Source of the DNA: Golubevia sp. BC0850
Taxonomy: Eukaryota > Basidiomycota > Exobasidiomycetes > Golubeviales > Golubeviaceae
NCBI GenBank assembly: GCA_012976225.1
Contig: JAAVVG010000016.1
Coordinates: forward strand, 372,001-436,000
Length of the DNA stretch: 64,000 bases
Reading direction: 5' to 3'
The first letter of the stretch is position 1, and every line of letters starts with the position of its first letter. Below the pieces are notes generated by a model. It did not search any database. It was not told the DNA's origin and worked only from the letters and a program-made list of their open reading frames with translations. The position numbers were made by a program, and so were the translations under genes. Below, in pieces: positions 1 through 64,000 of the stretch.

Positions 1-660
1 CTCTTAGAATTTTGAGGGTGGGACAGCTCAAAATAAAGGCCACAGGTTCTAGATTACAACACCACAGCTTGGAGATTGAAGGGATACTGAGATGAAGCGA
101 GCTAGTAAATAGTTGGAGTGTTGGAGGAACTCTCATCCAGGTAGGAAATCTGAGTGAATTCTCGTCCAGCTACATAGCCTGAAAAGAAGGAAGCTGCAGT
201 CGTTATGGTCGAGTGGTAGGCTGCTTAGAAAGGAGACGAGGGTCTGTAAGCGGCTTGGGTACTTGACTTTGAACTGAGGATGGATCGACAGCCACAGTAC
301 TTGCAGTGACCCGGCAACGACTCGATCTTTTCTTGAAGGGCCTATTCTTGAGACCGCATTGCTTGCTTCCAATCTGACGTCTACTAGGTTGGGAAGCTTT
401 GATAGAAGGTCTGCGAAGGCTTCTCTTTCTCCAACTGGGATGGAAGGGACTGAGAATTTGAAGCCCTGAAGACTCTCCTTGACGAAGAGATCCGATGACC
501 GAGAAAAGATTAGAATGAGTTGGGTCTTCCTGGGTCTGAATTGAAACCTCACGAAGAGTAGAATCGCTTCTCTGCTTGAATTGTTCTAGGACGGAAAGAC
601 TGCTCTCTAATCTTATGAAATGCAGCTCAAGAATTCCTACAAGATTCAACTGCCGTTAGA
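1..660 (-). pseudogene. F-box family gene remnant (partial, runs off left edge)
   Basis: Read on the minus strand this matches the LRR-like body of the other F-box genes here: LESSLSVLEQF, STLREVSIQTQEDP and SLQVLWLSI are shared with the genes at 1180-2285 and 60234-61097. The reading is split between two frames (about 203-649 and 133-552). Bases 1-100 still resemble the family's later segment on the minus strand (a PSISELW-like stretch followed by CPTLKILR), so the gene continues past the window edge. The F-box and its start codon are missing: bases 780-900 resemble the upstream region of the gene at 61468, but the sequence diverges just before the expected ATG. It is a broken member of a local family and probably not translated as a full protein. 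Confidence 0.6.
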
Positions 661-899
661 AGGTAAACGGACAGCTGACAGGCAACTGATAGAGCCAGCT
701 TCGAATCGTCGATCCAGTCCTCTCCTTGAGCCTTGATTGGATCTCTGGCTTGGTCCTTTGAGACAGCTCTTGATTTGAAATGAGCTCCGAATTGATTCTC
801 TCGAGAACTTTTGAGATGATGCAAATTCGATGAATCGTTGCAAAGTCAAGAAGCTTTGGCAGTCAAATTCTTGTTCCCTCCGACCACTCATCCTCAAAA

Positions 900-1179
900 C
901 TTGTAGGTCAATTAAAGGTGAGAATAACAATCAGATGGAAATCCAGAAAGTGATTGTACAGCTTTGATCTCAGAGTCAACATCACATCATGTTTGATGTT
1001 TGATCAACTCATTCGTTATCTATCATCTCCTTCCCTCCTTTTCTTTCTCCAATAAAGCAGTCAGTCCACTTTGACTCTGAGTCGATCGCTATCCTTCGTC
1101 AATTCCGCTCACAAATAGATTGCCATTATATTGTATCCATCTTTTCGATTGTCAACTAGAAAGAGCCACCTTCCATAAG
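900..1179. promoter_or_regulatory. Shared divergent promoter region of F-box block 1
   Basis: This intergenic stretch separates the minus-strand remnant from the plus-strand F-box gene. Its reverse complement is recognisable at 61098-61380 between the second divergent pair, with long runs of identity such as AGAGTCAACATCACATCATG and the block around the ATG (AGATGAACATCAA). The non-coding spacer has therefore been kept as well as, or better than, the coding parts. Promoter function is inferred from position; no classical TATA box was assigned. Confidence 0.5.
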
Positions 1180-2285
1180 ATGAACATCAACCAATCGCTA
1201 CCACCCGAGACTCTTCTCTCGAGCTTCAAGCGTCTGGATACAAAGCAAGTCGTCAAAGTCAGAGCAGTGTGCAAACGGTGGTTAGAACTGATTACAGATG
1301 ATGTATCATTCTGGAGGATTCTCAACTTATCTGTTCCAAGTTTCGAGAGCAGTCTTTCAGTCATAGATCAATTCGATAAAGCAAGTGGCTCTACTCTTCG
1401 GGAAGTCTCAATTCAGGTCCAAGAAGGACCGACGTATTCTGATCTTGTTTTAGTTGTTGATTCCCTTCAGATGTCAAGTCAAAGTGATCTCGTCTTAATC
1501 CTCAAGTTGCTTCACCTATCATGGTCATTAGTAGGAGCGATAACGGAACTTCTTCTCTCAAACCTCCCCTACCTAGTAGACGTCAGATTTGGAGTACACG
1601 TTGAACATCAAAGAGTCCGCCTTTTGAGAGAGACCTCTCAGTCGTTTCTGGGTCCATGCAAGTGCTCTGGTTACCAATCTCTCTTAGGTTTTCCATCAAC
1701 CACCGTAGTCTCTTTCGATCTCTCACCTCCTTCAGAAACTTCATGGAACTAGGTCATAGAGAATGCAGGAATCTTCTAGAAGCTTCCGCTCGAACGTTGA
1801 AAGACCTGAGCATCAGCATTGGTCTGTCAACTGGAGAATCAGTTCCTCCACTAGAATTTCCCTCGTTGGAAGTTTTGGAATTGTATGAGGAGTCAGCTGT
1901 ATTTCCAGCTTGGATGAAGGTAAATTCCAATCTCAAACTCTACGCTGAAGTCCTTCCCTCCAATTTGCCTTCAATTTCGGAAGTGTGGGTCTTTTATTTG
2001 ACTGCTGGATGGAGAGGATTATCGATGAGTTGCCCGCTTTTAAAGGTTCTGACGTTCGAGGGAGAAGAACAGCTCGACCTGCCGAACCTCGAGAGCTTAC
2101 TCGTAACTAGAAGGGAAAATGTGGAAAGGGGATTAGAGATAGAAGCGGTGAAGATGGAGCCTTTAAGGAAATTGGTCATTCCGTCTCGAATGTTTACCTC
2201 CAAGATGCTGGAGAAGTTAAGAGTCTTGGTGGACGAGGTGGTAGACTATGATGCAGAGCCGAGCGGTTGGGAAGTCAGGATCTGA
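1180..2285 (+). pseudogene. F-box/LRR-like gene with a frame break
   Basis: The N-terminus is a clear F-box: LPPETLLSSFKRL, then VVKVRAVCKRWLEL and a W at the usual place (FWRIL). The start is the ATG at 1180, which matches MNIN starts in the paralogues at 61097 and 61468. After about 150 codons the frame changes near 1640-1656. The second part (LQVLWLPISL, RECRNLLEASA, EVLELYEES, FPAWMK, CPLLKVLTF) aligns with the gene at 60234-61097, which reads through this point without a shift and is two bases shorter there. A cryptic small intron is not excluded, but no good splice pair is seen. F-box proteins normally serve as substrate adaptors of SCF ubiquitin ligases; this copy is probably non-functional or truncated. 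Confidence 0.7.
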
Positions 2286-3229
2286 GATTCAAGTTGTGAG
2301 TTTCGAAGAAAATGCCTCTTGTCTCTCTGTCTTCTGATACTAATTTGACCTGCTGCACCTCTCCCTCCTCCAGCTTTTACTCCTAATCTACTCGTATTAA
2401 GAAGTACTTTCATCACGATTCGGACCCTCTGCAAGTATCAAGACCTTCAGATTCAGATCATCTTCTGCTGCTACGGATTTCTTTTCACTGATCACATCCA
2501 TGATCCAGGTCGATGTGCCCTTCCTGCCTTCGACACAGCTCCTGGTCCCTCCAAAGTTACCTAAGACTACAACTAAACGTAGGCAAAAGTCCAGCAGTCT
2601 CTCGAGGCAAGTCAAGCCTCAGGACAACGAAATCGCCCTCGAAGTTCTCTCTTGCCTTCATCCGTTAGCTCTTTCTTCTTCTTATCACTGTCTTCTACTT
2701 GGTTGTGACCCCACCTTCTTGATTTTTTTTTACAAACATCTCTCTCGAACTCGAAAAGACCAAAGCCTTCGCCTTCCTTCTCGTCTCATCAGATGAACAG
2801 CGATAAGATGCCTGTGAAACGCCTGAGAGTCATTTCATTTTATTTGGAACATTTAAGAACTTTCGAAATGGAAGACCGCATGCATTTCAAACCTCACTTC
2901 CTCGACCTCTTTCCCTTTCGTTTTTGTATAATTAATAGTGCGTTCCTTCTGACACGCGTCTCACTGTTACAATGGAGAGAACGAGGCGTCGTTAGAGATG
3001 CAGCTTTCTCCTTTGGATTTGACTCACATAGTGAACAGAATCGAATAGAACAGAAATCAGAAAAGGGCTTGAGTTGTTGATGAGCCGGGAGAACACAGCC
3101 GGGTGATCCATTCGAGCCATAAACTCTTTGAAAACCAGAACATCACCCTCTCACACAACCGAAGACTCAAAGAGAAATGCATTGAAACAATGATACTACA
3201 GATCCCTTCATCAAATCAAGACAAAGTTC
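2286..3229. other. Intergenic, no gene supported
   Basis: This separates the F-box gene from the 3' end of the convergent SF3b145 gene. Several open frames of under 100 codons exist, but they are low-complexity (Ser/Leu/Lys-rich) and show no recognisable domain. No RNA gene seen. Confidence 0.5.
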
Positions 3230-5784
3230 CTAAAACTTGTACCTATCACCTTTCTCCCCATCTCCACCTTTCCCTCTTTTATTCCCTTTCGAACCCCCTC
3301 CATCTCTCCTTCGACTTAATTCTTCTCTCAAAGTACTTAATTCTTCTCTATCGACAGCATTTCCAGTACCTAAACTTCCACCACTAGAAGCCAGACTTGC
3401 AGCTTTCCTAGCAGTTTCATATCGTTCTTGAATTTCAGCTTGAGATAAAGATTCTAGTTCTGAAGGATCCAAAGTGAGAGAAACTGAGGAGGTTGGTTGT
3501 TTTCGCTAGAAAATGTGGAAGGAAGGAAGGAGGGATTAGCACTTTTTATCTTGTTGTTGGGACTATTTCTATTCTCCCTTAAGTTCAAAGAGAGAAAAAA
3601 GGATGAAAGAAGTCGAAAACTTACCTTAGTACCTCTCTCTTCCTTCCCAAGAACTCTGCCATCAGCACCTAAATTAGGTAAATTATTCCTATTCATTTGA
3701 CTATTAGCAGTCAAATCATAAACTCTATCACTTCCCATCATTTCATTCCTATTAGTTTTATTTTCTCTTTCTTCAATGACATGATAAAGTTGTTTTTCAC
3801 CTTCCTCTTGATCAAGTCCATTAGGAACGACACTATCTTTTCCACCTTTACCTCTAACATCCTTTCTAAGTTCCAAGAAACTAGGAGTTTCCAATCCACC
3901 AGGAATAGTACTAGTAACAGATTGTCTACCAGAAGCACTTGGAGTTTCCAATCCACTTGGAGTTTCTAATCCAGAAACCGAACCTTCTTCTTGCTGTTCT
4001 CGTAATTCTTCTTCTTCTTCTTCATCTTCAGATTCTTCTTCTTCTTCTTCAGAATCTTCTAATTCTCCCCAGAAAGGGTTTTCTCCTTCCCCCAAAACTG
4101 GTTGATCTTGATGAAAAGCAGTTGATTGAATTCCATTCGATTGATCTATCATCAAAGGATTTCCATTAGCATCAACTCCACCAATACCAACCCCCATGAC
4201 TTCAGGAAAAAGTAAATTACCAAATTCATCCATTGGAGGTCTACCCCAACCACCAGGATGATAACCCCATTGAGCTCCTTCAGGTATAGGAGAATTAATC
4301 CCCTTAATCCTAATTCCAGGATAACTTTTAGGTAAACCAAACCTTTGCATAGCAATCAACCAAGGAGGTGGAGCTAGATCTGGAATACTTAAAGCTTCAA
4401 TCAATTCTTTACTCAATTCATTAGGTTTCAAATTAGAAGTGTTTTGAGTTTCATATTCCTTTCCTTCGTAATAAAGTTGACCAAAAGAGGTCAAAGAGGG
4501 AGCAGTCTGGAATCGAAAGAAAGCATCATGAAGTTTTTGATAATCTATATCGATTTTACCCATTTTTGGTGTGACTCTTTCTCTGGTTTTGGCTTTCAAG
4601 GTTTGATTGGATTCTTTTTCTTTCAAGGCATCTTTCATTGTTGCGATTCCTGTGTCGGCGATGTAGGCTAAGAGGAGAGGAGAGGAGAGGAGAGGAGAGG
4701 AGAGGAGAGGAGAGGAGATTGGGAGGAATACAAGATTCAGCATCGTTCGAATTTTCCCTGAGAGACGTTTGAAATCCCCCCTTTAAACTCATCAGATTTC
4801 TCCAACCAAAGCTTTTCAAGCAAAAGACTACTGTAATCTCAGTTACTCAATCTTTCCCCCTCCTACCTTCTGGTCTATCCCTCCTCTGTTCAAAGAGAAC
4901 TCACAAGGTAACTTATATTCCTTCTTCTCAATCCCTCTTTTGTTCTGCAAATAATCTCTCTTCAAACTCCAATGAGCAGGTACAGGGATGGAGTTCCTAC
5001 AACTTTTCAAACCGATCAACAATTTTGGATCGTTGGAAGTAACATCTGACCATTCAACCAATTCGGGTTTTGAAACGATTTGTTTCAATTCAGCTACTGT
5101 TAATCTTTGTAATTTCTTTTGTTTACGTTTTGAGATTTTTGGCTGATTCTGTTTGGTTGAAGAGGAATCTGAAAGTTGTTCATCGTCATCTGAGTAGAGA
5201 ATCTCTCCTCGATGAGCTAACGGGTTTGACTGAAATGAGGTTGTAGATTGAATTGTGAGAGATTAGATTCAGGGAATGAGTGATCTGAGCTGAGAGGATG
5301 GGATGTCAATCTTGGCTGTTCTCCAACTGGTACTCACCTCATCGTCAATAGATCCACTACCACCTAAGATTGAATCATCTTGTGGATTGAACTTTGCGAA
5401 AACATCTGCAAATTGCTTGTAAGCTTGATCATCCGTTGGTAGAATTGAATTAGAGATTGGAGTTGAGGCTGAATTGGAATTGGAATTGGAATTGGAAGTG
5501 GAAGCTTCAGGTTGAGGTTCGGGAGTCGGCTCAGCTGAGGGTTGAGGTTCAGGCTGAATAGTCAGAATAGATTGAAAGTTGTACAGATGATAAGAGACGA
5601 GTCAGAGTCAGTGATCGATGGCAGACTGAATTGAATTGAATTGTCGAGAGACATCATCTTCATCAAGGTTGGCTGCTGGACTCACGTTTGATTTCTGTTC
5701 TTTCTTCTTTGCTCTCCTCTTTGCGTTCTTTGAAGTTGCTTTCACTCCATTCAAACTCGACGTAGAAGCTGTAGCTGCACTCAT
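3230..5784 (-). CDS. CUS1: Splicing factor 3B subunit 2 (SF3b145/Cus1 family)
   Basis: Component of the SF3b part of U2 snRNP, which contacts the pre-mRNA near the branch site and supports U2 addition. Five exons on the minus strand: 5784-5686, 5553-5338, 5229-4905, 4667-3625 and 3505-3230, closing in frame at 652 residues. Family hallmarks are VPVPAHWSLKRDYLQNKRGI, the tract MGKIDIDYQKLHDAFF and the PSP motif GINSPIPEGAQWGYHPGGWG followed by GRPPMDEFGNLLF. An acidic run (EDSEEEEEESEDEEEEEE) follows. Three GLETPS repeats lie at roughly residues 450-480, an unusual TP-containing stretch. The N-terminus is Lys-rich (SKNAKRRAKKKEQK). The start ATG is 300 bases from the eIF3a ATG, which is divergent. 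Identity is secure; exon ends are inferred from splice consensus. Confidence 0.93.
4671..4718. repeat. (GGAGA)n pentanucleotide microsatellite
   Basis: About nine near-perfect copies of a five-base unit lie within the third intron of the SF3b145 gene, directly against the 3' splice site. On the transcribed strand the repeat reads TCTCC, so it is also the polypyrimidine tract of that intron. Confidence 0.9.
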
Positions 5785-6084
5785 ACCGGTTGTGTGGGTA
5801 GATTAGGTTCTAAGGTGGGTGCGACGAGTTCTCTTAGTATGGTGCCATCCCCTCGAGCGCGGGCGGAGGCCTCTTCCTTCGGTCGCGGGTTTGGCTTCAA
5901 ATTAAGTTCTCTTCTCTTCCTCTTTCTTCTTCTCTACCCACCCATCCCCATCCCTTCGCACCGCCAGCCAGCTTACAGTTATCCTTTCCGTTAGCTCGAG
6001 CATTACAGGCGTGTCATCCCTTCTCTCCTCTCTCTCGCCCACCAAACGAACCTCAACCTCCAACTTTTAACTTAGTAGCCCATC
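5785..6084. promoter_or_regulatory. Divergent promoter, SF3b145 / eIF3a
   Basis: Exactly 300 bases separate the two start codons. It holds a CG-rich patch near 5850-5890 (GAGCGCGGGCGGAGG) and long pyrimidine tracts before the eIF3a ATG, typical of fungal housekeeping promoters. The eIF3a ATG context is favourable (CATCATGGC). Co-regulation of a splicing and a translation factor is inference. Confidence 0.5.
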
Positions 6085-9000
6085 ATGGCACCCTTCGCCA
6101 AACCAGAAACCGTTTTAAAACGTTCAGAAGAATTAATCGCAGTTGGACAATCTTCTTCAGCTTTACAAGCTCTCTATGACATTTTTACCAATCGTCGTTT
6201 CAAGCAAACTCCCTTAACTTCCTTACAACCCATCATGATCAGATTTGTAGATTTATGCGTTGATTTACGTAGAGGTAGAACTGCCAAAGATGGTTTAGTT
6301 CAATACAAGAACGTTTCTCAAAATACAGATCCAGGTTCAATCGAAGTTGTTATTAAACATTTCATAAGTTTGGCTGAAGCAAAAGTTGATGAAGCTCAAA
6401 AGATGGCAGATCAAGTTAACGGAATCACAAAAGATGGTGATGAAGAAGATGGTGATGTCACTAAAAACATTGACGTTGAAGATTTGGAGGAAACTGAAAC
6501 TCCTGAATCTATGTTATTAGGTGCTGTCTCTGTTGATGGGAATAAGGATAGAACTGATAGAGAACTTTTAACTCCTTGGTTGAAATTCCTTTGGGAAGCT
6601 TTTAGAACCGCTCTGGACATTTTGAGAAACAATGCTAGACTGGAAGGTCCTTATCAGGTGAGTCCATGAGATGAGAGGTGTGGAATCGAGAGGGGAGCCA
6701 GGTTCAGAGAGGACGCAGCATGGCCAGGAAGAAAATGATGGGAAGGAAAGGGAAGGTGCACCTCTACTCGTTCCCGCGCGCGAGCATCAGAGGGTCTCCA
6801 CTTGTTCTTAGCTGTGTCTTGATTTTAAAGTCGAACAAGTCTTTTTGAAGCATCTCACTCCTTAGAGACAGACGCCAGGAGTGTCGGGCGACCCCATCTC
6901 CCTTTCTTCTCACTCTCGTACTGACCCTCTCTCTCCCTCATCTCTTCCCCCAGCAAATCGCTCATCAAGCTCTCAAGTTCTGTCTTCGTTATCAACGTAA
7001 AACCGAATTCCGTCGTCTCTGTGATCTACTTCGTACCCATCTTCAAAACATTTCACGTTATTCTCATCACACTCATGCCATCAATTTAACTGATCCAGAA
7101 ACTCTTCAACGTCATCTAGACACAAGATTTGCCCAATTAAACTCTGCAGTTTCATTAGAATTATGGCAAGAAGCCTTTCGTTCAATCGAAGACATTCATA
7201 ATCTCTTAACCATGACAAAGAAAAACCCACCTCCAAAAATGATGGTCAATTATTATTCTAAATTGGTCAAAATCTTCTTGGTCTCTGAGAATTCTTTGTT
7301 TCATGCTAGTAGTTGGAACAGATATTATTCCATTTCAAGAGCAAATGGTTTGATTAAAAGTGAAGAAGAACATCAGAAAATGGCGAATTTCGTACTTTTA
7401 AGTGCTTTGGCCGTTCCTGTTATCAGTGAAAAAGCTCCAGGTACTGGAAACATGAACAAGAAGAATAACGATTTCTTAATGGGAGATGAAGAGAATGAGA
7501 AGAAGAATGGTAGATTGACCGCTTTGGTTGGATTAAACGTTACTCCTACTAGAAATTCTCTTCTTAGAGAAGCTATGGATAGAAATCTCTTAAAGAAGGT
7601 CAAACCTGAACTCAAGGAACTTTATGAGATTCTGGAAACCCAATTCCATCCACTTTCAATTTGTGAAAAGATTTCTCCGATTTTAAACAAGATTGCAAAG
7701 GAGGATATTGAAATGGAGAAATATGTTAAACCTCTTCATTCGGTGATTTTGACCCGTCTATTTCAACAACTTTCTCAAGTTTATGATTCTGTCAAGTTAG
7801 ATAAGGTCATGTCTTTGGTTTCAGCTTTCCAAGCTCCTTATGATTATCAAATCAATGAAATCGAATCTTTTTGTTTAAATGCTGCTAAAAAAGGTCATTT
7901 GAATATTAGAGTTGATCACATTTCTAAATCTATCACTTTCAAAGATGATTTATTCTCCTCTGAAATTCATCCTTCTTCAAAATCTCATTCTTCGACTAAC
8001 AAGATTGGATTAGAAGATGATGTTGTTAAACTTCAATCTACACCTTCTGAATTGGTTAGAACTCAACTCACTAGATTAGCTACTTCTTTAGAAAAAGTTT
8101 CCACCATTATAGATCCTTCTTTAATTGAAACTGCTAAGAAAAACCGTCAAGAATCTTTGGCTAGAGCAGTTTCTTTGGTTGAAAAAGAACATCAAAACGC
8201 TCTTGCTAGGAAAGAAATCCTTATCAAGAGAAGGAATTTACTAAAGGCTTTGGCTGAAAAGAAAGATAAGGATGATGCTGAAACTAAGGAGAAGAATGCT
8301 AGATTGAAACAAATTGAAGACGCTAAGAGAATTGAAGAGGAAGCCAAAAAGAGAGAATTGGATAGAGTTAGAAAGGAAATGGAAAATGTTAGAATTGAAG
8401 AAGCTAAGAAAATGGCCGCTAGTTTGAAAGAGAAGGGTGGTTTGAAATTGACTGAAGAGGTGAGTTTTGGGGGTTGGTTGATAGAGACAGTGCTGACGGT
8501 TTGAGGGAGTCGACGATTCAAAACTTGGGAAGGAGTTGCACAGTCGATCAAATAGTCCTTCGACTAAAACCTCGTTTGTCCTTCTTGCGATTCTATTCTT
8601 TCTCTATCTCTTCACCCCAGGAATACGTCAATCTCGATGCCGACAAATTGGTCGCCCTTCAGGTCTCCCAACTCGAAAAAGAGAAGAAGGAGCTTTCCGA
8701 ACGTCTACGAGTCATTCATCGTCGTATGGATCACACTGAACGTTCTTACCGTAAAGAAGAATTGCCTCTTCTCAAAGCCGACTATGAACGTCAAAAGGCT
8801 ACTGACCTTCATACCGAAAAGGAAGCTCGTAAGACCCTTCTTGCAGTTTCAAAGGAGAAACATCAAAATGATCTCATCTTGAAAGAGAGATTGAAGAGAA
8901 TTCAACCTGATTACAAGGAATTGAGAAAGGTTTTAGAAGGAAAGAGAAAGGAAGAATTCGAAGGTAGAGAGAAAGCTGCTTTGAAAAAGATTGAGGAAGA

Positions 9001-10090
9001 AAAGGAAAAGAGAAGAAATGAATTCAGACAGAAGAAAGAATTGGAGAGGAAGAAAGCTGAAGAAGCTGAGAAGATTAGAATTGAAGAGGAAGAAATGGCT
9101 AAGTTGAGAGAAGAAGGTGAGTTTTTTGAGATTTGGATGGGTGTCTATAGCTTTCCCTTTTGCTCTTGGATGATTTCTGACTGGCTGATCTCTCTTTCCA
9201 CCTCTCTCACTTGATTGGATTACTATCAGAGGAATCTCGTCTAGCCGAGCAACGTCGTATCGAATCCGAAGCCGAATCAGCTAAGGAAGCTGAGAAGCTC
9301 GCAGAAATCAAAGCTCGTCAAGCTAAACTGGATGAAGTCGCCAAGATCCAACGTGAACGTGAAGCTGAAATCGAAGCTCGTCGTGCTGCCAGAGAAAAAG
9401 AAAGTCTTTCTTCCGTTCCAGGAAGAGATTCTTCACCAGCCAATGGGGGAGGAGTTTGGAGAAGAGCTGCACCATCCGGTGCAGTCGCTGAGGCCAAAGC
9501 AGCTCCTTCTCCAGCTCAAGAAAGAGAAAGACCAAGTTTCATTGCTGGAAAACCTGGAGGAGGAGGTTGGAGAGAAAAGGAAGCTGCTAAAAAAGCTGCT
9601 CTAGCTCGTGGTGAATCTGCTCCTCCAACATCAGATTCTCCAACTCTTGCTCCTGCTACTGCTCCTGCTACTGCTCCTGCTACTGCAAATGGAACTTCTT
9701 CTCCTTCTCAAGCTGGAAGTAGCTCTCCTGCTCCAATTGCTCGTCAAGCTTCAGGAACTGCTCCCGCTGCTACTCCTTACAGACCAGCTGCTGCTGCTGC
9801 TGCTGGTGGCGGTTGGAGAGCAAAGGAAGCAGCAAGAAATGCCTCTCCTGCTCCAGCTGCTGTTCCAGCCAGTGGAGCCCCTAACAGCGAGACTCAGCCT
9901 CCAGCTGGCTCTGATGGTTTCACAGAAGTCAAGAGAGCTCCTGGAGGAGGTGCTTACAGGTGAGTTTCTAGATTGCGCAGATGAGAAAGCGCAGTGACCA
10001 ACTTCTTTGCTGATCATAACCTTGTTTCTTTCCTTTTTCTTTTCTTCCTCATTTTGTCTTCGATTCAACAGACCTCCTGGTCGTCGTTAA
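6085..10090 (+). CDS. TIF32: Eukaryotic translation initiation factor 3 subunit A
   Basis: The largest scaffold subunit of eIF3, which organises the complex on the 40S ribosome during scanning. Five exons: 6085-6657, 6954-8459, 8621-9116, 9230-9959 and 10072-10090, closing at 1107 residues. The N-terminus (PFAKPETVLKRSEELIAVGQ) is the family signature. An alpha-helical repeat and PCI region spans roughly residues 1-520 (TMTKKNPPPKMMVNYYSKL; VSLVSAFQAPYDYQINEIES-like text near 420). A long charged coiled coil rich in E/K/R follows to about residue 880 (spectrin-like part). The tail is Ala/Pro/Gly-rich with three GGGW-type modules (GGGVWRRAAPSG, GGGGWREKEAAKKA, GGGWRAKEAARNA). The final exon adds only PPGRR. 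Intron 1 is long (296 bases). Confidence 0.95.
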
Positions 10091-10300
10091 GATCGCCTCT
10101 CGAAAGTTGACAATGCTGTCTTCTTTCATCCCCTCTTTTTTCTTCTCACGCTTTGACACTCCTCAAAAGAGACTTTCTATCAGCTCCCGACTGTGCCTCA
10201 TCCAAAACTAAAATCGAAACCAACTCTTAGCTATGGGTTGTCTTGACTCTCTTGTTACAATATATATGCTCTTTCCGAAACCGTACGACTGACTCAATGA

Positions 10301-11169
10301 ATGTACGACTTCGAGGAGCAACTTACCTACCTGGTTAGGCAACGTCTACGCCCAGCTACGACAATGGACCAGACTGCTCGAGATGCTCTTCTTGTAACCA
10401 AAGCCGAGAGAAAAGAGTTCAACATTCGCCGGAAATTCCATGGTACCGCGATGAAGAAGGTTCTTGGTTGTCCTGATGTCTATCGAGCTGGTGACGTGTG
10501 GATTCGAGCAAAAAGTCTGACTTTAGCTTGGCTCGATGGTTCTAGGAACAAAGGAGAGCTGGTTCCCTTTCCAGCTTACCTCCCGGACTGGTTCGTCTGG
10601 CTGCCGGAGCTCTTGGTCTCAACTCTCGTATGTCCTACCTGCAAGAGAGGTCATCTTACAAGGGAAGGATTGGTCCCGATTCTTTCCTCAACAGCGATGG
10701 AGACTATTCATCTCCTGACGCTCGTGGGAACAGTCCGGAAGATGCTGCTTGGATAGAAGCTAGGAAGAATTCTCGGCAGGATCTCTTTGCTCGTGGTCCT
10801 TTCTTTCCACGTCTTTCTCTTCAACGATGTGTTCACGCTCGTAAAAAGCTGGCAGCTATCGCTCGTCAGAAGAGAGATGTCGGAGCTCATCAACGATGTT
10901 TAGTTCCACTTTCGAATCCACGAAGATTCGCTCGATCCTTCTCGTCAAGCTGCCGTTCTTTCGAGCGATTCAAGCATGGATCCGAACGAAGCTTCAAGTC
11001 GGGTCCCAATCTCAAATGCGAAATCAAGCGGAGGTAGATCGAACAGAGCTTCTTAACAGAGACTGGCTAGATTGGAACAATTATGGAGTAGTGTGGCTGA
11101 AGCTGGAGGAGTTCTGCAACAGACTGCAATGACTTGGGTTATGGCTCTTCCGATGTTCGAAGAGTGAGT
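10301..11169 (+). pseudogene. Broken gene of unknown family with a CxxC motif
   Basis: The first frame (10301-10756) encodes a tract with real protein character: TMDQTARDALLVTKAERKE, VYRAGDVWIRAK, FPAYLPDWFVWLPELL and CPTCKRGHL, which resembles half of a zinc finger. Coding character then continues in another frame from about 10680 (NSPEDAAWIEARKNSRQDLF, then RQKRDVGAHQRC). A final open stretch (AGGVLQQTAMTWVMALPMFE) ends near 11169. Frame changes with no convincing splice sites suggest a decayed gene. The mix of a W-rich stretch, CxxC and the later helical tail recalls zinc-finger regions of fungal transposase-like proteins, but I do not recognise the family and assign no function. Confidence 0.4.
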
Positions 11170-11885
11170 AAAGAAGAAGGACTGTTCGGCAGCATTTTGA
11201 AAGGTGACACTCTCTGATTTTCGCTTTCTTTTCTCTTTCTCGTTTGTTCTCTCTATCTATCTTCAGAGTCAACCTTTGCTTTAAGACTTCTCAGCTACTC
11301 CTCAACCAATGATCAAGATAGGATCATACGGAGAGGACCATAATTTCATCAAGACCAAGTATATGTTCTTCTTTTCAATCTTCATGTTGTTTGGTCGCCT
11401 TGCTTCACTTTTTCTTTCCCTTTCATCAATTCTGTGTTAGTACTCGGGTCTCCCTCCACCAACTCTCAACAGATGCTTTAGACTTTCTCCTTTGTCGTTC
11501 TCTTATTTCCCTTTCAGCAACATCTGTACTATCACCTTTAGCCTAATCAAGCGTTTGAGTCACAAAGTCAAGCCATCTAGTGAAGAAGAAAAAGAGAAAA
11601 GGAATTCGTTGTCTGAAGACTGAAGACTTTTCTGAGGTTTGTCTCAGGTCTCAGCCAACATCTAAATCGCTGCACATCGATCTTTGTCGACAGTCGGACG
11701 AAAGCAAGAAATATCGAAATGAGTCTACATTGAGATCCAAATTAAGTTCAGAAAACAAGAATTAGAATAGATTAGAGAATATTAAGCTACAGAAAATCAA
11801 AAATAACGTTAGATTAGAGAGTCAGCGTATAAAAAACGGGAATTAAGCTAAATTAGAGAATGGTGATAGTCTGCCTTGATGCCAT
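11170..11885. other. Intergenic, A/T- and CT-rich, no gene seen
   Basis: Lies between the broken gene and the 3' end of the oxidoreductase gene. The part 11750-11870 is A-rich with repeated TTAGA words and probably includes the oxidoreductase 3' untranslated region. No supported feature. Confidence 0.5.
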
Positions 11886-13167
11886 CTATTGAGTCTGATC
11901 TGGATTAACTACAATCTTGACTCCAGAAACCCCAGCCCTTTGTAATTGCAAAGCTTCTTCCAATCCTTTCAAACCACCCTTGATGACCTGAACCTTGTTT
12001 GGAACAAGCTTTTCAACCTCCAACCATTTCTCCATAGAAGCCCATAGTGGTTCAGCTAGTGATTTGTTTGCATGACCGGAACCATAGATTGGAGAGATTT
12101 GAATAGATGGAGAAGATTTTTCACCCAAAGTTTTGGCTTTGTCTTGAGGGTAACCAGTGATTAAAACTTTGAGAGGATAATCTGGTTGAGTAGATTGTTT
12201 TGACCAAAATTCTTTCAAGATTTTAGCTGATAACACTTGAGTTGATTCATCCGAAATACTATCGAATACGGTTCTCAATGGTAAACCAGCAGTTGCTTCG
12301 ACGTAATCCTTGACTTGAGCCGTATGTCTGTCTAAAATAACTGTATTCTCTCCTCCGATTTTCTGTAGAAGTTCCCTGTGAGTTGGACTAGCAGAGGTTA
12401 CAATCTTTTCGAATCCGCTCAATCTAGCCAATTGAATACAAAATTGACCAACAGATGATCCGCCACTAAAAATCACTATCGATTGACCTTTACCAGCTTG
12501 ATCTCCACCGTTTGAGGCAGGTCCAAGGATGTTAGCTCCTGCTGCAGTATAGAGAGCTACTGCCGGCGTCATGATACCCAGAGGGATAGTAGAGGCTTCG
12601 TCGTTTGAGATGTTCGAAGGAATACGAGCTGCTAAACCTGCTGCGATGACCGCAAATTGCTGGAAGGTCGACTGATTTGAATCACCCATTTTCCCCTAAG
12701 ATACGCAAGGACAGAAAAGAAGAAGAAGGTTAGAAAACAGAGGAGACGTAAAAGCGAGAAGGTAAAGAACCAATTGATCTTCTCACCTGAAAGAAAACTC
12801 GATCTCCAGCCTTGAAATTGGTCACATTCTTTCCTACAGCAGCTACCACTCCTGCTGCATCAGATCCGAGTACAACAGGCCATTGTTGGATAAAACTTGA
12901 GAATGCTGGGATGTCTTTGATCTTCCAGTCAATCTTGGGTGAAATTAAGAGAAAGGAATTTTCATGGTGAGTCGCTGAACACATGCTTTCTTCGAAAGAC
13001 GCTCAAAAATTTGCCGCTCAACAAGCTCTACTTACTGGATTAATGGCTGCGGAGGTGATCTTGACCAAAAGCTGGTCGTCACTTGGAGCTGGGACCTTGA
13101 CTTCCTCGACAGAGATAGGTTGCTGTTGAGAGGCGAGAGCAGCTAGCTGAGTAGTTGGTATAGACAT
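11886..13167 (-). CDS. Zinc-independent medium-chain (MDR) oxidoreductase
   Basis: NAD(P)H-dependent quinone/enoyl reductase-like member of the medium-chain dehydrogenase superfamily. Three exons: 13167-13036, 12933-12787 and 12695-11886, closing at 362 residues, the usual size. Landmarks in order: a GroES-like part with AINPIDWKIKD and PVVLGSDAAGVV (residues about 40-75), AGDRVFFQGKMGD, and the nucleotide-binding turn SGGSSVGQFCIQLARLSG near residue 195. The structural zinc cysteines of alcohol dehydrogenases are absent, which places it with the fungal zinc-free, enoyl-reductase-like proteins. It stands alone between intergenic regions, and no biosynthetic cluster partner is visible. Substrate cannot be told from sequence. 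Confidence 0.88.
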
Positions 13168-15371
13168 GGTTGGAAGTTGAGTTATTGAGAAAGAGAATAA
13201 GATTGAGATTGAAAATGAGAATGAGATTGATGACTTGAAGAAAACTGGGAGAAAAGATCGTCTTCTTGTAATGGGTCAAGGGGTTAGCACTATGGCCGAA
13301 GAACTTGACAAAGAGTAGGCATCAGCATTTTATGCGGGCGGTCGATTGTTTAGAACTTAACTCGGCCTCAATTAATCTTACTCATATTGTTGCAAAGTCG
13401 GCCGGGTTAAGAGGATTGGAGTTGGAGTTGCGACATATACGATCGAGACGCGAAATCGTCGTTGAGGGCACTCATCAATATGATGGTGAGGGAGCCTTCG
13501 AACGCAAAGTTCGACTTTCTTCGACTTCTGATTTCAGGAAAACAGAAACGATCGCAGCAGCTGAGGTTCGCTGAGAAAATCTTGAGGAGACTGAAGAAGA
13601 TCTTTGAAGTTCTCCAATTCTTCTCAAGGTGAGAGCTTTAGTCTAGTTCGACACTTGAAGTACTCCAGCCTCAGAATCCGGAACTCTGATACTCTCTGGA
13701 CATGGATTAGATCGAAGCTCATTCATAGCACTCAAAATTCGAGATAGAAAACAGGCAAATTGTCAGGCGGAAAGAAACGAAGTGAGCGAACGACAACCTC
13801 AGAGAGGTGACTCGTGAAGCCAAAAAAACGTCGACAAACTGACGCTTCTCGTTCAATCAATAAATTGGGAGGTCTAACCATTCTTGAGAACAACAGGAAA
13901 AAGGGTCAGATTAGAAGGATAAAACCAACTACCCGATTGAACAGAAAAGAAGTATCATCGTCGTCGTAAAGAGTTCCAGTTCAAAATCCCTTCTTGAGTC
14001 TCCCAGCCATTTATCCATAGTTGAGTCGGAAGATATCATTGAGTACATAATAAAAACTTCCTTCTGGTCTTAATGTGAAGCACTGCAGATCGAAGAGAGT
14101 CCAAGGAGGAGGAAAACGGAGTATCAGAGGACAAAATCTGGAGGCTGAGATTGCTTCTTTCGCTAGAGATTCGGAGATGCTCACCTGACTGAACTCGAGT
14201 GCATTAGCACCTCCGTCGACCTATGAAGTGAAAGACAAACGTAAGAAACGAAAGGAAGAGTGAAACAAGAGGTCAGATGTATTCGATGACGGGTTGAAGC
14301 TTCTCTTACGCTTTGTCGCTCGAGATTTCAATTGCGACTTGATCGATTCTCTGAAACAGCTTTTGCAACGAAAGTCTGATTCGAGATAGAGATCAAGCCA
14401 CTCATAAAGTGACTATCTATAGACCAAGAAAAGTCGAGTGGAGAGACCTGATCTTTCAGAGGCGCTCTTCACCGAATAGCTCCCCTCTGTTTCATTCTTA
14501 TCCCCAATAAACTTTTCACTTAGTATTTGAAAATATTCTTTTGTGACTGACGTGAAGCATTCCAGTGACGAGTACGACGATGGAATACCATCTGAGCATC
14601 CAGATTGAGCATCTCTAGCTTTAACCTTGTTAAAGAATAGGAGGAAATCGAATTGGGAAAATTTGAAAAGATCAGAAGATGAAGAGAAGAGAGAGATTAG
14701 ACTCTGTTGAGAAAGGTTCAACAGAGGCAATCAGTTAAAAGTGGCGGTGGAGAGGAGCATGTCACCCCTTTTTTCTCTGGATTGTTACAATTTAACTTCT
14801 TTAAGACCTCAAAAGTCATGAAAAACTGTTCCTTGAATTCAAATTAAGGAAGAGATGGAAGTCGAGTGTTGAACAAAGGGGAACTCAAAACAAGTGGTAA
14901 GGGGTGAGAAAATCTGGATCTAGTCCAGATCTTACCTTTTGCAGGAGAACGAGACACTTTTAAAGTGAGTAAAGTACACTCAAGTCCATCTCCTTAGATG
15001 AAACGGGTTGACGAGCTTGGATAGTAGAACCAGGCAAAAAGATTGTAAGAGAAGGGGAAGCTCGTTGCTGTTGTGACACACTGGTGGCGGAAATTGAAGC
15101 GTCGCAGTAGCTTTTGAACTTTCAATTATCCCTAATCTTAGTCAGACATAGATTCAAAGTCACATCTTTGCAACCTTTGACTCTTTACTTTAATCCTACG
15201 ACTCATCCTACGAACTCTAGACTTTAATCTTTGACTCAAGACTCTTATTCGATTCTATATCCAATTCTATTCTTTTAGCTTTTCTCAAACCTTACATTAT
15301 TCTGTGATTGACTCGAGCCTTTACTCCTCATGTAAGTCTCGACCCAGCCCCGAAGTCTTGCTGTACTTATT
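13168..15371. other. 2.2 kb intergenic region without supported gene
   Basis: No open frame has domain-like content. The part 15160-15330 repeats short TTTGACTC/GACTC words (several TGACTC sites, as recognised by AP-1/Gcn4-type factors), but these may be chance in A/T-rich DNA. No RNA gene seen. Confidence 0.45.
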
Positions 15372-15554
15372 GCGAGTGAAACGAGCATACATTATATACC
15401 GACCATGACCTCAATTTAGCTCGAGAAAAACCACCAGAAATAAAGGGTTTGCACCTCGAATCAATTTGATCTAGCGTTTGTCCACTGAAGGGACTTTCAT
15501 CACGGTTCCGCTCCATCTCTCACTCGCACCCTCTCAGTATTTCTGCTTCTAGTT
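15372..15554 (+). repeat. Dispersed repeat, copy 1
   Basis: About 180 bases that reappear at 43315-43482 in the same orientation. Shared blocks include GCGAGTGAAACGAGCATA, ATATACCGACCAT, CCTCGAATCAATTTGAT, GTCCACTGAAGG, CACGGTTCC and CCATCTCTCACTCGCA. Identity in the shared blocks is high with small indels between them. It ends about 300 bases before the reductase ATG. No terminal inverted repeat or coding capacity was seen. Confidence 0.8.
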
Positions 15555-15855
15555 TAAGACGGCTCCCGCACCCTCTCACCAAGTATTCAAGAAACCTCGA
15601 ACTTCTCTCTCGATGTCGAAGTGCCAGATCAATCAAATTGAAAATCTTATCGATCGAGTTCCATGTATGTGCAGTGCCATTTTCGGATGATGGATGGCGA
15701 TAAGTAGTAGAGGAGAGGCCCTTTGGAAACGGGGCAATGCTTCCGAGAGACGTGCTTAAAAGGGAGACGCTTCCTTTCTGGTCGCTTCAAAATCAACCCT
15801 GCTTCTCTCTTCTCTCACAAATTCATCTCTCATCAACCCGAACTACACTCAGAAC

Positions 15856-17116
15856 ATGAACTCAACTTCAACAAAGATCGCTCCAGGCTCCACCATTCTC
15901 GTCACCGGCGCTGGAGGCTTTGTCGGTTCTGCAATTGTCAATCAACTTCTGGTTCAAGGTTTCAAAGTCAGAGCGACGACCAGAACAGTGTCAAAGCTCG
16001 ACCTACTCAAGAAGAAAGCAGATAAGGAGTTCGGAGCTGGACAGCTCGAGGTCGTAGAAGTCAAAGACTTGTCGGCCAAGGGCGCTCTAGACGATGCCTC
16101 GAAAGGTAAAGAAAGGGGAGATCTACCTCATCTCACTTGACCCCCACTAGCGCTGACTCTTTTCTGATCTAACTTCAAATGTCTCTGGAGCCATCAACGT
16201 CGCTTCCGACACCTCGTTTGGCACCGATCTGGACCAGGTCGTTCAGAGGGTTGTCTCCATGACCACGGAAGGTCTCAACTCTGCCAAAGCCGCTGGAACC
16301 GTCAGATCGTTTGTCTCAACCTCATCAAGAATCGCTTCGTTCAATCCAGACGGTTCTGCTCAAAAAGTCTCAGGCAAGGATTGGTTCGATGAAGCACCTT
16401 TTATGGTTGCAAAGGTTCCAGAGGAGGCAAAGCCGATGATGATTTACGCTGCCTCCAAGGTGGCTGGCGAGAAGGCTATCTGAAAATGGGTCCAGAAGGA
16501 GAAGGTGAGTTCAGAATCTGGGGTTATCAAAGAAGCGTGAGACAGATCCCAACTTACCCACGCGACTGATCTCACTTTCTGACTGTTTCTTCTACCTTTC
16601 ATGAAGCCTGCATTCAGAGGTGAGGGATTTTGTGAAGCTCATCTTATTTCCATCTTAATTTGCTAATGAAACCTCTCCCATGTCCCATCTTCAGTCAATG
16701 CTGTCCTTCCAGATTTCGTGTTCGGACGTATTCACAACCCCGCCCCGGGGAACTATTCTACCGGATCAGCCCTCCAAACGTTCGCAAATGGACAGCCAAG
16801 TTTCTTAGATGTCGTCTTTCACTCTCCCTGTTGGTTCGTGGATGTCGAAGATGTCGCTAAGCTTCACGTGGCGGCTCTTCTAGATGAATCCGTCAATGGT
16901 CAAAGAATTTGGGCCGCCGCAGCACCCTACAGTGCCTCTGATATTCAGGGCGTTCTCAAGGAAATCAAGCCTGACTATAAAGAAAGAGATGTCTCTGCGT
17001 TCCCTTCGCACGTAGATGTGGTCATCGATAATCAAGCTAGTATCGAACTTTTGAAGAAGCACTATGGATCCGGTTTCAATGATCTCAAGAGCACCCTCAG
17101 AGCAAATATTTTGTAG
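15856..17116 (+). pseudogene. NAD(P)-dependent short-chain reductase (Gre2/dihydroflavonol-reductase-like) with in-frame TGA
   Basis: Extended short-chain dehydrogenase that would reduce an aldehyde or ketone. Four exons: 15856-16105, 16191-16504, 16607-16619 and 16695-17116, summing in frame to 332 codons plus the stop. The Rossmann motif VTGAGGFVGSAIVNQLL is at residues 14-30; the catalytic YxxxK lies in IYAASKVAGEKA; FVSTSSRIAS supplies the Ser. Later blocks NAVLPDFVFG and WFVDVEDVAKLHV are typical. A TGA at 16481-16483 interrupts the catalytic helix where relatives usually carry Trp (EKA-L-W-K), and coding resumes at once with KWVQKEKPAF. Everything else is intact, so this is a recent nonsense mutation, a sequencing error or read-through. 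Exon 3 is only 13 bases. Confidence 0.85.
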
Positions 17117-19082
17117 ATTCACTAAGACTGGAGTGGATTGTAGGCGAGTCTATAATTTCTTGATGTCTCTGCAAACCTCAAGTCTTATCTTTGTCTTGTC
17201 TCTTCTCTCTCCCACTCTCTTCTCTCTGTTCTCTCCTCCTACTTAAGATACTATCTTTTGTATTTGCATCTGCCTTTGTCCATTTGGGAACTTTCTCATT
17301 TTCCGACTTGATATGGCCCTTTGTCACCATGCGTTTTGACTTCCAACCCTCGGCCTTTCACCCCCTAGCATTAACTGCGGGCGATCGAAGTTTTTAGCCT
17401 CTCTCAACAAAACCTAGCTCTCTCAACTTTGTTCCACTTCCGTCTGTCTCCCTTTCGAGACTGCTCCAGATTAAATGAAGCGAGAGCAGTCGATGTGTCG
17501 TCCCTTGACAAGCTGCTGAATCTAAGTCCCTAATCAGGTCCTGGAAGCAACGTTGAGGTGTTTCTGAACGGGAAGCTGAATAAGTTCTGGCGACAGACTA
17601 AGATCTGAAGCCGATCTTAGATAAGCGATTTGCCTTTCGTTTTTTCAAGACTTTGATCTGCTTTGGCTACTGGAAAAAGGAGGCAGCGGTCAGAAACAAG
17701 AGAAACGACAGCCACGAATTACTCTTCACAATCTCCATACGGAAATTGATAGAAATACATTGGACTTCGGAATGATGAGATGCCCCACCTCTTGAAGTAA
17801 GCGTCCTTCGATTCGGGCGCAGCTCTCTTGAGTATTGAATTGGCTCTCTACTGAACATTTGAGAGTAAAATTTGAATTCTAAAGAATCTAAGGAAGCCTC
17901 TCACTTGCGAGGGAACTCGACTATTTCCCCTTGATTGGTTTTGGAATGTGAGCTCAAGTATCGAAACATTTTCAGATATAGAGCTGTATTGCATTACTAC
18001 TATTTCTTAGTCTTTTTGAATTACAGGTAAGATCTCAAAGACCTGGTTCAAAGCCAGTTTTGCTCTGATCGACCCAGACCCTTCACCTCAGTCAATAGTC
18101 TTCCATTTCGCTCTCTGCTCCAAAGCTTCCGCTCAGAATGTTCAGAAGCACCTCGAATAAAGAACTCCTTAGCTTGAAGACTTAATTCCTCAAGCTTAAA
18201 GGTTGAATTATCTGCACTCCTGTTGACGTTTCTGTTCCTGGCCTCGTCTCGAGAAGCACAGTTTTGATCTCGTTCGGGTTGTACAGGATAGGGACCACAC
18301 AGATTTAGACATAACAATCCCTTTTGAAATTTTCAAATTCTAGCTGAAGCCACGCCTATTGAGGTTGACATTGTTCGCAGCTGCCCGAACTCAAATTTGT
18401 TAGAGAACTTTTTCGAGTTCTTCTTGATCGACTTCTCTCGCAGCTCTCGACCAACCTCGACTTCAAGATCAGGCTACTGTCTCTCCAAAAAGAAAATTGA
18501 AATCTTGAAGCTACAGTCACTACAGGAAGCAGGCATCCAAAGTGAGTCGATCAGCAAGAGCTACTCCGGTTTCTCACCCCTCATTTGAGGCTTTGACGAT
18601 GACGACCTCCCCAACCATCCCAGCCAGATACTCAAAGGAAAGGTGTTGAAATAGAGATTCATATACAATGTTCAGCAGTTACCTCTTTGAATTTTGAAAG
18701 CGGTAGACTGAGAGAAACTAAAATGGTGACGCTAGAAAAGAGAGAAAGGAAAAGAGAGAGGAGCACGGGCAAAGGCAAAATCCCAGAAATAGGGAAGGGG
18801 GTTGAGAGGGAGATGATTCGCATTCGAGGAAGAGTGAAGGGAAATGGCGTGAAGAGGGGGAAAAGTTGGTCCTTGACTGAGATAATCTTCGAGTTGGCAC
18901 AGAGGAGTGAGGCGAGTTTTGACTGCCTTGCGGATATAGAAGTAAGGTAAGAAAATTCTGAAGTAGAGTGCCTTATACCTAGTTGAGGAGCTATGATAAC
19001 ATCGAAGCGAGAAAGAATCAAACATCAGTAAGGAGCTCGAGAAGAGCCACCATCACCTCTGTCCACCTCCAAGCTCATCGCT
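17117..19082. other. Intergenic, about 2 kb
   Basis: CT-rich tracts follow the reductase stop (17180-17250). A short stretch at 18400-18500 reads LLSQLSTNLDFKIRLLSLQK in one frame and looks protein-like, but no gene can be built around it. A region near 17350-17400 weakly resembles part of the broken gene at 57626-59224. No RNA gene seen. Confidence 0.4.
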
Positions 19083-21165
19083 TCAAAGCACACTCACAGC
19101 TAACAGAACAACAGCGATGACGAATCCGACGACTAACATCAAACAAGCAGCTCTCTTTCCAGCCTTACGTTGATAATCACTTGCGGACACCAACTCTCGG
19201 TCTGCAGCTTGAGTGTTTGTTGCTATTGATGTGACGTTATATTCGATATTATCTGAGTACGGAAAGAAGGCAGATTGATCAGCAAAAGTTAGATTGACTG
19301 TCGGTTTGAATGATCTCGCACACAGAAAGGGCCTTCGGATGAGAGCTTCGTGCATTCCACCGGAGAGACGATAATGATTCGTCTTCCTCTAAAATAACTT
19401 AATTCTCCACAACAGAAGAGATCGAAAGGAAGAATCATCCACGTAGACTCACCGATCATTCCACCCTGTTCCTGAACAATCTGACCCAAATCTCTGAAGA
19501 TTTCATTCAATTCATGAATTCCGCCTTCAATTTCCCTGATCTCAGCTTCTCTTTCCGCAATCAAAGCTTCTTGAAATTCGAGTTCCGCCTGAGTTGGACC
19601 TTTTGAAACTTGAACCTGTTCTTGAACTTGTTGTTGCTGTTGATCTCCTTCTGGGAAAGCAGATGAATTCGGTCTTGAAGAGACATCTACTAAAGGGGTT
19701 GAGGATTGAGCCTCTAGATCACTGGAGAGAGTGACACGGCGAAGATTGAAGATCAGCTTCGTTTCTAACTTTCGACGCATCCCTTCACTCGGCTATCTCA
19801 ACATGCCTACATTAACTCACTCCTGATTTGCCTTTTTCCTTCCAAAACTCTTCCCAATTGAGCCTTTCCCTCCTTCTTCACTTGCAGCTTTATTCCTTAA
19901 TTTCCTCTCTCTTTCCTTCTCATCTACCAGTTTGTCTCTACTCTTCTCAGCTCCTTTCTTTTGAACTCTCTGAAATGACGACAAAGCAGATTCGAAGTCT
20001 CTTTGAAGTTTTGATGCCGCTAATTTCTCTCGTTGCTTGGTTTGTTGAGATGAATTGGAGGAAGATGAGGAAGTGACCAGATTGGAGATGGCTTTGATTT
20101 CTGTTGTTGAGGATTTGACGAGAGATCGCGTCACTTCGGTTAAGTCAGCTCTGTTAGAGAGGAGGGGAGTGAATAGGTGAGGATTGAAAATTGAGATAAG
20201 GGAGAGAACTTAAGAAACTTTAGGACGATGATCCGAACTCTTCTAGGGGGAGCGCTTTCTCCTCGGTGCTCCTCTCTCGCTCGTTTCACGAATTTCCAGC
20301 CTCAGAGAGTTTCCCGCCTCAGAAGGTTGGAGGATTAGGATTTTCTTGTTTCCTTTTGCTGTTTTATACTCAGCATAGTCCCTTCGTTCTTAAGTCGAAG
20401 CCTCTCTTTCCCCACCATCTGTCTCCATCCTGTCCTAGATCTCTTTCCTCCCTGAGAAAGGGACTCTGACTTGCTGCGGAATATCAGACCGATATCATAT
20501 ATCTCTGGCTCGTTGAATCCATCTAGCAGAGCGGACTTGCTGATTCTGAAACGGGACATGGAGAGGCTGTACGAGGTGATTGAAGACACCCGCTCTGCAC
20601 TTCTTCATGATCAATAGGACCTCCTTTTGCACGAGGCATGAGCTAGCAATATTTATCCTCATCTTTATGCATTACCTTCCCAGGGAAGAAACCTCTGCGA
20701 AGACGGGTTGGACCAATCTGACTGCCTCTCCTATCTTGCATCCTCTTTCCTCCTGTCTTGTTCCCACCTCATCTACACTTCCACTCCTCAAGCAAGCTTG
20801 CGTTGCTCTAATTCATCTGTGTCTACTCACAGCTGCTTGCTCCAATCGCCACTATCAGTCCCGCTTCCATTGCCATTGGCATTTCCATTCAATCCGATGA
20901 GCTTCTCTATTCCAGAAACGTTTGAATTGATCTTGAAGATTTGAATTGCCAATGAATCAGTTAACTTCTTGAATTCCTTTGATGATTCAGTTCCACTGTT
21001 ATCAATGTTATTGTTAGAGTTCTGATTGCTCTGTCGATTCTGATTCTGATTCTGATTGGATTGACGTGGAGCTGAAGGAGGAGCTTGATAAAGTGGCAGC
21101 CTGCCATCCGATCTTGGTTGTCGAGGAGAGGAATTTGAACCTCGTTCTAGATCGTTGAATGACAT
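19083..21165 (-). CDS. PEP12: Syntaxin-type SNARE of endosome/vacuole (Pep12-like)
   Basis: Qa-SNARE, a tail-anchored fusion protein of endosomal or vacuolar membranes. Four exons: 21165-20831, 20150-19821, 19721-19453 and 19252-19083, closing at 367 residues. An Asn/Gln-rich N-terminal tail precedes the Habc part (KEFKKLTDSLAIQIFKINSN, then LADLTEVTRSLVKSSTTEI). The SNARE helix runs through AEREAEIREIEGGIHELNEI, FRDLGQIVQEQGGMIDNIEY and NVTSIATNTQAADREL, with the zero-layer Gln in QEQG. A final hydrophobic segment (ACLMLVVGFVIAVVLLAVSV) is the membrane anchor. Intron 1 is about 680 bases, far longer than the roughly 100-base norm here. Assignment to Pep12 rather than another Qa-SNARE is likely but not certain. 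Confidence 0.88.
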
Positions 21166-22091
21166 TGAAGGGAGAAACTTATTGAGATAGTAGGATGTGA
21201 AGGAGAAGTGAAAGTTCAGTCAAGATCTCCAATTAAGCTCTGCCAAAATTTGGGCCGCCTAGGATCACCTCAGGATCACCTTGGACTGCCTTGGGGTCCG
21301 GAGGTGGCTACTGTACTGTACAAGTTTCGCCTGCCACGGCTACCTCCTCAGTACCTCCGACCGCCTTTTTTGCTCTGCTTTTGTTGGATCCGTTTCTACG
21401 GGCCTATATATTCAGAATCCCATAAAGTTCTTGAAACATTGTGTAATTGCTATAGAACCATTCAGAAGTGGATTTAGTATCTAAGTTACAAGTAACAATA
21501 GAGGAGAGAAGGGAGAGTGCGAGGCAGAGAAGAGTTGAGAAGAGTGTGAGAAGGGAAGGTGGTTGCGTGCTCTATCCGCTCCTCGACTTCTCGACCCCTC
21601 TTATTGGAAATCCACCCAAAATTTCAAGAACGTAAGTTTCTGAAAATCAAAAGAGAAAGTCGTGAAGCAAAGGTCTGAATTTCAAACAGAAGAGCCAAGC
21701 CAAGTCAGTGGTGAACCGGTGAAGGTAAAGTTCGTTCTCTCGTTGTCCCAGCTTTCTCGTTTACAAATCGTTTCGCTATCAAAGAAAGGGAGAAGGATGA
21801 TGTAGATTGCGGGCGAAAACTCTTTTGTAACAACAGGGATATACGACTGAGAGACAACAAGAATGGGCCTTTCGAGCTGGAGATAGGAAAAAAGAGATTT
21901 GGGTGGGACTAAGATGAAGGGGGGGAATTTGAATCGTAGAGAACAAAGCTGAACAGGAAATCAAAAAGAAAGTGAAGGAAAACAAAGGGTAAAATCAAAA
22001 GAGTGTGGTGCTAAAAGAGTGAGGGAAAGGAGAACCCAAGAACGGAAAGAGAAGAAACTTTGGAGAAAAATAGGGGGGCGAGGCTATGAAC
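21166..22091. other. Intergenic between syntaxin start and giant-gene 3' end
   Basis: A GC-richer patch at 21245-21375 holds short repeated words (GGATCACCT, GGTAC, CCTCAG) and imperfect inverted pairs around GGAGGTGGCTAC / GTAGCCGTGG. It differs from its surroundings but has no coding content I can support. The rest includes the presumed 3' untranslated region of the downstream gene. Confidence 0.4.
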
Positions 22092-25000
22092 CTAGAGATT
22101 ACGTCTTGCTGGAGCATTGGTAGAAGCAGGAGCAGCACTTCTTGCGTTGTCGGCCTCAGGTTCAGCAGTTGGAGTGTTCTCTGCAGCGGCAGGAGTAGTC
22201 TCGGCTGGAGGTGCAGCTGAAGAGGAATCCTCTTCAGCTGCGGCTGTTGACGATGAATCAGGGGCAGCAGTGGTTTCTGCGCTCTGGCCTGAAGAGGATC
22301 CAGTTGAACTTGCAGAAGTGGCGGTTGAAGAAGCGCTGCTGCTTGTCGAGGTTTGTGGAGTACATCCAAGACCAGCGAGGAAAGCATCTCCACCTTTGAT
22401 CTTGCTGAGTTTCTCCAGAATTGGATCGTTTGGATCGTGAGTGAGCTTGCAGTTCTCAGGGGAGCTGATGACTCTCAAGCCTAGGCCTAGTTCATCAGGA
22501 TCATACTCTGTACCTGCCAAGATAGGTAGAATACAGAAGAGAACTGGTGGGAGAGGGTGGGAGGGGAGGGGGTCAGCTCAGCAAATGACATCCATAGGAC
22601 CTACCGCTTCAGCACTCACCATCAATGACTCCCTCTCCATTGAGGTTCTGGATGAACAAAGGAAGAAGAATCTTCACGACGTCGAGACCGTTCGAGAAAA
22701 GATCATCGATACCAACTGGAAACGGAGTGGAAAGTGGAGAGGGGGAGCGGAGGTCAGAAAACGCTCTAGCTAGTAATACTCTTACTTCGACCCGATTCTT
22801 TTCACTTACCTCCAAGGAAAGATAATGTGTACTGAGTCTCAACATCGATCTCTTGGTAATGAAGATATGGAATGGTGTATCCGTTATCTCCTCCTACTTT
22901 GGCCGTAATTCCCAGGTAGAAATCGAGATTGGATCCCAAAATTCCAAGAGAAGCAACTAATCCACGAGCTAGAAGAACGTTAGGAATCTCTGGAGTTGTA
23001 TGAACACCATCTGGATTGCCGGTCGAGGTGGCAGGCGGCAGAACGAATGGAGGGTCGAAAACGTGGTTGACGAGAGCTGAAGGAGGACTGACGTTTGGAT
23101 CACCTGTCTTTTGAGCGACTGCGTTAGCTTGAATTAAAGCGAGCTCCAATGGCTGGAAAAGAATAGAAGGAAGAGAAAGAAGAAAGTAGATCGTTCAGTC
23201 AGGTTCAAGACAAGATTCCAGCTCTCCTTCGCCTTTCCCCTTTCTTTCCCCCTGACTCACCAAAGTGTTTATGATGTCTAGAGTGGCGCTGACCTCTGGT
23301 AGATTATCCTGACCTGAGCACAAAGTGGTAGCTTCGATGTTTACCACGGTCTTGACCAAAAGTCTACTTCCAATTCCTTCCAACACGGTCCTGAGAACGA
23401 CGCCCTCGAGAGCTCTTTCGAGACTTGGGTAAGGAGATAGAGGATCGGGGTTGGCATTTGAAGATCCGTCGATAACGAGATTGGCTGACTGAGTTCCTTC
23501 AGTTCCTCCAGGAGGTTGAAGGTAGGTGGTCAACAAGTCTTGAGCCTTTGTCGAGTTTGCATCAGCAGGTTGGTAGTGAACTAGAGCCTTGACCACGTTA
23601 GTTCCGGGGATGAGAGCCAGATCGGGTAAGATAGCACGTCCGATCTCGTAATCTTGGTAAATGACTGGAAGAGAGATGTCGCTAGTGAAGAGAGTGACAT
23701 CTAGAAGAGTGTAGAAAAGGATACAGGCAAAGTCAGAATCGCAACGTACTTTCAACTCCCAAACTACCTTCTGGGAGCTCTTTCATATCTTCTAGGGAAT
23801 GTTCAAAACTTACCACTTGGGTTTTCTAGTGTGACCATGGCGGGAATTTCGATGTACTGCTCGGTCGCACGGTTGACGACGACGTCTGAGGTGATGGCTT
23901 CGTGGTTGAATGAGTTGATTCCATCGAGTTGAGAAGTGACGTTGAACGGAATCTGGTCGATTGGAATGTCTCCGATGATAGTACGAGCTAGGACTGAAGT
24001 CTGTCCTTTGAGTCCAAAGACGACATCTTCCGTATCGGTCAGCTTGGCCAAGAAAGCCTCGAACGAACCATGATCTAGAGCATGAAGAATTTGATCTTTG
24101 AAGTTCAAAACCAAGTCCTCCTTGTCATCTGGGCCGTTTGAAGTTCCGGCGTCGACCTTAGCGGAAGGAAGATCCAATTGAGCTGCGTCTCCTCCCTCGT
24201 AGGTAATCGTGATGGATGGACCAGCTTCGATAGGCTGTAGATCAAATCCGAAGGGATTTGAGAAGACTGCGGTGGTCTTGTTGTCTGTTTGGGAGAGAAG
24301 AAGCGAAGAAGACAGGAGAGGAAATGAGTGGCTGCGTGATGTTTGAACGGTGACGACGACCGTGATTGGAAAACTAACTGGAGACCGGGAAGTCGTAGGA
24401 GCTAGCTGGTTCCAAGATGGTGGCGGTGAGATCTGAAAGAGTGATGGAGTAGATGATCTGGTAGATCTTTCCTGGAAGAACGACGTCTAGAGTGAGCGTC
24501 TTGAAGGCTGAAGTCAACCATCCTACAGGTCTGTTTCCATTAGCTTCAGTTACTACAGAGTCTCCGGTGACTTGAAGAGTCTGGTTCTGTCCTAGAAGAT
24601 AGTTAGAGAAGAGGACTCCGACTGTATCTAGCTCGTCTCCGCTCTTGCGAGTGATCTGTCCGTAAAGCGTAGTCATGGTGACAGCTTTTGCAGCCAAGAA
24701 GAGGTTGTCGGCATGAGCAGGTCCAAGATAGACAGATTCGTAGTAGATCTGTAGAGTGTGAGAAGAGATGAATGTCAGATCTCTGCGCGTCGACGAAACT
24801 GTAAAGAGAGACTCACCTTGAAGTTAGCAGTGTCGAGCTGGATTCCAAGAGAGGCCTGAGAAGGAATCGAAGAGCCTGCGACGAAGTTTAGAGCTCTGGC
24901 TTCGTTGTCTTGAGAAGGAATGTCGAAGCTGTTGATGGTTACACCTGGAAGGTTATTGAAAGCGTCCAAAGTGATTCTCTTGTTCAAGATGGTTTTACTG

Positions 25001-28000
25001 AAGACGATCTGAAGAGCACGGACAGTGACATCATCTGCAGATAGAATCCAGTCAAAGCTTTCGTTGTGAAGAATGTACTCAGCGAAATCAGTGAAGGCGC
25101 CAAGATGAGTGATGACCAGGTTTCCGGAAGTGACCAGATTAGGAACTCCGATTCCAGCAGCTGAGCAAATTGGGGGAAGGAACACTGTTGCGATGTCTCG
25201 GTTTCCGTCAGGGCCAGCCCAAGTGACCTTCAGTCCCGAACTGGCGAGGAGAGAGGAGCGAGGAAGAGAGAAGGGTCAGGAGGGGAGAGAGGACAAAGCT
25301 GGCAAACACGATTGGCTGGTTCTCTCCAAAAGATGAAATTCTGCCGAAAGAAAATAGAGTGATGGATAGTTCTAGAGGAGAGAGGGGAGATCTAACTCAC
25401 GGGAATTCGATGTAAGCGTCTGCTGGAGCGTCGGTAAGAAGAGCCCCTGAAAGAGCAACGTCGAAGCCTTCATCGGTCAAGCTGGTGGCGTTGGCGATGT
25501 CAACCTTAAGAACAGCGTTGTCTACGATGAGTTGAATGAGAGGAGCTCCAGCAGGTCCGATCAGATACAGTGCCGTCTCATCAGTGTCAGTTGGAACTGG
25601 GTTCTGTACGAAGTCGAGATCAGTCTGATAATCGTCGATGAGAACTGTAGACTGGATGTCTAGTCTCGTGGCGAGACCCTTGAGCAAGTTCAAGATGGCA
25701 CCGAGAGCTGTTCAGAGGAGAGATTAGCGAGCCAGAGTCAGATTCGACGAGCGAGAAAAAAGGAGGAAAAGGGAGAGTACGAAGAAGATTTTTAAACTCA
25801 CTATCAAAGGCTCTTCCACTGTTGCAAGGAGGTGGATTAGGATCTGGAACGGGAACAATGGTGGTCTCAGTAGAGTCTAGATCCAAGACTTGCTGGAAGA
25901 ATGGAGGAAGTGGTCCGAGGTCGGTTCCTGTGTTCTGAGCTGCTGCGAAGATGAACTCAATGAGCTGCTTTGGATCGATATTGATCTTAGCTTCAATCTG
26001 TTGAGAAGTTGTAGTTTGATGTCCAGGAGCACGAATTGGATCGTCTGACAAGTCAGCGTTGATCGTAGCTAGCACGATTCCAGCGTAGGTAGCGGTCGTA
26101 TCCTCGATGTTGACGATGTTGAGAGAAGCGGTGAAAGGATTGGCAACGTCGACGCTGATTGAATAGTGGCGAGAGAAGGAGAGAGAGAGAGACGGGAAAG
26201 ATGTCAGAACAGAATGGTTGGAACTCGAACGGATAGAAAGTACTCACGTTACTAGACCCACACCTCTCTGAGCGATATCAATAGGGAGAACCAAGCTAGC
26301 ACGAGTGATGATCAGCTTTCCGAGAGCAGGAATGTCTGTTCGTAGAGTGATACCGCTGAGAGCTTGCTTGAGAGATGCGATTGGAGTGGTATCTCTTGTT
26401 CCTTGAACTACTGCTGTTGACGTGATGTTTTGGACGTAGTTCTCTAACAATCGCTGTCCAGAAGCCACATTGGCTGATCCCTTAGGCATATATTGGAGAG
26501 CAGTTGGAACGATGTTCTCACCAGGCACCTTGAAAGCGGGTTTTCGAAGGGAAAGAGAGGCAAGAAGTCAGTTGAATGCGAGATAAGGAGCCAGACAGCT
26601 TGATGGATCTTCAGCGTAGCTCACCAAGACCAAGTCCGTAATGACAGCTTCTCCGATGAGGTTGTCCTCAAACAAGACATCGAAGTTGACGGTACCAGTA
26701 CCAATGGTCAAGTCTGAAGGGTTGAAGAGCGCTACGTTGATAGTGATTTCCAAGTAGTCAGGGTATCCGTGAACTACATCGAGATCGCTAACGATTGCTG
26801 GCTTGGCGTTCAGATTCTGGAGACCAAGTAGGTTGGTATCAAGATCGAAAGGGACTGAGAGAAGGTAGAAATTTAGAGGTCAATCAAAGACCAGAAGAAG
26901 ATGGAAAGCTGAAACGGTCGAGCTGAAAACTCACTATCTGAGATGGTGACAGCTCCAGCGGCGGTATTGGCAAGTGCGCTGGCAGTTCCGTGAAGATTGA
27001 AAGTGATTTGCTCTGAGGCAGTGGTATCAGCTAAGAATTGACTGAACTTGGAGTGAGCTCCGTCGTAGACAGCGAACGGAACGTTGTTGAACATCAGAGT
27101 TAAGACACGGTTCTGAACGTCTGTCTGAGATGCACCTTGAGGAATAGCTAGAAGAGCGGTGTCTGAGAAAGAGGCGAAGGGAGAAGAGAGGAGAGTTGGG
27201 AACCGGTTAGAATCGACGCAACTGAAAACGCAACCTTCAAAGTCGTCTCCACTCACCCTCTCCTTGGTAGTTGGCAATGAAGTCTCCACCAGTCTGAGTG
27301 ATGTCCAGAGGGAATCCGAAGGGCAAGAAGAAGTTTGCAGTGGTCGAATTACTGGACGCTGGAGGGTTGTAAGCAGTGTCCTCGGTGAAGAAGAGAGAGA
27401 GCTGGTTGATAGAGACGAGGCGGATGACCTGGAAGTCCTGGCTAGGGAGAGAAACTAGAATCGAAAGGGTCTTGATTCCTTCGTTCAACCACGTAACATC
27501 TGAAGGTCCAGCGTAGACACCATTCACAGTTACGTCGGTGTTCTTGTTGTGGACGAAGTTGGTGAAGATCTCAGAGAGAACGTCTAGTCCGGCTCCAGAT
27601 TGCTCTTGAATGCGACCGGCTAGAGGTAGAGTAGTGGTGGAAAGAGCTTGAAGGATAAATTGCTCACTGGCAGCTGCTGGACCGATCACAGTTCCATCCT
27701 TTTCGATCGAGGTACCGAAAGATGAGAGCTGGACACCGACTTGAGAAGGATTGTTGATGGTAGAGACTGCAGTCAAAGTGAGGCCTCCGTCCGGATCGTT
27801 GGATGGAATGTCGAAAGAGTTGATGATGACCATTCCCTTGAGACCGTCGAATCCAGTTAGCTGCACGTCCTTGGAGAGACTGACCCCTGGTACGACGATT
27901 CCTAGAGCTGCGACTTCGATGTCTTCTCCTCTGATGTTCCAGACGAAAGAAGGGTTGTTGAGGAGATACTTTGTGAACTCAGTCAAGTAATCGACGTCAC

Positions 28001-29320
28001 TGACTTGAGCCTCAAGCTCTACATTGATGGCAGCTCCGACGTCTCCGGTTAAAGTGATGTTTGGGAAGGCTGCCTGGGCGAGCTCTCTTCCTTCCCAGAA
28101 GATAGTGAGACCCTTGGGGAAGGATACAACTCCATCGAAAGGACCTGAAAAAGAGATAGGAAAGAAAAAAGAAAAAAAGCACTTCGTCAGAACCGATGTT
28201 TACCGACGGTCCACCCGCTACGTCCTTTCCGACTGAAAGTCAAAAACTCACCTGCATTTGTGAGTGTTCCCTGCAGTGCTGCCTTGAAGGAGTTTGGTTG
28301 AGGATCTAGAAGAGTTACTCTGTCGATGTTGAGGATCGATTGATCGACCACCTTCTGGACAATTGGAGCAGCCAGAGGTGGAAGCAACTTGAAGAGAGTC
28401 TCGTCAGTTCCCAAGGGAACGTTGGTTTGGGAGAACGTGAGAGTAGTTCCATAGTCTCCGATCATGGCATCAGAAGTGATGGTGAGATCTGCTTCTGCTA
28501 CTGAGAAGGCCTTAGCGACGTAGGAAGGTAGATCGAATCCGGTGTAGAGGTTCCTCTTCTGGACCACGTTTCTGAGAGCTACGTTGGAGTGATGCTCGTC
28601 AGCTGCAGCAGCTAGCGCTCCTGGATTGGATCCGACTCCCATCAAGAGTTGAGCTCCTTCGTTTTCTTCCTCGAAGTCGAAAGAATCTTCACGCTTGACA
28701 GCTGTGGCTCCGTCAGCGCTAGTAGTTGGAGTGTAGGTGTATCCTCCGAGTTGAACAACTCCGTCGAGAGGAGCTGGATCTTGACCTGACTTGATAGCAA
28801 AAGCTCTGACCACGGCGAAGAGATCGGGTGGGAAGAGGTTGAGAGCCAGAGGAATGTTTGGAGTAGTTGTGACTGCGTTTCCTTTCGCCATGAAGTTGAT
28901 CGGAGTGTCGATGTCTGCGATGAAGACCCCAGCGGCAGAGACCTTCGATACGATTCTAAGGAGTTGAAGATCTGAAGTGAAGGGGTTGCTGATGGCTACG
29001 TTTGATCCTGCGATGTTGTCTGCAATTGCTGTTGAATCTAGGACGGTTAGGTTGGCTGCTTGAGCGATGTTGCTTCTTAAACCTGGCAGGATTGCGTTCA
29101 GTCTAATCTTTTGGAAGGTTGGAACCAAAGACTCGACCTCAGAAGAGCCTGGGAATCCAGAGATGTTGACCTTGGTATCGATTCCAGAGATAAATCTATT
29201 GAGAGTTTCTAGACCTTTTGGATCTCTGTTTGGATCGAAGAAAGAAGTAGCGTTGATGTCGTTACGACCTATAGCCAGATTCAAATTGGGTAGAGTGACA
29301 TTTCCAAGTACGACGTCATT

Positions 29321-29359
<39 letters not shown>

Positions 29360-31850
29360 GGAGCGGATCAGTCAAATGCGGGAGAACCTGGACCAAGAAT
29401 CTTGACTCACCTCTAGAAGGAAATGAGCATCTCCAGAAGTGATGTTGATGTTGGAAGGGTTGACTACAGTCGTGGCGACAACTAGAGAGACGGCATCGTT
29501 CGTTCCACCCAAGACATCTACATGGTTGATGATGGTCGGATAGGCAGTAAGACCTTGGAGTCCACGAAGTCCTGTTCCAACGTCGAACTTGATTCCATCC
29601 AAAAGAACTCTCCCGAGAGGAGTATCAGTGACGGCTTTTGCGAAACCAGAGGTTTGGAAGTCAGCAGCATCTGAAAAGGTGAAAGCGTTTTGGAAAGCGA
29701 TCAACTGTTCGCGAGCGGCATTGGTCTCGTTTGGAAGAAGTAGGTTGGTTGGAGGTAAAGTAATTGAAATGTTTCCAGCAGTTTGACCAGCCGAGATGAG
29801 ATCCAAGTGAGTAGATGCGTTGGAGTAAGGCGCAGAGGCAGATCCGACCAAAGCACCTTGGTAAGTGATTTCTAGGTAATTTGAGAGACTGACGATGTCT
29901 AAGGAGAACCCGAATGGCAGACCGAATTGACCTACTAGCGCATCAGCTGTTCGAACGAGAAGAGGAGAGGAAGAAAAAATGTCAGAGAGGAGAAAGTGGT
30001 GGAGAGAGAGAGAGCAGCGGCGACTTACAGAAGACTTGTGGGTTGTAGGGAGTGGTTTCGTTGTAGATCAAAGAGAGATAATCGATCGTGATTCCTTTGA
30101 TGGGGTTGATGGGCGCAGGAGCTTGAAGTGGTACTTGAGCTACGAGAGCTGCAATACCTTCACTGAGCCAACTGATAGTCTCTCCGTTGGCTTGTTCAGT
30201 CTTGCGACCTCTGGCTTCGATTGGACTTGATTCTCCGTTGATGTAAGCGGTGAAAAGCTCTCCTAGAACGTCGAGTTCCGTCTGGTTGTCGGCATGAGGT
30301 ACGACCCGTCCATTCAGAGCGACCGTGTTGACACCTGCGCTCAAGTTCAAGTTGTGGGTCTCAACTGGACCTACGTAGACGTTCTTGTAGTACAAGTCCA
30401 AAAAGAGCGATCCAACCTCGACAGAGAATGGTGATGGATTGGTCAAAGAGGTGACAGCTTGCGCAGTGATACCACCAGCTGGATCGTCTCCTGGCAGTTG
30501 GAAGTCCTGTGAGATAGAGCGGAGCAGGGTCATGCGATCGATTGAGAATAAGAAGAGAGTAGAGGGGTAGGGAGAGGGAAAAGAGAAGGATTAGGAGGAA
30601 GGTGGGAGGGGATGATCGGATCGAGAAGCGAGCCCAACGAGCACCCCTGAAACTGAAACTGCACCCATCCTGATCCTCCGCCGTCAATTTTCATCCTAGA
30701 CCCCCATCCCATCTCCCGAGCTTCCAGAGTACCCACCAAGATCTTGATATCTTCGAAATTGTTGATACCCTTGAAGACGACATGTTTGCTGAATTTGAGG
30801 TTCTTATACGTAGGAAAGAAGCTGTCAAAAGTAAAAAGAGAAGGACTGTCAGCCATCAAATTTGGAGGTAGTTCGAAGGAGGCTATCTCTCCTACCTGAA
30901 GGCTTCAGCATGGACTGAGTCACACTTCATCGACCAAGTGAACTCTGGCTGAGTGATGAGGAACTTGGAAAACTCTCCGAAAGCAGCTTCATCGGTGATG
31001 TTGAAGTGAGTAGCCTGAGTGGGATCAGATGGCAGGTCAGGGTGATGAGCTTCTGGGACTGTGAGGAGACCATTCCAAGCAGCTCTCTTCCCTCCTTGGA
31101 CTCACTTGTTTGATTCGACCGTGCCCAGCAGCGGCTCCAATGTAATCTAAATTCATCTCTCCTAGCATGACCTCTCGCATGTCTGGCTTCGGAGTCATCC
31201 AGTAAACTCGAACTGGCTCGCGGAAGTACAAGTGGGCTGGGAAGATACCAACTTTCTTGACCTGATCAGATTAGATAGAAGAAGAACACATGAATAAAGG
31301 GATATTAGTCCAGAGAAGAAATCTAGAGGAAATGTCTTCCGTCCGTGCCTCCGTGCCTCTCTTCGCATCGACTTACCTGTCCTTCGATTGTGATTGGGAA
31401 ACTCGTGTTGGAGACTGAAGTGATGTTGGCGGAATCGATGTGAAGAACAGAGGTGTGGAGAGCATGATCTGTGGGAAGAAAGGGTAGAAGGGGAGAGAGA
31501 GAGGTTTCGTCGTCAGGAAAACGAAACCAAAAGAAGACAACGCCACCGACCGTTACGACCCCGAACTCTTACGCACTTGCGACAGCTTGAAGAACAGGGA
31601 CCAAGGTAATGACTAGAACTGGGATCAAGATTAATGGGAACAAAAAGAGACAGCATGCACCAAGCTTCTTGCTCAAGAACTTCCTTTCGTAGGGAGTACC
31701 TCTTGCAGCGAAGTAACCAAGTGGTTGTCCTGGTTGGAACTTGGTGGAAGCGCCATCTTCTTGATAGTTTGAGTTTTGATTTCTTTGTCTCATAGAAGGT
31801 TGCTGGGGTCTGAGACCTTCTCGTGAACCATAGGAAGCGGCGTCGTCCAT
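22092..31850 (-). CDS. Giant membrane-anchored DUF3712 protein
   Basis: One gene of 21 exons by my model: 31850-31577, 31468-31377, 31261-31106, 31014-30896, 30821-30737, 30506-30029, 29946-29411, 29320-28252, 28144-27256, 27162-26935, 26854-26625, 26528-26248, 26154-25802, 25707-25401, 25240-24816, 24748-24379, 24284-23813, 23700-23261, 23152-22810, 22715-22620 and 22513-22092. The sum is exactly 2555 codons. A polar N-terminal tail (residues 1-60) precedes one membrane helix (about 64-90, LFLFPLILIPVLVITLVPVL). The rest is extracytoplasmic and beta-rich. Three units of about 750-800 residues are marked by FQLPGDDPAGG, FDIPSNDPDGG and FDIPSQDNEAR. The tail is Ser/Ala/Thr-rich. DUF3712 proteins are fungal cell-surface or vacuolar proteins of unknown function. 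The first donor (GTGCGT) is weak. Splitting into more than one gene is possible but unneeded. Confidence 0.85.
29322..29356. repeat. (GA)n microsatellite in intron 7 of the DUF3712 gene
   Basis: An uninterrupted run of GA dinucleotides starts at the 3' splice site on the minus strand, so it also serves as the pyrimidine tract. Confidence 0.9.
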
Positions 31851-34800
31851 CTTGAGGTCAAGCACCTGATCTTTGAAAGATCAAGAGGACTTGAAGAGAG
31901 AAGAGAAGAGGGGGTGGAAGGGAGAGGGGGAAAGGGAGAGGATGGAAGAGTAACAGAGAGAGAGAGAAGATGGAAGAAGAGAAACGCAAGCAAGAAATTC
32001 ACTGAGGGAGAAGACCTTCTGCTGCACACTCGATCGGGGTGAAGTTTGAACGTGAAAACTCCTCGGTTGTCCCTTCTCTCTCAGTCTTTCTGGCGAAATG
32101 TACATATCAATCACAGAAGCATGTGCGTGGAATCTTCTGAGTTGTGGGGAGGGAACTTGGTAGGGAGATTGGTACCTGCAGACGAGGTCGTTTAACCCCC
32201 CACGCCTTCTGTCCGAAGGCGCCTCTGTTGCCCGCTGCCTGTGCTCAGATTGACCTCAAGACCTCTCGCGAGATTTTAGAGTGGAACTGAGTTCGGAGAA
32301 CGCAGAATCTCAGAAGAACCTTGCAAAAAGGTACCGAAATTCAATTTTGTGTGGGGAAGTTCCGGTTTTTCTCCTTTCCTCCTGCGGCGGAAACAGATCC
32401 GTTTTAAATCAACAGAACCGCTCGACACGATCAACACGTGACATGAGACCGACCGACCGTTGCCCTACAATCTTGAAAATTTCTCCATCCCTTGGGAATT
32501 GGCTCTCTGGCGAGACAAACAGAAGACGAGGAAGTTGAAAGGAGCTGCCAAGGGATGACTTTGTCTCCTTTTCTACAACTCTACACTCGTTGATCCTTCA
32601 ACTGGCACAGGATAGAAAGAGTGAATATTCTTCAAATAGATAATCTGGTGGACGCCCGTAGAAATTGGGAAAGGATGAGTACATGAGTTGAGGTTTCAAC
32701 CGCGTCAGCTCGGAGAAAGGCGAGTGAAGGTATTGTAAGCCTGATTTTAAGCTACACTCTGTTAGCGAGGAAAATGGTGAGGGGCTCGAAGAGCGCGAGA
32801 AACTCGCAATAGAGAGATTTAAGGAGTCGTATAGAAGAATCAGGGAGGCACAAAAAGTCGAGAGGGAATGACCCACAGATGAGTTCATGAGTTTTGACTT
32901 TCCTTTGCTTCTTCTTGTCTCCAACTTTATTAGATCGCGATTTCAGCTGGGGCTGGCCACAGATTCGTCGCCATGGTCGCCAAATCCGTCCACGCTTGCA
33001 GAGCAGGTGGCAATGTTGTTTCGAGGGTGTTCTCTACCATTCCTAAGGGATGTTCTCATTTCTGTTTTCAGCCATAGGCTGCAGAATTCCATAATTTGAT
33101 TAACTCAGTAACTCACGATCCAGAATTGAGATCGGCGTCCTTGCCTGAGCCTATATACGAGGTCGTCTTGGATGGAGATAAAGTCGAGCTCAATGTAGTC
33201 CTTTCAGCGGAACATGCTAACGCTGTACAGTGAAAATTCCTTCTAATCTATCATGATGAGCCTGAAAGCTTTTGACAAGAGGAAACAAAGAGGGGAGGGA
33301 AAGCCACACAGATCACAGACAAGGGCTCTCGCCGCTCGTTCCATCTCTGAAAGCTACAGGTCCTCCCCGTGGCAGAACCATAAGAAAGCCTTCAAGAATG
33401 GCGGAAATCACAGAAACCTAGGAAAAAGCTTGCGGCTAGGATTTGAAAGCCCAAATCTCACACTGTCAAGACCTCATCATTTTTTGTTTTGTTCCCTCTA
33501 CAATCGATCTACTCGATTCTAACATCTGGTAAGGCGCCGATTTCTGCTGTAACCTCACTTTTCACACTTCACAGAAGTGTATGGTTCAATTGGAGAAAGT
33601 TCACCAAAAGACTCTTCCTTCGACTCGTAAACGTCAAATCCAAACTTCGCGTCTGAACCTACCGGCAACTTGAACCTCTCTCTCCTTTTTCTATTCCACT
33701 CAGTCTCGATTCAGCGTTCTAAGAAGTCGAAATTCAGCTTCTGAAGCTTGAAAAGGTTGAAAACTCCTAAAAAAGAGGACTTTTAACTTGGCTTTAATCG
33801 AAGAGTAGAAGTGCAAAACCTTTCCAAATCCAAGGCCTCCGAAGTGCTCGTAGAGCCAAATTAGATCTCTTCCGCCTGTTTGCTTCCCTCGAGGATTTGG
33901 TTTTGAGAAAATGTGTACATTTTGTGACTGGATTAAAGTTTCGAGGAAGGAGTTAGGGGATAGTTAAGGTGTTATGACGAAGAGAAAGGCAACAGAATCG
34001 AGAGATACTGAGTCCCGATTCTGCCCCTTCTTTCAGCCATCATCTCCAATCTTCATACTTCTTTGTGGCCTTCAAAAACATTGGAGTGAATGAATCCAAA
34101 TTCAAAGAATCTAAAATAAATTTTAAAGGCGCAATCCCTAAGAAACGAAAGCCAGAGTAAAAGGAAGAGACCACTACATCCTAATCTTGAGCTCTTCTCT
34201 ATCTGTAGCTTGCCTCCTTTCCGCCCTCGAATTTCGATGGTTCTCCTCTCCATTTTGCCATCTCCAATCCTTTTGAATCTCTTGATAGTACATCCAAAAT
34301 CAATTTTCAAAGGTTCAATTGCCTTTTTCAGAGAATTCCTCACACAAGCTTTCTCTTCCCAACCTCACTCGTCTGAAGTCAAGAGACCAGATTTTCACCA
34401 ATCCTGCGCGCGCATATTTATGGCATTAACGATCTCTAAGCTCGATCTTTTTTTGTGCTCAAGGGCACAAGTAGAGCTAGTTTGACTAAATTAAAATTGG
34501 ATTGGGAGTAGGAGAGGGGGAATAAATTGGAAGGCGTCGAGATTCGAGGGGTCGTCGAGCTAATGAAGGACCTCAAATCACCCTCTTGAGGAGGGATTGC
34601 TCGACAATTACTTTCAGGGAGCCCTTCCAATTTTATTTTATTTTCGAGTTTATGACACCTTTACTTTCTAATGATGAGGTTGTAAAAGATTTTAGAAGGG
34701 AAGTCGGGTCTACAATCGAAGGAAAGGTCTCCTTCTCTCCATTTTCGACTCAGCATCTCTTGTTCGCTTCTCCCACGACTTAAAGCTCTTCGGTAAGTCG

Positions 34801-35515
34801 CCTTCCAGCTTCTCCACCAGCTTCCTCAATGATTGATACTTTCATAAAAAACAAGTCAGTAGAGTAGACACAGGAGCATCGCGAGAAGAGGAACCGAGCT
34901 CACTATCCGTCGAGCCTCTTTCCACCTTCCAGTCTCTCTTTCATTTGCCACCATCATCCCTCATCATTCTGTCCCTCAGCATCCTCTGTCAGACACGCAA
35001 ATTAAGCTGTTGTAAGAAAAGTTTCATAGTTTCGCAATCAAAAGGGAGTCAAGAACAACAGTAATACAGAGAGGAAGGAAGGAAGAAAATGGTTTTAGAA
35101 AGAGCAGCGTCACCACTGCTAAAACGGAGACGCAACTTTAAAGGGGACAAAGGCATAGAGAGAAATAGAAAAGGAAATTGTGGACCATAGAGAAGGGGTT
35201 TTATTACACTCCGAACAGGATAAAAGATCGAAGAAAAGAGAGAATTGATTTTACATCCTACGTTCTTTCACCAAACAGCGACACCTGAAACAAGGAAGAA
35301 TTTCTTCGATAAACCTCTTGAGAAACTTGGTTAAGTAATCAGAAATGGGTAAAAAGAGATAAAACGAAGGTTCTTGATTCTTGAAGGAAAGTTGAAGGAT
35401 TAAAGAACAAAGGAAACGATGACGATGACTAGAGAGAAGACAAGAAACCCGATATAAGAGAAGCAAAGCGAAAAAAGACTAAAACACTACATAGACGAAA
35501 AGAACCGGAGATTTT
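31851..35515. other. 3.7 kb gene-poor region
   Basis: Begins with the presumed promoter of the DUF3712 gene (CT/GA-rich, 31870-31990). Apart from a weak small-gene candidate at 32973-33233 no gene is supported. The end (34990-35515) includes the H1 3' flank. No tandem repeats, transposon ends or RNA genes recognised. Confidence 0.5.
32973..33233 (+). CDS. Candidate small two-exon protein (weak)
   Basis: An ATG in a good context (TCGCCATGGTC) opens a frame that is interrupted by TAG at 33075 but continues in the same frame with coding-like text: SVTHDPELRSASLPEPIYEV, then VLDGDKVELNVVLSAEHANA. Removing a possible intron (33007-33084, GTGGCA...TGCAG) joins 32973-33006 to 33085-33233 and gives 60 residues. 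The donor is poor and there is no homologue I recognise. It could equally be a pseudogene fragment or chance. Confidence 0.22.
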
Positions 35516-36908
35516 TCACTTCTTAGAAGCAGATTTTTTAGCTTTGACAGGCGCTTTCTTGGGAAGTGAAGCTCTCTTAGTTGGTGGAGCTCTCTTGGTT
35601 GGAGCTGCCTTCTTGGCTGGAGCTGGAGCAGCTGCCTTCTTGGCTGCTGGCTTCTTTGCTGGAGCTTGTTTCTTGACTGGAGTTGCCTTCTTCGCTGAAG
35701 CGGCTTTCTTAGCAGGCGCGGCTTTCTTGACAGCTGCAGCCTTCTTTGCAGGGGTCGCCTTCTTAGCTGGAGCGGCCTTTTTAGTAGTAGCGGAAGCCTG
35801 TGTGGCGGCGAGAGGGGTACGCTGTCGGTGAGTATAGAGGGGAGGGAAATTTTTGTGTGAATGCCTGAAAACTTTCAAAAGCAAACAAGCATAGAAGAGG
35901 GGGCAATGTCCAAGTTTCTTCAGTTCCTTTCTCTACCTCTTCCAAATCGCCCTGCACTGCCCAAACTCCAACCCTTATCATTCAGCAATCTCACGCGTCA
36001 AAGACTCACGTTCTTGGCGGCAGGAGCTTTCTTAGCAGCTGGCTTTCTAGCAGCGGCAGTAGTTGAAGACACAGTCTTCTTGGGAGCAGCAGCAGCCTTT
36101 TGAGTGGAAAAGTGGTTGAATGTCAGATGCTCTGATTCCATGTCTCCCCTCCTAGGACGCGTCTGACCACTCACCTTCTTAGCTGGAGCCTTCTTCTTCG
36201 GTGCTACCTTTTTGGCAGGAGCCGCCTTCTTGGCTGGAGCAGCAGCAGCAGCCTTCTTAGCAGCAGCTCTCTTAGGAGCAGGTGCAGCAACTTCAGCATC
36301 CTTTGCAGCTAACTTGACCTTTCCAGAGACTCCCTTTGGTAGAGTGAAGATCTTCTTCTCTTCTCCACGAACGATGGCTTTACTGACGTGACCATTGAAA
36401 GTGGCTTCAGGTAGCTTAGCAGTGGTAGGGTAAGTAGCATGAATGTACTTTTTGATAGTTGGTCTTCCCAATCCAGATTTCTCCTCTGGGTGAGCTACAA
36501 TGGCGGCTTTGATCATGTCCTTTGAATAATTAGATGGGGTATAAGTAGGAATTAGAGTAGGTCAGAAGGAAGAGAGAAGGACGATAGAGATAGGAAGAGC
36601 ATCAGACACTCCCTTCCAGTCCTTGTCAACGACCTCTCAAAACTTTGACAGCTTCCAGATCATCAAAACCCAACCGATTAGGACGATTCAAGTTCATAGT
36701 CCTATTGATAGTGTATCCATCTTTCAAATGACGCGCTCCAAAAGAGAATCCGATCAGGAGAAGTTCTAGTAATCGGATCGAGTTTCCAGGATGATGTGGA
36801 TGGCATCTCTACTCCCTCTATCCTTTCCCTCCTATCCCAACGTGACCGCAATAGTAAACTCACCTCGTAAGATGGACTGGGAGTAGCTTTGGTAGCAGAA
36901 TTAGACAT
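35516..36908 (-). CDS. HHO1: Linker histone H1
   Basis: Binds linker DNA at the nucleosome dyad and compacts chromatin. Four exons: 36908-36864, 36519-36175, 36096-36010 and 35797-35516, closing at 252 residues. The winged-helix domain is at about residues 10-85 (DMIKAAIVAHPEEKSGLGRP, then TIKKYIHATYPTT and HVSKAIVRGEEKKIFTLPKG). The long tail is almost entirely Lys/Ala/Pro in KKA and AAPAKK repeats, as expected for H1. Introns 2 and 3 lie within the Lys-rich tail. The three-residue periodicity of the tail gives spurious open frames on the other strand. Confidence 0.93.
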
Positions 36909-38160
36909 CTTGATGTATTTTGAGAGTGAGGTGTTGAGTTAAGATTCGGCTTGAGAGAGTGGCGATGGTTGGGATGAGAGAGAGAATGAGAGAAGACCAA
37001 CACTTCTTGCTTGACCGCACCAACGGATCACCCCTGGTTTTCTATCCTCTTTGGTTTCTCAGTTTTCCTTCTTCTTTCCTTATACGGCTCTGATCATCGA
37101 ATCATCCCTCTTAGCAGCACCATCCTTGTTCCTCTTAATACTATCGCTTCCTCCCCAAATATCTCCTCGCCACTAGCTATCGTTCCTTCGCAGTGCGTTC
37201 CAACGCCTCTACACCTTCGCCTCTCTTTCATCAATAACGGAAGCTGTACTCGTGTCTATGTAGAAGAAGCTCTGTTTGACTCACGGAACTCCTTGTTCTA
37301 TCTTTCTCTCCGTCCCTCTTCTCCCTGTACTCGGTCCCCTCTCCTCTACTTATGAGTCTCAGCCATGCTGCAATTTCAAACCTGCCTCTTCACCTGGTTT
37401 GCTGACGTTTTTAGACGTTTGTGGTCACGGAATGGGAATGTTACTTCGATGTGTGACATGGTAACCCGCCTCCGATTGCTATACTTACTCCTATTTCGTC
37501 TTCTGTTTCTTGGGACAAGACTACGCGACTCGTTTTGTTGTTCACTGAATCGAAGTTCAAGGAACATTTGTAGGGAGAAATCCAGTACATCATGAATGAA
37601 TCATGAATGCCCGGGGCAAACTTCCACCTATGACCTGAGTCCTGAGATGATTCCCACGGTTCTGCGGTCGAAATTTCTATGCACATTCTCTCGAGTCTTC
37701 TGGTTGAATTATTCGCTTCAGATCTTTCCTATTTTGCTGCCAGCTGCCAGCTGCCAGACTGAGAAAACAGATCTCAAGGCGAGACTTTGAGAAGTTGCCA
37801 CCGCCTCCGAGATGGTCCGTCAAAGCCTGGCAGAAGGCAGCGGCGCAGATCGATCTGGCAACTGATAATCTTATCCTATCGCTCTTCTGATGTCTGAGGG
37901 AATCTTCAAACTGATTATTGATCATTTCAATGTGAGATGAAAATGGAAAAGGGTGGAAGGAGAGGAAGGGAGAAAAGTTGGAGTCCCAGGATTTTGATGA
38001 CTTCCGTCAAGTCCTAGATAAGCAAATTTGCTATACCCTTATCTTTCGATCTCTCCGATCTCTTCCTCTTCCCTATAAATACCAAGATCTTCAATTTTTC
38101 TCTCCATTCCTCGCTTTCTCCCAAATTTCACCCATCACCCAAATTCCCTCTTCTCTCGAC
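36909..38160. other. Intergenic between H1 and glutamate dehydrogenase starts
   Basis: Divergent promoters of two genes plus about 900 bases of unassigned DNA. A short TGCCAGC repeat occurs at 37738-37760. No gene or RNA seen in it. Confidence 0.5.
38073..38080 (+). promoter_or_regulatory. TATA box of the glutamate dehydrogenase gene
   Basis: TATAAATA lies 80 bases before the ATG at 38161, followed by a CT-rich leader. Position and sequence fit a strongly expressed, TATA-driven metabolic gene. Confidence 0.6.
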
Positions 38161-40242
<2,082 letters not shown>

Positions 40243-41053
40243 AAGACTAGATTTCACAATTGAGAGCGGAGGAATTGGGTGGAGGGGGGGGCCTGTCTCG
40301 GAAACTGCAAGATAGAGGTGGCGCATATTCTTCTTCCACCGCTCGACCTAGATTTCTCGCTTCTCTCTCTCTCTCTCTTTCTCTTTTCTCTTTTGCTGTC
40401 GCACTCGCGCGTTCTCTCGGCTTTTCGTTCTTTGCTTTAGACTTATAGAAACTTTCTCTCAAATTTTGCCTTCATCGTGGAGACTCTCAAAACTTTGTAA
40501 TTAGACTTCAAAAGATTCAGATCCAAGTTTCACTTTGTTTTCCTAATCAAAGCTGGCAACGATGCTGCTGTTCGATCATTCAGAGCAATCGCTCGAAGCG
40601 GCACCTTGAAAATTTTTGGGTTGTACAAGACGACAGAAGACGAATTCGCGCGGTGGCAATCGACAAGAGGTGGCAAGAGAGAAAAATAACATATGTCCCG
40701 TTAAGATGCTCTTTAATCAGAAGTGTCAACGTGCATGACCCAGCATGAGGTAGGGGTTCTTCAAGTTACCGGGGCTAGTTCAAGAGGTTGGACGGGCGCT
40801 CATGGTGACGCGATCAAACGCAAGAGTCCATATACTCTGCACCCTCAATCGCTTGTAGCTTCAATTCAAGATCACAAATTCTCTTGTAAAGGGTTGACGG
40901 CTCTACGAAGTAGAACTTTCGCTCTTAGCTGCACCTCGTCCAGAACCTCTCCTTCAAAAACGAGGGGGTCAGACGCGGGGTTTCGATCCGACAATCAAGG
41001 TTTTGAGATAAGCTCGCCCGCCCAACATTACCAACGCCCTTTGTCTAGATTTG
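40243..41053. other. Intergenic, no gene seen
   Basis: CT-rich tract at 40350-40400 after the dehydrogenase stop, then unassigned upstream DNA of the first small-secreted-protein gene. No repeat shared with 43315-43482 was found here. Confidence 0.45.
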
Positions 41054-41063
41054 TCTATATAAG
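41054..41063 (+). promoter_or_regulatory. TATA box of small secreted protein gene 1
   Basis: TCTATATAAG about 150 bases before the ATG at 41214. The leader that follows (TTTTGCTCAACCACCTTTTC, then GATAGCCGGTCTATC) is repeated almost unchanged before the paralogue at 43891. Confidence 0.6.
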
Positions 41064-41213
41064 TGGTTTCAAACTCCAATTTCCTTTCTTCACCTAGTGT
41101 CACTCTTCATTCTTACCCTTTTGCTCAACCACCTTTTCGATAGCCGGTCTATCCCTCCATCCTTATTCATATCTCTCCAACTCTTTCCAACAACAAGCCG
41201 GTCTTATTCAACA

Positions 41214-41678
41214 ATGCACTTCACCAAAGCTCTTCTTCCTCTATTAGTTCTAGCCACCAGCGGCGTCCTGAGTGCTCCAACTCCAGCTCAAGACTTGGCT
41301 GTGGGCAACATGTTACTCTTTGGAAGAGACATGCATGTGAGCTTCCGAGTTTTTTAAAACCGGAAACATGATACTGTGCTCCGCTAAACCCAGCCTGACA
41401 CTTCCTCTGTTCTCCCTCCAACAGCCGTCGCCACTTCTTTCAGTCGAGGAATTAGAAAGGAGAGAGCCATTCCACATGGGAGCTTCAGCTCTTCTAAGAG
41501 CCGGTCAAAAGTGAGTACATACATCAATCTTAGATTTTATTTCGAACCGGAACCGGAGGTCTTCGATGCTTTGTCCTCATTGCTCAATTTGTGTGCAACC
41601 ACATTCTCTCTTCTCCCCAGGCTCAAGGGTCTTTTCGTTGGACCGAACAAGTTGGAATTCTGCGGATTTAAATGTTAA
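41214..41678 (+). CDS. Small secreted peptide precursor, paralogue 1
   Basis: Three exons: 41214-41336, 41425-41510 and 41621-41678, giving 88 residues. A signal peptide (MHFTKALLPLLVLATSGVLS, cleavage likely after the next Ala) precedes PTPAQDLAVGNMLLFGRDMH. Exon 2 ends its acidic stretch with VEELERR, a dibasic site that a Kex2-type protease could cut. Exon 3 encodes LKGLFVGPNKLEFCGFKC, ending in a CxxxC pair at the very C-terminus. There are only two Cys after the signal. A paralogue with the same exon borders and the same C-terminal core lies at 43891. Processing is inferred from the motif. No known family recognised; mating pheromone is unlikely because there is no CAAX end. Confidence 0.82.
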
Positions 41679-42450
41679 GAGAGAATTCAATTAGAGCCCA
41701 CAAAATTCGGGAAAAAGGAATCTGCTCCTCGTATCCTTTTGTTTTCTGTTTATACTTCTCTCTCTCTGCCTCTGAATGTACACACTTGTCGTAAAAACAA
41801 TATGTGGGCATGCTGTGAGCGCTAGAGCTTTTGTTACTTGGAGACTCGCGATGCATGATGCACATCGAAGTGAAGAAACAGGTTCTCGAGCTAAGAGCCT
41901 TTGGAGTGAGGTTTGTGAAAAGTGGAAGAATGAGGTTTTTGAGCAAGATTTTGTTATCCGCACTAAGTGAAGGCGAACGCGGGAACCAGACCCTCCTTCC
42001 TCCGGGCGTCGTTTCACCTCCCGGTTGGGAGATGGGTTTGCTGCCAGACTACGTCGACACGACGTACAATATGAAGGAAAAGGATGAGACAAGACGGATG
42101 TTGATAAAAGAGTGAAAGGGCTTTACGAATTGAGAGTAGCATAAAGGAAAATGATCAGTAATTTTTTTTTTTTTTTTTTTTGCAAGAGTAAGAATGCTGC
42201 CAGAGCCAAAAGTGAGAAAGGAAAGTACGTTGGGGAAGAGCGAAACAAATCTAGGAGAGTGAATCGTGTAGAAGATTGAAAGTGTGAACAAGTCTTCAAA
42301 GGCTTGAAGAGCTCCCAAAAGGTCAAACATCTACGAGAAAGCGCCAAAAGAGAGAATGTGGAAGCAGAAAGAAGGATTGTATTAGTCACTGGTCTATTCA
42401 ATAAAACGTTTACCGCAGTCATACTCACCTCTCTCAGAACCCTAACAGCT
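41679..42450. other. Intergenic in the secreted-protein locus
   Basis: Lies between convergent 3' ends. Contains a run of 20 T residues at 42162-42181 on the plus strand. No gene supported. Confidence 0.5.
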
Positions 42451-43018
42451 TCAAAAGTCTTCATCTTCTGCTTCTCTTATCTCAAAAGTAGAAGTAGACT
42501 GCGGTAAAGGTAAAGCAGAAGAATGGAAGAAGGTGAACAAAGTCAGCTCGCTTTGCATTTAGAGATTTCATGATGGAATGACTTACTTCTTCTTCTTCAT
42601 CTCTCTTCTCGAAACTAGCCAACTTCGAAAGGAAAGCCTTGCCTTCGTCTGACTTCAAGAATTCGTCTTGAGCTTCCTTGCTTTGGAAATGTTTCCAGAG
42701 TCCAACTCCTCCAAGTGCGGCTGCAGTAGACAATGTAACGGCTGTAGCAATGAGCTCCTTGCGACCGAAAGAGGCTGGTTTGGAACCGGGTGTAGATATA
42801 CCTCTGTTCTCAAAAGAGGGGAGCTTTGAAAGGAAGAGGCCAGTTGAGCAACTCGCTTTACAGGCTATATAGTAGGTCTATCAAGAAGCGTCGTGAGAAG
42901 ACCCCATGTTGGTGAAACTTACTCCAGGTTTATTTGTTTCTCCCTGAAGATCGACTGGACTAGCAGCGGAAAAAGTCGAGACGCAAGCGAGTAGTGGTAA
43001 AGAGTACCTGAGGTGCAT
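42451..43018 (-). CDS. Small secreted or membrane protein with dibasic site
   Basis: Three exons: 43018-42923, 42823-42587 and 42498-42451, closing at 126 residues. An N-terminal hydrophobic signal (MHLRYSLPLLACVSTFSAAS) is followed by a short linker, then ELIATAVTLSTAAALGGVG (about residues 53-73), which could be a weak membrane helix, then a charged helix (SKEAQDEFLKSDEGKAFLSK). It ends with FEKR, a Kex2-like site, and a very acidic tail (DEEEE, REAEDEDF). It sits between two paralogous secreted-peptide genes and is transcribed toward the first. The acceptor of intron 1 is chosen for frame closure and could be a few codons off. Family unknown. Confidence 0.68.
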
Positions 43019-43314
43019 CTTGAGAAGTAGTAGAAGAGGTAGCAAAAGAAGTAGTAGGAGAAAAGAAGGAAAAAATTGAAAAAAGAAGTGAAGACCAGCT
43101 AAACAACTTCGAAGTTTTGTTGAAAATCGATTTGTGGGGATTTGAATTAAAGGTCACTGAAACTCCTATCTTTTATACTCCAGCATTGAACTCTTCTCTT
43201 GGAGCTCTAGGTTGACCTTCAAAAAGGGCTTAACTGAATGCTCAGAATGAATTAACTGAATGCGAAAGTTACGAGCCCTCTTAGAGTCTTAAGGCGACGT
43301 GGTTGCGAGTGAAA

Positions 43315-43482
43315 CGAGCATATATACCGACCATCATGTCAACAAGCTCGAGACAAATCTCTGGTAATCAAGAATTCAAACCTCGAATCAATTTGATGTA
43401 GCGTTCGTCCACTGAAGGTCCTTTCAGCACGGTTCCATCCATCTCTCACTCGCATCCTCGAAGTGTTTCTGCTCCTAGTGAT
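43315..43482 (+). repeat. Dispersed repeat, copy 2
   Basis: Second copy of the element at 15372-15554, in the same orientation. It lies about 410 bases before the ATG of secreted-protein paralogue 2. Shared words include GCGAGTGAAACGAGCATA near its start and CTCACTCGCA near its end; a central segment differs by indels. No third copy was found in the window. Confidence 0.8.
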
Positions 43483-43727
43483 CGGGGATGGCCTATGGCC
43501 TCCTTCTTTGAGAGCTGACTCAGCGGAGAGCTTCAGAAAGAATTTTAGGCTCTTAAGCATCACAGAACGAACCAACCCCTCCTTAGCATTGTACGACTTG
43601 ATCCTCTCCTTCAAACAAAGGGGTTGGAACTTGGAAACCAGGGGGTTGATACGTTGATTCATGCCACAAGATTCTCGGATGATAAGCTTCTTCCACCGAA
43701 ATAGATATCCTCTCACTCTAGATTTTT

Positions 43728-43739
43728 CTATAAAAAGGA
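43728..43739 (+). promoter_or_regulatory. TATA box of small secreted protein gene 2
   Basis: CTATAAAAAGG about 160 bases before the ATG at 43891, at the same relative place as in paralogue 1. The leader shares TTTTGCTCAACCACCTTTCG and ATAGCCGG with paralogue 1. Confidence 0.6.
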
Positions 43740-43890
43740 CTACTTTCCTCTTCTTCTTCTCTCCTTTTCCTTACCTAGCGTCACCTCTTCCTCCTTACCT
43801 TTTTGCTCAACCACCTTTCGATAGCCGGCCTATCCTCTGACTTCACACTCTTTCACACAATCTCAAAAAACAAAGCCGGTCTTCTTCATT

Positions 43891-44357
43891 ATGCAATTCT
43901 CTAAAGCTCTTCTTCCACTATTGGTCGTAGCCATCAGCGGCGTCATCAGCGCTCCAACTCCAGCTCAAGATTTGGACTTGGCTGTTGGAAACATGTTACT
44001 CTTGGGGAGAGACATGCATGTGAGTTTGTCCTTCTTGATTGGAAAAACTAGCAGTAGAGATTTCATGGACTTGGTGAGACGCGTTCTTAGACTTCATGCG
44101 CCCTTCTTTCAACAGCCGTCGCCACTTCCTATCGAGGAACTGGAGAGGAGAGACCCATTAGGCGCAGCTCTTTTAAGAGCCGGCTCAAAGTAAGTACAAC
44201 CATTTCATCAGACCCTGTTCCGAACACAGGATGGCGTCTTTCTAGTTTGTCCTCTTCCTCGAGTCATGTTAACGTCGCTGTACCTTCTACCACTTCCAGG
44301 CTCAAGGGACTCTTCGTAGGACCAAACAAATTGGAGTTCTGTGGAAGACACTGTTAG
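43891..44357 (+). CDS. Small secreted peptide precursor, paralogue 2
   Basis: Three exons: 43891-44019, 44116-44189 and 44300-44357, giving 86 residues. Intron positions and phases equal those of paralogue 1 at 41214. Signal MQFSKALLPLLVVAISGVIS, then APTPAQDLDLAVGNMLLLGR. The dibasic site is IEELERR, followed by DPLGAALLRAGSK and LKGLFVGPNKLEFCGRHC. The C-terminal core LKGLFVGPNKLEFCG is identical in protein to paralogue 1, but seven of its 15 codons differ at silent positions. Between the dibasic site and the core, paralogue 2 is three residues shorter. The conserved part is presumably the active peptide. Regulation probably parallels paralogue 1 because the leader is duplicated too. Confidence 0.82.
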
Positions 44358-44711
44358 GTTGATCAACAATGCTCTTCCGGGAAAGGAATCTGCTCATGGT
44401 TTCATCCTCTTGTTGTATCTTCCTACTATCTGACACGTGATTATTGTTTACGTTTGGCGCGCTGAGATCTGAGACCTGAGACCTGAGACTCGAGATCCAT
44501 CGAAGAATTGAACGAAGACACTCTTCGTCCTCCGGTTCGCATAGTGTTGCAGAGCCAGATTATCCAATCAAATTCTGAGCACCTGCAATCGATAGTGCCT
44601 CTAGTTGATGTAATCATTGATTACTCTAAAATAAGGGGGAGTTGAAAATTTTCCTTTTTGCTTCGGAGAAACAAATGATAAAATGTGCTTTGTTCGCTAG
44701 AAAGGCAGCGC
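44358..44711. other. Intergenic between convergent genes
   Basis: Contains GAGACCTGAGACCTGAGACT, a short tandem repeat near 44466-44494. Otherwise unassigned 3' flanks. Confidence 0.5.
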
Positions 44712-45913
44712 TTACTCGTAGATCCAAGTGTCAACTGGACAGATAGGATAGAAAGAGGAACGAGATCAGTTTTCAAAAGATGGGGAATCGGGTCAAGACT
44801 TGTTCTTTCGACTCACCTTCACGCTTGTATTGGTTGAGCTCTTGTTCAGTGAACCAAAGGGCGATCTCGTGCTTAGCAGAGTCGACGGCATCAGATCCGT
44901 GACTGTAAAGGAATGGAGAGAGATGAGTTGAAAGGAAGACAGCTTAGATCCTAGTCTAGATGTTTTTCTTGCTTTGATAGAGAACTCTTGAAATCAATGG
45001 CTCAAATTTTTCAAGTTTCTGCTCTAGAACTCACCAGATGTTGCGACCGACATCGATGGCGAAGTCACCTCTGATGGTTCCTGATGATCACAAAGCAGAA
45101 GGAAGGGAGATGAGGTGAGAGGAGTAATCAGGGAAGCTTCGAAATGGGTTTTCGTTTCTGTTCTCACCTGGGGCTGAGGCTAGAGGGTTGGTGGCTCCTA
45201 GAAGAGTTCTTCCAGTCTTGACAGCATCCTTTCCTTCCCAGACCATAGCGAAGACTGGTCCAGAGTTCATGTACTGGAAGAGGGGAGGTGATGAAAAGAA
45301 GAGGAGGAGGAGGACGGGTGAGAAGACTCGCATCTCGAAATGCCAACGCAGCTTTCAGAACTCTTCGATTCCGACATGGATTCTGTGCTTTGAGTCTTCA
45401 GTCGACAATGCATTAAACAGCGTGGTCAAAGAAGAAGAGCTGAGGTAGATTGGCGCTTGAAGTTCTCCACCAGAGAATGCAGCTCCCTCGTGTCCTTCCA
45501 ATCTTCCTAACCTCCATATCTCCACCTACAGTCAACAGATACGTCGCCTGATGAAATGCATATTCTTTGCCATGACTCACCTTAATGAGACCTGGGAAGA
45601 ATCCCTTTCCCTTGAGATCAGCGTAGTGCTTCTCGAGGTGTTCAACAGAGGCGTGGACCATCTTAGCAGCCACTAGCTTGTAACCCTTGGTCTCGAAACG
45701 CTTAATGATTTCTCCGATGAGTCCTCTTTGGACACCATCTGGTTTGATCATGATGTAAGCTGTGAGGAAGAGCGAGTAGAAAAGTTTGGATAGGAGAAGA
45801 AGTAGATTGGTGAGCTACGAGGTTGCTACTCAGCCTCCTAGAACAACCCATTTTTCTAGGACTTGAAGTAATGTAATTGTGAGATTCCAACACTCACTTT
45901 GTTCAGTAGCCAT
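44712..45913 (-). CDS. NDK1: Nucleoside diphosphate kinase
   Basis: Transfers the terminal phosphate between nucleoside triphosphates and diphosphates through a phospho-histidine. Six exons: 45913-45898, 45759-45581, 45273-45168, 45080-45035, 44902-44817 and 44734-44712, closing at 151 residues, the standard length. Landmarks: [20 protein letters not shown], then [20 protein letters not shown] and [20 protein letters not shown]. The active-site His is in NICHGSDA and spans the exon 4/5 junction. The first exon has only 16 coding bases. It is divergent from the DUF4246 gene, with 284 bases between start codons. Confidence 0.96.
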
Positions 45914-46197
45914 TTTGAATTAAATTTCGATGAGGTTGGAGAGAAGGAGAGGTTGGCTAGAATCTTCTCCTTCAATGTCCTTGTTGGAACGCGTCTTTTT
46001 GAGCTTGACGTTACAACTTGGACTCGCTCTCATTGCGGTATTTAGAAGCAAGCAGACATTTTGGAAATGAAACTGTGAAAACAAAGCCATGCAGGGCTCT
46101 CGTGGTCCGCATGGTGTACTAAGTATCTGAGTGAGGGCGCAAGGACTTCTTGATAACGTTTTAACCTCTCCACTCCTCCTTCCCTTCCTTCTCTCCA

Positions 46198-48507
46198 ATG
46201 GCAAGAACCAAACAAATCAGGAACAGAATGCAATTAGAAAGGAAATCCAAGGTTGTAATACCCACCCACGACTTTGTAAGTTCTACCGCAGCCTCTCAAG
46301 CAGCCAACTTACGATTCTGACTCGGACCATCTTTTTCCCAGACATTGAGTAACCCATTCTCTCTGGAGGAATTGAAAGTTTGGTCTGCGAGCGCTTCTCT
46401 TAAATCTAAAGACAACTGGAGAGAAAAGGTCTTGACCGAAGAGATTGCTTCCAAATGGAAGGTGAGTCCAAAGCAGGCTGCAGGCTGTCTAACAAGAGCT
46501 TCGCAAGCTCATCGCCCTTTCCCCAAACCTGCATTCTTCCTTTTCTAGTCAGAAGCAATAGAAGTCCACGGATTCAGACCAGAGCTCGCAGATTGGATGA
46601 TCTCATTGCTTCGTTGGGAGGCAACGAACCAAGTCCCGTCTTTCGAAGGTTCTAGCATCGAAGCCACAGCATCTCCTGGAGTCTTTCAATCGGATAATCT
46701 GATTCCTCCAGACCTCAGAGCAGAGCTGCTCAAGTCCTTCGATTCACTACTGGACTCCATCGATCCCAAAGACAGAGATTATCACCCAGGAACCGAAGGA
46801 AAGGTGTTGAACCTCATTCATCCTTCTCTTTACCCGTTCGTGGAAGGTAGGACTCCGACTCTACCTTTCGGATGAAAGTGGTAAGAGTCCAAGAGTTCTT
46901 CCTTCCCTGAACGACCCATCTTTCTTCTCAGAGGCAGTTGAGATGAAACGTCTCGCTGAGATCGTCATTTCAAAGGACGAGACACCTGAACGCCTCTGGT
47001 ATAGTGGCCCTCAGCAGGAGATCAAATTTCAATGGATACCGACTGATTTTTCTATCGACTCTTCTGGCAAAGTCAAGTTCTTGTCTTACATCAACAACCT
47101 TCACCCAGAACCAGACTCTCAAAGCGGCAGATTCTATCCAGTCGTAGAAGGGTTGCTCTCTAGATTCGTCCCACTCTTCGAAGCCGTTTTATCTAGAAGT
47201 CCTGTTGAACCACTCTTAGATCACGAGCCGGAAACTTGGGATTTCGATCCTCCCAAGCCCGAATACGACGAAGAAGGTGATGATGAAGGCGAAGATTTTG
47301 ACGAGAGGATGGAGGCATGGCAGAGCGCTGAAAAGAAGTTTGTTCAACCTACGATCAAAACTTTTGCTCCTCCAAATAACTCTGAGCTAAAACTAGGAGA
47401 TATGACTTGTCAGGTGATCGTCAAGCTTGCTAGTGTAGAGTTGACTCCTGAGAAGCCTGAGTTCGAAGGTGGCGTCTGGCATGTAGAAGGTGAGTAGTCA
47501 ACAGACAAAACAGCCATCGATCTCTGAAAGTTTACTCTAACAACCCTCATTCTCTCTTTAAAGGCACATCTAAGGAGAACATCTGCGCCACAGGTATCTA
47601 CTACTTCGAGAACGAGAACGTCACTCTTCCTACCCTGTCTTTCAGAGCAGCTATTGAAGAAGAAGGCGAGAAGGTGGAACACGGCCAAGATGAATACGAT
47701 CATGTGAGTCCTTGAAATCATTACCAGCCACGGATTCGAAGCTTTAGGCATGAAAGTGTCAGACAATCAGTCAGCAAAAGTCATCTCCTCTTTTCACTTG
47801 GCTCCAAATATAGCTGGCAGAGATCTACGGAGCCACTAACCATCAAGCTAGGATCAACAACTTGAACTCCGTTCAGACTGAAGATGGAAAATGTATCGCT
47901 TTGTAGGTCTCAGTCTCGAACGAAACCGAGTTCTTTCGATGGGTTCTCAGTTGGTATCGCAATCCCCTTCTTGTCTTTTCCTTCCATTATCTTGCAGTCC
48001 AAACGGGCTTCAGCACAAACTATCCCCCTTCAAGCTGGTAGACCCGACCAAGAACGGGCATAGAAGATTTCTTGTGTTTTTCCTGGTATGCATCAAATTT
48101 CGCAAAGGCTGTCGCAAATCTCAAAGTTTGACCGGAAGACTGACTTTTCTCTTTATTGTCTTAATCAGATCGATCCTACCAACAGAGTCCTATCAACGAC
48201 TGAAATTCCTCCTCAGCAGAGTGCTTGGATCTACAAGGAAGTCAGCGATCAAGTGAACACTCGTCTTTCAAAACTACCTACCGAATTGAGAGGGGAAATC
48301 TTCGAATGGACGGACAAAGCCAGCAGAATCCAAAGCAAAGCTCAAGATCAAGAACCCAACTCGGACGTTAAGACCTCTGAACTTGCACCTTACATGAGTC
48401 ATGAAGAGGCTTTGGAGATCCGCCTGGAGTTGATGGAAGAGAGGTCTGCCCTCCACCAAGAGGTAGAGGACAAATTTAAAGATACCTGGAATTTCTGCGA
48501 ACACTGA
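46198..48507 (+). CDS. DUF4246 domain protein
   Basis: Eight exons: 46198-46275, 46342-46461, 46549-46846, 46932-47489, 47564-47703, 47814-47902, 47998-48085 and 48169-48507, closing at 569 residues. The ATG at 46198 was chosen because the frame at 46342 has no ATG and is preceded by a clean acceptor, while the upstream exon ends with GTAAGT in phase. Family marks: KVLNLIHPSLYPFVE, the WIPTDFSIDSSGKVKFLSYI block, then LKLGDMTCQVIVKLASVELT, GICATGIYYFENENV-like text, FKLVDPTKNGHRRFLVFFLV and DPTNRVLSTTEIPPQQ. The later part resembles 2-oxoglutarate-type double-stranded beta-helix proteins, but DUF4246 has no settled function. A basic N-terminal exon (MARTKQIRNRMQLERKSK) is not usual in the family as I recall it. 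Confidence 0.88.
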
Positions 48508-48808
48508 AAAGTTTGTAATGCGCTCGTCAAATTCGACCTCGTGGAATGTCATTTTTCTGAAATTGTGCTGAAGAGGTTTCCGAGTTCTTTAGCCGGTATC
48601 GATTCTCAAACGTGAGAAGTGAGAACTCTATGAATTCTAGACCCATTTCAGGAGAGACATATTTTGTTTGATGTAGTACAAAGTGATGAGGTGATCGAAT
48701 GATCGTGACTTTAGATGAAGACGAAGCAGAGTTGGAGAAAGGACGTGACGCTGAGAACCCTTTTGAGAAATGGCAATGAACAAGGAGAGAAAAGAGAGTG
48801 GGAGGGGT
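48508..48808. other. Short convergent spacer
   Basis: 3' flanks of the DUF4246 and secreted-protein genes. No feature supported. Confidence 0.5.
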
Positions 48809-49880
48809 TTAACATTTTCCGGACTTGCACCAAGCTTGAGAGTTGACGATGAAGGTAGGATCGTCTGTTCGGAGAAAAGCAAGTAAAAGTGACGGTCAGA
48901 ACAAGGTCGAATTGAAATTGGAAGAAGGGACAGATTCGAGAACTCACCTTGTCCTCCGTAGTTGGTAGCCTTCTCTGGTCCTGAACAGGCCTTGTAGACA
49001 GCGCAGGTGAGTTTTCCTGGTCCGTAAGAGTCTTTTATAGTGGAATTGAACTCTTGGTACTGTTGAAGGGGATAGAGAAGAGATTTGGTCAGATGCTGCG
49101 GCTGAAGTCGGACAGAGAGCGAGGTGGCAAAAGTCGACTCACTAGATTGATGAAGGTGCAAGCAGCGATACCATTGCAGACAGCTTCACACTGAGCTAGA
49201 TTGTCGACGAGTCCATCTGGAAGAAGGATACGAAAGAAAGAAGGAGTGGAAGAGTGAGCCGAGAGTCAAAATTCAGAGAAAGTGATTCTCTTTCTTCTCT
49301 ACTCACAGGTCAAGTAGTTCTCATTATCGATGGTAGCGGCTCCCACTGTCTGTCCTTGGTAGACACCAGTCAAAGCAGTGGTAGTATAGTTGATGTAAGC
49401 TTGCTGGTATCCATTGCTGCAGACAGTTCCACTTCCACTTCCTGATCCTGATCCTGAGGTAGCAGTGGAGGTGGGTGCGGCAGTAGAAGTCTGAGTAGCC
49501 TTGATGGTAGTGGTTGAAGGAGAAGATCCACCACCGTTGTTGGCTTTACAGAAAGGAATGAAAGAAGACCACCATTGAGTGCAGAAGTTGAAGTTGGAAG
49601 GGTTCTGCTTGGCGTAGCAGACTGGGATGAAGGAGGACCACCAGTTGTTGCAGAGGTTGAAGTCACCTCCGTCCCACATTGGAAGACTCTTCTTGCAGGG
49701 AATTCCTAGCCACCATCCTGGAGCGGCAGAAGGGGTCCATGGCTTGACCGGAGCTCCGTAGCAGTTGGAGGAGGTCAATCCGAAGTTGGCAGAGTTGCGA
49801 GGTTCGATGGATGGAGAGGCTTCAGAAGAAGAGGAGAGGACGACTAGAAGAGTGGCAGCGATTGGTAGAGTGAACTTCAT
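48809..49880 (-). CDS. Secreted Cys/Trp-rich protein with Ser/Thr linker and PAN-like C-terminus
   Basis: Four exons: 49880-49307, 49216-49143, 49059-48948 and 48864-48809, closing at 271 residues. Signal peptide MKFTLPIAATLLVVLSSSSE. The N-terminal part contains two near-identical modules, FNLCNNWWSSFIPVCYA and FNFCTQWWSSFIPFCKA, plus a related WWLGIPCKK. A low-complexity Ser/Thr/Gly linker (about residues 125-155, SGSGSGSGSG) probably carries O-glycans. The C-terminal domain (NLAQCEAVCNGIAACTFINL, then KLTCAVYKACSG) has the Cys spacing of fungal apple/PAN-like secreted domains. It ends with WCKSGKC. Likely a cell-wall or extracellular protein; ligand unknown. A TATA-like AGTATAAAGAGG lies upstream near 50010-50022. 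Confidence 0.83.
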
Positions 49881-50954
49881 TTTAAGTTCAAGTTGAGGTG
49901 AGGGTAGAGAGGTTGGATAGAGATGTTGAGGTAGTGTTGATGAAGAGAGAGAGAGAGATGAGATGAGTGGGGATGATGAGGGGGAGAAGATTATCACCTC
50001 GATTTGGCTACCTCTTTATACTTTTTTACTCTGAGAAGGTGATTGCTTTCTGGAATTCAAAGTGCTCAACTTCAGAAGTTCCAGATCGCCGTGAGGATCT
50101 GACTCACTTGAAAGAGATGGGCGACGGTACATCTAGTCTCGATAGTCTTTCCAGATTTGGTCGCCCAACCAGGTCTAGGACGTGCCGTTCAACGAGACCT
50201 TCGGGACTAGATCGTCTGATTCCAGAGCAGTTTCTCGGCCTTAGAGTAAACTTCCAGGGGAAGGAGGACCTTAGAAGGGGAGATGTCTCTCGGATCCTCG
50301 GATACAAAGAATGTGTCTTGCCCTCGGTCTCGCGGTCACCAGGAAGGAAGGAAGAAAAGAGACCTGGAATGGAAAAAGATTTCGAAGAGAAGAAAAGTCC
50401 GAGGAAAGGAAGAAAATTACGTAACTCATGCTACATGACAAATTTTCCGGTGCTCTGAGCGACAAACAAACAAGGTCCAGGCACCGAGACACGGAAGCAT
50501 CCGAACCTGAAAATCTTCCACGTTCTAGAACACTTTTCTTGGCCGAGGAAAAGAAAGTGAAACAGAAACAAGGTCGAATTCCAAACAAACATTTCGGTCT
50601 TCGCAAATTGCAGGCAGAGTCGACTTCTTCAAAGCACCCGGAGGCTTTTGGAGAATCCAAGACCTTTGGGTCAACTCCGTCGTGAAAGTTTCTTACGCGT
50701 CTCTTCTCGTGTTGAAACTTTGGAGCTCTAGACTCGTACTCCATCCGATAGAAAGGTTCTTTTAAACCTTTGACCTTCTCTCTGCTCGAAATCCTTCTCC
50801 ATTTTCCCATCTCTCTTCAACGCTTCAACCTCAAGGCCTCAAGATACAAAGGCGCAGCATAGCCGCAATAGGTGAGCTTCATTCTTCCACCCCCGAGCTC
50901 TTCAATTTTACTGACATTTTTCATTTTCTTTGACCCGCTTCTGTATAGGAAAGC
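49881..50954. other. Intergenic with 5' leader intron of the next gene
   Basis: Promoter of the secreted-protein gene, then unassigned DNA. A likely intron in the 5' leader of the gene at 50955 runs from about 50871 (GTGAGC) to 50949 (ATAG). Open frames across 50271-50810 show no protein character. Confidence 0.45.
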
Positions 50955-51842
50955 ATGACCCGACGCAACCAGCCCTTCATTCGCCCTAGGACCACCTCCC
51001 AATTCTCTACCATGTCCCCAGAACTTTTCACCTTCGATTCAGCTATCAGTTTCCTCACTATCAAATCAAAACCAGAAGATCTGACTGGACTGGAAGCTCT
51101 ACGTCAAGCTGTGGATCACCTCAGTCGAGAGGCTGAGAGAGATGCCAAAAGAAGGTCACTAAGGATTGAAAGTAACAACAGTTTCAAATCAGTCAAGCCT
51201 TCTATCAATCTCAAAAGATCTTCAAGTTTTCAAATCAGGAGAAAACCGGTGGAACCTCTACTACAGGATTCGTTCCAGTGGAAAGCGATCTCGGAGGAAG
51301 TGGGTGAAGTCTCTCGAGTAGAAGAAAAAGCTGAAACAGTGAAGGAGGGTGAATCTTCAATCATCTACTCTAAAGATCCCAGAACTTTACGTAGGAAGGC
51401 AGCACCTCGATTTTTGGAACAGGAGGAAGTAGCAGATATCTCGGGAGAATCCTCACCTTCCACTTCTTCTAGTTCAACCTACTCAAGCCCTTCTACTCCT
51501 GAACTCAGGTCTAGATCAAGCAGCTCCTCAATTTCATCTCTTGAAGACGAGACATCAATTGATATCGATAACTCAATTAGTTCTCTGGAGGAAGTAACAG
51601 ATAAACCTACCCGCCCACTTCGAAACCAATCTCGCCTGCAACCCCTTGTTTCAGATTTAGAAGCTAAGGAAATCGGCCTCAACCTCCTTCAAATCCCAAT
51701 CTCAGACACACATAGAGAAAAGAAACGTCAAGGAATCCTCTTCTATTCTCAATACACTCTAAACGCTTCAACTTCATCAATTTGTTCCGCCAATTCTGAA
51801 TTCGACATGGAGGTTTTCTTGGACGCTCTATCTCATCTTTGA
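50955..51842 (+). CDS. Ser-rich protein of unknown function
   Basis: A single coding exon of 295 residues, possibly after a leader intron. It shows a helical N-terminal part (LTGLEALRQAVDHLSREAER), then basic and Ser-rich segments (SINLKRSSSFQIRRKP), a Ser run (SPSTSSSSTYSSPSTPE, SSSSSISSLEDETSIDIDNS) and a conserved-looking end (FDMEVFLDALSHL). Two sites of the R-x-x-S type and many SP/TP motifs suggest a phosphoprotein, which is inference only. No domain recognised. The coding case rests on uninterrupted length and normal codon use. Confidence 0.7.
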   Translation: MTRRNQPFIRPRTTSQFSTMSPELFTFDSAISFLTIKSKPEDLTGLEALRQAVDHLSREAERDAKRRSLRIESNNSFKSVKPSINLKRSSSFQIRRKPVEPLLQDSFQWKAISEEVGEVSRVEEKAETVKEGESSIIYSKDPRTLRRKAAPRFLEQEEVADISGESSPSTSSSSTYSSPSTPELRSRSSSSSISSLEDETSIDIDNSISSLEEVTDKPTRPLRNQSRLQPLVSDLEAKEIGLNLLQIPISDTHREKKRQGILFYSQYTLNASTSSICSANSEFDMEVFLDALSHL

Positions 51843-52249
51843 AATCTATCTCTCCTAATTAATCTTTGTACATCTAATCAACTTATTCTTCTTCGATTGT
51901 TCTTGTAGTTTCTCAATTCGAGGTCTGATACATACATTATAGTATCACAACTCACTCTCATCCCATTCGCATTCACATTCTTACTCTCTTTCTTATTTTT
52001 CCGCTTCATGTACGTAAAGGTCTTTGGTTCGTTTTAAGTCAAAGCACATCAATTCAAATTTCTCCGATTCAAACCAATCTCCGACGAAAGCGAAAGAACC
52101 TCATTCATCGAGAAAGATTCTTCTGTGTGACCGTCGACGCGAGGCACACAAACGGCGGCGTGTGTCTGAGAAACAGAATGACGATTACAACTACAATGAT
52201 ATCGAGCTTAGAGAACGTGCATATAAGAACTTCGAACCAATTCCATCCC
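51843..52249. other. Convergent 3' spacer
   Basis: A/T-rich flanks of two convergent genes (repeated TTCTT/ATTCTT words). No feature supported. Confidence 0.5.
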
Positions 52250-54570
52250 TTACAAATGCATATCATCGACCGGAGCCAAAGCCATAAATTTCCAAACCAA
52301 TTCCACCCCTAAATCATGTTCTTCTTCCTTCACTTCCACCGGAACTTCTTCTCTTTCGACTCCATTCTCAACCAACTTAATAGGAGCACCTTGAGTTGCA
52401 ACTTTCCCTAAGCCTAAAGAGAGTTTAAGTAAATTCGGAGCAGGTTCGAAGTTTAGAGGTTTCAACTCATCTTGTTTTTTCTCTTGAGTCTCAGCTTGAA
52501 TATCTAAAAGGATATTTCCAGCTGCAATATCAGCCATTTTCCAAGCTTGATAACCGGCATTTAAAGCTCCAAAAGCATCTGCTACATCTCCAATTGCATA
52601 GAGATTTGTAAAACACAAAGTATGTTTTTGTTTCTTTCCGTCTTCATCTCCACCTTCATTATCTGACTTTTCATTTCCACTTGAAAGTTTCTTATCCAAA
52701 AAACAATCACAATCACCACAAGGAGATTTAAATTCAAAAGGCATTTGAGCGATTAAACCTTCATCTTCTTCTGGAAGTGCGATTTGTAAAGTAGGTCTAA
52801 CTCTAATTAATCTAGAAGTTGGATCAACGGAAGAAGGTGAAAATTGACTTAATAAAGAAGATGATGGTTGTTGACCTGTACACATTAGTAATAAATCTGA
52901 ATCAAAAGTTGAACCTGAAGTGGTTGTGATTCGTTTTTGATGTGGAAGTAAAGAAGAAGTTGAAGTTGAACTTGATTTCTCATACTTTGATGTTGATGTT
53001 TCTTTAATGGAAACACCAGATCCCATAGGACAGCCTTCAGTACTAGCCAATCTCTCACCCAAAACCACCTTAACTCTTAAATCTTCCAAAGTCTTCAGAG
53101 CAATCTCATGAATCTTGATATCAAAGTTCGGTAAAAGCTGTTCTCTAGAATGAATCAATGTTATTTCTTTGCTTTTTGGATAATTGGAACCGACTACGAG
53201 GGGGAAAGAAGGAAGGAAAAGAGCATTAGACACACTACAGCAAAGGCTGAGCAGAGATAATTCACTCACTGTCAGTAGCCAACTGAACCCCCAAAGGTCC
53301 ACCGCCAACGACCACAATCTTCTCACTCTCCTTAATCCTATCTTGAATGGTTTCCATCCATTCAACTCCTTCTTTCTTAGTTCTAGCATCACTTCTCAGT
53401 GGATCAGGTAGATGTGAACCTAATGCATAAATCAAATGAGTATAAGGTATAGATAAAGAATCGATTCCCCATAACTTCTTTTTAGAGAAGTTGGTAGTAG
53501 TATGTGAAGTTACTAAAACATGAGTATCAGTGATTCTAGTTGCAGTAGCTTGTAGAACTATGTGAGGAGGGGCTTCGATTCCTTCTTCTTCTTCATGTCC
53601 TCCCGTTGATTGGTTATTCTTCTGAGTTTGTTGGTCATCTTTCTGAAATTGAACTTCGCTAATTCCTTGAGTTGAATGTTCACCTCCATCTCCACTTTCT
53701 AAAGCTTGTTTCAAATCTTCGATTACTATTGAAGGTCTCTCTTGATTTTCAGAAGCTGTTGTACCTTCCTCCGCGATTGAAGTTCCAACTCCAACAACAC
53801 CAGCTTTTGAGAATTCTGATTTTAATTCGGATGTATAATCTGAAGGACTACTTGTAGCATTAGTATTAGAATTTGAACCTTGCCCTCCAACTCCAACTCC
53901 AACTCCAGTCCCAGATCCGCTCGATTTCGAATCCGAAAATCTCAAACTTCCATCACTTGACTTGTCAGAGTCCGAAATAGGTTCCATAGATTGATTCCGA
54001 TCATTCTGAAGGTTCTCCAAAGTGGATTTCTTTCTCTTTTGTCTTCGAACTGGACTATCTCTGAAGATATGAGAGTAAGGAACATAAGCTTTATGAGCAT
54101 GTCCAGGTAAAACTGAAAATCTTGGGAAAGCGTAAAGGTGATTGAAATGAGAATTTCTTTCGATTAGGATGACTCTGTGAGAGGGGGGTAGTTGGGTGGC
54201 TAGAATCTTTGAAAGGAGAAGAAGGTGGGACGGAAGAGTCGTCGAGTCAGCGCTTAAAGGACGACCAGGCAGAGGATGAAGAAAATACTTCGATAGAAGG
54301 TTCCATCATCAAGAGAGAGGGAAGATTCGAAGCATCTTCTCAGTAGGCCTATCAGCTCTACCCTTTCCCCTTTCCACCTGTCTTTCGCCGATCTACCTCT
54401 ACTTGAATCCTCCATTCAAACTATTCGACAGATGTACTGACACTAGCAGCATGCATTCCACCATAACTTCCACCTAGAACTACGATATTCTTCACTTGAG
54501 ATGATTCAGCCTCAGCTCCCCAATCGGCTTCAAAGCCGTGATGCTGATGCTGATGCTGATGGTAATTCAT
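52250..54570 (-). CDS. AIF/NDH-2-like FAD-dependent oxidoreductase
   Basis: Pyridine-nucleotide disulphide-type flavoprotein related to AIFM2/FSP1 and alternative NADH dehydrogenases. Three exons: 54570-54442, 54206-53270 and 53193-52250, closing at 669 residues. FAD motif NIVVLGGSYGGMHAA (residues about 24-38), NAD motif KIVVVGGGPLGVQLATD near residue 350, and the C-terminal FAD block LYAIGDVADAFGALNAGYQA. It is much longer than usual (about 370-400). The excess is a Ser/Gly/Gln-rich insertion between the two nucleotide folds (SGSGTGVGVGGQGSNSNTNA and around) plus a loop with CGDCDC. A His/Gln-rich start (MNYHQHQHQHHG) was chosen because an in-frame stop precedes it without another ATG. The first donor is GTCAGT, less usual. 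Divergent from the MFS gene. Confidence 0.82.
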
Positions 54571-54899
54571 TCTTGAGGATTGAATGGCTCTCTTCAGTAA
54601 ATGATGAGTGAACAAGTTCTTGAGGAACAGAATCGTTGAAGTTTCAGCTTGTCAAAGAGAAGTGGTTGAAAAAAGAAAGAACGAAAGAAGGTGCAATTCG
54701 AAAGTAACTCCGAACAGGGTCTCCTCCTCTCTTCTTCTGTCTGCTGTGTTCCTTGTGAAGAATTCGAGATCGTCTTTTCGGATCTTTTGAGCGAATTCCA
54801 TTGCTTGGCTTTGATGTTGTTCGAATCGGATTGTGATCTTATCATTTTCCAGATTCGTCACTTCTTCTTCTCTCGAACCCCCGCAAACGACAGAGGAGA
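54571..54899. promoter_or_regulatory. Divergent promoter, flavoprotein / MFS transporter
   Basis: The two start codons are 329 bases apart. No TATA box assigned. Shared control is possible from the arrangement only. Confidence 0.4.
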
Positions 54900-57141
54900 A
54901 TGAGTTCTTCTTCTCATTCTCATCTTGAAAATCAAGTTAGAGGAATAACAGAGAGAACACCTTTATTACCACAACCACAGGCAGAAGAAACTGAACCAAT
55001 TCAAGCTTCAGCACAAAATGTCCATGACGAAGAAGCTGAACCTCTACCTTGGTCCATCCTGGTTCCAGCTCTGGGTTCATTATGGCTAGTCCTCTTCTTA
55101 GCTGCAATGGACGGTACAATAGGTAAGTCATCTCCCTCAAATCAACATTCTCACTTCTCTCTGACCTTGTCTCTATCTCCCTTCTCAAGTGGTAACTCTC
55201 GCCTCCGTCATCTCCTCATCTTTCAACGCCTCCGAGAAATCCTCCTGGTTAGGTTCATCTTATCTCCTAACAGTTTGTGCATTTTCTCCAATTTACGGTA
55301 GATTAAGTGACATCATTGGAAGAAAAGGTTCAATGTTAACTGCAGTGACTTTCTTTACTCTTGGAAACTTAGGATGTGCTCTTGCACCAACTATGGACAC
55401 TTTACTCTTCGCAAGAGCTTTTGCTGGAATCGGTGGAGGTGGAGTTTTGTTATGTGGATCTATTATTCTGACGGATTTGGTTTCTATTAGACAAAGAGGA
55501 GTTTATCAAGGTTTGACAAACATTTTGTGAGTGAAGCTACGAAGTAGGCTTGAACCGATTCTTTCTTTTTCCACTTCCTAGCAAAAATTCATCTGTTTGT
55601 TGAACTTTTATCCTTTGAACTCCTCATTGATCTAATCAGATTTGGAGCAGGAGCTGGTCTAGGAGGACCTGTAGGAGGTTTACTTTCTGATCACCTAGGA
55701 TGGAGATCTACTTTCATGTTACAAATCCCTCTATTAATCTTAGCTAGTTTCAGCATTCTGACTTTCATCGAGATCGAAACTCCAGCTTCTGAACAAACGC
55801 TAAAGCAGAAATTAGTGAGTTTGCATCATCGAGTCTAGAGCTCCATTTCTTTTTCATCCCACGCATTTTCAGGATCCTGGAGCAATCCAGGATCCTAGAT
55901 GGCTCACACTTTTTTCACTTCTAACTTTTTAAATTCCTTACCAGGCTCGTATCGATTATCTAGGTTCCCTCCTCCTAATCCTAGGAGTTTCATCAATGCT
56001 TCTATCACTTTCATTCTTATCTGCTAATAACATTCCTTTTACCGATCCAAAAGTTTATGGCCTTCTGATAGCTTCAATCGTATTTGTTTTACTGTTTATT
56101 TTGGTAGAAGGCTATTTGGTTAAGGAGCCGATTCTTCCACTCAAACTGTTAACTTCAAGAGCTACAATCTGTGTAGGAGCCTTCTATTTTTTCTCAAGTA
56201 TTGCTTATTATGCTTTTATTTTCAACTTTGCGATTTACTTCCAAGCTGTTAGGTTACAGAGTTCAAAGGAAGCTGGTAAGTTGAAAAGATGATGTTTCCC
56301 CATCTTCCATCTCGTATTCAAGTCCTGAAACCCTCACTCATCTTTCATCTCTCCAACTTCAACTTTCACAGGACTTCATCTCCTCCCTCTCTCAGCTTTC
56401 ACGTCCTCAGGTTCTCTCCTAGCGGGTATTTTCATGAGACAAACAGGAAAATATTTCCTACCCAACATTTTCTGTTCAATCTTAGCTATCACCGGTAGTT
56501 TCTACATGGTCTTCTGGAACGAATCTACGAGTCAATTAGGAGAATATTTAGGAGCTTGTCCATCTGGTTTTGGAATCGCTGCCAATTATACTTTCCTACT
56601 GATAGCTTTGTTAGCTAAAGTCAAGAAATCTGAACAGGCAGTTGCAACTGGAATGATCTATCTTTTTAGATCTTTAGGACAAGTCGTTGGAGTCGCACTG
56701 AGCGGAGCTCTTTTACAAAGCCTTTTGACTGGTGAATTGAGGGAGAGGTTGAGAGGTGTGGATGAAAAGGTGAGTTTTGATTTGAGAAAGAGGATCAGGG
56801 GAGGTAGCTCTAGTCTGTCACCAGACCCTGTTTGTCGAGAGGGACTGGAAGTCAGATAAGAGTAGCTCTACCCTTTACTCACTCTTTGACTTGTCTTTTT
56901 CCAGCAGTATATCTCGATCATCCGACACGACACTACTGCAATTCATGATTTACCTCCCAAAATCAGATTTGCTGCAACTCAATCTTATGCTTTTTCACTT
57001 CAAAAAGTCTTCATTGCCGTTACTGTCACTCAAATCTTTTGTATTGCACTTTGCGTAGGTGTTGGAGATGGTGATTTGGCAGAAAAGAAAAAAGTGCTGG
57101 AAAGTAGAGAAGAAGAGGTTGGAACAGATGTTCGAGATTGA
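54900..57141 (+). CDS. MFS transporter, 14-helix drug:H+ antiporter type (vacuolar amino-acid/multidrug)
   Basis: Six exons: 54900-55122, 55190-55526, 55640-55814, 55945-56275, 56372-56769 and 56905-57141, closing at 566 residues. A polar N-tail with RTPLLPQP precedes helix 1 (ILVPALGSLWLVLFLAAMDG). Motif A is YGRLSDIIGRKGSM; motif C-like glycines are in LFGAGAGLGGPVGGLLSDHL. The opening pattern SSSFNASEKSSWLGSSYLLT and CAFSPIYGRLSD is that of vacuolar basic amino acid and Fnx1/Vba-type carriers in the DHA2 group. Substrate is not determined. The last acceptor has two in-phase choices (CAG repeated), which changes one residue. Confidence 0.88.
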
Positions 57142-57625
57142 GAAAGAAAAGACACAGAGAATGTTAAATAATAAAAATAAAGCTCTATTGAACACTCAAG
57201 ATGGTATTTGAATTCCCAATTTGTTGACCAGTTTCGATTGGACATCGCTTTGTTGCCACCGACCAGCCAGATTACGCGAAACGAAGGAAGTCGAGCCCAC
57301 TTTTCCGCGATAGGAAGACGCAAATCGGTTCAGTGATTTCTGTCAAACGTTCCGAGCAGGTCAGAGGGGAGGCACGAGGCACGAGGACTTATTGCACAAA
57401 GCGTATACAGCTTGCGATTTACGAGCTTACGAGCACCGAGGACCGAAGCGCTGTAGAAAACAAGAAGATTTCAGACTATGCTCTCTTCTCTTCCTAATCA
57501 TCCACTCCATTCTTTCCTCTACTTTCTCTTATTCCTCTTCTTTCAATCAAAGTTCAGAGCACGCTGGGAGATCAAGCTCGACGAAAGAATTCACCACATT
57601 CAAGTCATTTCTTCCTTCAATCAAA
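57142..57625. other. Intergenic, no gene seen
   Basis: Downstream of the MFS stop. A short tandem GAGGCACGAGGCACGAGGAC occurs at 57367-57386. CT-rich leader before the next gene. Confidence 0.5.
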
Positions 57626-59224
57626 ATGGACAAATTAGAACTCAAGACAGGAGCTGCCAAGGGAAGACTACCAACCAAGCTCGACAGTCTAGCAGAAGGT
57701 CTATATGTGCAGGTAGTAGAACAAATCAGAAGTTGGACGTTCGTGGAGGATGATGAAGAGAGAGTAGAGATGAGGACGTGAGTTGTCACCTGTCTGACCA
57801 TTCCTTTTGATCTTCATGTTCTTTGCGCAATGACTGACTTACCTATTTCTGCATTTTATCACTTCAGCCTGAGAGATTCGACCCCCAGAGCCTTGTCTTT
57901 GACGGCGGGCTATCGAAGTTACTATCCCTCTCTAATCAAAAACGTCCTGCTCTGTGCATCTGAACTGACTGCCTTCTCTCAAGTCTTGGAAAGAGATATG
58001 AATTCCGGACCACACATTAAATCGCTGGCTGTCTATCGATCGCGAAGGGACTCCGAGAATCAAGTTTCCATTCCTCTTTCTCAACTGGACTCGCTGGTCT
58101 CTTCAACGTCCAATCAATATCAATCTTACAAGGCAGTGCCTCGTTCAAAATGAAAGCTCTACCGAGACCGTGCAGTGGAGAATGCGATGAAGTCCTTCTT
58201 CAGCAAGCTCCAAAACCTCCAGAGCCTATAATCTTCTGCGCAGAGTGTGTGGAGCTGCCTTTAGTCGAACTAGTCGGAGGAGTTGAGATTCCTTTCTCTT
58301 TTCTTACCAACTCACTCAAACGGATTATCATTGGCAGGGCTGAAAATCCCGAAGACAATCTCCCTGCCAACAAGGCCATCTGGCTCGTCTGCTTCTGTCC
58401 TCTTCTACGTCAAGCCATTCTCACTACCCAAATTACGACTCAATCATAATCCTTTCTGGAAGAGTACCACGAGATTTTCACCGGCTTGTCAAAGATTGAA
58501 GACTTAGCTCTAGAGGCTTACTTCACTTACGATCAGTCAGATAGAAGCACTTGGTGGGGATTGCCTTGGGAAAGTCGGAGGAGTTGGAGACTAGGAAGTC
58601 GAAAGTCAGACGCTATTGGAGACCCTTCTATCGGTTACAAAGCAGCTCAGCTCTCTGGAGATTTGGATATCTTCGAACGAAAGAGAGGGAGACCAATCCC
58701 GTGTCACTTCAGAGTCTCTTTCTGTCCTGTTAGAAAGATCGCAGGGAACCTTGACTCACATGAGAATTCTTGGGCTTGATGGGGTTCCAGAGCCCAAAGT
58801 GGTCGATTACAGTCTTTTCAAACAGCTTAGATTTATCTGACTGGATTACAAATCTTTAGAACTACTTTCATCCAGACCCCAGCAGTAACTCCCACCAAGC
58901 CTAAACGTCATCTACTTTCCTTCTTACGCCGTGAATGACTCCCAACCTCAAAATAGGGACTATGAAGAAGATACCGTCCTGTCCAACCTTCTCCCTTCAA
59001 GACACATCCCGAATCTCAAGGCGATGGGCCTTCCGATGGGTTGCTGGGACCAAATCTACGAAGAGGCCGTGTCTACTAGAAGCGAGGAGCTTTGGGTCGA
59101 GAGAAGAAAAGAGTTGCAAGAGCTGGAGATGTTTACTAGTGGAAAGGTTTTGTTGCAGCTTTTGAAGCCGAGAAAGATTCGTGAGTCGCTCAGATGGCTT
59201 CAATCTTTGCCAGCTGAACTCTGA
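57626..59224 (+). pseudogene. F-box/LRR-like gene with multiple disruptions
   Basis: Starts well: exon 57626-57779 (LPTKLDSLAEGLYVQVVEQI) with a GTGAGT donor, then from 57868 LRDSTPRALSLTAGYRSYYP and VLLCASELTAFSQVLERDM, text typical of basidiomycete F-box-like proteins. After that the reading is broken: a frame change near 58140, a TAA at 58447, a frame change between about 58560 and 58640, and a stop near 58838. Coding character continues to the end (LTHMRILGLDGVPEPKVVDY; LKAMGLPMGCWDQIYEEAV; ELQELEMFTSGKVLLQLLKP). At least four lesions make a splicing explanation unlikely. The canonical F-box itself is weak, so family placement is tentative. Confidence 0.6.
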
Positions 59225-60233
59225 GCCCCTCGAGTTGGTGAATCGACGCTCTCTTCACAATTGTCTCTGCCACTCAGCTGGCGACAAGTCCAAAGGAGAA
59301 AACTGCCTCACCAGCGATCTCCTGTATCCTCCATTTGACACATGGGAGATATGAGATGCAAATAAGATATGGCTACAGAAGGGAATCATCTGGACTACAG
59401 GAAAAGCGACATCTCTTGGGATCAAATAACCTCCTCTCAGTCCAATGTGTAGAGGGTTTAGCTTCGAAAAGATTCATGTTTCCGAGTGCAGGCATTCAAG
59501 AAGAAAACAGCCGAGGAGTGAATTGTGACTCGATTTTGGAGACTGAAAGCTGGAAATGATCTTTTCTGAGAATTGTAATCTCAGTCTTTGAAGCTGTGAG
59601 GGGTGTCTTGTGAATGACACTCGAAGAAGCAAACAGAATGTCGAATGCGTTCCGAAGCAGATGAAGAGTAAACAGGAGTTCTGATTGAGAACGGGAGGAA
59701 GGGATGAGAACATTATCGAAAAGTAAGTCCCGAACCACACGAAAAACAAAGACGACAAAAGGAACCAAATGAAAGAGACCGTGATGATTTCTCGCCTAAG
59801 CCTGATTGAGATCAGCTCTTCCAGAAATTTGAAGCTCCATGAATCTCGTGCAAGAGATTGGGAGTTGCCTTGAAGGTAGAGGATTTTTGTTGACGAGAAC
59901 GAGAATCTGGATTTTGGAATGAGTTCAAGAAGAGAACCTGCAACAGTAAAAGCTTAGAAGCTTGGAGAATCGCTGGAGTGTGCGGATGATTCTTCAAAAA
60001 TAAAATGATGAGGGGTCAAAGAAAACTGTCGATTGTACGGAGAAAGAAGGAGAGGTCCGTCAGGTCAGAAGATTCAAATCGAAAGAAGATGCAACTTTTG
60101 TGCGCTGAACTCACGAACCAATTGACACTCGAACAATCTTATATCCTGACTTCCAAGTAGCTTGACTCTGTGTCCAATTCTACCACTTCCTCGACCAGCG
60201 GCCTCAATCGATCCAATAAATCAGGGTCGAACC
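59225..60233. other. Intergenic, 1 kb, no gene seen
   Basis: Between two broken F-box-type genes. Open frames here are short and without family resemblance. Confidence 0.5.
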
Positions 60234-61097
60234 TCACCTCTCAAAGGGAATGATCAATCTTCTTAAATCCACCACCTCTACTCCTTCTGTCTCTAAGCCA
60301 CTTCTCACATCCTGTCTCCTATCCGAAAGTAATTGCGGCAGGGTTTCTGGATCAAGAGAGTCTTCAGCTTCAAACCTGAGAACCTCTAAAAGTGGACAGC
60401 TGTCTGTTGACCTTTCCCAGTGGGCTGAAAACGGCAACCATAATTCTGAGATTGAAGGCATGTTGGAGTGTAACGTCTCTGTAAATAACTTGAGCGTTGA
60501 AGGTATTCTCATCCAAGCTGGAAACGGGTTTGAATAGGTATCCAATTCCAAGACCTCCAATAATAGGAAGTCTAAGGGTAGGAGTGGTTCTTCTCTACCC
60601 TTGTAACTAAACCTGATCAACAGGTGCTTTAAAGTGTGAGCAGAACAATCCAGTAGAATTATGCATTCTCTCTGTCTTAGCTCAATGAAGCATTGAAAAG
60701 AAATAAGAGTTGAGAAGACACTGGGGTTCTTGATGTAGAATGCAAATGGAATCGATAACCAGAGGACTTGTAATAGCCCAGCAAGGACAGGAGCCTCTCT
60801 TGAAAGGTGAGTTCTTGAAACCCATTCATGTTGAAGTTTGAAATCTGACTCCTTGTGAAGTTGAATTGAAACCTCACGAAGAGTAGAACCGCTTCTCTGG
60901 TTGAACTGTTCTAGCGCTGAAAGACTGCTCTCTAAACTTATGATATGCGGCTCAAGGATTCTCAACAAGATTCTATTGTCGTTGACCAGCTCCAATCGTT
61001 GCTTGCAAACCCTTTACTCTGGGCTACCTCTCTTGTTTCCAAGGCGATTGAAGCTGGAGAGAAGAGTCTCGGACGGTAGGGTTTCATTGATGTTCAT
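60234..61097 (-). pseudogene. F-box family gene with premature stop
   Basis: Minus-strand counterpart of the gene at 1180-2285. The ATG at 61097 begins MNINETLPSETLLSS, but a TAA at 61014-61016 (codon 28) falls in the F-box where relatives read QVVKVRA-like text; that short stretch has also drifted. After it the same frame stays open to 60234: VCKQRLELVNDNRILLRILE, SSLSALEQFNQRSGSTLREV, LQVLWLSIPFAF, CSAHTLKHLLIRF and CPLLEVLRFEAED. No in-frame ATG follows soon after the stop, so a shortened F-box-less protein is doubtful. It is the best-preserved LRR-like body of the family in the window. Confidence 0.7.
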
Positions 61098-61467
61098 CTT
61101 ATGGGAGATGGCTTTTTCTAGTTGACAGTCGAAAGAATGTCTGCGCTGTAATGGTAGTCTATCTTGTGAGCGGAACGATTGACTCAGAGACAGAGTTAAC
61201 TGACTGCTTTGAAGAAAGAAAAGGAGAGAAGCAGATGAAAGATGACGAATGAGTTGAGATCAAACATGATGTGATGTTGACTCTAATTTCGAAGCTGTAC
61301 AATTCCTATCTGGATTTCTGTCTCATTGTTATCCTCACCTTTGATTGACCTTTAAGTTTTGAGAATGAGTGGTCGGGAAGAGGGAACAAGAATTTGGCTG
61401 CTGCAAAAAGCTTCTTGACTTTGCAACGATTCATCGAATTCGCATCAAATCTTGATCTCTTCTCAAG
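61098..61467. promoter_or_regulatory. Shared divergent promoter region of F-box block 2
   Basis: Reverse complement matches 900-1179 over most of its length, and 61370-61450 matches the minus-strand sequence at about 820-905 (GAGTGGTCGG, then TCTTGACTTTGCAACGATTC and ATCGAATT). The spacer between these two divergent genes has therefore been copied as a unit. Confidence 0.5.
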
Positions 61468-62190
61468 ATGAACATCAACGAGTTTCTCCCTTCCGAGACT
61501 CTTCTCTCTACCGTCAAACGTCTGACTCCTCAGCAAGTAGTCAAAGTCAGAGAGGTATGCAAGCAATGGCTAGAACTCATCAACAAGAACAGAGCCCTCT
61601 GGAGAATACTAGAGATAGCAAACTTTAGAAATCTGGAGGAGGCTCAGGACGCATTGGATCAGTTCGACGAGAGGAGCGGATCAACTTTGGAGGTCTCGTT
61701 TCAAATGAGGCTGACGATCAAGGAATCGGATTTCACTAAACTCGAAAATCGTTGAGAGCGACGATGGAGAAGTCTCTAGCGACGCTTCTCGTGAGCTCTC
61801 TGAAGCTGCCGTATGCTCAAAGCGACTCGTTTGCAAATTCCGTACTTCTGGAGGCTCCCAATCTCGTGGAGTCCAAGTTGTCTAGGTCTTATGATGATAC
61901 AGTCTCAGTTCAAGCAAAGCCTACACCAAGGACTGGAGGTCTCAAAACGCTCTGGATCCCTTTTCTTTGGAATCTGCCGAAGGAACATCCGACTCTCTTC
62001 AAGAACCTCAGTTCTCTCAAGGTCGAATCTTTTCTCCCTCAATCGGAATGGAGAAAGTTTCTCACTCACTGTCATTTCGGGTCGATGCCAAATGCCTGCT
62101 TGCTCTTGGACTCGGCTTTGCTCTTCGTTCTAAGCTTGGTTGATGACTCTCTCGAAATCACACAGGAATTGAACAAACTGAGGTGGTGAA
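61468..62190 (+). pseudogene. F-box family gene with frame break
   Basis: F-box at the N-terminus: MNINEFLPSETLLSTVKRLT, then QQVVKVREVCKQWLELINKN and LWRILE. After SGSTLEVSFQMRLTIKESDF the frame meets TGA at 61753, and coding continues in another frame from about 61755 to 62190 (SSLKLPYAQSDSFANSVLLE, then GGLKTLWIPFLWNLPKEHPT). The second half corresponds to the LQVLWLSI region of the relatives. The protein would also be shorter at the C-terminus than the gene at 1180. Probably a pseudogene; a splice solution was not found. Confidence 0.65.
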
Positions 62191-62481
62191 ATGCCTTTGT
62201 CGAAAGAATAAAGCTAACTATGTACAGCAAAAATGAAAGTGGGTGCGAAAGAAAGGGAAGAACTTCTTTCGAAAGATGTAACCTGAAGACTCGAAAGAAC
62301 AGAACGGCCACCCAAATTCAGATACGAGAACACAGGAAAAAATGGTTTATAATGGATCGCGGCGAGGTAACAGAGAAGAAGGGGGAAAGAGGACAAAGTA
62401 AAGTAGATCTATTTGTTGTTGCGAAACCTAAACCTTAGAGAACCAAAAGAGTATACTATGTTTGACTGAATGACGAGGAAC

Positions 62482-64000
62482 CTATTGAGGAGAAGCAGAA
62501 GTCGAAGGTCTAGTGGAGGGGTCTGCTGCTGGAGTGACTCCTCCAGTCTCAGCTTCAGCTTCAGAAGAGCCAGTCTTGGACAGAGGTTGTTCTTTCTCAT
62601 TCTCTGATCCAACTTCGTTATTGGATGAGTAAGAGTCCGACTTCTTCTTTGGAGTGACTTGCTTGTGAGATCGGACCGAGTAGAGGTAGAATCCGACCAG
62701 AGCTAAGAAGATGTTGAAGGCGATGTAAGCGAAGAGGATTCCGATATTACGTTGCTTATTTGAAGCTTTATTTCCACACCGGTCAAGAAATCGTCTGTTG
62801 AAGATGGAGAAATGAAAAGAACGGGAATCAGCGAGAAAAGGAGAAGAAGATGGCGCGCAGTATTTACTCACCTCCAACTCTGTATTGACAGAAGTCACAG
62901 TTTCCAGATCCATCGGCAGCATTTTGGAAGTAGCCAGATCCGTTTGGAGCTTGATCTAGAGTGCTTGAGAAAGGAGACAAGAACTCTTGACAAGTTTGAC
63001 CTTGAGGAGGAGTCAATTGATTGAATTCCTTTGGATCACATCTGACAGGGTATCCACCGATCGCGTTTCCTAAGAGACCTTCGACTAGGTATTTGAAAGG
63101 AGTTAAGTCGAACATCCAAGCTCCCCAGAAGTAAGGAAGTTGAGTTGGAGGTTGAACGACTCCACAGAAGACGATGACGAAACTGGAGTGGGCGCAAGAC
63201 GGGAGAGAAGAATTAAACAATCTGATGTTAGCTATTCCAAGACGATTGATCTTCGATTAGATGTAGAACTCACCTGAAGGAGGTACTGAAGAGGATAGAA
63301 GCGACTAAGGGGTTCGGGCTGATCGAAGCGACGGCCTGAAGGAGAGAGGGCGGAAACAGAAGTCATGTCAGCAATTCTGTCGCTTCCAACACCTCGATAA
63401 ACGTTTTAAAAACACAAAAGCCGTACTTGTGCGAAAGATTGGAAATAGAACTCGAAGACAATGCAGATGGTAGCCCAAGAGTAGCCAGTGTACTCAGATC
63501 CGGAGCGGAACTGGATCATGTAGTTCCATGGCAACCAGAAGAGAGTGCCACCAAGAATGTTCCAAGGAAGTTCGACCATGATACAAGCTAAGGTCAAGAC
63601 TGGCCATCTGTAAAGCTTGGAAGGTCTTTCTCTGACGTCGTAGATGTTTCTCAATTGGATGAAGATCGGTTGCAGTTGCTGAGCGAGAGAGGTAGAGATA
63701 ACGAGGGCCCTGAGAGCGAGGAAAGTTAATGTCAGCTTCTGTGGTTCCAACTCAATCACTTTGGTCTTACCGGAATATATTGGCTCACATGAAGATAGCG
63801 AAGAGCTTATTTTGAAGTGAGGCGGTTGATGTTAGAGACCCTTGATTCCAGAAACTGGATCCGATGAAAAGACCTGCAATCAAGTTCAATCCCAGCTTGG
63901 CTCCGACGTATACTGGGTTTCTCCAATAGAACTGGAAGGTACGCTGAACAACCAATTTGATTTGAAGACTGAAAGGGGCTGCGTACTCTTGATGTCCACG
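62482..64000 (-). pseudogene. PDR-type (ABCG) ABC transporter, C-terminal part, apparent frame break
   Basis: Second membrane half of a full-size pleiotropic-drug-resistance exporter; the gene continues past the right edge. Exons visible: 64000-63788, 63709-63427, 63335-63274, 63182-62872 and 62794-62482. Landmarks: LVVQRTFQFYWRNPVYVGAK, QLQPIFIQLRNIYDVRERPS (the ExRP turn), GSEYTGYSWATI, LPYFWGAWMFDLTPFKYLVE and CDFCQYRVG. In the last exon the frame from the splice site reads DDFLTGVEIK as expected, but the following SNKQRNIGILFAYIAFNIFL is one base out of phase near 62765. This looks like a one-base loss or a sequence error. The tail is Ser/Pro/Glu-rich. Confidence 0.8.

Follow-up and report, generated by a model that had tools for sequence, protein, structure and literature searches.

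Two tandem genes, predicted to encode three-exon precursors with a signal peptide and an RR site, lie on the forward strand of the window (the whole 64,000-nucleotide stretch of DNA that was analysed). Each is preceded by a hairpin-like element, a reverse-strand gene of a different family lies between them, and a third paralogue (gene 3) is found on another contig.
41139..41153, + strand: hairpin-like element GATAG-CCGGT-CTATC, at 61-75 nt ahead of the ATG of gene 1
41195..41205, + strand: second, weaker copy AAG-CCGGT-CTT near the gene 1 ATG, with a 3-bp stem
41214..41336, + strand: gene 1 exon 1, predicted signal peptide and conserved leader block AVGNMLLFGRDMH, phase 0 end
41425..41510, + strand: gene 1 exon 2, PSP...EELERR (RR codons 41458-41463, candidate Kex2-type site), then EP...LLRAGQ
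41621..41678, + strand: gene 1 exon 3, LKGLFVGPNKLEFCGFKC, then the stop codon; intron 2 is a phase 2 intron
42587..43018, - strand: predicted secreted precursor of a different family (MHLRYSLPLLACVSTFSAASPVDLQG ... SKEAQDEFLKSDEGKAFLSKLASFEKR); exons 1 and 2 at 43018-42923 and 42823-42587, with an uncertain 3' end
43820..43834, + strand: hairpin-like element GATAG-CCGGC-CTATC, at 57-71 nt ahead of the ATG of gene 2
43873..43883, + strand: second, weaker copy AAG-CCGGT-CTT near the gene 2 ATG, with a 3-bp stem
43891..44019, + strand: gene 2 exon 1, predicted signal peptide and leader block AVGNMLLLGRDMH, phase 0 end
44116..44189, + strand: gene 2 exon 2, PSPLPIEELERR, RR codons 44146-44151, then DPLGAALLRAGS
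44300..44357, + strand: gene 2 exon 3, LKGLFVGPNKLEFCGRHC and stop
Contig C64, L007 4573-5036: gene 3, with the same exon pattern

The predicted proteins are 88 aa (gene 1) and 86 aa (gene 2) long, and the modelled introns (88 and 110 nt in gene 1, 96 and 110 nt in gene 2) are all GT...AG. Splicing, secretion and cleavage of genes 1-3 are models from sequence, and secretion signals, found in the precursors, were called by a simple heuristic (hydrophobic start, small-x-small end). On this footing the two three-exon genes with signal peptide, pro-part and RR site of the preliminary description hold.

The core LKGLFVGPNKLEFCG is identical in genes 1 and 2, and our recount agrees with the seven silent and zero replacement differences reported earlier for its 15 codons. 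Synonymous and nonsynonymous differences between the two genes stand at 7:0 in the core versus 16:19 in the rest (Fisher one-sided p=0.009, with core borders picked after inspection). In gene 3, 4 of the 15 core residues are replaced, and with this paralogue the core ratio is 6:6 versus 26:40 and 28:35 for the rest (p=0.35 and 0.48), no longer different; to this extent the proposed strong purifying selection on the core is overstated. All three paralogues keep KGLFVGPNK and the two Cys unchanged, and across the whole 25.8 Mb genome GLFVGPNK is found, with up to two mismatches, at the three paralogue sites only (control 0). That the tandem genes are simply a recent duplicate, with an identical core of no special meaning, would agree with their adjoining position and the 82% identity of their proteins. 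However, seven silent changes in 15 core codons argue against a very recent copy or conversion, and KGLFVGPNK is retained in the diverged third copy on another contig, which makes this explanation highly improbable.

The core had been described as the C-terminus, but the proteins of genes 1 and 2 run on beyond it to end in CGFKC and CGRHC; that of gene 3 ends in ...WLDY. Conservation also extends upstream, where the exon-1 block AVGNMLLxGRDM differs between genes 1 and 2 by three silent and one replacement change over 12 codons. The supposedly variable pre-core region is variable mainly in the signal peptide and in the 16 residues from RR to core. Basidiomycete lipopeptide pheromones are marked by a C-terminal CaaX, and this identity was rejected for genes 1-3, as none of the three endings is a CaaX.

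Each of the three proteins contains one RR, with RR at P2-P1 and Leu at P4 fitting the Kex2 motif given in the available part of PMC8528282, and the described layout of signal, pro-part, Kex2-type RR and short Cys peptide fits both the sequence and this motif. A Kex2-like gene is found at C5:266553 (P domain match; subtilase part identified by eye). In genes 1 and 2 LKG is not preceded by a dibasic site, and the product is likely to comprise all 34 or 31 residues that follow RR, not, as drawn earlier, the core alone; the conservation of the leader block likewise speaks against the core as sole product. Directly after RR, all three paralogues have an X-P dipeptide, which is the STE13 signature as defined in the accessible text of PMC6339444. 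Maturation would begin with removal of the signal peptide in the ER, followed by Kex2-type cleavage after the L-x-R-R seen in the sequence and putative trimming, by an aminopeptidase of the Ste13 type, of the dipeptide E-P or D-P. From predicted products of 31-41 residues, this would release a cationic peptide of approximately 29-39 residues with KGLFVGPNK and a C-x-x-x-C Cys pair, probably closed by a disulfide. Outside the cell the peptide may serve for signalling or for action against competitors; a secreted signal or competition peptide is its most likely role.

An unlikely, if credible, alternative is that the peptide is of the pro-domain-processed type and is directed at a host, as an effector or toxin-like peptide. 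K2PP effectors have such a layout, with one product behind a pro-domain and a canonical Kex2 site (PMC8528282, as far as its available text goes), and the peptide is cationic with two Cys; against this, all three paralogues conserve the core and the same 5' element precedes many visibly different precursors. Genes 1-3 share the N-terminal pro-domain, the canonical Kex2 motif and one predicted mature product with the K2PP effectors described there, but have a product of 31-41 residues before trimming and no Pfam match. With Kex2-processed KEPs, as presented in the accessible parts of PMC6339444, PMC7329392 and PMC9769878, they share a signal peptide, a dibasic KEX2 site and the STE13-type X-P. 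The definition of a KEP calls for three or more similar repeats between sites (PMC6339444, in the same part), whereas genes 1-3 have one product and are hence not classed as KEPs. Ascomycete alpha-type pheromone precursors (PMC6339444, same part) also have a Kex2 site followed by a Ste13-type dipeptide; genes 1-3 differ from them in the lack of repeats, the two Cys and the absence of a Pfam match. A membrane-active helix is not supported for genes 1-3, since their peptides do not exceed shuffled sequences in amphipathicity (p=0.17, 0.54 and 0.58). Among 16 hand-picked peptides of other precursors, three (L058b, L099 and L114) are amphipathic at p<0.05, uncorrected.

The earlier statement that no known family has this core agrees with our searches: Pfam gave no match for genes 1-3 at E values to 0.01, GLFVGPNK was not found in the open-access literature, and the protein collection yielded leader-exon relatives only, with no core-containing homologue. 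In a first protein search 1 of 22 candidates matched, P0001, which is gene 2 with one exon-1 difference and intron 1 read through. A second search gave 6 matches among 3149 candidates. Of these, P0002-P0005 correspond to gene 3 with its 5' region and intron translated as well, and P0006 is a diverged leader exon (...GLAIGNMMLVGRDM). P0006 is not seen in the present genome and therefore probably comes from a relative, so that leader conservation outside the present species is suggested once. With exons 2 and 3 as the query, 40 candidates were screened at E up to 10 and none matched. The preliminary description had proposed seeking the core in relatives; none of the three protein searches indicated core conservation outside the present species. 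Homology of the leader with a repeat-type precursor family is not supported (hhalign probability 1.8% on the leader). For an ustiloxin-type RiPP (dikaritin), which would have a UstYa/DUF3328 cyclisation gene nearby, there is no PF11807 match in the genome, and control genomes are equally without a match.

The upstream element is widespread. The pattern RTAGCYGGNCTAY has 49 matches in the genome versus 10 for a reversed-pattern control, and 35 of the 49 lie 54-110 nt before a same-strand ORF with a signal peptide, compared with a background of 119 of 6000 random positions (2%). On the antisense side such an ORF follows 0 of the 12 matches with enough flank. In the 35 tagged models, KR or RR after residue 20 occurs at least once in 30 and at least twice in 22 (raw counts, with no background rate), and 32 of the models have a phase 0 end of exon 1. 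Conversely, 8 of 24 precursor upstream regions are without the hairpin found in the other 16, including that of the gene between genes 1 and 2, which has no CNGG-loop hairpin within 250 nt upstream. The outer pair of the 49 matches is G-C in 33, A-T in 12, G-T in 3 and A-C in 1, and is thus complementary in 45 (Fisher p=6e-8). The three inner pairs are invariant, as set by the pattern itself; they are also invariant in 15 of 16 hairpins in an upstream scan of 23 regions, some of which were found through the motif. The arm types could stem from a few ancestral events spread through duplication. The common oriented element R-TAG-CYGGN-CTA-Y, 54-110 nt before the ATG, suggests joint control of about 34-35 secreted-peptide precursor genes.

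As its most likely reading, put forward tentatively and at somewhat less than even odds, the element is a Smaug-type 5'UTR hairpin bound by the Vts1 orthologue of this genome, which would repress or degrade the whole set of peptide mRNAs at once. The consensus Smaug recognition element (SRE) has a CNGGN0-3 loop with G before the loop, and the CCGGN and CTGGN loops of the element, 4-6 nt long and preceded by G, match it (PMC4053848, available part). The Vts1 orthologue at C2:131892 (E=1.5e-16 to PDB Vts1 chains) keeps LRLHKY and LGARRK, which by their spacing contain the RNA-contacting residues named in the accessible part of PMC9893680. The loop, the preceding G and a Vts1 with these residues are thus shared with the SRE/Vts1 targets covered by the available parts of PMC4053848, PMC3468468 and PMC9893680. 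The element differs in its fixed inner stem (SRE stems are reported to be non-specific), the pyrimidine at loop position 2, its location before the ATG and a candidate target set composed mostly of secreted-peptide precursors. According to the available text of PMC4053848, yeast and human prefer loops other than CCGG, the type present in genes 1-3. A CRGG version of the element is rare (11 matches, control 2, 6 complementary), which the SRE alone does not predict. There is no Rfam match in 40900-44400 at E up to 1. Location of the element within the mRNA is a prediction.

Hairpin formation in context is weakly predicted by ViennaRNA: the closing pair exceeds P=0.5 in the 5' region of 6 out of 35 precursors (median 0.10) and in 4 of 14 other matches; a different choice of flanks gives 8 of 17. 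In genes 1 and 2 its value is 0.62 and 0.85 with one flank choice and 0.00 with the other. We therefore keep both an RNA and a DNA reading. In the latter, a real contender that nonetheless falls short of an even chance, the element is a double-stranded DNA dyad with fixed TAG/CTA arms that serves as a transcription-factor or core-promoter site, which would make the joint control transcriptional. Arm symmetry and covariation are equally compatible with a DNA dyad and a hairpin, and the weak folding and sequence-fixed inner arms favour it, as do the two inverted words of the A-T class, which we take to be GATA-like. However, the centre CYGGN lacks symmetry and shares the orientation of the gene, and it varies in length, with loops of 4, 5 and 6 nt among members identified through protein similarity (L066, L068, L069, L070 and L071). 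Position also argues against a DNA site, as in 7 element-bearing genes a TATA-like word is followed by the element after 77-148 nt, such a word being present within 250 nt in 10 of 23 regions, 3 of these without the element. The 20-nt flanks of the element in the 35 precursor genes are 80% pyrimidine and G-poor, and TAG is fixed, as would suit a splice feature of a 5'UTR intron (pyrimidine tract, TAG acceptor and conserved exon start). This is very unlikely, given that pyrimidine richness goes on downstream of the element and that an acceptor leaves the arm covariation, CYGG and the CTA arm unexplained.

Overall, we favour, with a probability of roughly 0.6, the reading that genes 1-3 are single-product secreted-peptide precursors, matured by Kex2-type and Ste13-type cleavage, and belong to a set of about 34 precursors in all that carry the element and would be controlled jointly; the Vts1-bound hairpin, as the likeliest form of this control, has the lower odds given above. 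A broader proposal, possible but with poorer prospects, is that at least 34 Kex2-type precursors with different cores form a regulon through one oriented, Vts1-read 5'UTR hairpin, with the common signal exon and its 5' end perhaps acting as a module captured by new cores; if so, one RNA-binding protein would gate much of the secreted-peptide repertoire. Fungal genomes encode many Kex2-processed secreted peptides with largely unknown functions (PMC9769878, accessible part). A short, searchable 5' tag for such precursors would help to show when the precursor set is made, would find single-core precursors missed by repeat-based searches, such as genes 1 and 2, and would offer a clear test of joint control by one regulator. 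The available parts of PMC6339444, PMC7329392 and PMC9769878 make no mention of a shared 5' element in KEPs, and we found no open-access paper combining 'KEX2-processed' with 'untranslated region'. In the present genome, the same 5' element precedes KEP-like genes, with repeats judged by eye: L105 (three LIIPSIISSLISGKEG units), L054 (repeated exons) and L110 (two units).

Genes 1 and 2 lie between the genes for glutamate dehydrogenase and nucleoside diphosphate kinase and enclose a precursor of another family:

41214..41678, plus strand: gene 1, three-exon secreted-peptide precursor
42587-43018, minus strand: secreted precursor of another family (the middle precursor)
43891..44357, plus strand: gene 2, three-exon secreted-peptide precursor

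Re-reading the sequence bore out the exon-intron models proposed for genes 1 and 2 in the preliminary description. A third paralogue, gene 3, lies on contig C64 of the genome (25.77 Mb, 64 contigs) and has both introns at the same positions and phases (0 and 2); the proteins of genes 1, 2 and 3 comprise 88, 86 and 96 residues, the last ending in IKGLFVGPNKINLCGKKCNTNESWLDY. The genome, in which the window occupies C7:372001-436000, appears to be fungal, with short introns, a Vts1 orthologue and a Kex2-like protease gene, the product of which combines a P domain match with a membrane-spanning tail (parts beyond the P domain read by eye). The middle precursor has 13 more matching places, on C4, C8, C12, C17, C33 and C61, several of which carry multiple SKEA...SKLAS.E.R units.

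Invariant in all three paralogues are, among others, leader residues A29, G31-L35 and G37-M40 (gene 1 numbering), EEL.RR, the proline two places after RR, KGLFVGPNK, and two cysteines with the glycine following the first. Leaving aside the last three residues of the proteins, the loosest part is the stretch from RR to the core. The GLFVGPNK pattern, with up to two mismatches, matches three times in the whole genome, always in genes 1-3 (control, 0). The core, a 15-residue segment starting LKG, has so far been found in this genome only. It had been described as being under strong purifying selection, and the count of seven silent and no replacement differences between genes 1 and 2 is correct. 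It does stand out from the rest of these two genes (p = 0.009, with borders chosen post hoc), but compared with gene 3 its differences are 6 synonymous and 6 nonsynonymous, with no contrast to the rest. Silent divergence between genes 1 and 2 is higher in the core (41621-41678 and 44300-44357; dS approximately 2.0 on 10 sites, which are few) than elsewhere (0.40). Constraint thus falls on two segments, the leader block and KGLFVGPNK...C..C. The leader is perhaps conserved in one further organism, through the public protein P0006.

The core had also been taken as the functional product, but no dibasic site fits a product that starts with LKG or ends with CG. The sole dibasic site in the three proteins is L-E-R-R or L-N-R-R, with leucine at P4, where it is reportedly preferred by Kex2 (PMC8528282). 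In each of the three paralogues this site is followed by EP or DP, and an X-P dipeptide has been counted as a STE13 signature (PMC6339444); L092 and L110, two further precursors of the genome, have EP after KR. Kex2-type cleavage and dipeptide trimming would give peptides of 32, 29 and 39 residues for genes 1, 2 and 3, with predicted net charges of +4, +4 and +5 and an amphipathicity not above that of shuffles.

Reading the upstream regions of genes 1 and 2 revealed a common word before both ATGs, the hairpin-like 5' element. RATAGCCGGYCTATC, with at most one mismatch, has 11 matches in the genome versus 1 for the reversed pattern, and 10 of the 11 (exception, L026) precede a signal-peptide precursor. 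Proteins similar to the middle precursor provided a second starting point that led to further precursors. With the motif-derived family left aside, 10 of 17 upstream regions have a CNGG-loop hairpin of at least 4 pairs, versus 3.1% of 510 window segments; among the 17 are those of genes 1-3, L060 (reached both ways) and L062 (reached by a motif-derived query, hairpin absent). Nine of 12 altered-loop controls give 0/17; the matches of the other three (CC.G 7/17, GC.G 4/17,.CGG 7/17) coincide in part with these same CCGG words. In the full set of 24 upstream regions the hairpin is present in 16 and absent in 8, including those of the middle precursor and most of its close relatives. At L055 (C10:360300-362500, around 526-663), a relative of the repeat-type precursors, GATAGCCGGACT enters the signal-peptide frame directly with no nearby ATG; it looks like a decayed copy.

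Genome-wide, RTAGCYGGNCTAY has 49 exact matches (reversed-pattern control, 10), with an outer pair of G-C in 33, A-T in 12, G-T in 3 and A-C in 1 (Fisher p = 6e-8, overstated because related genes are counted singly); a T-A pair also exists (L071). Requiring a purine at loop position 2 instead yields just 11 matches (control, 2), 6 of them complementary. A fixed scripted rule (ATG 50-160 nt downstream, open frame, a hydrophobic start whose first 14 residues are free of acidic ones, and small-x-small) found a signal-peptide ORF downstream of 35 of the 49, at 54-110 nt, compared with 119 of 6,000 random window positions, a lenient control mostly away from gene starts. The 35 probably include one false positive (L107, by eye resembling a membrane permease), and 4 of the 14 misses (L103, L104, L112, L113) precede likely precursors or pieces thereof. 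Such ORFs follow 34 of 45 elements with a complementary outer pair and 1 of 4 others, and none of the 12 with enough flank on the antisense side. The 35 models, several of them plain paralogues of one another, come from a simple splice predictor that was wrong on the final exon of gene 3, so their 3' parts are rough; KR or RR after residue 20 occurs at least once in 30 and at least twice in 22 (overlapping sites counted, no background rate). In 32 of the 35 models, several of them paralogous, the signal-peptide exon 1 ends in phase 0, as though it formed a common module together with the 5' end.

The loop (C, pyrimidine, G, G and 0-2 bases, preceded by G) conforms to CNGGN0-3, the consensus of the Smaug recognition element, and Smaug targets in Drosophila are reportedly best predicted by a G before the loop (PMC4053848). 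The Vts1 orthologue, L075, matches Vts1 chains in PDB (E 1.5e-16 to 3.6e-16) and keeps LRLHKY and LGARRK, where spacing places the contact residues given in PMC9893680; S. cerevisiae Vts1p stimulates mRNA decay (PMC3468468). Several points speak against a Smaug-type element: the inner arms are fixed, a CCGG loop is reportedly not preferred in yeast and human (PMC4053848), and predicted folding in context is weak (6/35 above 0.5, median 0.10; other flanks, 8/17). In genes 1 and 2 the prediction depends on the flanks, falling from 0.62 and 0.85 to 0.00. Orientation with the gene, an asymmetric centre and variable centre length favour action as RNA; overall we rate a DNA element as equally likely. 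In P0003, a public gene 3 variant read through the 5' region, one residue differs within the element (S to P), as a substitution of the unconstrained fifth base of the loop could produce, and P0002, P0004 and P0005 show no difference there.

The open-access papers searched yielded no mention of the core sequence and no paper joining 'KEX2-processed' with 'untranslated region'; judged by titles and abstract openings, open-access work on Smaug/Vts1 elements, fungal Vts1 and KEX2 with Vts1 does not report this gene set. Papers on KEPs (PMC6339444, PMC7329392, PMC9769878) include an average of 5.30 KEPs per basidiomycete strain (PMC7329392), a figure not comparable with our count, for which repeats were not required. 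KEP-like loci include L054 (C10:449000-452500), which has repeated exons with IIINGK/VIINGK...RPY...WLLSTYNKK units after RR, and L105 (C27:119730-120780), which has three LIIPSIISSLISGKEG units after KR and a 5' element with a G-T outer pair. Downstream of the element also lie two mutually similar genes, L087 (C7:133900-134960) and L088 (C7:139050-140110), with predicted products that resemble membrane proteins, not secreted precursors.
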